Assembly (NCBI GenBank): GCA_001600875.1
Contig: BCLD01000003.1
Coordinates: 409,712-473,711, forward strand
Direction of reading: 5' to 3'
Length of the DNA stretch: 64,000 nt
DNA from: Solicoccozyma terricola
Lineage: Eukaryota; Basidiomycota; Tremellomycetes; Filobasidiales; Piskurozymaceae
The translations under genes and the position numbers were made by a program. The notes beneath the pieces are model-generated. The model was given only the letters and a program-made list of their open reading frames with translations. It was not told the DNA's origin and ran no database searches. Shown one piece after another: positions 1 to 64,000 of the stretch (within the stretch, counting starts at the first letter, position 1; each line of letters begins with the position of its first letter).

Positions 1-123
1 TTCTGGGTAGCAGACAGTGCCCTGTGCGAGCGTCTCGGTACGCGGACTGAACCCTTGCCAGTTGTTGAGGCCGACTACAGGCTCATTGAGTTTCTTGTAT
101 GCGATCTGAACGGGAGGTGGCAT
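1..123 (-). CDS. unknown protein, N-terminal fragment
   Basis: An open frame on the minus strand starts with ATG at 123 and stays open to the window edge, so only about the first 41 residues (beginning MPPPVQIAYKKL) are visible. The segment has ordinary amino-acid composition, including an NNWQGFSPRTET stretch, and reads like a real protein rather than a shadow. No motif is recognised and no function is assigned. It would be divergent from the transcription factor gene that starts near 717. Confidence 0.45.
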   Translation of the reverse strand, partial: MPPPVQIAYKKLNEPVVGLNNWQGFSPRTETLAQGTVCYPE

Positions 124-566
124 GGTAAGGTGGTTGGAACGAGAGGAAGAGTGTTGAAGAAAAGGGCGGCGGGGGGGGGGATGAGGGTAATTGTAGGTGG
201 CAGAGTTATAGGTCGATACTTACCGAGGTGCTCTGTCTCCCTTTGCAGATCTATATACTCCTTTGCTCTCGACAATCATGATACCCTACGCGGATCTGCG
301 GGTCTGGGTATCCACGAACGACCGGTCGTCGCTCACATCGGCTTACAGACTCCGACTAGGATTGATCGGCTTACGGACTCCGGGTAGGTATGATCCGCCG
401 ATCAAGCCAGAAACGACCAAGGGAATCAGCGGGGCTCCAAAGTATAGCGGGCCTGTGCCATGAGATGAGGATGTACTCGCCAAGGCAAGGAGCGAGTTGG
501 CAGGAATTCCCGGCTGTGAGGTCTCCGCTGGAGAGAGTCGTTGCCATGACAGGCTTTGCCCACTCC

Positions 567-572
567 GATTCG

Positions 573-602
<30 letters not shown>
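567..602. repeat. GCCACC hexamer microsatellite headed by ATTCGCCACC
   Basis: GATTCGCCACC is followed by four more GCCACC units. It lies in the 124-716 interval between two divergent genes. Nothing else is recognisable in that interval apart from a G10 run near 171-180. The same ATTCGCCACC head recurs in other intergenic regions of the window. Confidence 0.8.
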
Positions 603-603
<1 letters not shown>

Positions 604-716
604 TATTTATTACATAATCATCAACCACCGGGGCCCCGCATCTCCACATCATCCACCGGATCGACCATCTCCCACGTCTGAGGTAACGTGTCATAGTCGT
701 CCTACATCAGTCCTTC

Positions 717-3700
717 ATGGCCACCACTACACCTCCTCCTCTGCGTACGCAGACGTCCTTCCTGCCGGTGAGCAGCTTGTGGCATGTTGCTGATAAAATG
801 TCCTAAGCTGGTTCCTACTCCTTCTATGTACCAGCCATTCCCATCCTTCGCATATACCACGTCCGTCCGTCATCGATCTAACGCCTTGCAGAAAGATACT
901 TCTGGAGAAGATCGAGATCGGGAGCAAGATGGTTTGGAGACTGAAGGAGGAAATTCAAAGCAACGGTATCGGCAGATACAATCATGCACGGGTGAGTCTC
1001 GGGGGTGGTAGTTTGGATGGAGCCGTTTCACTGAGACTTTCCACCACCCAAATACACTTCTTGGACATGTTATTTTCATCTTGGTATCAGAGTGTCGTCG
1101 ACGGAAAACCAAGGTGAGAAGTAACGTTCATCCATCTTTATCATTACCAGAACAGCAACTGATTCACTTCTCTCGATGATCTCCTTCCAGTGTAAGCACA
1201 CAGTCCATACCACCGTCACATCTCAGCCATCGATAACAATACATCGGGCATTTTCACCCTTCTAGGCAACAAGGCATTTCCATGCGAGCCATGCAAATCA
1301 AGAGGACCACAGGTCGCTCAATCTTGTATCGAATATGAAAAGGAGATGCCAAGTGGTTATATGTGAGCGCTTACAACCTGTTCCAGCGATGACCCGAGGC
1401 TGAATGATGGTCTGAACTTTCCACAGCGGATACACTCACTTGTCGGATTTTGACAAGCTAGTTCAACGGACACGGCTGCTCGAAGAGCTACTTGTTAAAA
1501 CCAACCACCATTTGAACAGTCTTCTTGGCACTACCACAGAAGATCCTGTTGACCTACCCGAGTTTCCTCCATTCCCGCCCGAATCATCTCTGCAACCATA
1601 CCACCGCGTTTCGTGGCAGGATGACGGAGATCAAGGGTATACCAACGACGTGTTGGAAAATTATCCCCAGGTAGCCAGTCCGCGAGACACGGCACAAGCC
1701 CGTCAATCAGGTCATTTCTATCACAGTCAACCTCCGAGTAAAGCGCCATCCTTGGCTGATCATAATGCAGCGCTGCTTCTCGAGGTGAGTGGGATGAGCG
1801 TTCGGGAAAGGTGGCCCCTCCGCAATGGATGCTACTACAAAGCTAACTTCATTTCCCAACGACATCAGGATATTGCGCTCAACAGGAGCAGTAACGTACA
1901 GAGGGAGACGATGCCGGAGCCTAACAGTGGGTATATCAGTTACCGACATCAAACGACACGCAATGACTGACGCTGAAATCATTGAACAACGAATCATGGT
2001 CATGAAGCCAACACAGTCGACCCCGCCTCCACCTTTCAAGAACCCCACCCGTCATGGGAGAGACAATCGACCTCTGTGACGATATGCATTCCCGATTTGG
2101 ATATCCTGCCGAGTAAAGATACCATGAGCAAGCTGTTGAACATTTTTGTGAGATGCCTTGTCCGTCCGTTCTCATCGATTGTTGCTCATGCCAGGCGGAC
2201 ATTGTTCTCCCATTAGGTGACTCGATACGAGTGGACCTTTCGTTGCATGCACGTCCCCACGTTCCAACAGGATAACACCGTCTTCCTCGCCATGCCCCTT
2301 TTCAACCCGCTGAGCCTGAAAGAAGCAGCTCATACGATTCTCGTAACAGCGTGTCTATGTACGACATTGCATCTCATCGATGACTCACCCACGCTACTGG
2401 CACTCGGGTACACGGAAAGCTCGAGGGCAGCAACCACTAGGGCGTTGTCGAATCTGGTTGAGATGGGACTCATGCGATCTGACTGGCTTCAGAATCATCG
2501 AATGGAGTGGTTGCAGGCGTTCATGTGAGTGCAGCAGGTGCGCTCTCGGTGATCCATAGGCTGAAAGCGGGATATCGCAGAATCATCGGTCCTTACTGGC
2601 ATGCTATCGGCCGATCCGAAGCCCACTGGACGATGCTGGGGAGCGTTATCAAGGTAGGATGCCCCTTCGGCACTACTCCGATTTCCACAAAGCGTAGCTT
2701 ACTATTTCGACAGATTGCTCATGGTCTCGGCCTATCCCATGTATTCCCTGAACTTGCCGCTACTGCAACGGCTGGAGAGGTGCGCAGACATTACGGGCCC
2801 AGGTGGTCAAATGCGGCGGATCGTGAGGTTGCGCGAAGAGTTTGGTACACCTTGGTGAGCTTTCCGGGCACAGCTTGGCAATACGCGGGAGCGTCATGTT
2901 GAAAGGTGCGGTATTCCATGACCACAGGTAGACCTCGATTGGACATCATGTGCCGAGCACCACTTCACCTACATCACCCCTGCCGAGCTTCATAATGTCT
3001 CGGAACCGGCCAATATCGAGGATGAAGATCTGCATGGATACGGCCCCATCTTAGCGCAGCCAATTCACATACGCACGGTGGGTTGATCGGCGCGATGTTG
3101 TGCGTGTTTGATTTGGTTTATCTGACAAACGATCTGAAACCCGTAGCGCATGTCATTCTTCCTTGCTCGCCTGTCTTTGGTGCATCCGCTGCAAACGATG
3201 AACAAAAAGGTCATCGCTCGAGTGAGGTTGAATTATGATCTACTGATGGAGTGAGTCTGCGGTGTGGGCAGGCAGGCGAGAGTTGAAAACGGTTGCTTAC
3301 GAATCGTTGCGTACTTTTACGCCTCCCAAGATGCCATCATGATACGCTTAAAGCGATGCACGCCTGGCCGGATTATTATCAGCCGGCGGTGAACCCCGAG
3401 TTCCACACCCCGGATGCGGCTTCATGGAGTCAGCTGTGAGTGGCCAAAGTGTGACATATTTGGTCTAGGGGTCCGTAGGCTGATATGTTTCTTTCGCGGC
3501 CATCATAGGGTAGCTGAACGGGCGCTCTTGCACTTTGAAGGGGAGACTCGGCTACTTCGGCTACATCGAATATATCTACCCAACGCATTTTCCTCGAGGT
3601 AGGCGAGCGTTGAATGGTATCGGTCGAGGAAGGAACGTGGACGCTAACATATCCCCTTTCCCCAACCACCACCACCACCTTGTAGTCGGTATGCTTTGTC

Positions 3701-4694
3701 TAGAAAGACATGCGCTACGGAAGCGTCGAAAATGTTGTTGGCGACGGATGAAACGTTGGCTTTACTATCTCGGAGACTCTGGTGGGTGGGGGGGGGGGGG
3801 GGTTGTGTTGTTGGACAATCGCTGAATGTTACCTTTTTTTTTCCGGCCAGGACGTGGAGACATGGAGTACTCTCTGCCACTATCGTTCTGCTATGCATTT
3901 TCTTCCATGCCAAGGAGGATTCCGAGTCGAAGCAGCTGGAAAGTCTCGTCCGAGGAGGTATCGAGGACTTGAGGTGAGGGAGAGAGTGGAGGGTTGACGT
4001 TTTTGTGTTGTTTCGCGCAGCATGACTGAGTGAGACCTACTGCCGAACAGATCTCAAGCAGATTCAATCGCACTATCCAGATCCGCAGACTCTCTTGAAG
4101 CGTTGCTAGGTGAGTCTTGGGGAAGGAAGATTGCCGGATGGCACATTACTAATTCCTCCTCCGCCCGCCCGCCCGCCCACCACCCCGACCCCGACCCCCT
4201 TTCAGACGACGAGATCGCTTGGCGGAGCAAGCAAGGGACTAAAAAGAGTGGTTCTGCGAGATCTGGTGGAAAGAAACGGCTGCGTGACGTTCGTGGAGAG
4301 GAGGAAGACTCGGACGCTCATCGACTGGTGAAGCGTGTGATGGTACGTGAGGGGACGGACGTGTGTCGTTTGAATCCTGTAAAGTCTCTGGTTGGTTGGC
4401 GCTGGCTGTCTGGGCTGATGAGGGAAGACCGGTTTTTTTTTTTCACCACAGTCGGCTACTGGACATGCACCCCGAGGTGGTGATTCTAGCGACACAAGTC
4501 CTAGCATTCGAACGGACGTTGGTAGTGGCGGTGGTTTGCTCGGTATCGACCAACCGGACACCATCAACCCGTTTGCAGATTTCGACGTGAGCGGTATGGA
4601 GTTTATTGGCGATCAAGGGATGTTGGATGGTGGTTGGGCTGATCCGTGGCTGGTGGAGCTATTGAGAGGAAGCATGACTGCTGGGGGTATGTAG
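717..4694 (+). CDS. Zn(II)2Cys6 fungal transcription factor
   Basis: A probable nuclear DNA-binding regulator of the fungal binuclear zinc cluster class; its target pathway cannot be inferred. The first exons are 717-767, 892-991, 1091-1113, 1191 (one base), 1266-1362, 1427-1784, 1869-1926 and 2017-2147. Spliced, they give CTECRRRKTK, then CNKAFPCEPCKSRG and a sixth Cys in VAQSC, which is a full C6 cluster (last spacing x10, slightly long). A leucine-rich stretch follows (residues ~110-130, LEELLVKTNHHLNSLL), then an ILPSKDTMSKLLNIFV segment typical of the start of the fungal_trans middle homology region. HVPTFQQD, the LIDDSP region, IIIGPYWHAIG, IAHGLGLS and VARRVWYTLV match the layout of that domain. 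Later short exons run through WTWRHGVLSATIVLL and end GSMTAGGM with TAG at 4692-4694. Frame is maintained through every junction checked. The poly-G tract near 3787-3801 is intronic. Start ATG 717 is inferred from the splice into 892. Confidence 0.85.
1191..1191 (+). other. single-nucleotide microexon (T)
   Basis: Exon 1091-1113 ends ACC AAG followed by gtgagaag. At 1181-1197 the sequence reads ctccttccag|T|gtaagc, and the next acceptor is ttctag at 1260-1265 before GCAACAAGG. Only insertion of the single T yields AAG TGC AAC, restoring the third Cys of the zinc cluster. One intron spanning 1114-1265 would shift the frame and destroy the cluster. The first six exons then total 630 nt, exactly 210 codons. 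Both flanking introns (77 and 74 nt) have good GT-AG signals. RNA evidence is not available here. Confidence 0.75.
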
Positions 4695-4724
4695 ACGCAG
4701 GGGTGTTAGGAACCACATGGAAAG

Positions 4725-4743
4725 GGGGGGGGGGGGGGGGGGG
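4725..4743. repeat. poly-G run downstream of the transcription factor
   Basis: A run of about 17-19 G residues lies just after the TF stop. The 4695-5728 interval otherwise holds a C/A-rich CCACCA-type simple repeat (about 5157-5305), an 8-N gap (5305-5312), a CACT repeat, and what looks like the 5'UTR intron of the next gene (5415-5518, gtgagt...gatcgcag). Confidence 0.7.
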
Positions 4744-5304
4744 AGGTAGTCGGGACAGACATGCACCTCGATCTCTCAGGGGATCACTAGCTAGACACTG
4801 GACACCTGGATGCTGGGATCTGGTGGTCACCTCTGTGGCCCACCAAACCACGTAGGGTGTAGGGAGACGAGGACATGGTGGTGCAGGTCATAGCAGAAGG
4901 AGGTGCAGGTTGTGGATTTGAAGCCATACGGGATGGCCGAGGAGGACACTGCGATGTCTGCCACTCCCACCGTCCGTCCGTCCGTCCCATCGCTCCCACC
5001 ACCATCCATCCGTCGCTCACCACCATCTCGGGGGCCCGTGCGTTGGCTGTTGTTGGCCGCTTTGACCTCTTGTTTGTGTTTCAGTTTGGGATACAATGAG
5101 CATGTTGGATGACATTCTACTTGCCTTTTGGATACATCAACCGAGGGAGAGGTCAACACCAACACCACCCACCCACCACCACCCACCACCACCACCACCT
5201 CAACATCAACGAAGCAGCCCCCCGGTCTGCATAACGAACCGTTCCCTTTGGATCAACGACGAAACATCAACGAACATCAACAAACACCCACCACCACACC
5301 CCCC

Positions 5305-5312
5305 NNNNNNNN
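5305..5312. other. assembly gap, 8 N
   Basis: Eight undetermined bases sit inside a C-rich simple repeat. The true length is unknown. It lies between genes in the model used here. Confidence 0.98.
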
Positions 5313-5728
5313 CCCATCGTCAACGACATCAGCCAGTCAGAAGATACCCGGCACGACCAGCTTGAAGACTCACTCACTCACTCACGAACCCCAGAGAGAA
5401 AAACAAACAAATCGGTGAGTTGCGGTTCGGATGTTGGTGTGGTATTGGGATGGGCATGTCAAGTCACGGTTCAGACAACATCGTCTGACGATGATCGAAT
5501 GCCTTGACTTGATCGCAGAAACGAGAGACACCAACGTTCACTAACCCCCCCGCTTGATCGATTGCACAAGTGAGAGATTCGATCTTGGAACGTATCGAGA
5601 CTGGTGCGACGACTGACTTGATATCCCTACCCCCTCGGGTCGTCGTCTTCCCAGCTTCTTTTGACGATATTTACGACGAAATCAACAACGCTTTCAATAT
5701 AATCTTCCCTTCCCCCCCACGACCTGTC

Positions 5729-8700
5729 ATGTCTTACGCCGACCCATTCCGTCGAATCTCTCCTTCTCCAGGTCAATTCGCAGATGCTTACGACCCATCC
5801 GAGGTGTTTTCCTCCGATGCAGCTGCGGTTCGAGAGCAGAAGCAGAAGCAGCAGCAGCAGCAGCAGCAACAGCAACACCACCACCAACAACAACAAAAAC
5901 AAACACAACAATACCAAACCCCTCGTGAGTTCCAAGGCCGCGTGAACCACACCACCGCCACCAAGTCATCCGGTTTCAGAGCTGCTGGGTATTCTTCCAA
6001 AATACCGGTCTATAACGATCTGAAAGCGAACGAGGCTCGGGTTTCTTTGACGACGACGACGACGGCGGCGGCGGCGAGAAGGAAGGTGGCGGACAAGTCG
6101 ACGTTCGGTAGGGATGTGACGAATGTACCGACCAAGATCGAGCAAGGGAGGAAGGGAAAGACGGCGATCGGTCTAGACAGGATTAGGAAGGGCCTTGGTG
6201 GTATGTTTGGTAAAAACGGTGGAATCGAAAAACAGGTGGGAAAAGAATTCCCAGTCATCGCGCCAGCGCAAATGGTCCCTCTCAAGGCTCCGATCAAGAA
6301 GGTCTCCACTCGACCACCCGCTCCAAAGCTCTCGCTCAAGCCGTCGGTCGCGTTTCAAATGCCTGCCACCGAGGGTTCTCCGACCGACAGCAGTGCGGCG
6401 GCGCCACAGAGATATAGTTCCGCGTCGACGGAAAGAACGAAACCACCGACTATCTCAGCCACAGCCGTCCGTCCCATGTCCACCGAAACTCAGAAGACAG
6501 GTAGTATTCACGCTGCGTACAACTCCACCATTCACCCTCGTAACGCCACTCCTCGCGTCGAGATCGTAAAGACTGTCCGCGATGCGTTTGCCGAGTCGCC
6601 TTCAAAGACAAGCTCCGCGTTGATGCGAGAGATGAGCGGAATGCCACCCTCGGTACTCCCACCACCCAAAAGGCACGGACTCCCGTATCAGGATCATCTT
6701 CGCTTCTCCGCCGGAAGCTCCGTATCCTCCACATGGGAGAAGATAGAAGCCGAGGTCGAGGAGATCATGGATTGGCGCAACAAGCCTTCTGCTCCTCCTC
6801 CGCCGCCACCGCCGATGATGTCAAGGATGCGTTCCGCACTTCATTTGACGTCGCACGATGACCCAAAGGCATCCAAGCCCAGCGGGTTATCTCGCATGAA
6901 GTCCTCCCTCGCGTTACATCGTCGCAAGTCTCAGAAATGTTTGAATGACGAGACTCCGGCCATCATCGAAGGACTACCGCCACACTCACAAGATGACCAC
7001 CGGACCATCAAGACCAAGAAATCCAGTCTGTGGAATATGTTAAGGGGGGCCAAGACTTCTTCAGCCAGCGATGACACGGTTAAGAAGACGAGTACGTGTA
7101 GGTCGCGTTCTTTCTTCTGACCCACTTGCTAACACAACTCCATCACTTCCAGCATCTTACCTCGCACCGGCATTCACGATGCAGACAAAACGTACCGGTT
7201 CAACCACTACTGTCAACTCGGGTCTCTCCGCTGCGAACAGTTCGCCGTTCTCTTCGCCACTCTCCGCCACCCGCGCTTCACCTGGTAGCTCACATGTACT
7301 CGTGACCTCCAGGTCATACCTCATTCAAGACACTCGCGCTCCCGGCGCTTCCCCCAAGCTCCCAATGTTTCACTTCTCGAGACCCAGTTATGCGAGCTCC
7401 AACTTTGGTACGGAGGGATTCCTCTCAAGGTTCGGATACGGCATGGATGCCGAGGAGGAAGAGACAGGCAACACACTTCCGCTCCCACAACCGAGGGATT
7501 TCGCCCGAAAGACCAGTAGTGTCTTGGCTCACGGCGGCGGCGGATCGTCCACCAGGCCCTTTGCCGGCATCTGGGACGACGCATCTTTGGACCAGGTCGA
7601 GGCGGATATCGGAGATACGCCGTCACCGAGCCCGCCGGCGAAGGTATTAAAGATCATGGCGGCGGAAAGACCTCCCGCAGCTCTGCCCAAGAGGAAGAGC
7701 TTGTTGGGTCTCTTCGCTGAGCCTGTGGCCACAAAACAAAGTGCATCGACGTCTGGAAGGCAGACGAGGGAGTTGTTGCGTAAGAGGGCCAGCGGGGAAG
7801 ACAATTTGATGAAGCAGGTCACGCCGAAAGCGAATCGCAAGCCGTCGAGTAAGTGTCCGCCTGCATGTCTGATCGAGAAATATCCGCTTATATCTCCACA
7901 TCTAGTCGTTGACATCAACAAGGTGTCCACGGCCACAGAGGACCTCTTACGCCTCGTCAGCCATGGCGACATCTGCGATACGCCGTCCACCTGGAGCTCG
8001 TCACTACCGACCTCTGTCGGTCCATCGCCCCTTGGCATGATGTCTGCCGGTGATATCTCCACGGTCTCGGGAGACAGTCCGACGCCCATGCGAAACCTAC
8101 AGCACCTGAAGACTGGTCATCCAGTATCATTGTCGTCTCTTCGTATCAGCCCATTGCGACTAGCGGTCAATCCCAGCTTCTTGACGAGGCACCGAAATAC
8201 GGGAGTCAGGGATGGCTCACCGGATGGTAACCCGTTCGTTGCCACTCCGCTGAAGTCAGCCAGAGATCGAAACGATGAAGAAACGGTGGGTATGCGCTCA
8301 TGTAGCAAGCGATCCAACACCTTTGAAAATCACGTCGACACCAGTGACGGGAGTATGCGAGAGGTTTCAGAAGATGTCGAAGTTGTCAGCGGGAGTGAAG
8401 ACGAGGACGAACTCCCAGCCTCGAAACCTGCGGAACTCAGTCTTGATCTCGGTCCATCGGTCGACCGCATCAGCATGCTATCCGTTCTACCGGAGTCTAC
8501 GGGTCCCGAAGAGCAACCCCGCTCATCGTTCGATTTTACCGGCGAGTTCAATATGTTAAGCGAAGAGGGTAATCGACAGAGTTTCGTAGAGCAAATGGCC
8601 AAGTTCGGATTGATCAATCCGGCAGACATATCCACCACGTCCGAGACAACAATCGCGGGGGGCAACCACCATCGACAGGAGTCGTCTGGATCCTCGATCT

Positions 8701-10958
8701 TCACGAAGACCTCCCCCTTCCGCGGCCGCTTGAATCCAGGATTTCAGTTCGGCAACTCGAGGGCTACTCGGCTCGTGTCCCCTTCGGTCTTTGGCAGCAT
8801 CAAGAAGCATGCTCCGACCTCGTTCGCCAAGCCAGGTGCTGGACGGGGGACACACGACTTTCACCGACCTAACCCTTCCGTTTTCAGTTTTGGCAGCATC
8901 TCGTCGGTCGGCGATATCGTTTCGACTGGCATCGCCGGCACGCACTTCCAAAGTGTCTTTGATCTCGAGCTCACCCTCTCGGTCAAGCAGTCGCTGGGTC
9001 TCCCATTGCCACCCAACCGTCCGCAGGCGAAAGGGGTTCCGGCTAGCTCACCACGGCGCGTGCTGTGGAAGGCGAGTAGCGTCGCACGGGCTCGACAAAT
9101 CTCCATCACCTCGGCGATGTCGATGAGGCTCCCCGAATCGCCCCACGGTCCTTCGAAGCTCGGACATACACGCCAGAATAGCTCTATCGACAGCAACCGG
9201 TCATCAGCTCAACGCATAGGCAGGCCCGGATGCGACGTCGACCGTATGTTCATCACCGAGGGACAATTGGCGTCCATCACCCAGTCCCCACACCGAGTCG
9301 CCTCGTATGACTCGATCATGGACAGCTCCAAGCTAACGCTCGACTCTATCATGGATACGAGTAGTTCCAACTCGACCGACTTTTTCGGTGGATCCGCCAC
9401 TAGCCAGGTGCAGTTGTTCCGAATCAAGTCCGCGAGGAGAATTTCGGGGATCAGCTGCATGAGTTCAGATAGTTCGAATGCCGATGCTGTGGTTGGTGGC
9501 ACGCTTGATACCTGGGTCAGGGAAGGTGTCGAACACGGATCACCTCTGGCAGACAGGAGGTCCAAGATGTTGGAGGGAAAGGCCAAGGAGGCGGTCAACA
9601 GTGTGGTCCTCTCAGGTAATGGAGAAGATGATTCGGTAAATGGTACGTGCAGCCGGCCAGACCCAGCTATAGAAGATGTTGAATTTGCTATACCCCACAG
9701 TTGTGTCTGTTGCACTCTCTCGACCTGGGCCTACTTCCCGTTCTAGCAACTCCCGCACTCGCGTTCGACCACCTCGTTCCCACAACTCTCGACACGGACC
9801 CATCGCGTTGAAATATAAGCCACTTTCGTCTCCTCCGGTCAGCCTTGACAACAGGCTCACCATCGACGTCGGAGCGGCTCAACACCGCCCTCCCTCGAAA
9901 CCCATCTCCCGTCTCCGCATCGAACAGTCGTCATCTTCGCCACGGTCTTCTCTCGATCTCCTCCACACTCCCCAGCTTTCGTCTGTGCACGACTCGGATA
10001 CAGATTCCTTGGCGACGTCATCTAATATCAGGGTGGGCACTCCCGGCTTTGATTGGGAGCAGTGGGGTCAGAACGCACGACATTTGTGTTGGCAAAGCAA
10101 GGATGGATTCCCAGATTCGGAGGCGAGCTTGGCGGCGATAGCAGGTCCGTTGAATTCTCGAAAACTGCGTGATTTGTGACAGCGAGCTGAATGAGAGTCC
10201 GATCTTAGCAGGATTCACCCCTCCTTCGTCGTCCTCAGACCTGATCGATTTCCTCAACGACTCGAGTGATCTTTACGTTTCTCTCGCTGAATCCTCGCCT
10301 CGAAGGCAGGTCAGTGCGAGGACCCATCGCGAAGCGGAAGGTCTTCTTCCCCTTCCACTCCAGGAGGAAACCACGACGCGGAAAGCTTCCCTGCCTACCA
10401 AGTTTCAACGGATAGAGTCGAGCTCGACGGTATCCTCGGCGGTGTCGTCGACATTCGGTCTTGGTGGGGAGGATGAAGATACGATGACACCTGTGTCTGC
10501 CTTGTTTGCCAAATTCGCTGTAAGAGTGGCGGTACCGCAACTCGTCTCCTCTTCCCCCACGAAACGAACAACATTGGCCAAGAAGGCTTCTCAGGAGATG
10601 AAGAGGCAGAGATTGACGTCGAGCGTGAGGAGGGTGAGTCGGGGATGAGTCGGTAGGGCGGCCTGCTACGTCCGTTGCTGATCTCTGTCTCGTACCACTC
10701 GCAGCAAAAGCTGGGAAGAACGAAGAAGAGGGTCGATGATGCGCCAGCGGCAGGTGCTGCTGCACCTTCGTTCACGGAGGATGATAAGGAGAACAAATCA
10801 GGGTCATTTGTAGGCATGACGATGGCTAGGTGAGTACGAGTTGATTATCAACTCTTGGTTTCCGCTCCTGACTGGTGTGTTTCCCTGCCGCCCACAGTCC
10901 GAAGCCAAGACCCCGACCTGCGAGTCGCTCACGACCGGCACAGACCATGAGGGTCTGA
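5729..10958 (+). CDS. large Ser/Pro-rich low-complexity protein, unknown function
   Basis: Six exons (5729-7091, 7153-9642, 9701-10144, 10212-10633, 10705-10829, 10898-10958) total 4905 nt, giving 1634 residues in one consistent frame. The start MSYADPFRRIS is the first ATG after a likely 5'UTR intron. Visible features are a poly-Q/H tract near residues 40-60, a Thr/Ala run near 110, a PPPPPPP stretch near 360, and many RxxS/RRxS basophilic phosphosite-like motifs such as RRKSQ and RTKKRV. A DDKENKSGS segment near the C-terminus contains a KEN triplet, and the tail is PKPRPRPASRSRPAQ. No catalytic domain, membrane segment or signal peptide is seen. The composition suggests a largely disordered, phosphoregulated scaffold or cell-cycle/cytoskeletal protein, but that is inference; I do not recognise the family. 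Confidence 0.8.
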
Positions 10959-11316
10959 TCCGGGTTGGAATATCCGCCGCCCCCCACTCCAAGTCTTTTT
11001 GGAGTCGCGGTAATATCTGGAGATGGTAATTTAATATGTGCTACGGCGGGACTCGGGTGAAATAGACGACTGTTAGTAACGATTTCCATACCTTTTTATG
11101 ATATGCCTTCTGCTACACTCGAATGTTGCTCGATACCGTATGCAGCCGAAGTATGGTGGAGCTGAGAGGGCGCCTTGTACGCTGGCAGCAGGGCTCTCAA
11201 GACCTGTTTTCGACACCTCGGCAGTTATCTAGTCATCCATCCATCCATCCTCCGCCGGCATCAGACTAATCGCTTCCGGCCGTCGGTATCGGCCAGGAAC
11301 GACGCGCCACCAATTC

Positions 11317-11459
11317 TGATAAGATCGTGAGTTTCTGGAGAACGGCTGCAGCCAATCGATGGCGGACAATCTCCACGGCTGCCTCTCTGGCCTGTACCCA
11401 TGCCCACCCCACATCCTGCCCAAAGACATGTTCACATCAGCACCATTGGGGGGCTTATC
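11317..11459. promoter_or_regulatory. GATA-factor sites upstream of the urea transporter
   Basis: TGATAAG occurs at 11317-11323, and its reverse-strand equivalent (CTTATCG) at about 11454-11460, 110-250 bp before the DUR3 start. A TATAAAG-like sequence follows near 11490-11500. HGATAR sites are the targets of nitrogen-catabolite GATA activators (AreA/Gat1 class), which control urea permeases in fungi. Function here is inferred. The 10959-11569 interval contains no gene. Confidence 0.5.
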
Positions 11460-11569
11460 GCACCGCAAGTGACAGCCATCGGGGCGAACACATATAAAGA
11501 TTAGGACGTAAAAGTCTGGTCGAGTATGGGAATCAGAACAGACATTCCGTACACCGTGCCATTCAAACC

Positions 11570-14500
11570 ATGTCAGAAAGCATTCTCCCTCAAGCTGCAG
11601 GATATGGCGTCGTCGTGAGCTTGGAAAAGGGTACGACTAGCGGTTCGCGGAAAAATACTGATTATCCTACCCGTAAAGATCGGGATGGGATTGTTCTTCA
11701 GTGCCTTCATGGTTGGGTAGGTCGGCCCGTATCGCTCTTCTACTACCTCACCCCCCCTCCCTCCCCTCTCCTCTTCTGGCATTCAACTGACTTGACCCCA
11801 TGTTGAACCTTTCGACAGGCTAACCAAGATACAAACGCGTTACACCTCGCACAAGACCAGCTCTGCAGAAGAGTTTACCTCGGCTAGTAGAAGGTGAATT
11901 CACAGTGGTGTCGCTGAGGGGGGCACCAGAGTTAGGGTCATGGGCTCACAAATATACCCTATCGCAGCGTACCACCCGGTTTGATCGCGGCTGGTATCGT
12001 CAGCGCGTGGACGTGGGCAGCTACTCTTCTACAGTCCAGTGCGACCGCGTGAGTAACGGTGTTTGACGGGAGGTTGCTTGGTTGCTAATAGATGATCTCG
12101 TTCGATAAATTTCCAGCTACAAGTTTGGGATCAGTGGACCTTGGTGGTTCGTGGGAACCTGGGCTGGACTTGTCAACCCTCACTGAAAACTTTGCACTCC
12201 CAACCTCTAGGTATGCATCAGGGGCTACTATCCAAAGTGAGTGATGGTTAAGCCACAAGTCCATGTCTTGTCATCTATTTGCGTGCTGACCACCCCATGG
12301 TCTGTATCTAGTCTTATTGTTCGCGATGATAGCAAGCAAGCTCAAGCAACATGCTCCATACTGTCACACGTAGGTGCTTTGCAATGAATCCATGGAATCC
12401 AGTGGCCTAAGCGGATCCCAATGTCACAGCTTCTTGGAGATCATCAACAGGCGATGGGGTAGGGTCGCTCACTTGACGTGAGTTGGCTGGACGTCCGTGT
12501 GGTTTATCTGGACTTCTGACTGTCCCGTTGAACGTTGTAGATTCCTATTCTTCGGACTGGCCACCAACATCATTGTTTCGAGTAAGTATATTCACCTAGG
12601 TCTTGGCCAAATCAAAAAAAAAAACCCCCCAATCACTCGACTGATTTCGATCTCCCAGCCATGCTCATATTGGGTGGATCAGCCACCGTCACGGATCTCA
12701 CCGGGATGAACACCGTAGCTGCTTGTTTCCTAATCCCCCTCGGCGTATCTATCGTGAGTGATCGAGTGGATAGAGATTCGCGCTGAGCCGTGGGTCACTG
12801 ATTTTATCAACTCTCTCTGTCAGTATGTCCTGGCTGGCGGCATGAGAGCTACCTTGATTGCAGACTACACACACACGCTCGTCCTATACTGCATCCTGAT
12901 CGCATTCGCCCTCACCGCATATGCTGTCTCGCCACTAATCGGGTCACCCACTCGAATGTGGGAGCTTCTCCAGCAGGCTTCCGAGGAGAATCCGATCGCA
13001 GGCAACGCGGGACATAGTTATCTGACTATGCGTTCTACCCAGGGGTTGATATTTGGTGTGCTAAATATTGTAGGCAACTTTGGTGAGCTGTCCGTCCCCG
13101 ATTTCTGCGGTGTTATTATCAGCATTTTCCCATCCTGACAAGATTCTGATATGTCATCTTTTCCTGTTCTTCTGCGCAATGTACCACGTACCAGGCACGG
13201 TGTTCAACGATCAAGCGTATTGGCAGCGTGCGATTGCATCTGAACCTGGGACAAGCGTCAAGGCCTTTTTGTGGGGAGGCATCGCTTGGTTTGGTATCCC
13301 CATGGGTATCGCAACCTCTCTCGGTCTCGCTGCTGTGGCACTCGCTCATGGTCCTAATCCTGCTATCACGTTGACTTCTGCGGAGGTCTCTGCTGGTCTT
13401 CCTGCGGTCAAGGGTGAGATTCCTCGGTAGGCACCGGCCGGGTTTGGGCGTGCTAACTAGAGATAATTCCTGGAACGGATGTCAGCTGCTGCCGCTCTGA
13501 TGGGACAGTCCGGAGCGATCGCCATGCTCATCCTACTCTTCCTCGCTGTTACGTCTGCGTGTAGTGCGGAACAGATTGCCGTTTCTTCTGTATTGACTTA
13601 CGACGTTTACGCCGTTTACATCAACCCGAACGCCACGGAGAAGCAAATTCTCTGGTCGAGCCACGTATGCATCCTCGCATATAGTATCTTTATGGGTGGG
13701 ATAGCCACCGCGTTCTTGTATATCGGCGTCAGTATGGGATATCTGTAGTGAGTGTTGAGGGATTCACGCAACGTGGTGGGATAGGCTGAAGCTGAGATCT
13801 TATTGCGTCTCTCGCAGTGAGGCAAGTCGTCGGCGGAAGGGTTTCAATGTGCTTTTGACAAACAATCTAATAAACTAATACCCCTTTTCTGTTTGTACCA
13901 CCCGCCAGCTTATGGGCACGTTGATAGGTTCTGCTGTCGTACCCATCGCCGTTTGTATTACTTGGAAGAAAGCGAACGGAACTGGCGCAGTGGTAGGAGC
14001 TATCCTTGGTTTCTGCGCAGGTGTTGCTGGGTGGTTGGGCATTACAGCGACGCTCAACGACGGAGTTGTCAACGTCGATACCACATTCGGAGACTACGAG
14101 ATGTTGACAGGTAACCTCCTCTCCATCTGTGTTGGAGGTATCATCACCGTCGTTTGGTCGCTTCTCCGTCCTGCCAACTTTGACTGGGATGTCACTCGCG
14201 CTATCAACGCGAAAGCGGCAGAAACGGAGATTACCACCGATGTCGATAGTGATCCCGCTCTGCCGATTCCTCAGCTTGAGAAGGCGGGTGGCACCGAGAA
14301 GGATATCTCGATAACAACACCCTTACCTGTCGTCGAGGAAGCAACAAACGAACTTCAAACTGATGAAGTGGCCCTTGGAAAGGCATTCCGTTTCGCCGCG
14401 TATGCAGCTATCATCTTGACTGCGATCCTGATTTTCCTGATTCCTCTCCCTCTGTTCTTCTCGTCCCATGGTGGGTCACGGGCGGTTACTGGTGTGATGA

Positions 14501-14717
14501 GTTTACCTGCTGCCAGACGATACGCACTAATCATCGTGTACGCGCCGCCCCGCTCGTAGTCTATGATGTTGGAGGATTTACAGCGTGGGTAATCATATCT
14601 CTGATCTGGCTGTTCGCTGGACTCGCGTTGGTCGGCGTTTATCCAATGTGGGAGGCACGAAAGGGGGTAGCGCAGGTGAGGGGAATGGGATGCCCGACAT
14701 CGAGAGGAAGGGAGTAG
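11570..14717 (+). CDS. DUR3: urea/sodium-solute symporter, DUR3 family
   Basis: A plasma-membrane active urea (possibly polyamine) transporter of the SSS family. The gene is split into more than a dozen short exons. Exon 1 (11570-11614) splices to 11679, giving [20 protein letters not shown], the characteristic first transmembrane segment. Later diagnostic pieces are [93 protein letters not shown] and the C-terminal [15 protein letters not shown] with YPMWEARKG. All fit DUR3 from end to end. A long hydrophilic Thr/Glu-rich loop is encoded near 14200-14370. The last intron (14471-14559) restores SHVYDVGG. The stop is TAG at 14715-14717; a further intron at GCGCAG|gtgagg would move it to about 14809. 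GATA sites upstream suggest nitrogen control. The assignment is strong. Confidence 0.92.
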
Positions 14718-15026
14718 TCTCGCTGACGGTTCCGAGACAACAGGTGGCTCGTGGAGTATGGGGGGACGTCACAAGAGGCCGCGGCCGCGGCCGCTCTGGA
14801 TCGTTGTGATTGTTGTATTTAATTTCGAGTTGTGACAAGACTTGGAGTAGATGGATCTGGTCGTGGTTTCCAAATGGTGGAAAGCATCTGCCTCCTTGTT
14901 CGGGACAGTTGCAGCACAGGGTGGACAGCTGGAGACATCCCTGCTGGCTGGGGTGGTGGTGAACAGGGATTCGCCACCGAGATCACGTGACCGCATCGAC
15001 GTCACCGTGCTTTCGACATCATCCTC

Positions 15027-15471
15027 CTATTCATCCGTCGCACCCGTCTTCAGCTCCCTAGCAACATCCACAAGCAGGCGGCCAACCGTATCCTCCTGAC
15101 CGCTGTCGTCCACGCACACATATCCTGCGTCTCGGTCAGCCAAAGAACGATCCCAGTCAGTCGCAATCTCACCGACCTGTCTGCGAATCGGCTGAACCGT
15201 TCAACCCCCTCCCCCTCCCCCAAGTCGTCGCAGTCCTCGACCATATCACCTCGGTTCACAGCAACCCAACTTCCATGTCGTCGGCGCAGATGATATAGAC
15301 CCCCTCCTTCCCTTCCCTTCCATCGCCATCCACATCCGTGACCCCAAACATCTGCACGACAACTCGTCCACTCCACCTCAATGGACGCTCGACCACCCAT
15401 CCCACGACGACCGGCCGGTCCTCGTACCACGCCCGGTTGTAGCATTCCATCAGGACCCGGTTCAGTCCCAT
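15027..15471 (-). CDS. small conserved-looking protein of unknown function
   Basis: From ATG 15471 the minus strand encodes [18 protein letters not shown], then GRVVVQMFGVTDVDGDG and GVYIICADDMEVGLL. A ~78-nt intron with donor gtgaac and acceptor ttcgcag joins this to QVGEIATDWDRSLADR and a C-terminus GRLLVDVARELKTGATDE, with stop at 15027-15029. The intron restores one frame across what would otherwise be three frames, which supports a real gene of about 120 residues. The family is not recognised. Its 5' part overlaps the first MAPKK exon on the other strand, so one of the two starts may be wrong; an alternative ATG (MFGVTD) near 15348 would avoid the overlap. Confidence 0.5.
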
Positions 15472-17486
15472 ATCCAACACCTCCTAGGCTCATGATCCCA
15501 CCTGGAAACGTCCGTGAGTATATCTCGGTCTCATCGCATGCAAGCCACTGGCCAAAGTCGTAGATAGATAGATAGCTGACAGCCGCCGCCCGGTGGGGGA
15601 AATAAAATGCCTTTGTTCCGTTCCGTTCGTCGTCCTTTCACCAACAGCCGGTGGTTCCCTCTTCGATCAACCCGGAGACGGCGACGGCGCCTGGATCACT
15701 CCCTCACCTTCCCAGTCTCGCTCGATAACTTCCTCCTTGCCGTATCCATCCAAATCAACCTCGACCTCTTTCTCACATCTTCTAGCTCCTCCACCTTTAC
15801 GACCACAACTCTCCCTCCCACTCCAAGGCTCATCAGCACGCAACTTGGACCTCGCACCTCCCTCTACACCACCTCGTCCAATCTCCAACCCCGTATCCAG
15901 AGCTCGCACTCCAGCATTGAGTCTGAACATATCCTCCATCTCCGCTCAACCAACCTCCTCTGCCCCACCTACCACGACATCGTCGACGGAAGACGGAGGA
16001 GGAGGACGACTCGTTCACCCGACAGTTGGAAAAAATGATCAATTCGATTCCACCGCATCGAGTTACGGTGCATTGCAAACTCCGCTGGCTACTCGACCTG
16101 CCGGGTTGATGTCGGGTGGGGACAAGACAATCACCTCGATGACGGAGGATTTGCGAGCAGCGTTAGGTCAAATGGCTTTAGGAGGACAAAGTGGAGCGAG
16201 TCAGAACGCCAGCAGGCGTGAATCGGCTGAGGAGAAGCAGCAGCAAGAGGAAAGTGATCGAGAGAGTGATGAGTCGGTGAGACACGTTTCATCGAGTAGA
16301 GGTTCATTATCCCGATCGTCGAGTACGGCATCCAAGACGGACGTGTTGTCCCTCTCTGTTGGTGGTGGAGGAGATGCACCGAGGTTGGATCTTTCAGATT
16401 TTGAGATGATGGGTAGGCTAGGGGAAGGCGCAGGTGGAGCTGTGGAAAAAGTCAAGGAAAAGAAGAGTGGCAGGGTGATGGCTCTGAAAGTGAGTGTTCG
16501 GTGTCACCTGCCCGCCCACATGATCATTCACATAACGCAAAAATGCTGAATGTTCACCAACCACTCTTGGCAGATCATTCCAACGTCTCCCAACCCCGCA
16601 ATACACAAACAAATCCTCCGAGAACTGCTCTTCCTCAACTCTTGTGCCTCACCTCACATCATCCAACACTACGGCTCATTTTTGACATCCTCGGACTCGT
16701 GCATCGGCATTCTCATGGAATACTGTGAAGCTGGATCACTAGACTCTCTCATTCGGCGAATCGCTCGGAGGCGGGGTCGGACAGGAGAGAAGGTTCTGGC
16801 GCGGATCAGTGAGAGCATGTTGAAGGGACTAGATTACCTTCATGGACGGAAGATCATTCATAGAGATATCAAACCGAGTAACGTCCTGGTAACGAGGGCG
16901 GGAGAGGTCAAACTCTGTGATTTCGGCGTCAGTGGAGAGTTGGTGAACAGCATGGCAGGGACTTTTACTGGAACGAGCTTTTACATGGCTGTGAGTGGGC
17001 GTTTGTTATGTCCCCGCGAGAGTGCAAAGTTTCACATGACGAGTGACTCCCTCTGCAGCCGGAACGCATCCAAGGCCTTCCTTACTCTATCAAATCCGAC
17101 GTATGGTCCCTCGGCCTCACCCTCCACGAGACGGCCCATAACCGGTTCCCATTCCCACCCGAGGGAGAGGAACCACTGGCCGGGCCGATCGAATTGCTAA
17201 CCTTTATAGTGACTCAGCCTGTGCCAAGGATGGTGGACAATCCGGAGGAAGGTGTCGTTTGGAGCGAGGGAGTGCAGGACTTTTTGAGCAGATGGTGTGT
17301 GGAGGAGATGATCGAGGGGAGCGTGGCATGCAACTGATTTCCTGAACCATACATATCCTTAGCCTCATTCGCGTTCCCGATGAACGGCCGTATCCCCGCG
17401 AGCTCCTGAGGCATCCCTGGATCGTCGAGAGCGAGAAGCGGAATCTCAACCTCGCGAAATGGGTCGCGATGGTGTGTGAGTGGTAG
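15381..17486 (+). CDS. MKK2: MAP kinase kinase, Mkk1/Mkk2 (cell wall integrity) type
   Basis: A dual-specificity kinase expected to phosphorylate the Slt2/Mpk1 MAPK downstream of Bck1. Five exons (15381-15513, 15648-16489, 16574-16990, 17059-17294, 17363-17486) give 583 residues. The N-terminal ~290 residues are Pro/Ser-rich and low-complexity. The kinase domain follows: Gly loop [11 protein letters not shown] (~residue 304), catalytic Lys in MALK (325), [10 protein letters not shown] (~421), CDFGVSGE (~441), an activation segment with the MAPKK spacing S-x3-T ([13 protein letters not shown]), then [33 protein letters not shown] and [12 protein letters not shown] are characteristic of the Mkk1/2 branch rather than Ste7 or Pbs2. 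The C-terminal lobe ends [10 protein letters not shown], about 20 residues before the stop. Exon 1 overlaps a putative antisense gene. The symbol follows the family. Confidence 0.9.
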
Positions 17487-17707
17487 ATACCAAGGGTTGC
17501 CTGGCTCAACGACGGCACGAGAAAAGATGGATGATTGATCACTATGAGGGTGATATATCGATAACGACTTGACGACTGGATGTAGCCTGCTCCTTCCATG
17601 GATATTCCAATGTATACCCTGATGATCATTACCCTAACTACTCAAAGCCCCTGTCGTTGAACAGAGGACTTGGTGCGCATGCGTATGGTACAACCGACAT
17701 CTCACCG

Positions 17708-19565
17708 TCACCCGAGTGAATGTCGCTCGGTACCACGTACTCCGACGACTGCAAACCAGGCTAGACCGGCCAATGCACCTCCCAAGATGGTCAGAGCGGG
17801 CGGCACCTTGAAGCCCTGTGTTGCGACGAATGCAGAAGCCGCGACCACGCCCCAGAAAGGATCGCTGGTGAGTGACCCAGATGCGGATCCGATGAGCAGT
17901 GCATCTGCTACCGGCCTGTAGATGTATCCGACGAGGAAGAGCTGCCACACGGCGGTGTAGACCAGTCCAGAGGCAGCAGCGTTGAGACCACGCAGGGTGC
18001 TTCGAGCAGTTTTGTGCTGTCGCCATTTTTTGTAGAGTGGCAGGAGGGCGAGCTTGAGGGCGATGCCGGGGGTGAAGATCCCAACAAAGCCAAGCACAGC
18101 GCCGAGTGCTGGATTGGAAGGTACAGCTGGAGAGAGAGGGGGGGGGGCGTCAAGTACACCGTATCCCGGGCGGCGACGGAGAGTCCTATGCTCACCCAAA
18201 ACACCCAAGAAACAAGCAAAGGCAAAGTTTGGCCCTGGGAATGCTTGCAGGATAGCAAAACCGAGCAAGAAGTCGCGAGGATGGACCTGTTGGTAGACAG
18301 GTGACCGACCGGTATGAGCGACCTACTATTCCCACGGGCACGCCCACCATGCACCTACCCAACCGTTATCGACCGTGTAGCCCTTCAACAGAGGAATGAC
18401 AACAGGACCGCCTCCGAAAATGATCAGACCAGCGATCACCATATTCGAGAAGAAGTCGAGAGTCCTAGGTGGGTTGGGTATTTGACTGCGGGAGACGAGG
18501 AGGGCTATGACACAGGCGATCAAGGTGATGCCAACGGAGAGAGCGACAGGCGTTGAGGGGACCATGATAGGTGTAATCTCAGGTCCTTCCACCACAGCCG
18601 TAGTAGGCGGTGGAGTAGATTCAGGAGTAGGTGGGACTTGTCTGTGTCGGAGACCTTGGTCGCCGCTGGCCGGGAATGGGTTGAGGTTGACTCTTGGTTG
18701 GTTACCCGTCAGCGATGCTCCTTCGGCCTTGGACTCGGCTCGTTCAAGCTGGGTGTGGTCTGACATCTCAATGTCTTGCTGAGTTGCTTGCCCGATCGGC
18801 AGTTCACTGGCTGGTGGAGATGGCGAGCGCTTGCGACGAAGTATTCGCTGCTTGACGAAAGCCACGACTTGTAGATGGTAATCATAGGAGAGAGTAAGTA
18901 GACCACCTGTTGCAACAAGGCACGGATACATCTATTATATTTGGGCCAGTGAGCTCAAGTTCCCGCCTGTTATCCCATGCACTCACTCACCCAAGGCGCA
19001 TGATAACACACTCCAAAAGATGCAGATCCAAGGACGATGAGTCTGGTCATCCCGTCCGTCACCGATGCATTGGAGAGCTGATATGCAGCGAGGGCAATCA
19101 AGCCCACTGCTGCCGCGTTCAAGCCTGTCAAGAGGCCATAAACGATGGGCGGGAGGGTCTCTGGAAAGGATCGTACTCCAGCAGCTAGGCCTGCCATCCC
19201 TGCAGAGGCTGGCACTCTGTGTGTGAGAGTCGTTAGCCAGCTGGTCGAGTGCAATGTTAATGACCACCACCCTCTCTTGCTCACGCCCAAAAGAAGAATG
19301 CCAAAAGGCCGGCCAAAGTTCCATTCCGGGAGACAGCTATTGAGAACGCCAGCTGGGTAGATCCTGGACCCGGTAGGGCGTTGCCGAGACTGAACAGGTC
19401 GGCGAATGTCGTCGAATCGACCCACTTGAGTTGGTCCACGAAGCGACGTCGTAAAATCACTACATGTACGGAGGGACCTCCGTAGCTCGTCAGTCCGAGG
19501 TCCCAATAGTGTCTAGCAGTCTCTGCCAGATGTGCACCGAGGCTGCGGCGCTCTGGGGTGCCCAT
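17708..19565 (-). CDS. chromate ion transporter, CHR family, two-domain form
   Basis: A membrane transporter of the CHR superfamily, whose members export chromate or exchange it for sulfate. The start ATG 19565 gives MGTPERRSLGAHL. The N-terminal domain has the family signature region LGLTSYGGPSVHVVILRR and the PGPGSTQ motif; after introns it continues with FFFWAVPASAGMAGLAAG and LLTGLNAAAVGLIALAAYQ. A hydrophilic linker of about 100 residues (Ser/Pro/Glu-rich) separates it from a second homologous domain containing IFGGGPVVIPLLK, the second motif FPGPNFAFACF, GFVGIFTPGIAL and a second GLNAAASGLVYTA. Both halves are present, as in fungal long-chain CHR proteins. The gene tail-to-tail partner is the MAPKK; no other metal-resistance gene is adjacent. 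At least four introns argue against recent bacterial acquisition. Confidence 0.88.
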
Positions 19566-19749
19566 ACCGTGCGGAATGTAGTTGACGAACGGTGCTGAAG
19601 CGAGTATTCGTTGCAGACAGAGATCTTGAATATTCCCATCGGGCCAAGCTATTTTTATGAAAAATTGAAATTCCAAGGGGCCACAGGACTACAGCAGGGC
19701 TACTCTACAGCAGGGCTACTACAGCTACTTCTACTCTTCTTGGCATCGA

Positions 19750-21449
19750 CTACCAAGCCATCCACACAGCGACGGCACCCATACCGCATAGCACGTTTCC
19801 CGCAACGTGTTTGCTCCACGCTGCCGAGCTGGAGGTCGATGTCGATGTCGAGGTCGAGGCAGCGGAGGTGGATAAACTCAAAGACCCCGCAGAGGTGCTG
19901 CCGGTGCTTCCATGTCCCGAGGTGGCATAACTCGTAGCGTTGGCGACCGCAGCCACGGCCACGCTACTGCTACCGGCTGAGGTGCTCGCAGAGTAAATGA
20001 ACGATTCTGCGTAGCTGCAAGTGGGAAGTGGGAACGCTCGCAAGTCGTCAGATCATAGCAACATAATAACTTGGAACCCCTGAACTAACTTGGTGTTAGC
20101 AATGGACAATGAAGCGGTGGTGTCTACGACGATGGCGACGTAAGCTATTATACCGTCAGTCACGTTGGTGCCCGTCAGATCCGCTTGGACGTAGGGCGGG
20201 TAGCCGGCCGAAGTAAGCTGAGCGAGGATCGTGTCCTAGAAGGGGATGAAGAGCTTGAGGTCATAGTCACAACTAGCCCCAATCATCCCGTCCGTCCTCA
20301 CCTCCTCATCCGTCATGTACGTGTTCGTATTCTCGGAATATGGGCTGGTGGCAAAGACTTGCTTGTTCAGGTCGTCCTCGAAAAAGAGCTAGAGTGGGTT
20401 TCCCAACCATGAGCGTCCCGATACAGGGCAATAGAGCTCTCCCGCTCACCTGGCCAACGTGGACTATCGACCCAGAGTCGGATGCAATCGTACCGTTGGT
20501 GTTGATAGTGTAGTTTTCGTGTACCATCATGTGGATGTGAGCTGCTCTACCGGTGTCTGTGGAGGGCGGTTGAGCAAATATATCGATCCCGCTGAGACTC
20601 TATACCACCCACAAAATCCAGGGTAAATGGTCTGAAGGGTCAGGTTACCGGACGAGTCGACGACGTTGCCTCCTCGACCGAAGCTGGTAGTGTCCGTCAA
20701 GGATGAACCGACATTGACATTGCCAGTGTAGCCAGAGTAGAAGCTGAAATGTGCGAGCGAGTTGCTTCAGGACGGTGTCGGCGAACAGACACAACATACT
20801 CAGCTTACACCCACCCTGTAGCGTTCGCACTCCAGATTTCAACGAATGCGCCAGTCAGCGGCTGACAGGTTGCTAGGTCGAGGACTTGCAAGTCGAGAGT
20901 CAGGCTGATGCCACCTTGGTCTTCTCGAAGATCGTTGCGGACGAGCTCATCGCTAGGTGGCGGTGCGTGCTGTCAGATGATTCTGAGATTTCGCCTACAG
21001 ATCACCAATAGGGACGGACTCACTTGACATAGTATGGTCCTTCGGTGAGCTCGGGAGTCTGTGAATGATGTTGCACGTCAATGCCAAAGAAAGGCAAGCC
21101 ACGGTGTCCTTCTTTGAATGCTCACGACCTGAAAAAATAAAAAAAAATAAAAAACCCCCAGACACAGCTTAGCGGTCTTGTGAAAGCTGCCCGGCCATAC
21201 GTCAGAACTCACGACACAGCTCGAAGCTCTCGCCTCGACAGACCTCTTCGAGGTGAATTCCCTCTTCGCCATCCTGTCTGCCGTCCATCGTTTGATATGG
21301 TTGTGGCAGTTGGCGGCGGCAAGACCTCTGCGGGTTGCGTCCTGGATTTCTCGCTTCGTGAGATCCTCATGCACCGCACCCGGATGGGCAACGACGACGG
21401 TGGCGAGGGTGATAGCAGCAGTGAGGAGGGTGGCGGCAAACGTCTTCAT
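19750..21449 (-). CDS. secreted intradiol ring-cleavage dioxygenase-like protein, probably cell-surface anchored
   Basis: The start ATG 21449 gives a clear signal peptide (MKTFAATLLTAAITLATVVV, then AHPG). A charged segment follows, then the intradiol domain. Fragments recovered across exons include NDELVRNDLREDQGGIS, LQVLDLATCQPLTGAFVEIW and TIYPGFYTGRAAHIHMMVHE. The latter is the HxH iron-ligand region of fungal extracellular 'protocatechuate 3,4-dioxygenase beta-like' proteins. LFFEDDLNKQVFATSPYSEN also fits that family. The C-terminal ~100 residues are Ser/Thr/Ala-rich with tandem STSTS and end in a hydrophobic tail (GNVLCGMGAVAVWMAW), which resembles a GPI-anchor signal. The likely role is oxidation of catecholic compounds outside the cell. 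The substrate is unknown, and not every exon junction was resolved. Confidence 0.82.
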
Positions 21450-21504
21450 TTTCGGGGAATAATGATAGAACCAATGAACTGGTGCTGGGGTTGCCTCGCT
21501 ACCA

Positions 21505-21512
21505 CTTATATA
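21505..21512 (-). promoter_or_regulatory. TATA box of the dioxygenase gene
   Basis: TATATAAG on the minus strand lies about 56 nt upstream of ATG 21449, a typical position for a regulated secreted-enzyme gene. The 21450-21846 interval contains no gene, only a GGGGAA short tandem near 21730-21750. Confidence 0.5.
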
Positions 21513-21846
21513 CAAGAGGCTCAGCCTATAGCTGCGACCTTTTGGTTCTGCGCATGCATGTGTGCGTGCTGCTGAACCGGGCTCATCACAGGACTAAGCT
21601 GCGCAATCTTCCTATACCCCATTGTCCAGCCAATGAGGAGGTGCATAATAGACGATGGTTCTGCTGCGACCGACGATCTTCACATTCCTCCGTTTCTCCT
21701 GGTAAGGGGACCCGCAGTCAGTTTGCTGGTAAAGGGGAAGGGGAAGGGGACCGCAGTCGCTGCTGCAAGTCATGGCTCATGGCTCCTGTCTATGATGTCT
21801 GATGTCTAATGTAGATTCTGGAGCTGCGAGCGGGCATGTTCCCGTT

Positions 21847-24468
21847 TTACGACGGTGGACCTCCTCGACGTGCGCCGCCTCGACCCCTTCCCCCACCACC
21901 TCGCGTCGGTCCAGTGGTACGCTGCTGCTGCTGCTGTCCATCCATTCCAGATCCGGGAACGATATGGCCATTGGCACGGGAACCTGGACCCTGCTGGGAA
22001 CGTCCACCACCAGCACCGCCCCTCGCAGTGCTACCCCTTCCGTTCCCGCGTCCACCGCCACCTCCTGTCTCCTTGCCTGGCAACGCCTTGACGATGTTGA
22101 GACCGGGAGCACCCTTCAATCCCATCATACCGACGGTCTTGGCGAGCAGCGGCGGAGTTTCGACGTTGTCGCCACCTCCTTGATATAGGAGGACGTGTTG
22201 GGCGTAATAGTTGGCCGTCTGGATGAGGGTGGTAGTGTCGAATCCGCAAAGACGCATGCTCCCCTTGTAGTACCCAAGGAAAGCCTGGTAAGCTTGTGCC
22301 TTGATGTCGTCTCCGACTTGAAGAAGAGCGGCGCGGAGGATTTGATGGCATTGAGCTAGAGCAGAAGCGTCGTTTGAGGAAGTGGCGAGGGGTTTGAGGG
22401 GAAGGGGTCTCATGTCTGGGGTACGGAGGAATGGGAGTTCAAAGTCGGCGAGGAGGAGGATACCTTGACCTTTGGCGCCGGCACGAGCTGTTCTTCCGAG
22501 ACGATGTACGTCTGAGGATAAATGGAAAGGCAGGTTAATTAGCATTCAAGTTGTACTTGGACAAGGGCCGTGAAAGATGACGAAGCTCACATTGCTCGCC
22601 GTTGGCTGGAAGACCGACTTGCATGACCTACCGATGGTGAAGGAGATGCGGTTGAGCAAGAGATGTCCGTCGGATCCACCCGTTTCATTCACAAACGTAC
22701 CATGCTGACCCCCGGAATATCAATCCCCCTTGCGACGACGTCCGAACTAAACAGGACACCGGTCTTTGCGACCCTGAATTCCTCTGTCACCTTCATCCTC
22801 TTGGACTGAGACATCCTGGAGTGGATTTCCCACGTCGGCAGAGGACGTGCGAGTTTCAAATTCTGGAAAATGTCGTAGTATAGTCCTGCGGCACGAGCGG
22901 TGGGGAGGAAACACATGACTGGAGTGGTGGGACCGCGGGGGTGATGAGCGGGTGATGGATATGCGTGCGGCGGGTTGGTTGATGAAGGGCTGGGCGGGCG
23001 GGTATGCAAACTCACCCTTGAACTCGTCGCCTTCTTTCTCGTACTCGTTCAACAAGACCTGGACGGACTTTGCGATGAGGTCGCCGATCGGTACGACGGC
23101 GAAGAATTGATCTACTCTTTCGTGAGTGTTTAGATCTTCGGCGGTCAACGTTGATATGAATTTGTGAGTTGGTAGCAGGGCGAGGGATGCGATCTAGGCG
23201 GGGTGAAGGATACGTCAACGGGGTCTTGATCGTGGTGGTAGAGGACGCCTTTCCATCAGGTTCCCCGGAAAGAAACACCCACCTGATGAACGCTTTGAGG
23301 GATGGTAGCACTGAACAAGAGGGTCTGTCTAGGGACGGCCTTTCTATCTGGCAACGAGTTGATGATCTTCATGAGTTCGTTTCTGAACCCTTGATCGAGG
23401 AGACGATCTGCTTCATCCAACACGAGGCAACCTATGGTGAGACGGGGGGGATGGTCAGCGGACTGTAATGGTAATGAAGGGATGGGATGGAAAACGTACG
23501 AAGTTGGGATAACCTTGCACTGAGGCCGTAATTCTCCAACAAATCGACGAGTCTGCCTGGTGTTGCGATCAAGATATCCGCTCTAAGAGAAGGAGAGAAG
23601 GAGAGAAGGAGAGAACGAAGAGACCGGGAATTCCATCGGTTTCAGCTTTCACCCAAACACCCCGATGCCTCCATGTCTTCCCTTCCACTCACCTGCCTTT
23701 CTTCATCCTCGACACATCACTACTAATATTCGTTCCACCAACCACAACCTGTACGCCTACTTCTCCTACTTTTAATTTCTCAACGATTGATTTCGCCGCA
23801 TCTGATATTTGAATTGCTAATTCTCTTGTTGGGGAAAGGACTAGGATGCTTGTGTTTCCTTGAGGTGGGAGTGTGGTTGATAGGAGGAGGTTTTGGATGG
23901 AAGGGATGAGGAAGGCTAGGGTTTTACCTGTTCCGGTTTTTGCTTGTGCGAGACTGTGTGGGGGGGGGGGGGGGAGGGGGGGGGAAGGTGAGGATGGAGA
24001 TTGGATGGCGGATGGCGGAGGTTAAAAGGGAACGTACACGTCTGATCCGGATAGAATTGGTTCGAGAGTTTTAGCTTGGACCTGGGGGGGTGGGTTTGAG
24101 GAAAAGAGGTGGATGGTGAGCGGGTTGTGGGTTTTGCTTTTCCCACATGTCTGTCTGTCAGCCAGGCAGCCTGCCCAAATCTCTCTCTCACTCACCTCTG
24201 TACAATATTCAAACGGGACGGCATCCACCAACGCCTTTTCCAGTCCATTGATATCTGCGAATCTAACTTGGCTCAGATGAGACAGTTTCGGGGTTGTTGT
24301 ACCAGAAGCAGCAGGGGTAGGTTGAGATGGAGTGAGTAAGGGGGTATCTGTGGTCGTGTTGGTCGTGGCTTGGAAAGTGGCCGGCCTTGAAGTGGCGGCC
24401 CCACCCCGTCCTCTTCCTCTTCCTCTCCTGACTGCTCCTCTAATGGACTGTGTAAGTGTTTGAGACAT
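21847..24468 (-). CDS. DEAD-box ATP-dependent RNA helicase, Mss116-like
   Basis: The start ATG 24468 ([20 protein letters not shown]) gives a basic, Arg/Gly-rich N-terminus that could act as a mitochondrial presequence. Motifs appear in order: [14 protein letters not shown] before motif [18 protein letters not shown] (Ia), [16 protein letters not shown] (Ib), [12 protein letters not shown] (II), LFSATIP (III), [11 protein letters not shown] (IV), [14 protein letters not shown] (V) and [10 protein letters not shown] (VI). The ~200-residue C-terminal extension includes [15 protein letters not shown], reminiscent of the Mss116/CYT-19 C-terminal domain, and a final RGG-rich tail ([17 protein letters not shown]). 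Proteins of this class act as general chaperones for mitochondrial group I/II intron splicing; that role is inferred from the C-terminal resemblance. The intron between SGSD and AQAKT contains a long G/C homopolymer (about 23959-23982). Confidence 0.87.
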
Positions 24469-24760
24469 CGGGTGTGGTGTATGTGGTTGGTGGTTGGTGG
24501 ATGGTGGATGGTGGTTGGATGGAGTTGGTTTCTGGAAATTAAAATGGGAGCAAGCCACGTGGCCCCGGGGGTGGGCACGTGACGGGAATTCGCCACCGCC
24601 ACCCGATTCGCCACCCGATTCGCCACCCGCCACCGCCACCCGCCACTGACACGTGACACATCACCAAGCCAAGCAAGACCACGCAGACATCATCCATCTA
24701 CACACCCCATCCACCACCATCCACCCCATCCATCTCCCCCCCCTTCCCCCCCTCTCAATC
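24469..24760. promoter_or_regulatory. divergent promoter with E-boxes and ATTCGCCACC repeats
   Basis: A 292-bp interval separates the helicase and RING gene starts. It holds the perfect palindrome GCCACGTGGC (24554-24563), CACGTGAC at 24576-24583 and again at 24650-24657, and between them three ATTCGCCACC units (24588, 24606, 24618) with extra GCCACC hexamers. CACGTG is the core site of bHLH factors. Its clustering in a shared promoter suggests co-regulation, which is inference. Confidence 0.5.
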
Positions 24761-27700
24761 ATGGACACTGACCAACAACCTCCTCCATCCTCGGGTCATT
24801 CCCGTCGTAGATCCAGACCAGCATCATTCAACACCCATAGATCACATTCCTCGCATTCCTCGACGTCGTCGTCACACGAGACTGGGGGGGATATACAACC
24901 GGAATCCATGACACGGAGATATTCAAGGAGAGTCGTCGATGTGTTTCGTAGTGGGAGTAGTAGTGAGACTTGTTCCACGTCAACAGCGAGCGCGAGCGTG
25001 AGCGCGACCGCGAGTGGAGGGTTGGTAGACGGTTTACTGAGGAGAAGAAGGAATAGAGAGGGTGGAGGTGGTGAGAAGAGGAGGAAGATGGAATCACAGA
25101 CGCGAGAGGACCATGGATCAACATCATCAACAGAGTTGGGTCCGGAACAGACATCGATACTAGCAGATAGGGATGCATCGGTGACAGCAGATCCAACGTT
25201 CATCGAATCGTCAACAACAAATAATCACGCTTCGACGTCAAATTCCACTCCATGTTCATTCGACCCCAATACAACAGCAACAAATACACCACCACCACCA
25301 CCATCTCCTCCATCTCCTCCACCACATCTTCTCGCTCCTATTCCTCGTCTTCCGATACCCACTTCCATCATCGTACCGTCCTCATCTGTCCCCTTGTCGT
25401 CGACGACGACGACGACGACGATGCCGACCATCACCTCACCTCCAATAGTCCCACTCTCGCCAACTCGAGATCCACTTCTGGAAGATCGTCTGAGTGTGTT
25501 GGACACGATACGAAACGTTCTTGATGATCAAGTCGTTAGGTCATTACCTGTCATATCCGAAGTCGCGGAGGATAGGACAGGGAGGTTGGAGAGATTGTTA
25601 AGGGAGAGGGGGACGGGGACTGCGACGGAGACGGGGACGGAGACGGGGAGGGAGACGGGGACGGGGAGGGAGTCAGACCCAAGTCAAAGCCACGTGGAAG
25701 AGACGTCTGCAAGGCGGTCGGAGAGGTTTTTACAGCAGCTACAGCAGGAGAGAGCTTGGAATCGTACAGAGACAGGAGTGGATGTTGATATGGATCACTC
25801 AGGGTCTGTTCGTGTTCTTCGGCCTTCAACCAGGTCGCAAGAACAGGAGCATCACGAGTCGACGACTCAAACGACTCAAACGGAGGAATCGACTCAAGCG
25901 CATGGTTCCAACGAACCAGCGCCTGCAAGGAGCATCAGTCAAACCACCACCACCACCACCACCACCACCACGGCTCCAAGCAACGACAACATCGCATCCA
26001 GCACTACCAACTCTGGAGTATCCACGGCCGCCACGGCCACGGCCGCACCAGGAACTCAGGCTACTGTCAATAGGAGCAATCTCAGGCATCGAGTTGGTAA
26101 TTGGTTAGGGCTACCGCCATCAGGGACAGCCGCGGCAGCATCCACGCCGCCGTCAGAGAACACCAGAGGTTTCAATTCGACAAGTCGTGGCGAAGTGGAC
26201 GGTCTCCCAGAGTTGCCCAGAGTATCCCGTGTCAGATCAGGTGTTTCAATTTTCGTTCATGGTGAGCGTCGTTGGCGGTCCTTTGCCTGTCGGTAGATAG
26301 TAAAGACTTACCAAGGATCACAACGCAATCCCCCAAAAAAAAAAAAAAAACACACGGTCCCAGGATTCGTCTCAACTTCGATAAGGTCGGAAGGGACTGC
26401 GGATACATCGTCCAATTGGGAGGCAACCACTGACTCGACGCCGTCGACTGCCAATACCCAACCGTCAACCGCGACGTCTATTTCGCCGCCACAGTCCCCG
26501 GATATCCCAGCAGCTGAGGCAAGAGAGAGCTCCTCTGCTGCTGCGGCTACCACGTCGGCGTCGGCGTCGGCGTCAAGTGCTACAGCTACTCCTTCAGGAA
26601 CAGGACGACGTCGTACCGTGAGATCCACGTTGTTCGGAAGAAGGGCGACCGAGGAAGCTTTCGTCCGCACGCAAGGCTCGTTGCCGTTCTCTGAACAGGC
26701 TAGAATGTTGGCTGGTCTGCTAAGGTGAGTGTGATGTCCTGTCCATCCCACCCTCGTCAATAACACTCGGCCACCACACCTTCTCAGCGTCAGCACGGCC
26801 GCCACTGCTTCAAGCATCTTGGAACCCGCTACTCCAGACCCCCTGGACGATTTGACCCAGAACAATCCCCGAGCACCGCCTCTGCCAGCAGCCCTCGAAG
26901 CCCTGCTCAACCGTGTCCGCGCGGCAGGACCTCCCCGTCGCCGCCGTAGGCCATTCGAGGAGATTATGCAAGAGTATCTAAGGGAAGATGCAGCGGTCGC
27001 GGAGGAGCAGGATGATGGAGGTAGTACTACGCTGAATAACGTGTTGAGGAATGTAGATGACGGCGTTGCACCGCCGAACATCCCTTCTCAGACTTCAACG
27101 ACGGACACGAGTTTCGAACAGTTCCTTGCGCGTTTCCGACGGGATCTGGTCACCGCGATGCAGAGTCCAAGGGGTGTGGAGGGAATTCCGAACGCATCTT
27201 CCCCTTCATCGATGTCCTCAGACGTTGCACCCACACCTCCTACCGCAAGTGGATCCAGCGACCCTTCAATCGAGGCGTCTCAACGGTCTGATCCATCACC
27301 TTCCGCCTCCACCGCCTCTTCCACATCCGAAGACCCTACAAACCGCCTGGAATTCTTCCGGGTCTTTTCATTCAAGGACCGAGCCGTACGACGAGACGCC
27401 GACGACGAACATCTCGTCCCCACCATCGTGCTCGGTGTTCGATCACTCCGAAGGCCTTTGCCAACGTCAAACGATGACATCTCCGCATGTACAAATCTGG
27501 AGCCGTTCGAGTTGGAGGACAGCGAAGTCCCAGATGTCCAAGAAACCGATGGCGCGGCAACTTCGTCGACGGCTACAACTGCGACAGAGACCTCCACTGC
27601 ACCCGGCTGGGTGCGTGCGCTCCGATCCCTCACCCGCCTAGGTCGCGCGACTCCTCCTACGCTTCCGCGAGCGACAACTCCAACTTTGGAATCGACCGCC

Positions 27701-28283
27701 ACCGGCCGGAACTATACCCTTTGGATCGTTGGTGGATACTTCTCTCCGTCCGATCCTTTGCTCAACATCAGCCCCACCAACACTGCTCAACTAAACTACG
27801 AGACAATGTGGCGATTTGAGGATATCGTCGCGAGTGTGCAACCCACGACACCTACAAGTGATGCTATCGCGAGGAGTGACTTGGAGACGATCAAGGGGAA
27901 AGAAGTGGGAAAAGCGAATGAAGATGGCAGGGTGAGGTCGAATACTGCAGAACAGTGCACGGTGAGTCCGTGGAATCTATGCCCAATCAGAGCGATGAAG
28001 CTCATAGCCAGTCGGTTTTCGATAGATCTGCTTATCCGAGTACGAGGACGACGAGGACTGCCGAATCATGTCATGCAGGCATCTGTTCCACGCCGACTGC
28101 GTTGACACATGGTTGAAGACGGGAAAGAACAACTGTCCAGCGTGAGTACACTGCTTGCCCATATATGAACAACGAATAATGACCATGACCGCGTATCTTG
28201 GGGCTACAAGGTGCCGAACGACGGGCATCACCAAGAAGAAGCGTTATCCCCGACCAGCGAATGCTCCTCCTCCTATCGATTAA
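24761..28283 (+). CDS. RING-H2 finger protein with long disordered N-terminus, putative E3 ubiquitin ligase
   Basis: Five exons (24761-26261, 26364-26724, 26788-27961, 28026-28141, 28211-28283) total 3225 nt, giving 1074 residues in one frame. The start is [17 protein letters not shown]. About 900 residues are Ser/Thr/Pro/Glu-rich and mostly disordered, with a TGTGTETGTGRE-like tandem near residues 285-305 and a poly-Thr run near 410. [14 protein letters not shown] precedes the RING. The RING-H2 is complete only after splicing: [14 protein letters not shown], then [14 protein letters not shown] and CPACR, matching C-x2-C, C-x-H-x2-H-x2-C, C-x2-C. Such domains recruit E2 enzymes. The substrate is unknown, and there is no transmembrane segment. 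It ends in a basic [10 protein letters not shown] tail. Confidence 0.86.
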
Positions 28284-28625
28284 TGAACTTGACTTTATCG
28301 GGTGGAGTCCACGCCATGACCTTTCACAACCCAACCGGGATACTGTACTCATAGTCAGTCATATTCAATGTCACCGGATAGGAGAGGGAGGCTGCGGAAA
28401 TGTGGGCCAATGCCTACCAGCACACAGCTAGCTGTGCCAACATTCTACCAATATTCTACGATGCGGCCGTTGTTGTCAAGCGAGCAGATGATCACACTGG
28501 GGTGTATGGCATGACGGAGAAGACAGCGGGATATCACTCTCACGCAAAGAGACGTGCAGCAGAATTATGATATATGTATCATCTCAAGTACCCCTACCCC
28601 ATCCAGACCTCATGTCTCCAACACT

Positions 28626-31600
28626 CTAATCAATCTTGCTAAGAGTCTGCATCTGAGTCAGTTCATAATACCTGCCCTTCTTGGCTATCAGCTGCAGATG
28701 CGTTCCCGCCTCGGCGATGCGTCCCTCATGGAAGTAATAAATCCTGTTGGCGTTCTGAACGGTGGACAAACGGTGTGCAATGGAGACGACGGTGAGGTTG
28801 CGGTTTTGGATGACGTTGTCGATGGCGGCCTGAACGACTCGCTCCGATTGCGAGTCGAGAGCGGAAGTTGCCTCATCGAGGAGCAGAATCTTGGGGTTTC
28901 GAATCAGAGCACGGGCGATAGCAATACGTTGTTTCTGACCACCAGAGAGTTGAGTTCCTTTGTTACCACAGAACGTGTCAAAGCCATCTGGGAGCGACAT
29001 GATGAAATCGTAAATGTTCGCGTCCTTGCACGCCTTTACGAGCTCTTCTTCGGTGACTTCCTCAGATGGCTTATTGGCGCCAAGAAGGATGTTGAAACGG
29101 ACGCTGCAGGCGTAAAGCGTTGGTTCCTGGCTGACCAGGGAAATCTGGCTACGGTAGCTGGCGAGGTTGAGATCGGTAATCGGTTGTCCATCTATGGAGA
29201 TGATTCCCTGGAGAGGATCGTAAAATCGTTCAAGGAGACCGATACATGTTGATTTCCCACATCCGGAGGGACCGACGAGAGCAACGTACCAGCCTGCGGG
29301 GATATCGAGATCGAGGCCACGGAGAACTCGGACAGCCGGGCGAGATGGGTACCGGAAGTGAACATTGTCCATACGGAGATGTCCACGCACGGCCGAGTCG
29401 TCTAAAACACGTCCTGCCGGTGAATCGCAGTCGATCTCCGGGACTTGATCGGACAGCCTGATGATCGAGGTCGACGACGACTGGGCTTTGCTCATATCTG
29501 GGACAAACATGAAGACATTTCCTGCCTGAATAGCGGCGAACACGACCGAGTTGAGAACGGTGAAGTAAGAGGCCACAGCGAACGAGCCATCCGCAATCCA
29601 GCGAGACCCGACGTAGAAGACCAAGGCGATGACAGGGAAAGCCAGTGCTTGCGATGTCGCATAGAGTAGATTGTTCCGGAATGCCGCACGGATAGATCGT
29701 CGGAATGGGGGATCGAGAGCAGCAGAGTGAACGTCACAACAATCCTTCTCCATCGTGAGTGCGGCAACAGTCTTGATGGCACCCGCAGCTTCAGAGGCTA
29801 GATGAGCAGTGGATGCGTACGCCTTTCGATTAGCTTCGTCCTTCATGACGACGAGACGCAGACGGATGTAACCGGTGGTGACGAGGAGCGGGATGCAGGC
29901 GATACCGATGGCTGCGAGCTTCGCTCCGAAGATCAACCCGACGATGCAACCAATGGTGAGCGTCGAGATGGCTTGAATGATGGCACCGAGAGTGACACCG
30001 GCGAGACCGTTAAACTTTTGCGGCCAGTCGGACAGGTTACTGGTCAGAGAACCCGTAGCATTGCCCTCCTCATCAAAGAATGCGATGTCCTGCCTGAGAA
30101 TGGCCCTGAAGGTCAAGGATCGTAGCTTTGCAGTGAGATGCTCCGCAGTGTTGGATAGCGAGCCGTTCTGGACCAGGATGGCAAATGCAGATACGATGGC
30201 GGAGATGAAGTACCAGAGACCGTTCCGCTGGGAGTCCTTGCGGATTTCGGCGGGATCGGTCTGTGCGAATGCGGCAATAGACTGTCCAAACAGGATGGCC
30301 AGGGCTGGGTAGACCGCACCCGAAGCGATCGCGCCCAAAAAACCACAAATGTAGACGTACTTTTGTTCTCGGTTGATGCGGTACATGCGCTTGGCAAGGT
30401 AGAAAAGGCCAAGGCGGCTTTCGTCCGCCTCTTCACGCTCACCGAGGTCGTACGAGCTAGCCTTACCGCTCGTGTTGGTGGTAGCTCGGCGGAGAAGCTC
30501 GGGTCTCTGTTCGGCAAGAGTATCGTCTGAAGAGTCGGGAGTTTCATCCTCTTCGACCTTTTTCTCCTGATTGAGAGCCTGGGCGGAGACGAGTGCAGCG
30601 TACGGACCATTCTCGTTGGCCAGGAGCTCGTTGTGGGTTCCTTTTTCGAGGACCGCACCGGATCCCATGACGAAGATCTGGGGAACGGGAGGGAGGAAAG
30701 AGTCAGCGTTGCATTCCACAGCATCGTAGGCGTGAAACCTACACAATCAGAGTTCCTGATAGTAGCGAGACGATGAGCGACAGTGACAGTGGTCCTACCC
30801 TCACTAGCCTTATCCAAGGCGTCCTGTACGACGGCTTCGGACTTGCCATCGAGAGCGGAGGTCGCTTCGTCGAGAATGAGAATCTGTGCGGAAAGATGAA
30901 GACGTCAGCGCTAGTTTGCTGTTAAAAGGATGGTCCACGTACCTTAGGGTCGGAGATGATTGCACGAGCGATAGCGACACGCTGCTTTTGACCACCGCTC
31001 AGCAGCATTCCTCGCTCACCGACGTCCGTGTTGTATCCTTCAGGTAGTTGGGTGATGAAGTCATGCGCATTCGCCTTGATGCACGCAGCCTTGACAAGCT
31101 CCATCTTTTCATCCGGGGACAGCTTCTCGAGCGGGCTTCCAAGCAGTCCTGTTTCGATATTGGCACGGACGGATCGCCCGAACAGGGTAGGTTCTTGCGA
31201 GACCAAACCGATGTTCTGACGAAGCCAGCGAACGTTTAGCGTGCGTATGTCGCGTCCATCCAACAGAACACGGCCAGAGAGGCAGTCGTAATACCTCAAG
31301 ATGAGAGCGGCGATGGTTGATTTACCGGAACCGGAAGCGCCAACGAGGGCATTCGTGTGACCTGCTTCAAACGTGAGGGATAATCCTGGTTCCTGAAGGA
31401 TCGGGACGTCCGGTCTAGAGGGGTACGCGAAGACGACGTTCTCGAATTCGATCTTTCCGTGAACGACGTCGGGGCGGAGACCTTCCTCGCTTGCGCTGTC
31501 GATGAGTGGAACCCTTTCGATGGTCTCGAAGATCTTGGCAGCGGCACCTCGAGCCTTTCCAATCGCTTCCAACTCCGGGTTCAACATCGCCATGGAGAAG

Positions 31601-32413
31601 GAACCGATGAGGATGGAGAGGAAAACGGTGATGACAGTTCCTGAAGTCGCACGACCCTCCGTGATGAGGATACCACCGAATACGAACGCTAGGGCATACG
31701 CGGCGTAGATGGCAAAGAACATGACACAGAGACCGATGGCATTGATGAGAGCTCCACGGAGAGCCGACTTGCGTGCTTTGGCTATGTGCTGATCGAACAG
31801 CTTGGCGAGGACGCTGTTCATTCCGAAAGCGTGAACGGTGCGGACAGAGGAGATGGCCTCTTCAGCGAGGGAGCCACCGTTGGCTACCTCGTTCAAGGCG
31901 GATGTGGAGTGTGCGGACATGCTGTGTTGGGGGGGAGGAGGAGGAGGGGGAGGATGATGTGAGCTGGTGAGATAACGTATGAGAACGGGCTGTTCACTGA
32001 CAATTTCTGCATGACAACACCGGTGATCGCGATGACAGGCAGGATAGACGACAGCACAAACGCCAGTCTCCAGGATTGACTGAAGGCGACTATTCGACCG
32101 GGATTGACTCGTTTAGTAGGATTCATAGTAGACGAACTACGCACGGCCGTACTCACGCGCGAAACCTGTGATAAACGTCGCCAAGTATTGAACGACCATT
32201 GCGCATTTCTCACTGATACCAGCTTGAACCATATTTTGATCGGACTGAATACGAGTAGCGACTTCACCTGCTCCTAGATCGTCGAAATACGCGATATCCT
32301 GTCGAAGGACGGCAGCGAGATATTTTTCTCGAATTCGCCTCGAGTTTCGTTCCCCACTCCATTGCCAGATGGTCATCATGCAGTATGTGGCGACGAACAT
32401 TCCGACACCTTGT

Positions 32414-32500
<87 letters not shown>

Positions 32501-33549
32501 AGGTAGGTAGGTAGGTAGGCAGGAAGGCATACTCCGTCAGCTCAGACTTCCTTTGGTAACGTACAGACACCCCGCTGACTCACCGATATAAACCAGGTAC
32601 GATGCATCCTGTGCACTAATCTTTTTCAGCTTGGCACTTGCCTCGTCGAGGAATTGTTGTGACTCGGTTGAAGGGTTAAGGAATGCCGTGTTTTGAGCGA
32701 TTGCAAAGTCGGTGAATGAGGTGGTGAGTTTACCAAAGATCAACCTGTTTTTTGTTGTTTTGTTGGTTGGGTTTTAACACGGGTCAGTATTTGGTTTCGG
32801 TTCAGAGTGAATTGTGAGTTTACAAAGCAAGGTGTGGACGGGAAAACGCACGTCATCAATGGCTGTGCAGCTCCAGCGCAAGCAGCAAGCACCAACCCAA
32901 TCAAATCCATGAAGATTTCAAACCTAGTCGAGTATCTGAACAATTGGAAAAGACCGACTGGTTTTGCGAGGACTTTACGAGGTATTCCATCCCCATCTTC
33001 CGAGGATGGAGATGATTCTGCATCTTTTTTTTTCTTGGACTTGGATGATTTCTTGCGCCTCTTCTTATTCTCCTTTTCGGAGAGAGCTGGGAGTTGGTCT
33101 GCGGCGGTGGATGATTTTTCATTCAAGCTGGTCCTCGCAGACCCTCTAGAGCTCGTTGGCAGGAGGACGTCTTGTTTCTTTTCTCTTGTGCCGCCGAACA
33201 CGCTGAATATGCCTCCTCGCTTGACAATCCCATTGTTGTTGTTGTCAACACTAGTCGAGGTCGCTGACGGAGTGTGGCTCGATGACAGAGCGGCATTTTC
33301 GGCGTTGCGTTGGGAATCGGTGATGCCACCACCTTCTGTATTCGTCATGGTGGTCGTGGTCGTGGGTCCTCTGTACTCATCCGCTGTGACGGCGAGAGAT
33401 AGAGGTTCTTGAATCGATGGTTGGGCGATTCCCTGTGGGATGGCTGCAGCCGTGGTAGGTTCGATGGATGGCATGGTGAGTGAATCGGACGATGTGATGG
33501 GTGGGTTGTGGGGAGGAAGAGGATCGGAAAGACTGTCTTTCGTTGCCAT
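28626..33549 (-). CDS. full-length ABCB (MDR/P-glycoprotein) ABC transporter
   Basis: A multidrug or lipid/peptide exporter with TMD-NBD-TMD-NBD order. The start ATG 33549 opens a ~200-residue hydrophilic N-terminus with Lys-rich and Thr-rich stretches. TMD1 includes [17 protein letters not shown] and [21 protein letters not shown]1 has Walker [11 protein letters not shown]-loop [10 protein letters not shown], signature [15 protein letters not shown] and, after an intron, DEATSALD. A charged linker ([16 protein letters not shown]) leads to TMD2. NBD2 has [47 protein letters not shown] and the H-loop SIAHRLSTV. Both nucleotide sites keep canonical residues. Family relatives include Pmd1 and fungal Mdr1, with Ste6-type pheromone exporters as an alternative. 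The intron at about 32403-32580 contains an 86-nt homopolymer. A run of TTTG (CAAA on the coding strand) lies immediately before the start. Confidence 0.93.
32414..32499. repeat. 86-nt poly-G (poly-C on the coding strand) in an ABC transporter intron
   Basis: An uninterrupted run of 86 G lies in the intron between YLVYIG and VGMF, ending about 5 nt before the acceptor on the coding (minus) strand, followed by acaag. It is flanked on the other side by GTAG tetranucleotide repeats (32500-32518). It could be a genuinely expanded polypyrimidine tract or an assembly artefact. Confidence 0.9.
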
Positions 33550-33555
33550 GTTTGC

Positions 33556-33586
33556 TTGTTTGTTTGTTTGTTTGTTTGTTTGTTTG
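33556..33586 (-). repeat. CAAA tetranucleotide repeat in the ABC transporter 5' leader
   Basis: About eight (CAAA) units on the minus strand end a few nucleotides before the ATG at 33549. Unstructured A-rich leaders of this kind usually permit efficient scanning. The adjacent 33590-34609 interval contains no convincing gene. Confidence 0.7.
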
Positions 33587-34304
33587 ATTGATGACTAGAC
33601 TAGAGACCAGGTGGTGAAGATGGACAAGAGTCGGAGCCGGAGCCGCCGGGTGGGTGCTGACGTGAAAGTGGTAAGCTGGTTGCGGGGACTCGGAGAGGGT
33701 GGGAGGATCACTGGGAAATGGTATGGGATACAGTGGTGGTGGGGAGTGGGGGAGGTGGGGAGGTAGGGAGGGGGGAAAGCGGGGTTGCAGTATCAGCTCT
33801 CATGATATTCGCTACATATGTTCCACCTCATCGACCGACTTCGCCAACGCGTCCACTCGGCGGCTTGCTCGCCTTTGTCCGAAGAAACAAAAGTGTCGAT
33901 CAGCCCAGCCGACACCGGCCGCCATGGACAGCCATGCATGCTTCTCTCACTGCAGCATCTCCTCCCTCCATGTCGGGCGACACACGGTCAAACGGGTCAA
34001 CATCGACTTGGACTCACCCTGTGTGCCGGTTGATTCGAATAGTCTGTTTAATCGAATCCTCCTTTGTTTACGATTTGGGGCCCAGATCGTGTGACCTTGC
34101 TGGTGGTCGATTTCTTTCGAGTGAAATCGTACGGACGGTGTGTGCGGATGGCAGCGCGGTGACGAGGATGCTGGAGAGTGAGTATTGATGATGTTGATTA
34201 TAGAGAGCGAGTGTGCTCCTCCTTTTCCCACTTTTATGAATCTTGGTTTTCGACCGGGACCGAGGTGGGGTGGTGACCCGCCGGCCGCCGGACGATCAAT
34301 CCAG

Positions 34305-34349
34305 TGGCGGTGGCGGTGGCGGTGGCGGTGGCGAAACAGGGTGGCGAAT
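34305..34349. repeat. GGTGGC hexamer repeat ending in GGTGGCGAAT
   Basis: About five GGTGGC units are followed by GAAACAGG and then GGTGGCGAAT. This is the reverse complement of the ATTCGCCACC(GCCACC)n arrangement at 567 and 24588. Another ATTCGCCACC copy is at 34588-34597. A CGGACATCC repeat lies between them (about 34350-34390). Confidence 0.65.
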
Positions 34350-34609
34350 GCGGACATCCAGAGTCAATCTCCGTAGCAATGCGGACATCCGACACCTGAT
34401 CTCCGTGATGTCCGCTCCGCGCTCAACTACACTTGGGACAATGACGTGTAAAATGAAGGGCGCGGCCAGGTCTCAGTCTCTAGTCTCAGTCTCAGTCGTG
34501 CAGAGAAGAGGGTGGATGACCAAAGTCATAACAGCGTCCGAGTCCCATTCACATATCATGTATCGAACTGGGGAAAAGACAATGCTAATTCGCCACCCCG
34601 CCACCCCCC

Positions 34610-36631
34610 TTATTTCCCAGTGTTGTATGTCTCTGCCAATCTACCTCGCACGTACTCGCCAGCACCCACCACCTCGTACCGCGCAGGTCGCTCAGCAGAC
34701 ACGCATGTAGGGATTGGAATGAGAGGGACAAGGTGGTCACAGCCCCAGAACGTCGGGATAGAGTAGCGAGGTGTGAATGCGGGAGGCGGTAGAGCACGGT
34801 GTAGCGTCGACCGGAAGATGTCGTCTGTGTGCGCCAGAAGGGAGACGTTGAGACGTTATTCGGGCGGCAAATAAATGTGGTTTGATCCAAGGGAGGGAGA
34901 AAGAATATTTCACCCCCCTCCCCCCCCCCCCCCCCCCCCCCCCCCGACACGCTCTACTCACTGGTCCACCGGGCTAATTGATCTCCGATGTTGATGACAA
35001 AAGTTCCCTCAATGTATGGTGCCTTGATCCCTGCGTGCGTGCGTGCGTACATGCCATGCCATCTATTAGATCAACCTGTGGACCAGGGGAGCGCGGGGCA
35101 CGCATGGCACAACGTCTGCCATCTAAGACAATCGGTACGGGTACTCACAATCCCCAGAAAGATTCTTCACCTCCAACCCACCGACGTTATCTTGTCGCAG
35201 GACAGTAAACACTTCGTAATCAGTGTGTTCCTGTGGATGATATAACAACATCTTATCAGCCTCGCCGTTCCTTTGGAGGGAAGAGAGACGGTCGAGAGGA
35301 AGAAAGACGGACAGCCACTCACTCCAATACCCGGCTTGTCATCATCTGCTGGTCTTCCTTCCAACGGAGGATAGTAGAGGAGCCTCTGAATTGCAGCTGG
35401 GAACATCGTCTGGTCACAGCAACATACACGCACCTCCGTCAGCGAGCGAGCGAGCGAGCGAGCGAACGGCTGGAAGGAAGGAAGGAAGGAAAAGCCGAGC
35501 CGAGCCGACCGCCAAGCAGGTTCAAATCACATACCTTGTCGTCAAAGAACCGTTCGGGCATTTCAAGAGCTAGAGCTAAAAGTGGAAAGATTCGATGACC
35601 CAAGGATAGGATTTCACGGCTGGGGCAAGCAGGCAAGCAGGCAAGCAGGCAAGGGTCGGCATAGTCCTTGTTTGATTTAGTCACCAAACCACCCTGACTC
35701 CACTCACTAGTACGCTAGAACGGTCTCTTTCTACCCTCGATACCAAGATCACACCATCAGTTAACAACATCCTAACACGCGCTCAGCCCGCAGATCAATC
35801 CTCACAAACTCTCCAGCACCACTCCAACTCTCCTCACTCGGCCAAAGGTTCTCTCCGACCTTTTCAATCTCCCCTCCTTCCTCTTTGGCCTTCTTCGCTG
35901 CCTCTTGGAACGTGGGAAGCGTCTCGGCGATGAGTGGGTCAAGTCCAAGATTCAACGCCTCGTGGAGGTCTCCAGAGTTTTTCCTGGGAAGAACAGGAGG
36001 AGGAGGAAGGGGAGGAGGAGGGGGGGGGAGGGGAGCGTTCAGTATGCAAAGACGGAGTGTTCGAGCTAAACACGCGCTGACATACGGATTGCTGTTCTCT
36101 GTCAAGACCTTCATGTGACCTCGGAAGTTATCCGATTTGGAGATATCAATCTGAAATGAAGTACGGTATGTGTCTGTGAGTATGCCTTGAATGTCGGCAA
36201 AAGATGGAATCGGAAATGACATTACCTCCTGCTTTTGATCCTCTGACAGTGCAAAGAAGGACTTGGATTGCTCAAACGTCCTTGCAACAATGTCCTCGTT
36301 GACCCCGTGGTTCTTGACTGCGTAGCACGAAAAAATGGTTCGCAGTCGGCGTGCTCGCCATCAACTCGTCTCTATAAGGTTTCCCACATACGTACTGTAG
36401 AAGAACCCAGCGGTCAACGCCGCGTGTTGTATCTGCATTGCCAGCGCATGACGAGCCTCGTAGTTGGAGGAAGTAGCATCTGAAAGATCACTGTGTGTTG
36501 CAGGGTCGGGATCGGGAGCGTCAGACTGCGAGGAAGGCGTCGTGGCGGACAACACGGCGGACTTGCATAATCGGCAACGAGGAGAAATCCTCTGTGGAGA
36601 GTAGATTGGCCTTTTCGATGAGGGAGGGCAT
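34610..36631 (-). CDS. 2-oxoglutarate/Fe(II)-dependent dioxygenase (isopenicillin N synthase-like fold)
   Basis: A cytosolic non-heme iron oxygenase; its substrate cannot be told from sequence. ATG 36631 gives MPSLIEKANLLSTEDFSSLPI. The DIOX_N part includes AALTAGFFYVKNHGV, SKSFFALSEDQKQE and GDLHEALNLGLDP. The catalytic half contains MPERFFDDK, AIQRLLYYPP, the HxD motif in EHTDYEVFTVLRQDNVGGLEV, FVINIGDQLARWT and then NDIFRSTLHRAL, where the His is the distal iron ligand. RYSIPTFWG follows with the 2OG-binding Arg-x-Ser. The C-terminus EYVRGRLAETY is typical. Between SSLPI and QSDAP the frame is rescued only by a 37-nt intron (gtccgc...ctcgcag) or by a frameshift. The 26-nt homopolymer at 34920-34945 is intronic. 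Confidence 0.85.
34920..34945. repeat. 26-nt poly-C in an intron of the dioxygenase gene
   Basis: The run lies close to the 5' splice site (gtgagtagagcgtgtc on the minus strand, followed by poly-G) of the intron between LARWT and NDIF. It is one of several long G/C homopolymers in this window that fall in introns. Confidence 0.85.
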
Positions 36632-37159
36632 GGTGGTGGTGGTGGTGGTGGTGGTGGTGGTGTTGGGGAAAAGTGGTAAGATGGAAAAAAGGACGAGAGA
36701 TGAAGACCGCCGAGAGATAAGCAGGAACGGGGCGGGGCTCCACTCGGAATTACCCATTCATGAATCCACCATCCACCACAACTTTGGCCCTGCCAGTGCC
36801 AATGTCAGGCATGCTGTCCAGCGCCTTGGCCGGTCTGTCTGCTGAGCGGGACGCGGGGGTTGCGATCCGAAGGTGAGAGAAAGAAAAGAAAAAAAAAGGA
36901 CACCATCTGGCATGGAGAGCGGGCTGCAGCACGAGTGCCCCCATGGAGTTTACGCCTTTAGCTTTACGCCTTTAGCTTTACTCGAGGTAGCTACAACAAG
37001 TGTTTCAAAGTTAAAGCAGTGCAAGCAAAGCCGGCAAGGGTCAAGTAGGTCAACATCCAAACCGGTCAAGAGCTGCTTCGCCCTAGACAGCAAATTTCGC
37101 TGTTATCGGGACAGAACGTCATTCATCATCTTTACTCATCATACATGGAGGCCATACGG

Positions 37160-38847
37160 TCAAGCACTGCCACTGCCAGTCATGCCATCAATATACGCCT
37201 TCCATCGAGGCTGGTCGGTCGTGTCCTGTCCCATCGCAGTCCTGTCAGCTATGAGACCCCCTCACTCGCTACAACAACCTCACCTGTCCATATGCATATG
37301 CAAACCCGCCTTTGTAACCCTTTGCCATCAACATTGTGCAACTCGCCTTCATAGCCTTGGCTCCCTGCCAGGAATAAATGAATCCATTCACGCATTTCGC
37401 GTTGGCCATCGCAACGTCGTCGTAGGTGGAAATGTCGTCTTTGAACGCAGCTGAGAAATCGGTGTACCATTGCGGGATATCGTTAGGGTCAGTGTTGCCC
37501 GATTCCAAGTACCTGATCTGCGCTGAAGCGCCCAGGACTGCACTTCCATTTCCTTTATATTCCATTTCGGCGAGCTCGGAACCAACAAGGGAGGCAGGGC
37601 TCCCGGTCGGACATGAAGATGCTGGAAAAGCAAGATTCACTGGGGTTCAATACGTCAGACCGGAATATTAGGCATCCATCTCTCACTTGTCTTGAACGCC
37701 TTCCCAAACATGGGAAAGCCGACGGTGATTTTATCTCTAGGCACGCCGCTGGCGATGTAGGCCTCCGCGGCAGTTTCCGCTCCAGCTTCGGAAGCGTGGT
37801 GACTGAATGTGGAATCTCTGCGATTGCACTGTAGACAAGAATTATCAGCTTTGGATAGCATGCAGTGGCAGATTCGCACCTACCATGTCATAAGCCATAA
37901 CATTGACCAAGCTCACGTTCTCCATGATTTTTGCGAAGTTGTACTTGGCGTTTTTCATATCCGTTGGTCTTCCTGGGACATCGATTGCGACGTATTTTTC
38001 TGGGTTCGCAGATTTTATAGCTTCGAGCAAAAGCGGGAAGGTCTCTATCTCATCATTGTTCGGCGGCACAATGCGATAAAATTCGCCACCATCGACAGGA
38101 AACTGCACATCAGTGTATGTGAGCATTTACCTAGGCATACCCACCCGGCTAGACCCCGCTGCTCCCTCACCTCCCAGTCAATGTCGATGCCGTCAAACAC
38201 AGGGTAACGTTTCATAAAATCAGCGACGCCCGTAGCAAATCCCTTTCGGAGCTCGTCAGTTTTGCTGTGATTCTGGAAGCTACGCTCTGTGCCCCTGAAA
38301 GGTAGCTCCACCCGAGATCAATAAGGTGTAGCTCGCATCCTGCAATCCCTACAACTCACCAACCACCAAATGCCGCCCATGCACGTTTGATTGTCGGGTT
38401 GGCTTGCTTCAAATTTTCAATCTTTTCATTTGACGGTTGGAATTTTCCATACTCCCAGCCGGTGAAGTCGACTTTGGGATTGACATTACCGAGAGAGTCG
38501 AAGGTACTATTGGAGATGTCAACGAAGCCTACGAATAAGTCAGTTACACCCTGAAGATTGGCGTTGGTCCAATCATCCCAAGGGGCAATCCATGCACCAA
38601 CAACCTTGCCCGGTACAGAGGGAGGTTCCGGTAGGGAGGTATTGGCACTGACACCCATTGCGTTGGCAGTTGAGGTTGGGGCGGTGGCGGCTGATGTCGC
38701 AGAGATGATATCTGTGCTACTGCTACTCGTTACCTGTGCAGCGGCTTGGCAGGTTCGCTGATCGCCTCCGGCGGCGGGGGCAGCAATCGCCAAAGTAGGT
38801 AGGAGCTTGACCGCCAGCGGGAGGACTTGCTTTATCGCGAGATACAT
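37160..38847 (-). CDS. secreted GH18 chitinase
   Basis: A glycoside hydrolase family 18 enzyme that would cleave chitin/chitooligomers in the wall or extracellularly. The start ATG 38847 begins a signal peptide (MYLAIKQVLPLAVKLLPTLA, cleavage near APAAGG), then a ~50-residue Ser/Thr/Ala linker. The barrel begins KVVGAWIAPWDDW; the second strand is KRAWAAFGGW, and the catalytic motif FDGIDIDWE carries the DxxDxDxE residues intact. NVMAYDMVGAN supplies the conserved Tyr-Asp strand, and DKITVGFPMFGKAF and CVNGFIYSWQG complete the fold. An intron after GFAYAYGQ leads to DTTDQPRWKAY and a stop at 37160-37162; without that intron the protein would end at 37269. No chitin-binding module is visible. 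The 36632-37159 interval holds no gene. Confidence 0.88.
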
Positions 38848-39274
38848 TGCAAAGGGCTAGAAGAGAATGTGATGTTGATCGACCGGATTGAGTGAATGAA
38901 GGCTCTGCCTGTGAAGTGAAGATAGAAATATGCCCTCAAAATCAAGGTGACGCAGCACAGTGTCGACTTTAATAGTGTCGTGAGTCTTGTAGGATAGGTC
39001 TTTTGACTTGGCTGGCGAAACCTCCCTCCTTTTTCATACGATCCCTCGTTCCCACAGCCCCTTTGGTCGAAACACAGCGGCACCCCTGGAAAATTTGTGG
39101 TAGCAAGACGAGGATGTATGCTCAAACAACGAGAGCCACGCTTAGACGGAGTCATGTGTGTCAAAGCTCGCCGTAGAGCGGGGAGCTGCCAACTCTTACA
39201 AGCCCCAGCTGGCGGAATGGGAAACGCGTTTCATCAGGAAAGACTAGGGCAGGTATTGCTTCTGTCAAGTGCAT

Positions 39275-42200
39275 TCACAGCTCGTCCACGATCCGACCTG
39301 CCTCGTCCAAATCCCCTCCGCCTGAAGTGTGCCATTCAATCTCAGGTTGGGGCATACTTGCCAAACCTGCCATCTTGTCCACTCCCTGGCCCATTCCTTT
39401 GGCAACACTGATTAGTTCCTTGTTCCTCTCGGACACGCGCAGTGCAAAAGAAGCGATTTCTTGGTCATAGCTGTCCCACTCGGGAATCGCCCGTGCGCGA
39501 TTGAGCTTTGGTTCTTTCTGTTGCAGCCAAGGCAGATGATTGGCATAAGCTGATAGGTGCGAATCATCGGGAGCAAGTCCTCTCACCGTCAGAGGATTTT
39601 GACAAAGGTCGACTGCGAGCAAAAAAAGCTCAGCCAACGGTCTACCGTGGAGCAAACACATTCACGCACTCGTCTTGGCCGTCTTCAGACTCTCTTGACT
39701 GCACCAGGTTTCACACCACAGCCAGCTTCGGTCGAGGGTGAAAATTGGCAATTGATCTTGCATCGAATTAGGCAGGTCTTGATCGAGATTGGAAAGTGAA
39801 TTTGGGTCTTGCGATAGAGCTTGATAATGCGCTCGCAAGCGATCCTAATGTAGGAGGTGATCAGGGTTTCATCTAGTCGACCATGTGTAGCACTCACCCC
39901 GGCAGCCAACTGTCGGAATCGCTTGAGGTCAACCACATACAGGGCGCTGGATTTAGCCATGACAATGTCAATCTCGTTTCCAGACCAAACGCAGTATATG
40001 CTCTAGCTCACCTAATGTGATACGGGCGTCCCCGCAAGGCGTCTTTCCAGTAACCTATAGGACGTGGTTCAGCAAACTGACGATCTGAATAACCTGCAAT
40101 CTCACCTTGCTTCCAGAATCTAAAACCCTCCATTTCCTGTTTGTCGTCTCCCATTGGAGCATATCCATAGACTCGGCCATGTAGATCCACATCCACCAGC
40201 TCCTTCATATCTGTACGGACAATCTGGTCTGCAGACAGGATGGCGAATGTAATCAACGCCAAACTCTACCGATTCAACCACATCGATCGCGATAACTGGC
40301 TCACCGGCATCTACAAAGATCACCTTGTCGAGATCCATTGGGAAGAGAACGTCAAGGAATAGGATTTTGTAGCTACCAGACAGTGTCGTTGAATCAGCTG
40401 ACGTCACACGACCTGTTGTTTCCGTATTCACCCCCAAATAGTCCTCTGCTTCTCCTGCTGAGCTCGCAGCCAAGAAGGCCACTTATATGTGACAAGCTGA
40501 TATCTATGGAGACACTCGTGCTCAGTAGACCCCCATATAACACATCGCTGACGGGACTGACTGGAATCCATACTCCTCAGCTAGCAACGGAATGAACTCC
40601 TGCGTAACATCGTCACAGGTCGTTAGCGCTCATCAGCGAATTCTGACGCTATTTCAACCCACCAAGAAGCTTGGCGAAAGAAAATTCTCCTGCAAGGACA
40701 GTGAGGGCTTAGTTATGCCCAGTCAACTCATTTCTGAAATCTTACAATGAACCAAAACTTGACAGTGCTATTAGTATGTCGCATAACACTCAGAATCATG
40801 ATGGAGGCGAAACGCTGGAAGAAAACTCCGAATCAGCTTTGGCAGCTTGTCATTCCTTTACCAGACCTTGTCCGACTCACCTCATAGAGAAGTCCAGACG
40901 CCACAGTGAAGATGTTGATATCGGCCATCTCAGGCGGTGGAACCTGCATCGTCTGCGCCTCGATCGGCGCCATCCCAATCCATTGTGAGAGGGTCGATTT
41001 CACTTGCGACAGCCAATGCTGGGCAGGTGCCTTCGGTTCCCAGGTGAGCACGTCCGCTACCCCCATCCCTTTGCGTCGCCTGAACACCGGTATAACGGTC
41101 AGACCTTGGAAGGAGGTGACTGAAACTTGATTGTTGGGACCTAAATTCTGACCGGTCCTCGCGTCACGCATCGACTGGAGTTCGTAAATATCGGTACCCG
41201 GTCCTGGCCTGATGCCGAGTTGAAGGGTCCCAGGATTAGCCTTGAATTGGAAATACCCGAGATTGGCCATGACAGAGGTATCAGCGAGCACGGTTCCGTT
41301 GCCCGATGTCAGCTGAAGTTGGAGTCCTCGGGGAGCCTCTCCACCGTCCTCCTGGGCATGGCCATCCACGATCAGCTGATCGAGCTCAAATACGAGGTCT
41401 ACCACGGACTCGTAGACGCCAATAGCATCAAAGCGCAGGTTGTCCAGGTCGTGAATCGACCTTCGGGGAGATACCACCCAGGCTGAAGGGACGTCCATAC
41501 CAAGTGTGAAGATTGGCTCGCCGGGAAGATTTCTGAATGCGGCGCCATGCGGACTAATTCGACTGTAGCGCGTATACAATTAGCTGATCGTAGAGCCAGG
41601 GAACAACCTCAAATCTGAATCACCCTTCAACATCAAACTCGATGGCCGATCGGGCCGCATATCGATAGAAGCGTTTGACCGGGACCTGCGTACGTTATAA
41701 TAGGAGGTTAACACTGGACGTCACTCTGATGCAACGAGACACTCGCTTCGGTCATTTCCATAGGAGGACTGAGCAGGATTTCGGTATCGACTTGGTCTAA
41801 CCCGGATATGAGCTGGCAGGAACAGCAGGTCAGATCAACACAGGCGTGCACCGCCAAGGACTCACTTCAAGTAACGCAGACCATTTCTGAGCTTTCTCTG
41901 TAACGGGATCAATGATTGCAAAGACCCTGACGATATCGCTTTGAGGTCCGGCCACCTTGAAAGAACTTGAGAGACGCGGTTTAGCCATTCTCCAAGTAGA
42001 GCAGAGAACCGACTCACGATATCTTGTTTGCGAGAAATTCGCTCATGTCCCTCCTGGGCATGGCAAGTTTGCCACCTAGAATATCCCCATTCGGTGACGC
42101 ATACGCACTCGCCACAATCGCAGATGCACTCATGATTAGGTCGGCCGATAACTCTCTGTAATCCTTGTCAATCAGGATGGGTGTCTCTTGAAGCTGGCGC

Positions 42201-45200
42201 CAAGACCATTACCTGTCATTCGGCAAAGGGCCTTCAAGAGCTTCGATCAGAGCATGTATAACTGGTTGCGTCCTCATCCCCATTTCAAAGGCGGAGAGCA
42301 CCACAAAATCATCGGAGTGAAAGTTGGGGCCACTGACGGGGCCAACAATCTGTTGGAGGGCAAGCAAAAATGTTACTACAGATAAACGTCACTTCGCAGT
42401 TCAAATGGGACTTACTCGTCCATTTGTTATGATGTAAGACAAGCCTGGCGTCAGAGCTAGCTCCTCGAGTAAGGGAGCATATCCTTGCCAAAAGAGCTTG
42501 GCGGCCGCCACATCTGCGCGATACCAACCGTCCCCTTTGAACAGATCCCTAACGGACGGCAACTGCAAAACAACCTGTTCGACAAAGGTTGGATCTTGCT
42601 CATCGGGCGAGGACGCTACTTGGTGTTCCAACATATCGACCAGGTTGAGCAGTTCTTGCGAGTTCAGCCTGGTAAGCGAAGAGGAGACAATTAAGCGATA
42701 GAGCACAGTTGAGAGAGTAGGTGGAGACGGATTAGAGTCCATCGGATGATGTATGATGGCAAGACGTTGCGTAGCGCCATCAACCTGGCAACGCAACCGA
42801 TCAGCTTTTCTAATACTCCTACTAAGATGACAGAGGAAATTCACATGTAGAGATTGAAGAGCTTCCTTGAGAATCTGTTTTCCTTCTTTCGAATCAAAGT
42901 CTGCAACAACGAGTGTGGTCAGTGGAGTTAATGTGGCATCCCCTGAAGGAAGTGGGCGTCAGTCATACGCGAGGGTGGAGCATTAGCGAGACGCGCGGAG
43001 CTCACTGGGGTAAATGTATTGCCGTCCGTGTGGTGAGTGGTGTAGGCTTTGGAGTTGTTCTATATCAAGTAGCCTGAGAGGGTACTTGCTTTCGGAGGGG
43101 ATGATGTACAAGTTGCGCCGCTTGAAAGTCCCTGGTAAGTCGTAGAAGTAGTTGGCAATGCGCTTATTTTTCTTCGCTGCAGGAGCTATGGCCTGAAAGG
43201 AATCCTCGTTTTTATAAAAAAGGTGTCACCTAGAACGCTGAGCAGTACGAAACATACCGGCGAGACAAGGTGAGCAAGCTGCGCCATGTAGTCTTGCATA
43301 ATCTGTTGCGTCCACGTCTGTCTCATCGATTTGGACGTCAGTCGGTCTGTAGTCAATCATGTTGCCCTCGGAATCAACTTGCCTCTCCGAATTCGCTGTG
43401 CCTTCCATTGAAGAAGACGTGGCCGAGCGCGGCAGCATTGCGGCCAGCGCCGAGCCTTTCGATCCATTTTCTAGCTTTAGAAAGGTAGTCGTCATTTGAG
43501 GTTGGAAGGCGGCCGCTAACGATATCCGCAAAGGACGCAGCATCCTGAAATTCAGCCGCGTGGTGATTGTACACTCCTTCCACTAGTCGCAGATCGACCG
43601 CTGCTGTCGGTGGTCCAGATTGCGAGATCTGTGCCGCGCGTGGTACATCAACAACTATATCCTTACACGCACGGCGTCCGTCGACTTACATCTCTCAGCA
43701 TGTCCATCGTTGGTCTGCGTCCATTCGCTTTGAGCGAGTGTACAACAAATCTGGCCATTTTTGTACCTGTCAGACCAGGTTGTCTGTTATCAGGTTGTCT
43801 GCATTATTTTGAGTTCGAGACAGCAGAACGTACTGTCATCCTCTTCGGCACCCAGCATCGGTACCACACCGAATCTGAAAGGAACTCCTCGTTGGATAAG
43901 GGTGCCAATGGTGTGTGCCAGGACATGTAGAGATGTTCTCTGTGCCAAGTCGAGAACCAGTACGACGTTCCAAATGTTCTGTTTGATCGTCTGAAAGGAC
44001 CCTGGGCGGGTGGGTCGAAATAGCTGGAGGGGCAAAGGTTGATAACAGGTGTAGAAGTTGAGACGACAATGCTTACCGGTGCGATAGAGGACGACCACTC
44101 AGAGTATCTGTACGGACCCTGTCAGCGACGGGCTGCACCTTCTCTGCAAGGAAATTACTCACCTCTGGTCCTTCTCGATGTTGTTCCACCACAATATCAC
44201 CCCGCCCCCTTCCGGTCGATCACTCGCGTCCACCAATCCAACAGTCGGATCGATGTTCGTTTGAGCAGCGCCGATGCGCTGATCCGTCAGTAAGGTTTGT
44301 GCTTGCTGAGGTGTCATCCCGAGCGATACAAGGGAGAGCAATCGGAGGCGTTCTTCACGGACTATATCCAGGAGACTGAATGAATCACAGATTGATCAAC
44401 TTGTTGGCTGTGAATGAAGATGGGCATCTGCAGATGACTCACCCAAACGCATCCACCTCACTATCTTTAATAGCCCTTCCGTTGATCCACATTCCACAGA
44501 ACCCGGAACCCATCCTCACAGCCTGCTGATTTTCTGCGATACCGTGGGCCAAGAGCTCGTCCTTGGCAGTTAGAGTGACCTTTCGTGCTATTGCTGCCGA
44601 GTAGAGTGGGAAATCTTGTGACAAGGATTTGAGAGCTCTTAGAGGGTCGTCAGATGATAGAATGAATGAGGTGGTCCGCAACCCAAGATCTGTAGCGATT
44701 GGGTCGAGGTCAGTACTAAGGATGATATGTGAAAACGAGAATAACGTAATGACATACCCGCAATCTCAGTTGGACGTAAGGGTCGCTCCAATTCCTTCCA
44801 AGGGTCAGTTCCCAGAGCGCCAAGGAGCTCCACCTGATCTCGCGTCGTCGTCTCGATCTCCATCGCCTCGCTATCCACCAAAGCGGTTGATTGATCTCCG
44901 GTGACTCTATCATCGACCGCCAGATAATCGGTTCGTTTGAGCACCATTTCTACGCCGTACCCTCCGAGACTTGACTTCCAGCCTCTTCCTGTGCTACTCT
45001 TATATCTCACGACGAAGCGGAACTGCGGGATTCGTTTGGAATGTGATTCCAAGAACGCCAGAAGGTTTGCTTGCGCGGCGGTGAAGGAGGATATGTAGAG
45101 GATTGCCGTGTGGGCAGAGTGGTTGGAAGAGAGACGTCGAGACGGGAGGATGTGATCGAATGGGAGGATTGATGGCGGGGTCGAGGTTGTTGTAAATACG

Positions 45201-45883
45201 CTGGGATGGAGTGCCGTGTCAGTGGAACCAAGTGATCCTATCCTATATGGGGGTCACCGTCATTGAGAAACTCACGAGCTATTGCCATGTCCATCAATGG
45301 TCTCTTCCATCTCCTTTTTCAAAATGTCAGTATCACAGTATCCCTTTTCCCTCCACCAAACCCAATTCTGACAGTCCATGTGTATCACTTGGTCGGTATA
45401 GAAACTCGCGTAAGCCTCCAGTTTTGGTTGAGCGACATGAAGCGCGAGACTCGCTTGAAAGGAGGAAAAGTCGAAGTGGGGATGTGCAAGAAGTATCGAG
45501 GAGGAGTTCAGTAGGTCGTAAAAGACGGAGAGCTGGAAGCGATCAGACTGGGGACGAGAGTCGGGGTGGTGATCGAGGGCGGCTATGGATTCGGGAGACG
45601 ATAGGAGAGTGAGGAGGGGGTGATAGATGGAGGGATCTTCGATGGCGGCAGTTTCCCTGTGCATACATAATGAGAGATCAATTCCATGCCGCCATGCCGT
45701 TCCCAGCTGTGGACCCGAATGCCAACGGCGGGAAAGTGAACCAGGTACTCACAAAGCCTCGAGCAGGATGGAAGGTGCCTCCCAACTTGACTGGAGCCAT
45801 ATATCGACGTCGGGAGTTGCAGCGGCTGCTGTGGCCGGATGAACAGCGAGCACCGCCAGAGCACACCACCCTGTCAACCACAT
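39275..45883 (-). CDS. UDP-glucose:glycoprotein glucosyltransferase
   Basis: An ER-lumen folding sensor that reglucosylates misfolded N-glycoproteins (UGGT; Kre5/Gpt1 family). The start ATG 45883 gives a signal peptide ([20 protein letters not shown]) followed by [20 protein letters not shown], the family's usual N-terminus. Many exons cover the thioredoxin-like domains. [34 protein letters not shown] and [13 protein letters not shown] mark the region before the catalytic GT24 domain. That domain contains [91 protein letters not shown] and [20 protein letters not shown]. The protein ends RIVDEL, a KDEL-like ER retrieval signal. It is divergent from an ER alpha-mannosidase 284 bp away. The intervening 38848-39274 contains no gene. 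Confidence 0.93.
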
Positions 45884-45981
45884 CCTTTGCTCTGTGTGTG
45901 TGTACTTGGTGTACTACTGAACGAGGGAGGGTGTTGACTGATATGGGGGGAAGAGGGGGGGGGGGTTGAACCAAGTTTCGC

Positions 45982-46017
45982 TCACGTGGCGTGATGACGT
46001 GGCATGATGACGTGGCA
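45982..46017. promoter_or_regulatory. tandem UPRE-like elements in the UGGT/mannosidase bidirectional promoter
   Basis: Two exact 13-bp units TGATGACGTGGCA (45992-46004 and 46005-46017) each contain TGACGTGGCA. They are preceded by a related TCACGTGGCG (45982-45991). TGACGTGG matches the XBP1/Hac1-type unfolded-protein-response element known from animals and plants. Placement between two ER quality-control genes makes this function plausible, but the local Hac1/Hxl1 specificity is not known to me. Confidence 0.6.
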
Positions 46018-46167
46018 GTTTTCATCGGAGAGATCTGAAACACCGACAGACCACCATCGCTGGGACATGGGACAACGAACGGCTGTACCATCCACCTCCG
46101 TAGCGACGACCAAGTGCTGTTCCATCTCCCACCACCGACTTCTTACTCTTGCTCTCCACCGATCATC

Positions 46168-49145
46168 ATGGAACCCCGCAGACGGTCGGTGCAACCGGCT
46201 AAGCAGCCGCCGCCTTCTCCAACGCTCATGAAAGGACAAGCCGTCAAGCAGGTGAGCATCTGACAGGCTTGGGAATGGGATCATCGTCCGGCAAATTGAT
46301 GAAGCGGGTTTTTGATCCCTCCATCAGCGATCCGTATACAGCTCGTATCTCCTGCGAGGTCTCTTGTTATGCGCCATCGGCGGTCTGTTATCCGTTGTAC
46401 GTCCAGTTCCTTCCGGCATGTGCTGAATAAACTCAGCGTTAATTCGAGCTACCCAGGTCCTCTTTCGTGCTGGTATACCATACTTCTCGTCGTCTACAAT
46501 CTCGCAAAACAAAGTTGCTACTCATATACCGCCGATAACGGACGGTAAACCTGTACCTGGATGGCTCCAAGGAGGTACATATGCCGCATTGCCAGAAACA
46601 CCTCAAGGCAATACTTTGAAATTACAAAGGGATGTAGAGAAGCAGGCGGCGATCCGAGAAGCATTTCAGGTGGGTCCTTGGAGTGATGCTGCTGGGAGGG
46701 AACATGCAAGGCTGATGACTGTATCTCGAGGAGTAGGAATCGTGGGCACTTTACGGTGGGTATTAGACGTCGGTAGTGTGTCTCGCATCAATAGCTGACG
46801 AGCTGACAAACAGAGACGCACGCCTGGGGATCCGACGAAGTGCGAATTGGTTTGTCACCTGGCCTTAGTACAAACGGTATCTAAGATTTTTATTCCCTCA
46901 TTCAACAGTTCCACCCCATCTCCAAATCAGGTTCCAACTTGACTAGAGCGGGTGGCGTCGGTTATACCATCGTCGACGCACTGGACTCACTCCTCGTCAT
47001 GGACCTCCGAGATGAATACAAGCGAGCGAGAGATTGGGTACGCACCGAGTTGACATTCGATAGAGATGGCGAATATAACACGTTCGAGGTACGTTCCTGG
47101 TGGGCGTCGGGCCGTTCGATCGGATTAAAAGATGAGCTAGGTACTCATCTCTTGAAAGGACGCACAGACAACCATTCGACTCCTCGGTGGTCTCCTCTCG
47201 GCACATTACCTGACTTCCCTGGATGCTGAATATTCCGCCACGGATGCCGACATGTATCTGCACCACGCTGTTGACCTAGCAGATCGGTTAATGGCCGCAT
47301 TCGAGAGCCCAACTGGTCTGCCATGGTCTCTTATAAATCTAGGAAAGAGACAGGGCATCCCTGACAAGGACAACAACCGATGGGCAAGTCTGGCCGAGGT
47401 TGGCACGCTCGCGTTAGAGTTCAAGTATCTGAGTCATTTAACAGGGGACATGACGTATTGGAGAAAGGTGGAGACAGTGAGTCGTCGCGAAGCAATAAAG
47501 GCACTCGTGACAGCTGACATACTGTGATACTAGGTCACCGCTATTCTCAACAAAGAGGCAACGGTAGAAGGAATTGCATCTATATTTATATCGTAGGTGA
47601 AAGTCGATACAAAAGCTGATCTTCCCAGCTCTAGCATCCGACTGAACGCCTCCCCCAATCAGACCAGACAACGGCAAGTTCATGATGTCAGACATACGGC
47701 TTGGGTCGCGAGGAGATAGCTATTACGAATATCTCATCAAGCAGTATCTTCAAACAGTAAGTTGCGGGAGGGAAAGTATCATGTCTGCAATTGTCCTCAT
47801 GATTGATATATTCAGGACCGACTCGAACCGATCTACAGAGATGCGAGTGTGACGCCTCACAAATTTTCCTGTGTCTCCGACTGATACCGGCTCCCCCTTG
47901 ATTCAGATGTATGACCGTTCCATGAGCGGCATTAAACGTCATCTCATGTCTAGGACGCCGAGAGAGAAGATCGTTTACACGCAGGAGCTCATACCACGAA
48001 GAACTCCTTCCGGTGAACCGTGAGCGATACACTACTGTGCGGCGTGTAGACAAGCGATGCTGAGGCTCACTCATCAACGGCAGCTCTTGGCAAATCATGC
48101 CCAAACAGGACCATCTTGTATGCTTCCTTGGCGGCTCTTTCATCCTCGGCCTAACCGAAGGAGGGCGTAAACAAATCGACTGGAATAGATTATCTCGAGA
48201 GGAGTGGGAGGACTATCAGGCCGGCGTCGGCATCATTGAGTCTTGCATGGCTATGCATGACACCGCGACGTTAGACATTTCTTTCCTCCTGTCCAGACAT
48301 GATAGCTGATTGGAACAACTCCCCTGCTAGCGGCCTCGCACCGGAAATCGCCATGTTCAGGCAGACAAGTGAACTTATCGGTCAGGAGAAAGACTGGTAT
48401 ATCAAATCAAGCGGGTGAGTTTCTTCTTGCGGCAGTATTCGCTTCCTGACTGCTGACGACATATTTAATTACCAGCAGTCAAGGAAGGTCACTGATCGAT
48501 GCGCGGAACATCCTTAGGTATGTGAAAAGCAATTTCGTGTCTGATGGCCGTCACTCATGTTACCCTCCCACAGACCCGAAACAGTCGAGTCACTCTTTCT
48601 CGCATACCGACTGACTGGCGAGCAGAAGTATCGCGACTACGGATGGACAATCTTCCAGGCATTTCGAGAACATTGCCGCCTTCCAGGGGGAGGCTATGCT
48701 GGTATTGCTAACGTCGACCACCTTCCCGTCCAGCACGAAGACAAGATGGAGACTTTCTGGCTGGTAAGTCTGCCTCTGACCACAATGTGCGTTGCATACA
48801 CTGGTCTGACGGCCGCATTGATTTGCAGAGCGAAACACTAAGTGAAGGAAATACTCTTTGCCGCCGCTGGACTGATAGACTGATCTTTTGTCGGCATATT
48901 CAGAATATTTATACCTACTCTTTGGAAATCACGATGAAGTGAATTTAGAAGGTGAGTGCATATTGGGAAGAGATGAGAGGCTGTCGGTCTAATATTCCTC
49001 GACCAGGCCATGTTTTCAATACAGAGGTATGTCGGATCTATCAGCGATCGTTCAGAGACGTTGCTCATGAATCCATGTTCAGGCACACATATTCCCGGTT
49101 ATCACTCCGTCTCCTGCCCAACTTACCAGCTTTTCTCAACGCTGA
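46168..49145 (+). CDS. GH47 class I alpha-1,2-mannosidase, ER type
   Basis: Trims terminal alpha-1,2 mannose from N-glycans in the ER, timing glycoprotein quality control. ATG 46168 starts MEPRRRSVQPAKQPPPSPTL; a short cytosolic tail precedes one membrane anchor (YLLRGLLLCAIGGLLSVV), the type II topology of this family. Conserved blocks in order are QHSWDAYVRDAWG, GVGYTIVDALDSLLVMDL, LGGLLSAHYLTS, DKDNNRWASLAEVGTLALEF, MPKQDHLVCFLGG, RPETVESLFLAYRLTG, HEDKMETFWLSETLKYLYLL and a calcium-site block VFNTEAHIF. The gene is split into at least 12 short exons. The donor at CTAA|gtgaag (48840) restores SETLKYLYLL. The stop is TGA at 49143-49145. Assignment to the ER rather than the Golgi subtype is less certain. 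Confidence 0.9.
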
Positions 49146-50800
49146 GGAATACACTACACCGGACCCTACAAGGGCTTACTGTCGACAGACCAGCTCACAT
49201 TTGTAGTGCCTACTAGATCTGCCATCATATCTACAACATACAGTTCACATCAATGTTCATTGTCCAGTCCACTCCTGCATTGACCAGCCTCTAGGCTGAA
49301 GTGCTTGAAGAATTCGGAGACTGTATACATATGAGCTTGGGCTAAGTCAAGTCGCGCTGTCTATTGAAAGGGTAAGATTCGTCGACAAGAAATGCGTTGC
49401 AATCATATCAAGGTAGTGACGCTCCATAAGCGATGACCGACCAATCGACCAATCGGACGATACCAACATGTACACAACGCCGAATATCGCGAATATTCAA
49501 ACCTTGCGCAAAGCAATGTTTTGGCGAAAACATAGCCACCCCTCTTTTTTCCATTTACCAAAATTATCATTCGTTCTGCCCCCACCCTCCCAGGGGCATT
49601 TTGAACACTGCTAAGCCGGATAGCGGCAAGGGAGTGATAAGTGACCCACTTATGCCAGGGTACCCTTAGATAGCTACAGCTCAGGGCTACCTTCCTCATT
49701 AACAGCTCTGTTCATTATGCTCATGTCTAGGGGGTCTAGCATAAGGTTTTAGGGTGAAAAATGGACGATCTCACCCTACTATCTCTTTCCCACATGATAC
49801 CCATGATGCTGTCAGTCGATAGATGTGATATAATAGATGGTGTATTGAATAAGTTCCAAAGGAATCATTTCCTAGTCAAAGGTGCCAAAAGATCTTTTTG
49901 CATGTATTGTTAAGTCGCCACTGAAAGGAATCAATAAAGTGCTTAGTATCCATGTAACAAGGTAGTTTCCCTCTACCGTTCTAGGAAGAAGCAGATGAGG
50001 AATGGAAGGAGCCTCACCCTGCTGCCAAGCAGATGTTCAGAGCTTTCCGCTGTTGATATGGTTTTTCATCATGTAATCGTGATATCTAGTATGCGTTCGC
50101 AATGTGCTTAGCCTGGTCTCCCGATCCAGGCCGAAGCTAGCTGAATGTTTAATGACTGGACATCCAATCCTATTCTCCAACACCTTCTTCTACTTCTTCA
50201 TGAACGCTTTTGCAGACAGCGAGCCAAAGTGGTGCCCGGGGCCATTGTATTACCTACATTAGCATTCTTGACGAACTCTATGTCCAACGATGAATTCTAT
50301 ATTGGGCTGATCGACGCGGGCACCACCTTGCAAAGCACAAATTACAAAGTTCCTGCTCTATTGTGTAGAGACATCAAGGACCATGTTGGCTGCAGTGTCC
50401 ATTTCCGGGAGTTAAAATGCAATGTCAAGCGTAAATATAAACATTTCTGAAGGGGCGGCCACCGGCCCTACAAACATAGAGGAAGAAGTGTGCATTGTCA
50501 CTAACAAGGCAAGGCAAGTCACAGGCCAGATGTCAGACTTCGTGTGCAGGCGGCTTGCATAATGGACCACGACGTCGATTCTAAGCCATAGTAGAACGTC
50601 TCTGCCGGAGAAGGATGGTAAGCGAATGATCATTGGAATCCTTACTGACAACATCCGCAACGAACCCTTCGAGCTCGCCAGCTGATCAATAAGTACAGGT
50701 TTTGTGTCTCCCTACGCTGCTCGACATTGCCGCGCAGTTTTCTGGTCCTGTGTCATGCTCATGCGGACCATGTATCGGTACTGCGTCTCACCGCTGATTG
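49146..50800. other. gene-free AT-rich interval
   Basis: The 3' flank of the mannosidase gene. No open frame longer than about 100 codons has protein-like composition, and no repeat copy is recognised. I see nothing functional in it. Confidence 0.5.
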
Positions 50801-50804
50801 ATAA

Positions 50805-51290
50805 TATGTTACGACCACGCTTTGGCGTAGGCTGCCTGGCACTTGGGTGTATTGGCATACAAGAGTGTTCAGTCAGTAGTTATGGAATTGGATTTACTAG
50901 CTGTCTTGTAAACTGTTCTAGTTGTAGCAAGGAATCCCGAGTCCAGGGGGAACAGCTAGTATGGGCTTGAGGACACACAGTGGTGACTAAGTGTTGAGGG
51001 GCATGTGAACTATAATATCTTTTGGTGAAGAGAAACAGAGAGTACATGAAAGGGGCAGAGAATATGCCAGTATATGCAGAGCTTTGCCGCTGAAAGCGGT
51101 GGCAAGAGAAATGGAGTACTCTTGGAAAGAAGTAAGACATGACAGGACCTCCACCTCTGAAGGTGGTGAAAGTCTATTGTTCTTTGGGTGGTGAAGGTGG
51201 ACCTTGACCCGTAATAAGAATATACTGAATAGGAGTGAGTGGGTGGTGGAGTTTCATTGTTGTAAAGTGAAGGTCCTGTCATAGTAGGGT
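50805..51290. repeat. degenerate repeat, copy A
   Basis: This stretch shares ordered blocks with 52174-52590. The matching pairs are CTTTGGCGTAGGCTGCCTGG / CTTTGGCAGAGGTTGCCAGG, the GGCTTGAGGACAC block, GTGAACTATAATATCTT / GTAAACTATGATACCTT, GAGAATATGCCAGTATAT (identical) and TGGAGTACTCTTG / TGGAGTATTCTTG. No coding capacity is visible. Confidence 0.6.
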
Positions 51291-51780
51291 CATATTAAGT
51301 CAATGCGGGCAGGCATCTCCTTACCGTTAGGGCGCTACGTTGTGGAGCTGCAGGGCAGGTTCGTAACACAATAGAACCAACACTGCCATGCTTATTGGTG
51401 GGGACGTTCCAGTTTCCACCTTCTTTCAAGACCTAACTAAGCACATTATCACGTAATATGTGGGATTTATAGGGTTAGTGTTTGCCTACAGTTAGAAGAT
51501 GAAACAATCCTATATGCGGTAGCTGAGATTCTATACCAGAAACATACAGACAGCCATACTGCATTTTGTCTTCTACCTTTGCTTAGGTTTCTTTCATGAT
51601 TTCTTGTTCCTTCAGTGGCAAACCCGACATTCCATCTTCTCTGCCACAGTGAATATAATGCAATATCCTTGCAAATCCTGAATATTTGCATTGAGCAGTC
51701 CGTTTGAATTTGAGATTGAATACCGATTAAAGTATATGAAACAGCCGAAATAGAGACAAAAGTAATGAAAAGAAGAAGAA

Positions 51781-51794
51781 AAAAAAAGGAAAGG

Positions 51795-51876
<82 letters not shown>
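51781..51876. repeat. A-rich tract with poly-A of more than 80 nt
   Basis: AAGAAGAAAAAAAAAGGAAAGG leads into almost uninterrupted A with one G near 51832. It lies between repeat copies A and B. It could be a degraded retroposon tail or an assembly effect. Confidence 0.8.
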
Positions 51877-51878
<2 letters not shown>

Positions 51879-52173
51879 AGAGAAGATGAATTGCATTTTT
51901 ACTCTTGGCATCCGACTAATGGTCCTCAGTCAACTCAGATATGCGCGTGAATCTGAAATTGTTCGAGTAATGAATGAATGCATGACTGAAGTTCGACATG
52001 TTTTGCTCGCTGGTATAGTCAAGTGTCTTTGTGAAAAAGTAAGGACCATACGATAGTTGCGGACGAGGGTCCGATTTCGGAATTGGTGATGAAACGGACG
52101 ATACCTGAGAGCAACTATGATCGTCAAGGCCGCAAGCTTGTAAACCGACATTGAAATCTCAAAAGAACGGATT

Positions 52174-52590
52174 GTACAGGCACGCAGAGCGTGTTCAAGG
52201 GGAATGATAGAACAGTGAGTGGTTTGCTCCGTGTTACGAGAAAAATCTTTGGCAGAGGTTGCCAGGCGCTTGCTGGCACACAAGGATGGTCAATTGGGAA
52301 TTGTAGCATGGGACGTATTAGCTTCGCTGACTTGCAAACTGACCTAGTTTGGCCAGGAATCACTCAATCCGAGGGAAGAGCTTGTGTAGGCTTGAGGACA
52401 CTTTGAACTGACGAACTGTTGAGAGGAATGTAAACTATGATACCTTGATTGGTGAACAGGAAGGGCTAGAGAATATGCCAGTATATATTGTACTTTGAAA
52501 CTGACAGCAGGGGCAAAAAAGTGGAGTATTCTTGACAGAAGCAAGACCTTGTTATGACTGTATCTTGATGGAAGAGTTATCAAAGTGAGG
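52174..52590. repeat. degenerate repeat, copy B
   Basis: Begins TGTACAGGCACGCAGAGCGT. The next copy begins TGTACAAGCACACAGGATGT about 416 nt later, so B and C are head to tail. Its internal blocks match copy A. Confidence 0.6.
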
Positions 52591-52800
52591 GTGTACAAGC
52601 ACACAGGATGTGTTCAAAAGGAACTGTGGAATGAATGGTGAAGGGGCTTGCTCCAATTGCCAACTCACTGAGTTGCAGCCAGGAATCAATTGACAAAGGT
52701 GAGGGACCAGGTTGGATGGGAGCTCAATGACGGTTGATCTTAATAGCTGAATAATGTATTATACCTGTTGTGAATACGCAGGGAAAAATACAAGGGGACA
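52590..52800. repeat. degenerate repeat, copy C (shorter)
   Basis: Starts TGTACAAGCACACAGGATGT and shares TTGCTCC, the GCCAGGAATCA block and GAGGG/AGG blocks with copy B, but lacks the copy B middle. Probably a deleted third unit. Confidence 0.5.
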
Positions 52801-52959
52801 GAGAAGCTAGTTCCTTCTGCTTTACATATGTGTTCTGGGAAAGGTATTTAGGCATTCAAGTTGTTCGATTCTGTCGGAACCACAGTCACATGACTGCGGA
52901 AGCGCCCCAACCCTTTCTCATCTGAACCCCTCGGAACCCCCCCCCTATCCTCTCTTTCT

Positions 52960-53548
52960 TGTAAGGATACGACCTTTCCCAGGCCTCCTCCTTACCGTTC
53001 CGCGGTGCCACGCTCCACGGATATTCATCCACGTCGATGCATCGACGCACGCACGGCCGTCTCAGCATCGTTCACCGTCCTCACGCCCGCCCAATCGCCC
53101 CTGGCTAACGGCGAATGACCGGGGACCGCTCCTGCATACGTCTTTCATCCCTTTTCTCTCTTTTTCCTCTTTTTCATCTCGCTACGCGATATACGCGCGA
53201 GTACATATAACGGGAGCCCTCTACCTTCGGTGGACGGTCTTTTCCCTTTTCCTCACCCTGTATTAGACCTAGTTCTGCGTACTATACATCGTCTGCGCAT
53301 ANCACNTCCCTCGATCGATCGTCCTTGGATTAGCTACCTTATGGACAACGATCTCTTCTCTCACTTTCGACCTTCATCTCTCGGCCACCGATCCAGCGTC
53401 GCCGATTCTCTCTCTCCCTTGTCGTCAACGTCACTTCGTTCAACTTGACGGCGGTTCTGAATCTAACTGCGAGAGGCCCGATCATTCGTCATCTGCCAAC
53501 GCTTCTTCGACAACGATTCCACGGAATCTGAAAGCCCAGCACCTGACA
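52960..53548 (+). mobile_element. solo LTR (family TGTAAGGATACGACC...AGCACCTGACA)
   Basis: Starts TGTAAGGATACGACC and ends CCCAGCACCTGACA, the same termini as the LTRs at 56307 and 57264. Inside, a CTCACCCTGTA(T/A)TAGAC segment (about 53252) matches 57587. TSD-like flanks do not match (TTTCT left, ATATC right), so a rearrangement is likely. Two ambiguous bases occur near 53302 and 53306. Confidence 0.75.
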
Positions 53549-53873
53549 ATATCGGATAGTGGCGATATCTCGAAGCGCGATAGGAGAATAAGAATGTCTT
53601 AACTGTCCTAGAGTAACCCATCGATATCTAGAGAGATCCGTCGGTTTCTAGAGATGTCCGTCGATTGTAAGAGAAATCCATCGTTTGCAATCGAGGGGCA
53701 TCGGTTGTAATTTAGGAAGCCCGATTAGTCCAAGAGGTGTAAGAGGAGAGCGAAAGAAATAGAGTTAAGTCAAGTAAGGATTCATACCCCAATCCGGACG
53801 TAGATGCGTAGAGTCTGAGGCCCTACGAGAGATGACGTGTCCAGTATTCGAGTAGATTGGTCGTATCCTTACA
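53549..53873 (-). mobile_element. truncated LTR of the same family, inverted
   Basis: About 300 bp is nearly identical to 56665-56964. On the minus strand it starts TGTAAGGATACGACC at 53873. The distal half is missing, replaced by the abutting LTR at 52960-53548. Its start lies inside the 3' end of the minus-strand ORF 53823-54761. Confidence 0.8.
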
Positions 53874-54761
53874 GAGGGCCTTCTGCTCACGCTGTTCTTT
53901 GATCAAATCCTCTATTCCATCCTGTACCTCTTTCTCTTTTCTCTTCTCTCGATGCTTCACCTCGGCTTCTTCAGCATCTCTCCTACATTCACTCGTATCA
54001 GATTCAGGGTGATCAATGGGGTCACACCTTTTTAAACCCATCCCTTTCTGCAGTTCCGCAATTGCCCTCGAGATAAACCCCCTATTCAAGCGATTTTGTT
54101 CGAGACCATGAACAAATTCAATTGCTCCTCGCGAGAATGAGATCATTGAAACTGGGGAGATTATCGAATTCGATGGTGTCGGTGTCACGTGTAGTGTCCG
54201 AGCGAGCCTCTCAAGTTCAAGTATTTGATTCTCAATCTCCTGCATCTTCTTACGATGCCGACGCAATCCTCGATGTTTCTTTTGGTGTTGCTCCTTGATA
54301 CCCTCGTGATCTACCAATTGATGATATGGTGTTTGGATGGGTTTAAATCCCTGTTGAACACTTAGATCTGTCCATTGTCGAGACAAGAGCTCCTTCTGTG
54401 CCGAATGTTCCAACAGTTCCCCAACACCTGAGCTCCACCCAAACTCGATTATTTCAGGGACATGAGAGGAATTCATCATCCTGTTATCAACCTTCATCCT
54501 GTATATAAAGAATACGGCTGTTTGCTTGTATTGCGGATAATAGGAGGGGGATGTTGTGGAGTTGACGGGATGATGGAACGATTTGGCAAGGAGTGCAGGG
54601 TCGCCGCCTGCCGCTGTGTCACCGAGCCATATCAAGACATCTGCAAGTCCAGAGATCTTCCTGTATGTGGTGATTCCTCTTGCTTTATATCCAGGGAGGC
54701 TGAGAAGAGTTTGGGAAACGAGAAGGGTTTGGGAAAGATTGTCAGCGAAGGAAGTTCCCAA
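53823..54761 (-). pseudogene. gene remnant with LTR-derived C-terminus, coiled-coil rich
   Basis: A 312-codon open frame of which the last 16 residues (from CKDTTNLLEYW) are encoded by the LTR that begins at 53873. The body has heptad-like charged helices (KKHRGLRRHRKKMQEIENQI and a C-terminal EAEVKHREKRKEKE region), with no recognised domain. Upstream, 54765-54970 contains further protein-like minus-strand segments (QLTPSIVRLTDQHIAQAERR; KEDVWQWYAYIVAR) in other frames, suggesting exons or a frameshifted 5' part. It is probably the remains of a longer gene cut by retrotransposition. Function unknown. Confidence 0.5.
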
Positions 54762-55186
54762 TCCCTCTACACAGAAGATTTACTTGCCATACTGTTCCGG
54801 TGGATTGCTCAGCGAGCCACGATATATGCATACCACTGCCAAACATCTTCCTTGTTAATCCCATCGTCCTGGATACTGGTTCATGATTGTCCTCGCCCGC
54901 CTTTCAGCTTGTGCAATATGTTGATCTGTCAGTCTGACGATGCTGGGAGTCAACTGATACACAGGTCGTAAGTAGGTGAGGACGAGGGATGGACCCGAGC
55001 TCACTCACACTTGAATGTCTAACCACAACTATCACGACCAACCCATACCCTTCCACAACACCATGCATGATGAGATCGTTGATTTGATCGTCTGTTGCGG
55101 AATCAATATCGATATCTGCTCAAAGGCACATGGGCACGAATGCTCACCATAAGAACAAGGATGTGCTGATGATGTCTGACCCAGGA

Positions 55187-55702
55187 TTACTCACTGTCAC
55201 CACCCCCTGCACCGTCGGCGTCGGCATCATCAATGCCCTCATCCTCGTGCAGAAAACTAGCACTATTTTCCTCCTCTTCCTCTTCCTCTTCCTCTTCCTC
55301 TTCCTCATCCTCTTCCTCTTCCTCTTCCTCTTCCTCTTCCTCTTCCTCTTCCTCTTCCTCATCCTCTTCCTCGTTCAAACTCCCATCTATTGAACCATCG
55401 TGAGATGTACTAGAATTGTCCATGTACTCGTCATTGTTTCCATGATCAATATCCATACGATCATACGTTTCGCCGCCATCATCTTGTCTCTCATCACCAC
55501 CTTGCTCATCACAGTCTTTCTCAGTGTCGCGTTCCTCATCACCATGTCTCTCATCGCTGTGTCTCTCATCACCGTCTCTCACATCATGTTCTCTCTCGTC
55601 ACGGTCCTCTTCAGAATCCGCAACAATCGAGCCATCTCGAGAGGCCGGCGAAACTGAACGTGGAATGCGAAAACTGCCACCTTGCTCCTGGAGAATAGGC
55701 AT
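55187..55702 (-). CDS. highly acidic low-complexity protein segment
   Basis: The open frame encodes 171 residues beginning MPILQEQGGSFRIPRS. It has DERHGDEERDTEKD-type charged repeats, then about 40 near-continuous Glu/Asp residues from a CTT/CTC repeat on the plus strand (55270-55375), and ends DADGAGGGDSE. A second minus-strand frame at 55714-56070 contains a partly repeated SQTRPYTLES motif and may be an upstream exon, but the join needs a frame change. No function recognised. Confidence 0.4.
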   Translation of the reverse strand: MPILQEQGGSFRIPRSVSPASRDGSIVADSEEDRDEREHDVRDGDERHSDERHGDEERDTEKDCDEQGGDERQDDGGETYDRMDIDHGNNDEYMDNSSTSHDGSIDGSLNEEEDEEEEEEEEEEEEEEEEEDEEEEEEEEEEEEENSASFLHEDEGIDDADADGAGGGDSE

Positions 55703-56084
55703 GCTGAATGTTTCTAGCTCAGCTGAAGAAGTGACTGCAAGTTCAAGAGGTCTAGGACGAGTTCGTGGTTCTTGGTAACAAGGGTTTCACCAAATACGTC
55801 TGCTTCTTCTTTTCCCTCGCGATTGGAGTACGGTTGAGAGAACGTGGTCATGGATGCATGAGACTCTAGCGCAGCAATACGTCCAGCTGGTAAGTGAGCA
55901 GTCTCCGAGATGTGTGATTCTTCCCAAGTGGCACGAGCGTTCGAGGTCGAGGTTGCAGGCTCTGCTAAATAAGATTCGAGCGTGTATGGACGAGTTTGCG
56001 AGCGAGCGGTTTCCGATCGAGTGGTTTCCGATATTTGAGATTCGAGCACATATGGACGGGTTTGTGTCACGGGAATTCCTCTGA

Positions 56085-57102
56085 TACGAACCGCGACATC
56101 CTATCGCCACTGCTCTGGCTGGTGGCGTCAAGGTCAAGATTCAGCAAACTGCTGCTGTTATCACAGAGAAGATCGTCCAAGCCGACAAGCTCACCACAAG
56201 AGATTCTATGGCGCTCTTGGTGGAACGGTAAGAGGAGCCAGAGGAGAGACTATTCGAATCTCAAGAATGTCACTAATGACCTCATAGACGCACTTGCAAA
56301 GTCTATTGTCAGGTGCTGGTCTTTCTTCGTAGACTTGGCGGCTTTCGGACTCCTCGTTTCACGAGATGGGACTAAAAGGCTTAATCCAAAGAGGACTGCT
56401 ATGACTGTATTCGGGAACTCACGCAAGTTAGTTTCAGATCTATCCTTTTTACTCACTAGATAATGCTGGGATCCGATGATCTAATGTAGTATGAGTGTTT
56501 AGGTAGCGAGCCTAAGTCGATATATGATTAGTCGAGATGTGAGTGGCAAATGTAGTGTCGTGGAATGCTATGCATTAACAGGGTGAATTACAATAGAGAG
56601 AAGAGGTCCATAAGGGCGTGCTCTTTATAGTAAAACGAAAGTAAAGAACAATGAAGAGAGATATTGTATAGTGGTGATATCTCGAAGTACGAGAGGAGAG
56701 TAAGAATGTCTTAACTGTCCCAGAGCAACCCATCGATATCCAGAGAGATCCGTCGGTTTCTAGAGAGATCCGTCGATTGCAAGAGATATCCATCGTTTGC
56801 AATCGACGAGTGTTGGTTGGTCCAGAAGGCATAAGAGGAGAGCGAAAGAAATAGAGTTAAGTCAAGTAAGGATTCATGTCCCAATCCGGATGTAGACACA
56901 TAGAGTCTGAGGCAATACGAGAGATGACGTGTCCAGTATCGAGTAGATTGGTCGTATCCTTACATCTATGAGACGTGCTGCTGGCACCACAGACTCGGAC
57001 GGAGCAGCGACACCTACCAACCAGGCTGCTGTCACCGAAAGGTTGAGCGAGACGACAAAAAAGGTGACGAATGATCTAATCATCGGAAGTCACTTGCTAT
57101 GA
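56085..57102 (+). pseudogene. unknown gene interrupted by a solo LTR
   Basis: Plus-strand protein-like segments include GGVKVKIQQTAAVITEKIVQ (56118-56180) and, in another frame, NVTNDLIDALAKS ending at the LTR. After the LTR and its duplicated TCTAT, the frame resumes with MRRAAGTTDSDGAATPTNQ and ends TKKVTNDLIIGSHLL at TGA 57100-57102. The echo of VTNDLI on both sides is notable. Removing the element and one TCTAT copy would rejoin the frame at that junction. The frame shift further upstream shows additional decay or an unrecognised intron. The family is unknown. Confidence 0.5.
56307..56964 (-). mobile_element. solo LTR with 5-bp target duplication TCTAT
   Basis: 658 bp. On the plus strand it starts TGTCAGGTGCTGG and ends GGTCGTATCCTTACA, flanked by TCTAT at 56302-56306 and 56965-56969. 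TG...CA ends and a perfect 5-bp duplication define a retrotransposon LTR. No internal gag-pol region accompanies it. Confidence 0.88.
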
Positions 57103-57263
57103 CTCCCTTTCGATGTCAACTTGGAAAACGAGATTATAGTCAGCTTTCTGGAAGAACTGCATTTTGAAGCGTGACTCCTCAAGGTTCGTGATGGTGCCGA
57201 GCGCAAGCTTGCCACATATGGTGGAAAATCATGGTCATTCATTGTGTCACTGCTTCTGAGAAT

Positions 57264-57864
57264 TGTAACGATACGACAATAGCGACACGTCACGACTGGT
57301 TAGTCACCACCAAAACCATCCTAGCATTCCATTCGTCGCCAGGAAAATGATCTCATCTTTCTGGCAACATTTGCAGCAATGAAACACAACCTTAGCATTC
57401 CATTGTCGCCAGAACGACGACCTCGTCTTTCCGACAACAGTCGCAGTACCAACATCTCGCCTTATTCTCTTCTCACGCCAAACGTTCCCTTGGTGGCACA
57501 CCAACATCTCTTTCCACCTCTATCACTCAATTCATGTATAAATAAGGAGAGTAGGCTCATCTGTTAGCTCTCTTACTTCCCTTTTACTCACCCTGTAATA
57601 GACTCAGTTCTAAGGAGTATACCATATCACCTGAATCATCAATCGAACATACTATCGACAAGCGACTTCACTCGGACTAGCTATCCTCATCTCATCACAC
57701 TTCACCACACACATCCACACGTACATGCGAAGAGAGGCATCTAGGCAAGGTCTGAATTACAACAAGCACAGATCCCGAAAGAAGTCATCGCAGTCATCTT
57801 GATCGTTAAGCGTTAACGGAGCAATCCTAAAGCGTTAACCAATCGACAAGACCAGCACCTGACA
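57264..57864 (+). mobile_element. solo LTR, same family, no matching target duplication
   Basis: 601 bp from TGTAACGATACGAC to GACCAGCACCTGACA. It includes a TATAAATA-like box near 57536 and the shared CTCACCCTGTAATAGACTC segment. Flanks are AGAAT and GTCCT, so the insertion is old or recombined. Confidence 0.75.
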
Positions 57865-58128
57865 GTCCTAATGTTGTAACAATCTATCCTATGACTGCGC
57901 TGATTGTATTGTTTATAGCTACGGCTGAAGCACTTTGACGAGTGTTTCACTCCATGGAGAAACTCGAATCAGTATTGTCGAATTGATCTTCCAGTCATTG
58001 TGTCTCACTCTCCGCTGTAGCATTGGCGCAGCAGGGATGTATATGGACATGAAGCTCAGAGATCTCTGGAAGGGAGATCCCAATACCTCACAGAACCTGG
58101 ATCAGTGCCGAGATGTTTGGAATCGGAT

Positions 58129-59039
58129 TGTCACGGGAATTCCTCTGAACCCGCTACGATCTCCCATCACCGTCGTTCTAGGATATCTGATAGGGGCGCC
58201 ACGTCATTCAACATGAACTCGCGCACCGTTATCAACGTCATTCGTGTGACCCGAACTAGGCTCGTACACCTACCACCATTGTTCAAGGAACAATGGACAT
58301 ATGTCAGGTCTACGGCCCGACAGCGGCTAAACCGACTCACGCCATCTCAGACGTGGTCGCCATCAGACGGATCCGTCCGAATCCGTCCGGATTCGTCCAA
58401 GACACACTCTCGCCGCTCGTACACCCACAAGTCGGCTCGAATCTATGTTCTGAAGTCGTGATACGACCCTACCGTAGCTTGGCAGCCCGGATCGGTCGTA
58501 CACGAGCGCCAGTGTCTCCAATAGAGCGCCAGTATCTCCAATAGAGCGCCAGTATCTCCAATAGGACGCCCGTATCTCCAACATGAACGCCCATATCTCC
58601 AATACAACGCTCGTATCTCCAATACGGCCTCTATGGAACAATAGAGCGTCAGAACAGTACGGTCCGGACGGTATGGCAATTAGCCAGGTTCCCTTGGCAA
58701 TTAGCCAGGTTCCCCCGTCTGTCCTACGTACTTAAGGTAGCCTTTTGTATGTACTCTAGTTATTGCTCTCTTTCCTCGAGCAATATTATCAATTGTATGC
58801 AACACCCTTACGACCGTTGCATTATATGACCGACCATTGCCTAGAGGCACTCGAACGTAGACGCACTTAGTGAAGCACGCTCCGCTTACACACACACGAA
58901 CACACGAAGATGACACCGTGTGGATCCGCCCACTTCCGTCCGAATCCGTCCAGAACCCAACGAACGCTGACCGATACCGAATAGAGAGTCAAGTGACTCG
59001 TCTATCCTCGGGTGTGACGATCGTCGTTAGATCGTTACA
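58129..59039 (-). mobile_element. solo LTR with 5-bp target duplication CGGAT
   Basis: 911 bp, starting TGTCACGGGAATTCC and ending TCGTTAGATCGTTACA, flanked by CGGAT at 58124-58128 and 59040-59044. In the minus orientation it begins TGTAACGAT and ends GTGACA, like the other LTRs here. A matching TGTCACGGGAATTCCTCTGA occurs at 56065, suggesting another fragment. Confidence 0.88.
58505..58628. repeat. ~20-bp tandem repeat inside the LTR
   Basis: Six or more units resembling AGCGCCAGTATCTCCAATAG. The first three are near-perfect and later ones are diverged (GACGCCCGTATCTCCAACA, AACGCTCGTATCTCCAATAC). Confidence 0.8.
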
Positions 59040-59661
59040 CGGATCCAGGTGGACTTGACAGGTGTGACCATCCTCGCTGGCATGAGAGCAGATGCTGACA
59101 TGAGTTTGCAACCTCACGAAAATGGGAATGATGGCTGACAATGCAATGTGTGCCTCGCCGACGACGCAGTTCAGAGATACACATCGTACCATACAGGCCA
59201 GAAAGATGCTCGAGCTCAGTGGAACCAGTTATCCTGAATGGTTCCTCCACGTCACCGCTCTTCAGCAGCATGAAGGTGTGGACGCACATTGATGTACCAT
59301 CCGGCTCAGATGAAGAATACTGCAGAATGGTGAGGGTTACACGTTCACACCTTTCTAACCATCTCACATAACTAATACCGTATAATGACAGGGAATGGAA
59401 ACGATACGTCTCGTTAGCCACCGAGATTCCTCATGGTGACAGCATGCTTGGAGACGATGGCTGTCTGCATTTTGCATCATTCCCTTGCCTAGAATTCATC
59501 TTCACATGTCCTGACTTCAATGCCAATCTTGCAAACATGATTTGGAGGACGATGTGCTTGATACATGGAGACGAATGAAAGGATCGCAGCAAGCATTGAT
59601 CAATGACAATCCCACATCGTTCGCTAGACGATGAACACGAGATCTCGTACGAGGCTGAGGG

Positions 59662-60756
59662 ATGAGATTTCTGGACGAGGACAAAGAGGATGAATACGAA
59701 GACCAAGAGGTCTCGCAACAGATTGAGGTTACGTTTGAAGATGAGGCGGATGAGGATGTGTTTGGAGGTGCTAGTTGTCAGGTATGTCCCTTTTTGAAGC
59801 AGCCTCATCTCCTAACGATCGCTGATTCCGTCTACCCCCCCCCCCCCCCCCCCCCCCCCCNNNNNNNNNNNNNNNNNNNNNNNNNNNNNNNNNNNNNNNN
59901 NNNNNNNNNNNNNNNNNNNNNNNNNNNNNNNNNNNNNNNNNNNNNNNNNNNNNNNNNNNNNNNNNNNNNNNNNNNNNNNNNNNNNNNNNNNNNNNNNNNN
60001 NNNNNNNNNNNNNNNNNNNNNNNNNCCCCCCAATCGTCTAATCAGATCATCGCTTCCGAGAATCCCGTAACCTATGGCTCTCGCAGTCGCTCTCGACCAT
60101 CAAAGAACTCGGACAGCAGCACCCCTTGTCCAGCCAACACCCCACATCCAGCCAAGTGCAAGTGGCCGGTTGACAATGGCACCAGCTCCAGCGGGAAGAA
60201 GAAGAAACCAGCTCTTTACCCTCCTCCTCCTCCACCAGCCAAATCCAAGGGTCAACTCCGAGCCAGCAAGCGCAAACAACAAGCAGCGAGTGATAATGAT
60301 GATGATGGTGCTGAAGATGATGACAACGATGACGGGGATGTCGTTGTCGATGGTACGATGGTGCCTTACCGACCAGAGATCCCTGATGATGTCGTAAGTA
60401 AATGTCGAGTTTTTTGAGCGAGCAGTCAATGTGACATCACTGTTTGATATCCATGACACTATCGGCAGCATCCCATGCACTGTTTCGATAATACCTCCAC
60501 CTATCAGCAGGAAGAATTGGAAGTGTGGCGATGTGCGATCATCCTGGAGAAAAGCCTTCATGCAGTCGAGAAGGATGAAACTGCCACACCATCCGGAACA
60601 TGCAAGCCTATCATAAATGAGGCCTCCATGGGCTTTCTGGGGGTTCCATGGCCTTTCGAGACTTCTAGGATTGATGAGGTAAGCTGGACCCACCAGAACG
60701 AGGTGCATGAATCTAGCCGTATAATGTTGGCAGATGGAATGTCGAGCACACTGTGA
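59662..60756 (+). CDS. unknown nuclear-looking protein, interrupted by an assembly gap
   Basis: The left part encodes an acidic segment (DEDKEDEYEDQEVSQQIE) with a donor at TGTCAG|gtatgt before the gap. Right of the gap the frame reads TYGSRSRSRPSKNSDS, GKKKKPALYPPPPPPAKSKG and an acidic DNDDDGAEDDDNDDGD run. An intron follows after EIPDDV (gtaagt...atcggcag), then HPMHCFDNTSTYQQEELEVW and MGFLGVPWPFETSRID, with TGA at 60754-60756. The two parts may or may not belong together. The start is not determined; the KKKKP cluster suggests nuclear location. No domain recognised. Confidence 0.45.
59861..60025. other. assembly gap, 165 N, flanked by poly-C
   Basis: The gap is bordered by about 24 C on the left and 6 C on the right, so assembly failed inside or beside a long C homopolymer. 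Confidence 0.98.
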
Positions 60757-60814
60757 GATCAACAAGCAGCAACATGACTATTCCCGCTCAAGGATACACA
60801 GAAGGCGGCAGCTA

Positions 60815-62046
60815 TCAATAATCATACTCGTCGGTTGCTAGCTGTCTTCTTGTTTGGCTCATCGGTTCACCTTGGATATCGGACAATGGCGGTGCAATTC
60901 GCTCTTCTTCGTCGTCGAAATATGCATCTTCGCGATCTTGGGTAGTTAGGCGATTAGGAGTGAGTGAGGCTGAATCGGCGAAATCGATGGGGGTGTAGGA
61001 AATCGTCTGCAGTCAGGTGGTTTGGAAGAATGTCCAAGGGTTGGGGTGAAGCATCAGCAGAAGGGCAATATACTGTCGTCGTCAGAATGGGAACTGCGGC
61101 TATGACCAAACATCTCCCTACTCACGTCCAACCCATCAACAAACAATTCCAGTAATCGCCGTTCAAATAGATCGATAACCTCCTCAATGTCGACATTTGG
61201 GGTATTGCTCATATTATTCATCTGTCTCTCGGCATTCATCCCAATCTCCGTACTACGAACTCCCGCCACCTCGTCATCATCGCTGTCGCTGTCAAATTCT
61301 TCCTTGTTTGCCTCTTCTTCACGATCGAACGCCCTCTCCCGCCGTCTAGCAGCAACGTCATCAAGAGCTTCCCTTTCTTCTTCGAGCGAACGAAGAAACG
61401 CTCCGAAACGCTTTCGATCCATCGATGTGTTCATCCCCGACTTTGCGCTAGCGCCTGCTGCGCTCGCTGACAGAACGTGCGAGGGGTGAGGTGTAGTTTC
61501 CGCTAAGGGGAGAAAGGAATGCATAGCGAATGACGAATCGTCTGCATCAGAAGACGATGAGCTTGAGGAGGTTCGATGACGCGGCGGGTGGGTTCTTGAT
61601 AATCGATCAATCTCGGCGGGGTCTACGGGTCCACCGAGACGTTCCCACAATGCTGGCCAACGTTTCCTACCCGCATTCCATTCCATTTCGGCTGGCTTGT
61701 CAGCGGGAGTAAGAGACAACTCCATGTTGCTGCCCACTGCAACCTCGCCTTCAGAGGATGTAGTGCCCACTCGGCGCGGCGCCATGCCCATCACTGACCT
61801 AGAGTTGACTCCACCGGCCCACACCAGCCTTCTGGCCTTGATGTCTGGGATACTGCTTCGCTCTCGTGCGGTTGTGACGGGTTCGCTAAAATGCTGGAGG
61901 ATTGTTGCGGGCATTGCTGCAAAGTGTTCGCGCAGGAAGTCCAAAGGGGAAGTAGGAAGGGCATCCGCGGCCGGCAGAGACAAATAAGAGAGGATCCGGG
62001 AGACGGTGTCGGGCGGCATGGTGGTAGGAGGGGGAGCATTTGCCAT
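60815..62046 (-). CDS. CCDC97-like (DUF2052) protein
   Basis: Two exons (62046-61126 and 61006-60815) give 370 residues. ATG 62046 starts MANAPPPTTMPPDTVSRILS. The C-terminal half has EEEREALDDVAARRRERAFD, acidic EEFDSDSDDDE, and after splicing GLDTISYTPIDFAD and DREDAYFDDEEE. These resemble the CCDC97 C-terminal domain, where a D/Y-x-x-x-D-F element precedes a REDxYFDDEE motif; human CCDC97 associates with the SF3b splicing subcomplex. A Ser-rich stretch (SSSSSSSDADDSS) lies mid-protein. The match is from memory of motif order, so the name is provisional. Confidence 0.6.
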
Positions 62047-62635
62047 GGTCACTGGATGTGCTGATGCGTGATGCTCCTTGACCCGAAGATGGATGCGGAG
62101 AGCGAGTTCAATGATGATGATTACGTAATCACTGTTTGAACCTGAAACCGGTTGCAGTAGTACTATTACTGCTCCAGTAGCTACAGCTATTCATCGTGCA
62201 GGGCTAGAGACTGGCGCCCGTTATCCGGGTCGACGTGGTCGAATGATGGAAAAGGGGGCTGGTGGGAGTACGTGTTGCATCTTTTACAGAGTTGGTGCAG
62301 GTGTGTTGTAAAGCTGGTAAGGTTCTCGCTTGGTAGAGTGGGTGGGTCAGTGTGCATCCTCTGTAGCGTCATAACCAAAGCCAATACGTATCCTTACAGT
62401 TGGACAACAAACGCTGTGTTGGTGAAACATGTGTCAAAATGTGTCTTCAAGGAGTGACTCCACAATGTTCAGAAAAAGGAGGTCTGTGAATGCATGAGGT
62501 GAAACACCTTGCAGCATGCTTGAAACAGGGAATGGGTCTCTTGTCCCTGTTTGCAGGGTCTCTCACAGGGGGTGTGTGTGCAAACTTGTATTCAAATCTT
62601 GATTTCGATTCAAGCAGCAAACAACAAATTTTGCC

Positions 62636-62643
62636 TATAAAAA
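62636..62643 (+). promoter_or_regulatory. TATA box of the secreted-protein gene
   Basis: TATAAAAA is 119 nt upstream of ATG 62762. A CT- and CA-rich leader follows. The 62047-62635 interval contains no gene. Confidence 0.5.
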
Positions 62644-62761
62644 GACCCCATTGCATCACTGTTTAAGCTCTCCTATTCAGTCAACTCATAGCTGCACTCA
62701 TAGCCACCACATCACACTCATTCAAACACTCTTCAGTGCCTTTTGACTAGTACAACAAGCA

Positions 62762-64000
62762 ATGAAGCTCTCCTCCTCTACACTTGGCTTGATGGTCTAC
62801 TTGTTGGCTGTGGCTGACAGTGCCTTGTCATTGCCAGGGATTCATCTGCGAAATGAAGGGGTCAATACAGACACAGCCACAGGCACAGCCACAGCCACAG
62901 ACACAGACACAGCCACAACCACATCCACGGCCACAACCACATCCACGGCCACAGCCACAGCCAGTGTTACACCTTCGATCATCACAAGTTCCAGTGCCGT
63001 CCCTCCTGTCTCCAGTGTTACACCTCCAGCAAGTGTAGACCTATCGAAAGTCCTGTGGCAAAATATGCCATCCATTGAAGATTTGTCCCACGGTAAGTTT
63101 GGCACATTTAGTTAATAGCAAGCATTATTTTTGTTGCTTCAGCTTACCTACTTAACCGCTTGTACAATAGTGAATGATACTGCTTTTGCAGCCATTGCAT
63201 GTGCCATCATCCATGTGCAGCCCGGGTGAGTGCTTGGTGTTGTGTAGGACAAGAAGATCATCCATAACCCTCACCACTTTTGAGTTCAGACACATTCCGG
63301 AACGTCTATTTGGTGCAGTTAATGGAACACACTACAGAACACCAGAGCAAACCTACACTGGACCGGGTGAAGAGAACTTCTGGGATGGAAAGACACTATA
63401 CGAACATGCCCCTATAATAAAAGAAGAAGAAAAAGAAAATATTATTGTTACTGGAATGTGGGCTCCAGACACGGAGAACAACGCATTCAATCGGTTCAAG
63501 TGGACTATGCAGCACGTTAATCGTTGGAAAGAATTCTTTTCTCCCGAAAATTCCACCTCCATTTGGACATCGTAAGTTGCTTTGGGGCTGATAATTGAAG
63601 AGACTGATCCTGATACCCCACATTTGTTCCTAGGGTGCTCCAGGACGCATTTCAGCAGCCCATGGTCTTCCTCCCTGACCCTTATGCTGCAGCAAACTCC
63701 GAAGATGGAAAAAAAAAGCACCAGTACCGTCGGAATTGGATGACAGCTTTGACTGGTTGGGGTATCCACATAACACAATATGAGAACTCTGAAGTTGGAA
63801 ACTACTACCTTTTTGTGAAACTGAGCCAGTGTCACAAAGTACCCTGTACAATTGTCACCAATAGCGGAGGTCAAGGACTACAACCGCTACCTAGAGGCAA
63901 AGATCTTGCTGTATTTGGTGCAAAGGGATTGCTATGTGATAAGACCATGGAAGAGGTCATATTCGAGGTCTATGATCCAAAAGATAGGATGTACTACTAC
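62762..64000 (+). CDS. secreted protein, partial at the right edge
   Basis: ATG 62762 begins a strong signal peptide (MKLSSSTLGLMVYLLAVADS, then ALSLPG). A Thr/Ala repeat follows, encoded by ACAGCC/ACATCC hexamers (62872-62965), typical of an O-glycosylated stalk. Exons continue with VLWQNMPSIEDLSHG, VNDTAFAAIACAIIHVQPG, EENFWDGKTLYEHAP, NWMTALTGWGIHITQYE and VIFEVYDPKDRMYYY, running off the window. The order QNMPSIEDLSHG-xNDTAFAAIACAII is loosely like the start of calpain-type protease domains (QG..GDCWF), but the catalytic Cys position is not conserved, so this is speculative. Lower GC content than neighbouring housekeeping genes. Confidence 0.7.

Follow-up and report, generated by a model that had tools for sequence, protein, structure and literature searches.

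The lone T at position 1191 of the window, the 64,000-nt stretch of Solicoccozyma terricola DNA analysed here, is very probably a real single-nucleotide exon, at which two ordinary short GT-AG introns would split the codon for the third cysteine (Cys3) of a Zn2Cys6 DNA-binding cluster as AAG|T|GC. An earlier note on this DNA had proposed that the Cys3 codon is spread over three exons with the T as the middle one. The present analysis supported this proposal, in that the T exon gave the only model combining the frame, the cluster and ordinary splice sites, and in that a paralogue on another contig (C6) shares it. The exon coordinates proposed there were also found to be correct, namely an exon at 1091-1113 ending in AAG, the T at 1191 preceding GTAAGC, and a following exon starting at 1266 with GCAAC. 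Newly recognized here is the paralogue, which in its predicted structure carries the same pair of a 23-nt and a 1-nt exon at the same codon.

Gene structure and protein domains

The host genome of the window comprises 33 contigs and 23.9 Mb. The gene was modelled by hand as summarized in Table 1, and most of exons 2-19 were recovered by aligning paralogue proteins. For the joins of exons 7 and 8, an exact match was obtained only from L086 (the C6 protein) among four paralogue proteins; L083 and L087 favoured 1938/2008, and L084 favoured 1926/2041.

Pfam searches of the encoded protein identified a Zn_clus domain at residues 47-83 (25.8 bits in the full protein; cut-off 21) and a Fungal_trans domain at residues 271-508 (40.7 bits; cut-off 23), the domain pair of a Zn2Cys6 factor. 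The cysteines of Zn2Cys6 clusters are spaced as CX2CX6CX5-12CX2CX6-8C. Cys1 to Cys5 of the window protein fit this pattern, and the last spacing is ten residues (CKSRGPQVAQSC) as against 6-8, the cluster piece scoring 31.0 bits with Zn_clus. In addition, Cys3 aligned with a cluster cysteine in two solved structures, CBF3 subunit B (7k7g, E 0.0014) and CYP1/HAP1 (1pyc, E 0.013).

Table 1. Features of the Zn2Cys6 regulator gene, in window coordinates
Feature	Position	Strand	Content and basis
Zn2Cys6 regulator gene (Zn_clus + Fungal_trans)	717..4697	+	20 exons, 815 aa; hand model
Exon 2	892..991	+	ends ...QSCT + one base of the following codon; carries Cys1; hand model and paralogue alignments
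Exon 3, 23 nt, ends AAG	1091..1113	+	Cys2 and basic stretch (CRRRKTK); C6 has an exon of identical length (L086 1452-1474)
Intron A, 77 nt, GTGAGA...CCTTCCAG	1114..1190	+	phase 0, directly before the Cys3 codon; YTRAY 32 nt from its end
Single-nucleotide exon T (predicted)	1191..1191	+	first base of the Cys3 codon (T|GC); spliced alignments, exhaustive GT-AG models, Pfam
Intron B, 74 nt, GTAAGC...CCTTCTAG	1192..1265	+	phase 1, within the Cys3 codon; C7 (L083) and C6 (L086) have an intron there too
Exon 5, begins GCAAC	1266..1362	+	remainder of the Cys3 codon and Cys4-Cys6; hand model and paralogue alignments
Exon 6 (GYTHLSDF region)	1427..1784	+	hand model and paralogue alignments
Exons 7 (1869-1926) and 8 (2017-2147)	1869..2147	+	58 + 131 = 189 nt, in phase; joins less certain
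Exons 9-15, most of the Fungal_trans domain	2217..3598	+	hand model, Pfam, paralogue alignments

Requirement for the probable single-nucleotide exon

The T at 1191 is flanked by AG on its left and GT on its right, and the introns of 77 and 74 nt on its two sides lie within the 50-124 nt range of trusted introns, which is the layout of a single-nucleotide exon. The sequence Lys-Cys-Asn was found to be unreachable by any contiguous intron, whatever its boundary dinucleotides, as GTG follows AAG (1113) and GGC precedes AAC (1268). In a count of the possible GT-AG models, exons 3 and 5 kept their outer ends, no intron was allowed to be shorter than 40 nt, and the cysteine pattern looked for was CX2CX6CX5-12CX2C. 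None of the 122 one-intron models retained both the frame and the pattern. The earlier claim that no single-intron model keeps the frame did not hold as worded, since 24 of these models were open in frame; its substance survived, all 24 having lost the cluster pattern. Three of the 657 two-intron models retained frame and pattern, the T exon being among them; the other two employ the donors GTCCAT or GTCACA with the acceptor ACAAG, and the T model alone has ordinary splice sites. With Pfam Zn_clus, the nearest single-intron rivals of the cluster piece scored 11.2 and 14.7 bits, compared with the 31.0 bits obtained with the T (cut-off 21).

Spliced alignment was carried out with a purpose-written protein-to-genome aligner, using four paralogue proteins at three intron penalties (10, 16 and 22), and the exon 1191-1191 was chosen in all 12 runs. 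When the donor at 1192 was forbidden, the score dropped by 13-14 points at a penalty of 10 and by 7-8 points at a penalty of 16. These alignments are not fully independent, since the window protein had served as the query from which the four paralogue proteins were modelled. The aligner can also produce spurious tiny exons where sequences diverge, as shown by an exon of 0 nt that it placed in a divergent part of L086, and little weight would therefore attach to any tiny exon lying outside conserved stretches.

As the earlier note had stated, the coding length with the T reaches 630 nt at 1784 and grows by a further 189 nt up to 2147, the phase being kept at each of these junctions, and no stop is encountered until after 815 aa. 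The GT-AG models, the alignments, the Pfam scores and the frame outcomes described below thus indicated that the T exon is required for both the frame and the conserved cluster motif.

Paralogues in the same genome

A protein search of the genome identified relatives of the window protein on contigs C7, C2, C15, C6, C14, and C5. C6 (L086), whose protein is 32.6% identical to that of the window gene, displayed the junctions AAA|GTGAGC...TTATTTCAG|T|GTTAGT...CCCACAG|GCGAC, that is, a 23-nt exon followed by a 1-nt T exon at the identical codon. In the enumeration of its GT-AG models, none of 114 one-intron and one of 746 two-intron models kept frame and pattern, so that the T exon stood alone among 860; 31 of the 114 one-intron models were open, none with the cysteine pattern. 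Alignment of the L083, L084, and L087 proteins to C6 selected the exon 1541-1541 in eight of nine runs, the ninth not spanning the region, and forbidding the T exon lowered the score by 20 (penalty 10 only). The protein of the C6 T-exon model scored 32.9 bits with Zn_clus (Pfam, cut-off 21).

The T exon was retained in one of the four paralogues having a cluster, being present in C6 and absent from C7, C2, and C14. C7 (L083) has one 24-nt exon (1627-1650) ending in T and the downstream intron only (T|GTAGGC...TTCCAG|GC). In C2 (L084) and C14 (L087), Cys3 is uninterrupted in the DNA, and an intron lies a few bases further on. The 23-nt exon of the window gene, like that at L086 1452-1474, is itself a microexon, and 23 + 1 = 24 nt equals the length of the single C7 exon.

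In C15 (L085, C15:10500-18000) and C5 (L088, C5:310000-316000), the middle domain was matched, and a scan of the DNA just upstream found no Zn cluster; these two are possibly cluster-less members or broken copies. By eye, the DNA upstream of L088 resembles a different gene. An uninterrupted Zn cluster, that of L026, is located about 3 kb upstream of L085 and was taken, without proof, to belong to another gene. Searches for relatives in bacterial/archaeal and viral contigs yielded 70 and 43 pattern stretches, respectively, none of which was confirmed.

Splice-site strength and chance expectation

The splice sites were compared with those of 43 trusted introns from these genes, which range in length from 50 to 124 nt with a median of 64, the rank being the number of trusted sites that score no higher. 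For window intron A, the ranks were 33/43 (donor) and 20/43 (acceptor), and for window intron B, 4/43 and 21/43. The corresponding values were 26/43 and 12/43 for C6 intron A, 4/43 and 41/43 for C6 intron B, and 4/43 and 10/43 for C7 intron B. The intron B donors are accordingly weak in both the window gene and C6, with only four of the 43 trusted donors as low. A YTRAY motif was absent from intron B of both the window gene and C6 in the checked range; 29 of the 43 trusted introns have one and 14 lack it. Taken as one intron, the gap would be 152 nt in the window gene and 131 nt in C6, above all 43 trusted introns, while the T divides it into 77 + 74 and 66 + 64 nt, respectively.

The chance occurrence of a T at an allowed place, defined as one leaving both introns at least 50 nt, was assessed in dinucleotide shuffles and in real intron-like stretches of 125-160 nt. 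The strict pattern YAG|T|GTRNG arose in seven of 20,000 shuffles of the window gap and in four of 2,270 real stretches. The loose pattern AG|T|GT appeared in 454 of 20,000 shuffles for the window, in 869 of 20,000 for C6, and in 77 of the 2,270 real stretches; the C6 donor GTTAGT fits the loose pattern only and fails the strict GTRNG.

Alternative explanations

The same appearance would result if a base were missing at an exon edge through an assembly or sequencing error and the true gene had one intron of about 152 nt; draft assemblies do have single-base errors, and some N runs are contained in the window. This explanation is nonetheless very improbable, because C6, on a separate contig, would require an identical base at the corresponding position; moreover, the supposed intron would exceed every trusted intron, and the strict pattern would have to be an intronic chance match at the frequencies given above. 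Also improbable, if somewhat less so, is that one intron alone uses a different splice site, leaving the protein in frame, dropping Cys3 and making the cluster degenerate, as in the models 1114-1273 (RRRKTKAFPC) and 1121-1265 (RRRKTKVRSNKAFPC). Both are open and in frame, the former giving 812 aa, but they are the rivals that fell under the Zn_clus cut-off; furthermore, just one of the 43 trusted acceptors is as low as that at 1273 and one of the 43 donors as low as that at 1121, and the open one-intron models of C6 all lacked the cysteine pattern. A practically negligible probability was assigned to a [D1,2] stwintron, in which intron A would interrupt the donor of an outer intron and the mRNA would keep nothing from between the two. 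Abutting introns excised in turn do look alike, and G1113 together with T1191-GTAAG can be read as a donor; however, dropping G1113 and T1191 breaks the frame (100 + 22 + 97 = 219 nt versus 221), exon 3 of C6 ends in A and thus offers no G for a split donor, and keeping G1113 while removing all of 1114-1265 puts the sequence out of frame, with translation ending after 101 aa. An outer donor split after its first base with nothing coding in between, by which such stwintrons are recognized, was therefore not found here.

It is unlikely, though less so than the foregoing explanations, that the 23-nt and 1-nt exons form a split microexon cassette of 24 nt, kept through an old duplication, whose regulated joint inclusion or skipping would yield an in-frame DNA-binding or non-binding factor, a switch resting on an exon of the least possible length. 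Joint loss of the two exons did keep the frame in the window gene, giving 807 aa that lack Cys2, Cys3 and the basic stretch, and it did so likewise in the part of C6 that was read. The other mis-splicings computed for the window gene all led to early stops, after 101 aa upon loss of the T alone, which shifts the frame, 79 aa with intron A retained, 82 aa with intron B retained, and 74 aa when exon 3 alone was lost; a precedent is also available in the 20-nt microexon switch within the Zn2Cys6 domain of Trichoderma Xlr2 (PMC11121469). On the other hand, chance alone puts a third of all length sums in frame, common descent accounts for the agreement between the paralogues, loss of the T in the C6 stretch read shifts the frame yet meets no stop, and the skip would require an intron of 274 nt as against 50-124 nt for the trusted introns. 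The suggestion of the earlier note that splicing choice would switch the factor on or off is speculation: loss of the T alone ends in the stop after 101 aa, and the in-frame alternative acceptor at 1273 is matched in its low score by just one of 43 trusted acceptors.

Proposed order of splicing

If the T is spliced as a single-nucleotide exon, presumably in constitutive fashion, introns A and B would be removed consecutively, as their adjoining splice sites overlap in AG-T-GT and could hardly be occupied simultaneously; the mode would be intron definition, which the shortness of the introns would favour. Our guess, based on the stronger donor of intron A, is that this intron would leave first, joining the T to exon 3, whereupon AAGT|GTAAGC would serve as the donor for intron B. 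Removal of B before A would yield an identical mRNA, and the product of either order would be the intact Zn2Cys6 DNA-binding cluster. For the single-nucleotide exon of plant APC11, its authors propose intron definition combined with recursive splicing (PMC4674806), and in a potato microexon cited in the same paper the second intron is out first, opposite to the order guessed here.

Comparison with known single-nucleotide exons

Single-nucleotide exons are already known as a class, to which the window gene would add one: they occur in APC11 of Arabidopsis (PMC4674806), in APC11 and VPS55 across land plants (PMC8831610) and in CYP621A of Fusarium (PMC12940212). The view expressed earlier that they are very rarely documented thus stood as to their rarity, although they proved better documented than it implied. 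Like the window gene, CYP621A is a fungal nuclear gene in which two short GT-AG introns (139 nt in total in F. graminearum) enclose a 1-nt exon that homologues have in common and that the frame and a conserved motif depend on; its authors count it as the second case known and the first from a fungus (PMC12940212). It differs in that the exon is the middle base of a P450 glycine codon, with 20 orthologues and RNA reads in two species (PMC12940212), whereas here the T would open a cysteine codon of a DNA-binding zinc cluster and is predicted from sequence in two paralogues. The plant exons resemble the present one in lying between introns, in having been missed by annotation, and in being kept in homologues, and some APC11 copies are intronless, just as relatives here read Cys3 uninterrupted; they differ in belonging to plants and to other proteins and in being supported by RNA evidence, with reporter evidence for APC11 and, for VPS55, isoforms with and without the 1-nt exon in several non-flowering plants (PMC4674806, PMC8831610).

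The microexon of Xlr2 is likewise situated within the Zn2Cys6 domain, encodes cluster cysteines and was unpredicted by annotation, but it is 20 nt long, encodes PCRRCE, and is included in a glucose-dependent manner according to RNA-seq (PMC11121469). Stwintrons of the [D1,2] type (PMC12403724) share the abutting introns and the need for consecutive excision, and leave nothing between their parts, in contrast to the one coding base that would stay here. If spliced as read, the window gene and its paralogue would add a nuclear gene family to three well-supported cases, APC11, VPS55 and CYP621A, and would stand alone among these four in encoding a transcription factor and in having the exon in a zinc-cluster cysteine codon. 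With such a structure, ordinary gene finders would probably fail to recover the DNA-binding domain of this gene.

The single-base exon of placozoan cox1 lies in a mitochondrial gene and is not spliceosomal. Its occurrence in mitochondrial cox1 is described in PMC5436844, and the fungal mitochondrial introns rnl-576/577 are similarly adjacent with a one-nucleotide exon between them, relatives holding one of the two; these are group II introns of a mitochondrial rRNA gene, neither spliceosomal nor coding (PMC12308204). Exons of 1 bp also appear, unconfirmed, in the gene annotations of some species (PMC3064661), and two further papers cite APC11 (PMC7392893, PMC8056616). Among the matches listed in literature searches on one-nucleotide exons and on basidiomycete, Cryptococcus, and Zn2Cys6 microexons, in which subscription journals were thinly covered, no title or abstract start mentioned a transcription factor or a basidiomycete as having a 1-nt exon.

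Intron history across Zn-cluster genes

In the protein tree, the window gene grouped with C2 (94/95) and C7 with C6 (91/92), both inner branches being below the tool's star, and C14 fell outside on a long branch. Intron A is present in the window gene and C6, and intron B in these two and C7; C2, the nearest tree neighbour of the window gene, has neither. Either the 1-nt exon would predate the duplications and have been dissolved later by intron losses, including two of intron A, or intron A would have been gained twice beside B.

A Zn_clus search of the genome listed 81 matches, of which 69 were scanned as loci for intron position, leaving 12 without a separate locus in the scan; among those scanned, L006 and L011 represent one cluster, and L045 and L065 appear misaligned. 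In 10 of these 69 other loci an intron immediately preceded the Cys3 codon, which is the A site itself; in three (including the apparently misaligned L045) an intron lay one base earlier, and in six it lay six bases earlier. No intron at the B site and no 1-nt exon was found in the 69 loci, to which this statement is confined. The Zn_clus search feeding the scan had not listed the split clusters of the window gene, C6, and C7, so clusters split in this way are easily missed. Across the 69 loci, introns were seen to cluster near the Cys3 codon of the DNA-binding cluster.

The best explanation would be that the arrangement arose once two adjacent intron sites, each singly occupied in other Zn-cluster genes, became filled together. 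The apparent stages are found side by side in one genome, uninterrupted in C2 and C14, with the downstream intron alone in C7, with the upstream intron alone in the 10 of 69 loci, and with both in the window gene and C6, and this would allow direct tests of how 1-nt exons arise and persist. The idea that intron B began as a copy of intron A found no support, 117 of 500 shuffles being equally similar; for intron B of the window gene and that of C6, 36 of 500 shuffles were as similar. An introner origin was rejected, the 152-nt stretch matching only itself in the genome in a search that skips very common words and is thus not absolute.

Surroundings of the gene

N stretches are located at 5305-5312, 53302, 53306, and 59861-60025 of the window, and tRNA and Rfam scans of the window found nothing. 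Two neighbouring reading frames gave domain matches, namely a protein kinase match at 16550-17197 on the forward strand (Pkinase, 116.2 bits) and an ABC transporter match at 28629-30746 on the reverse strand (ABC_membrane, 152.6 bits).
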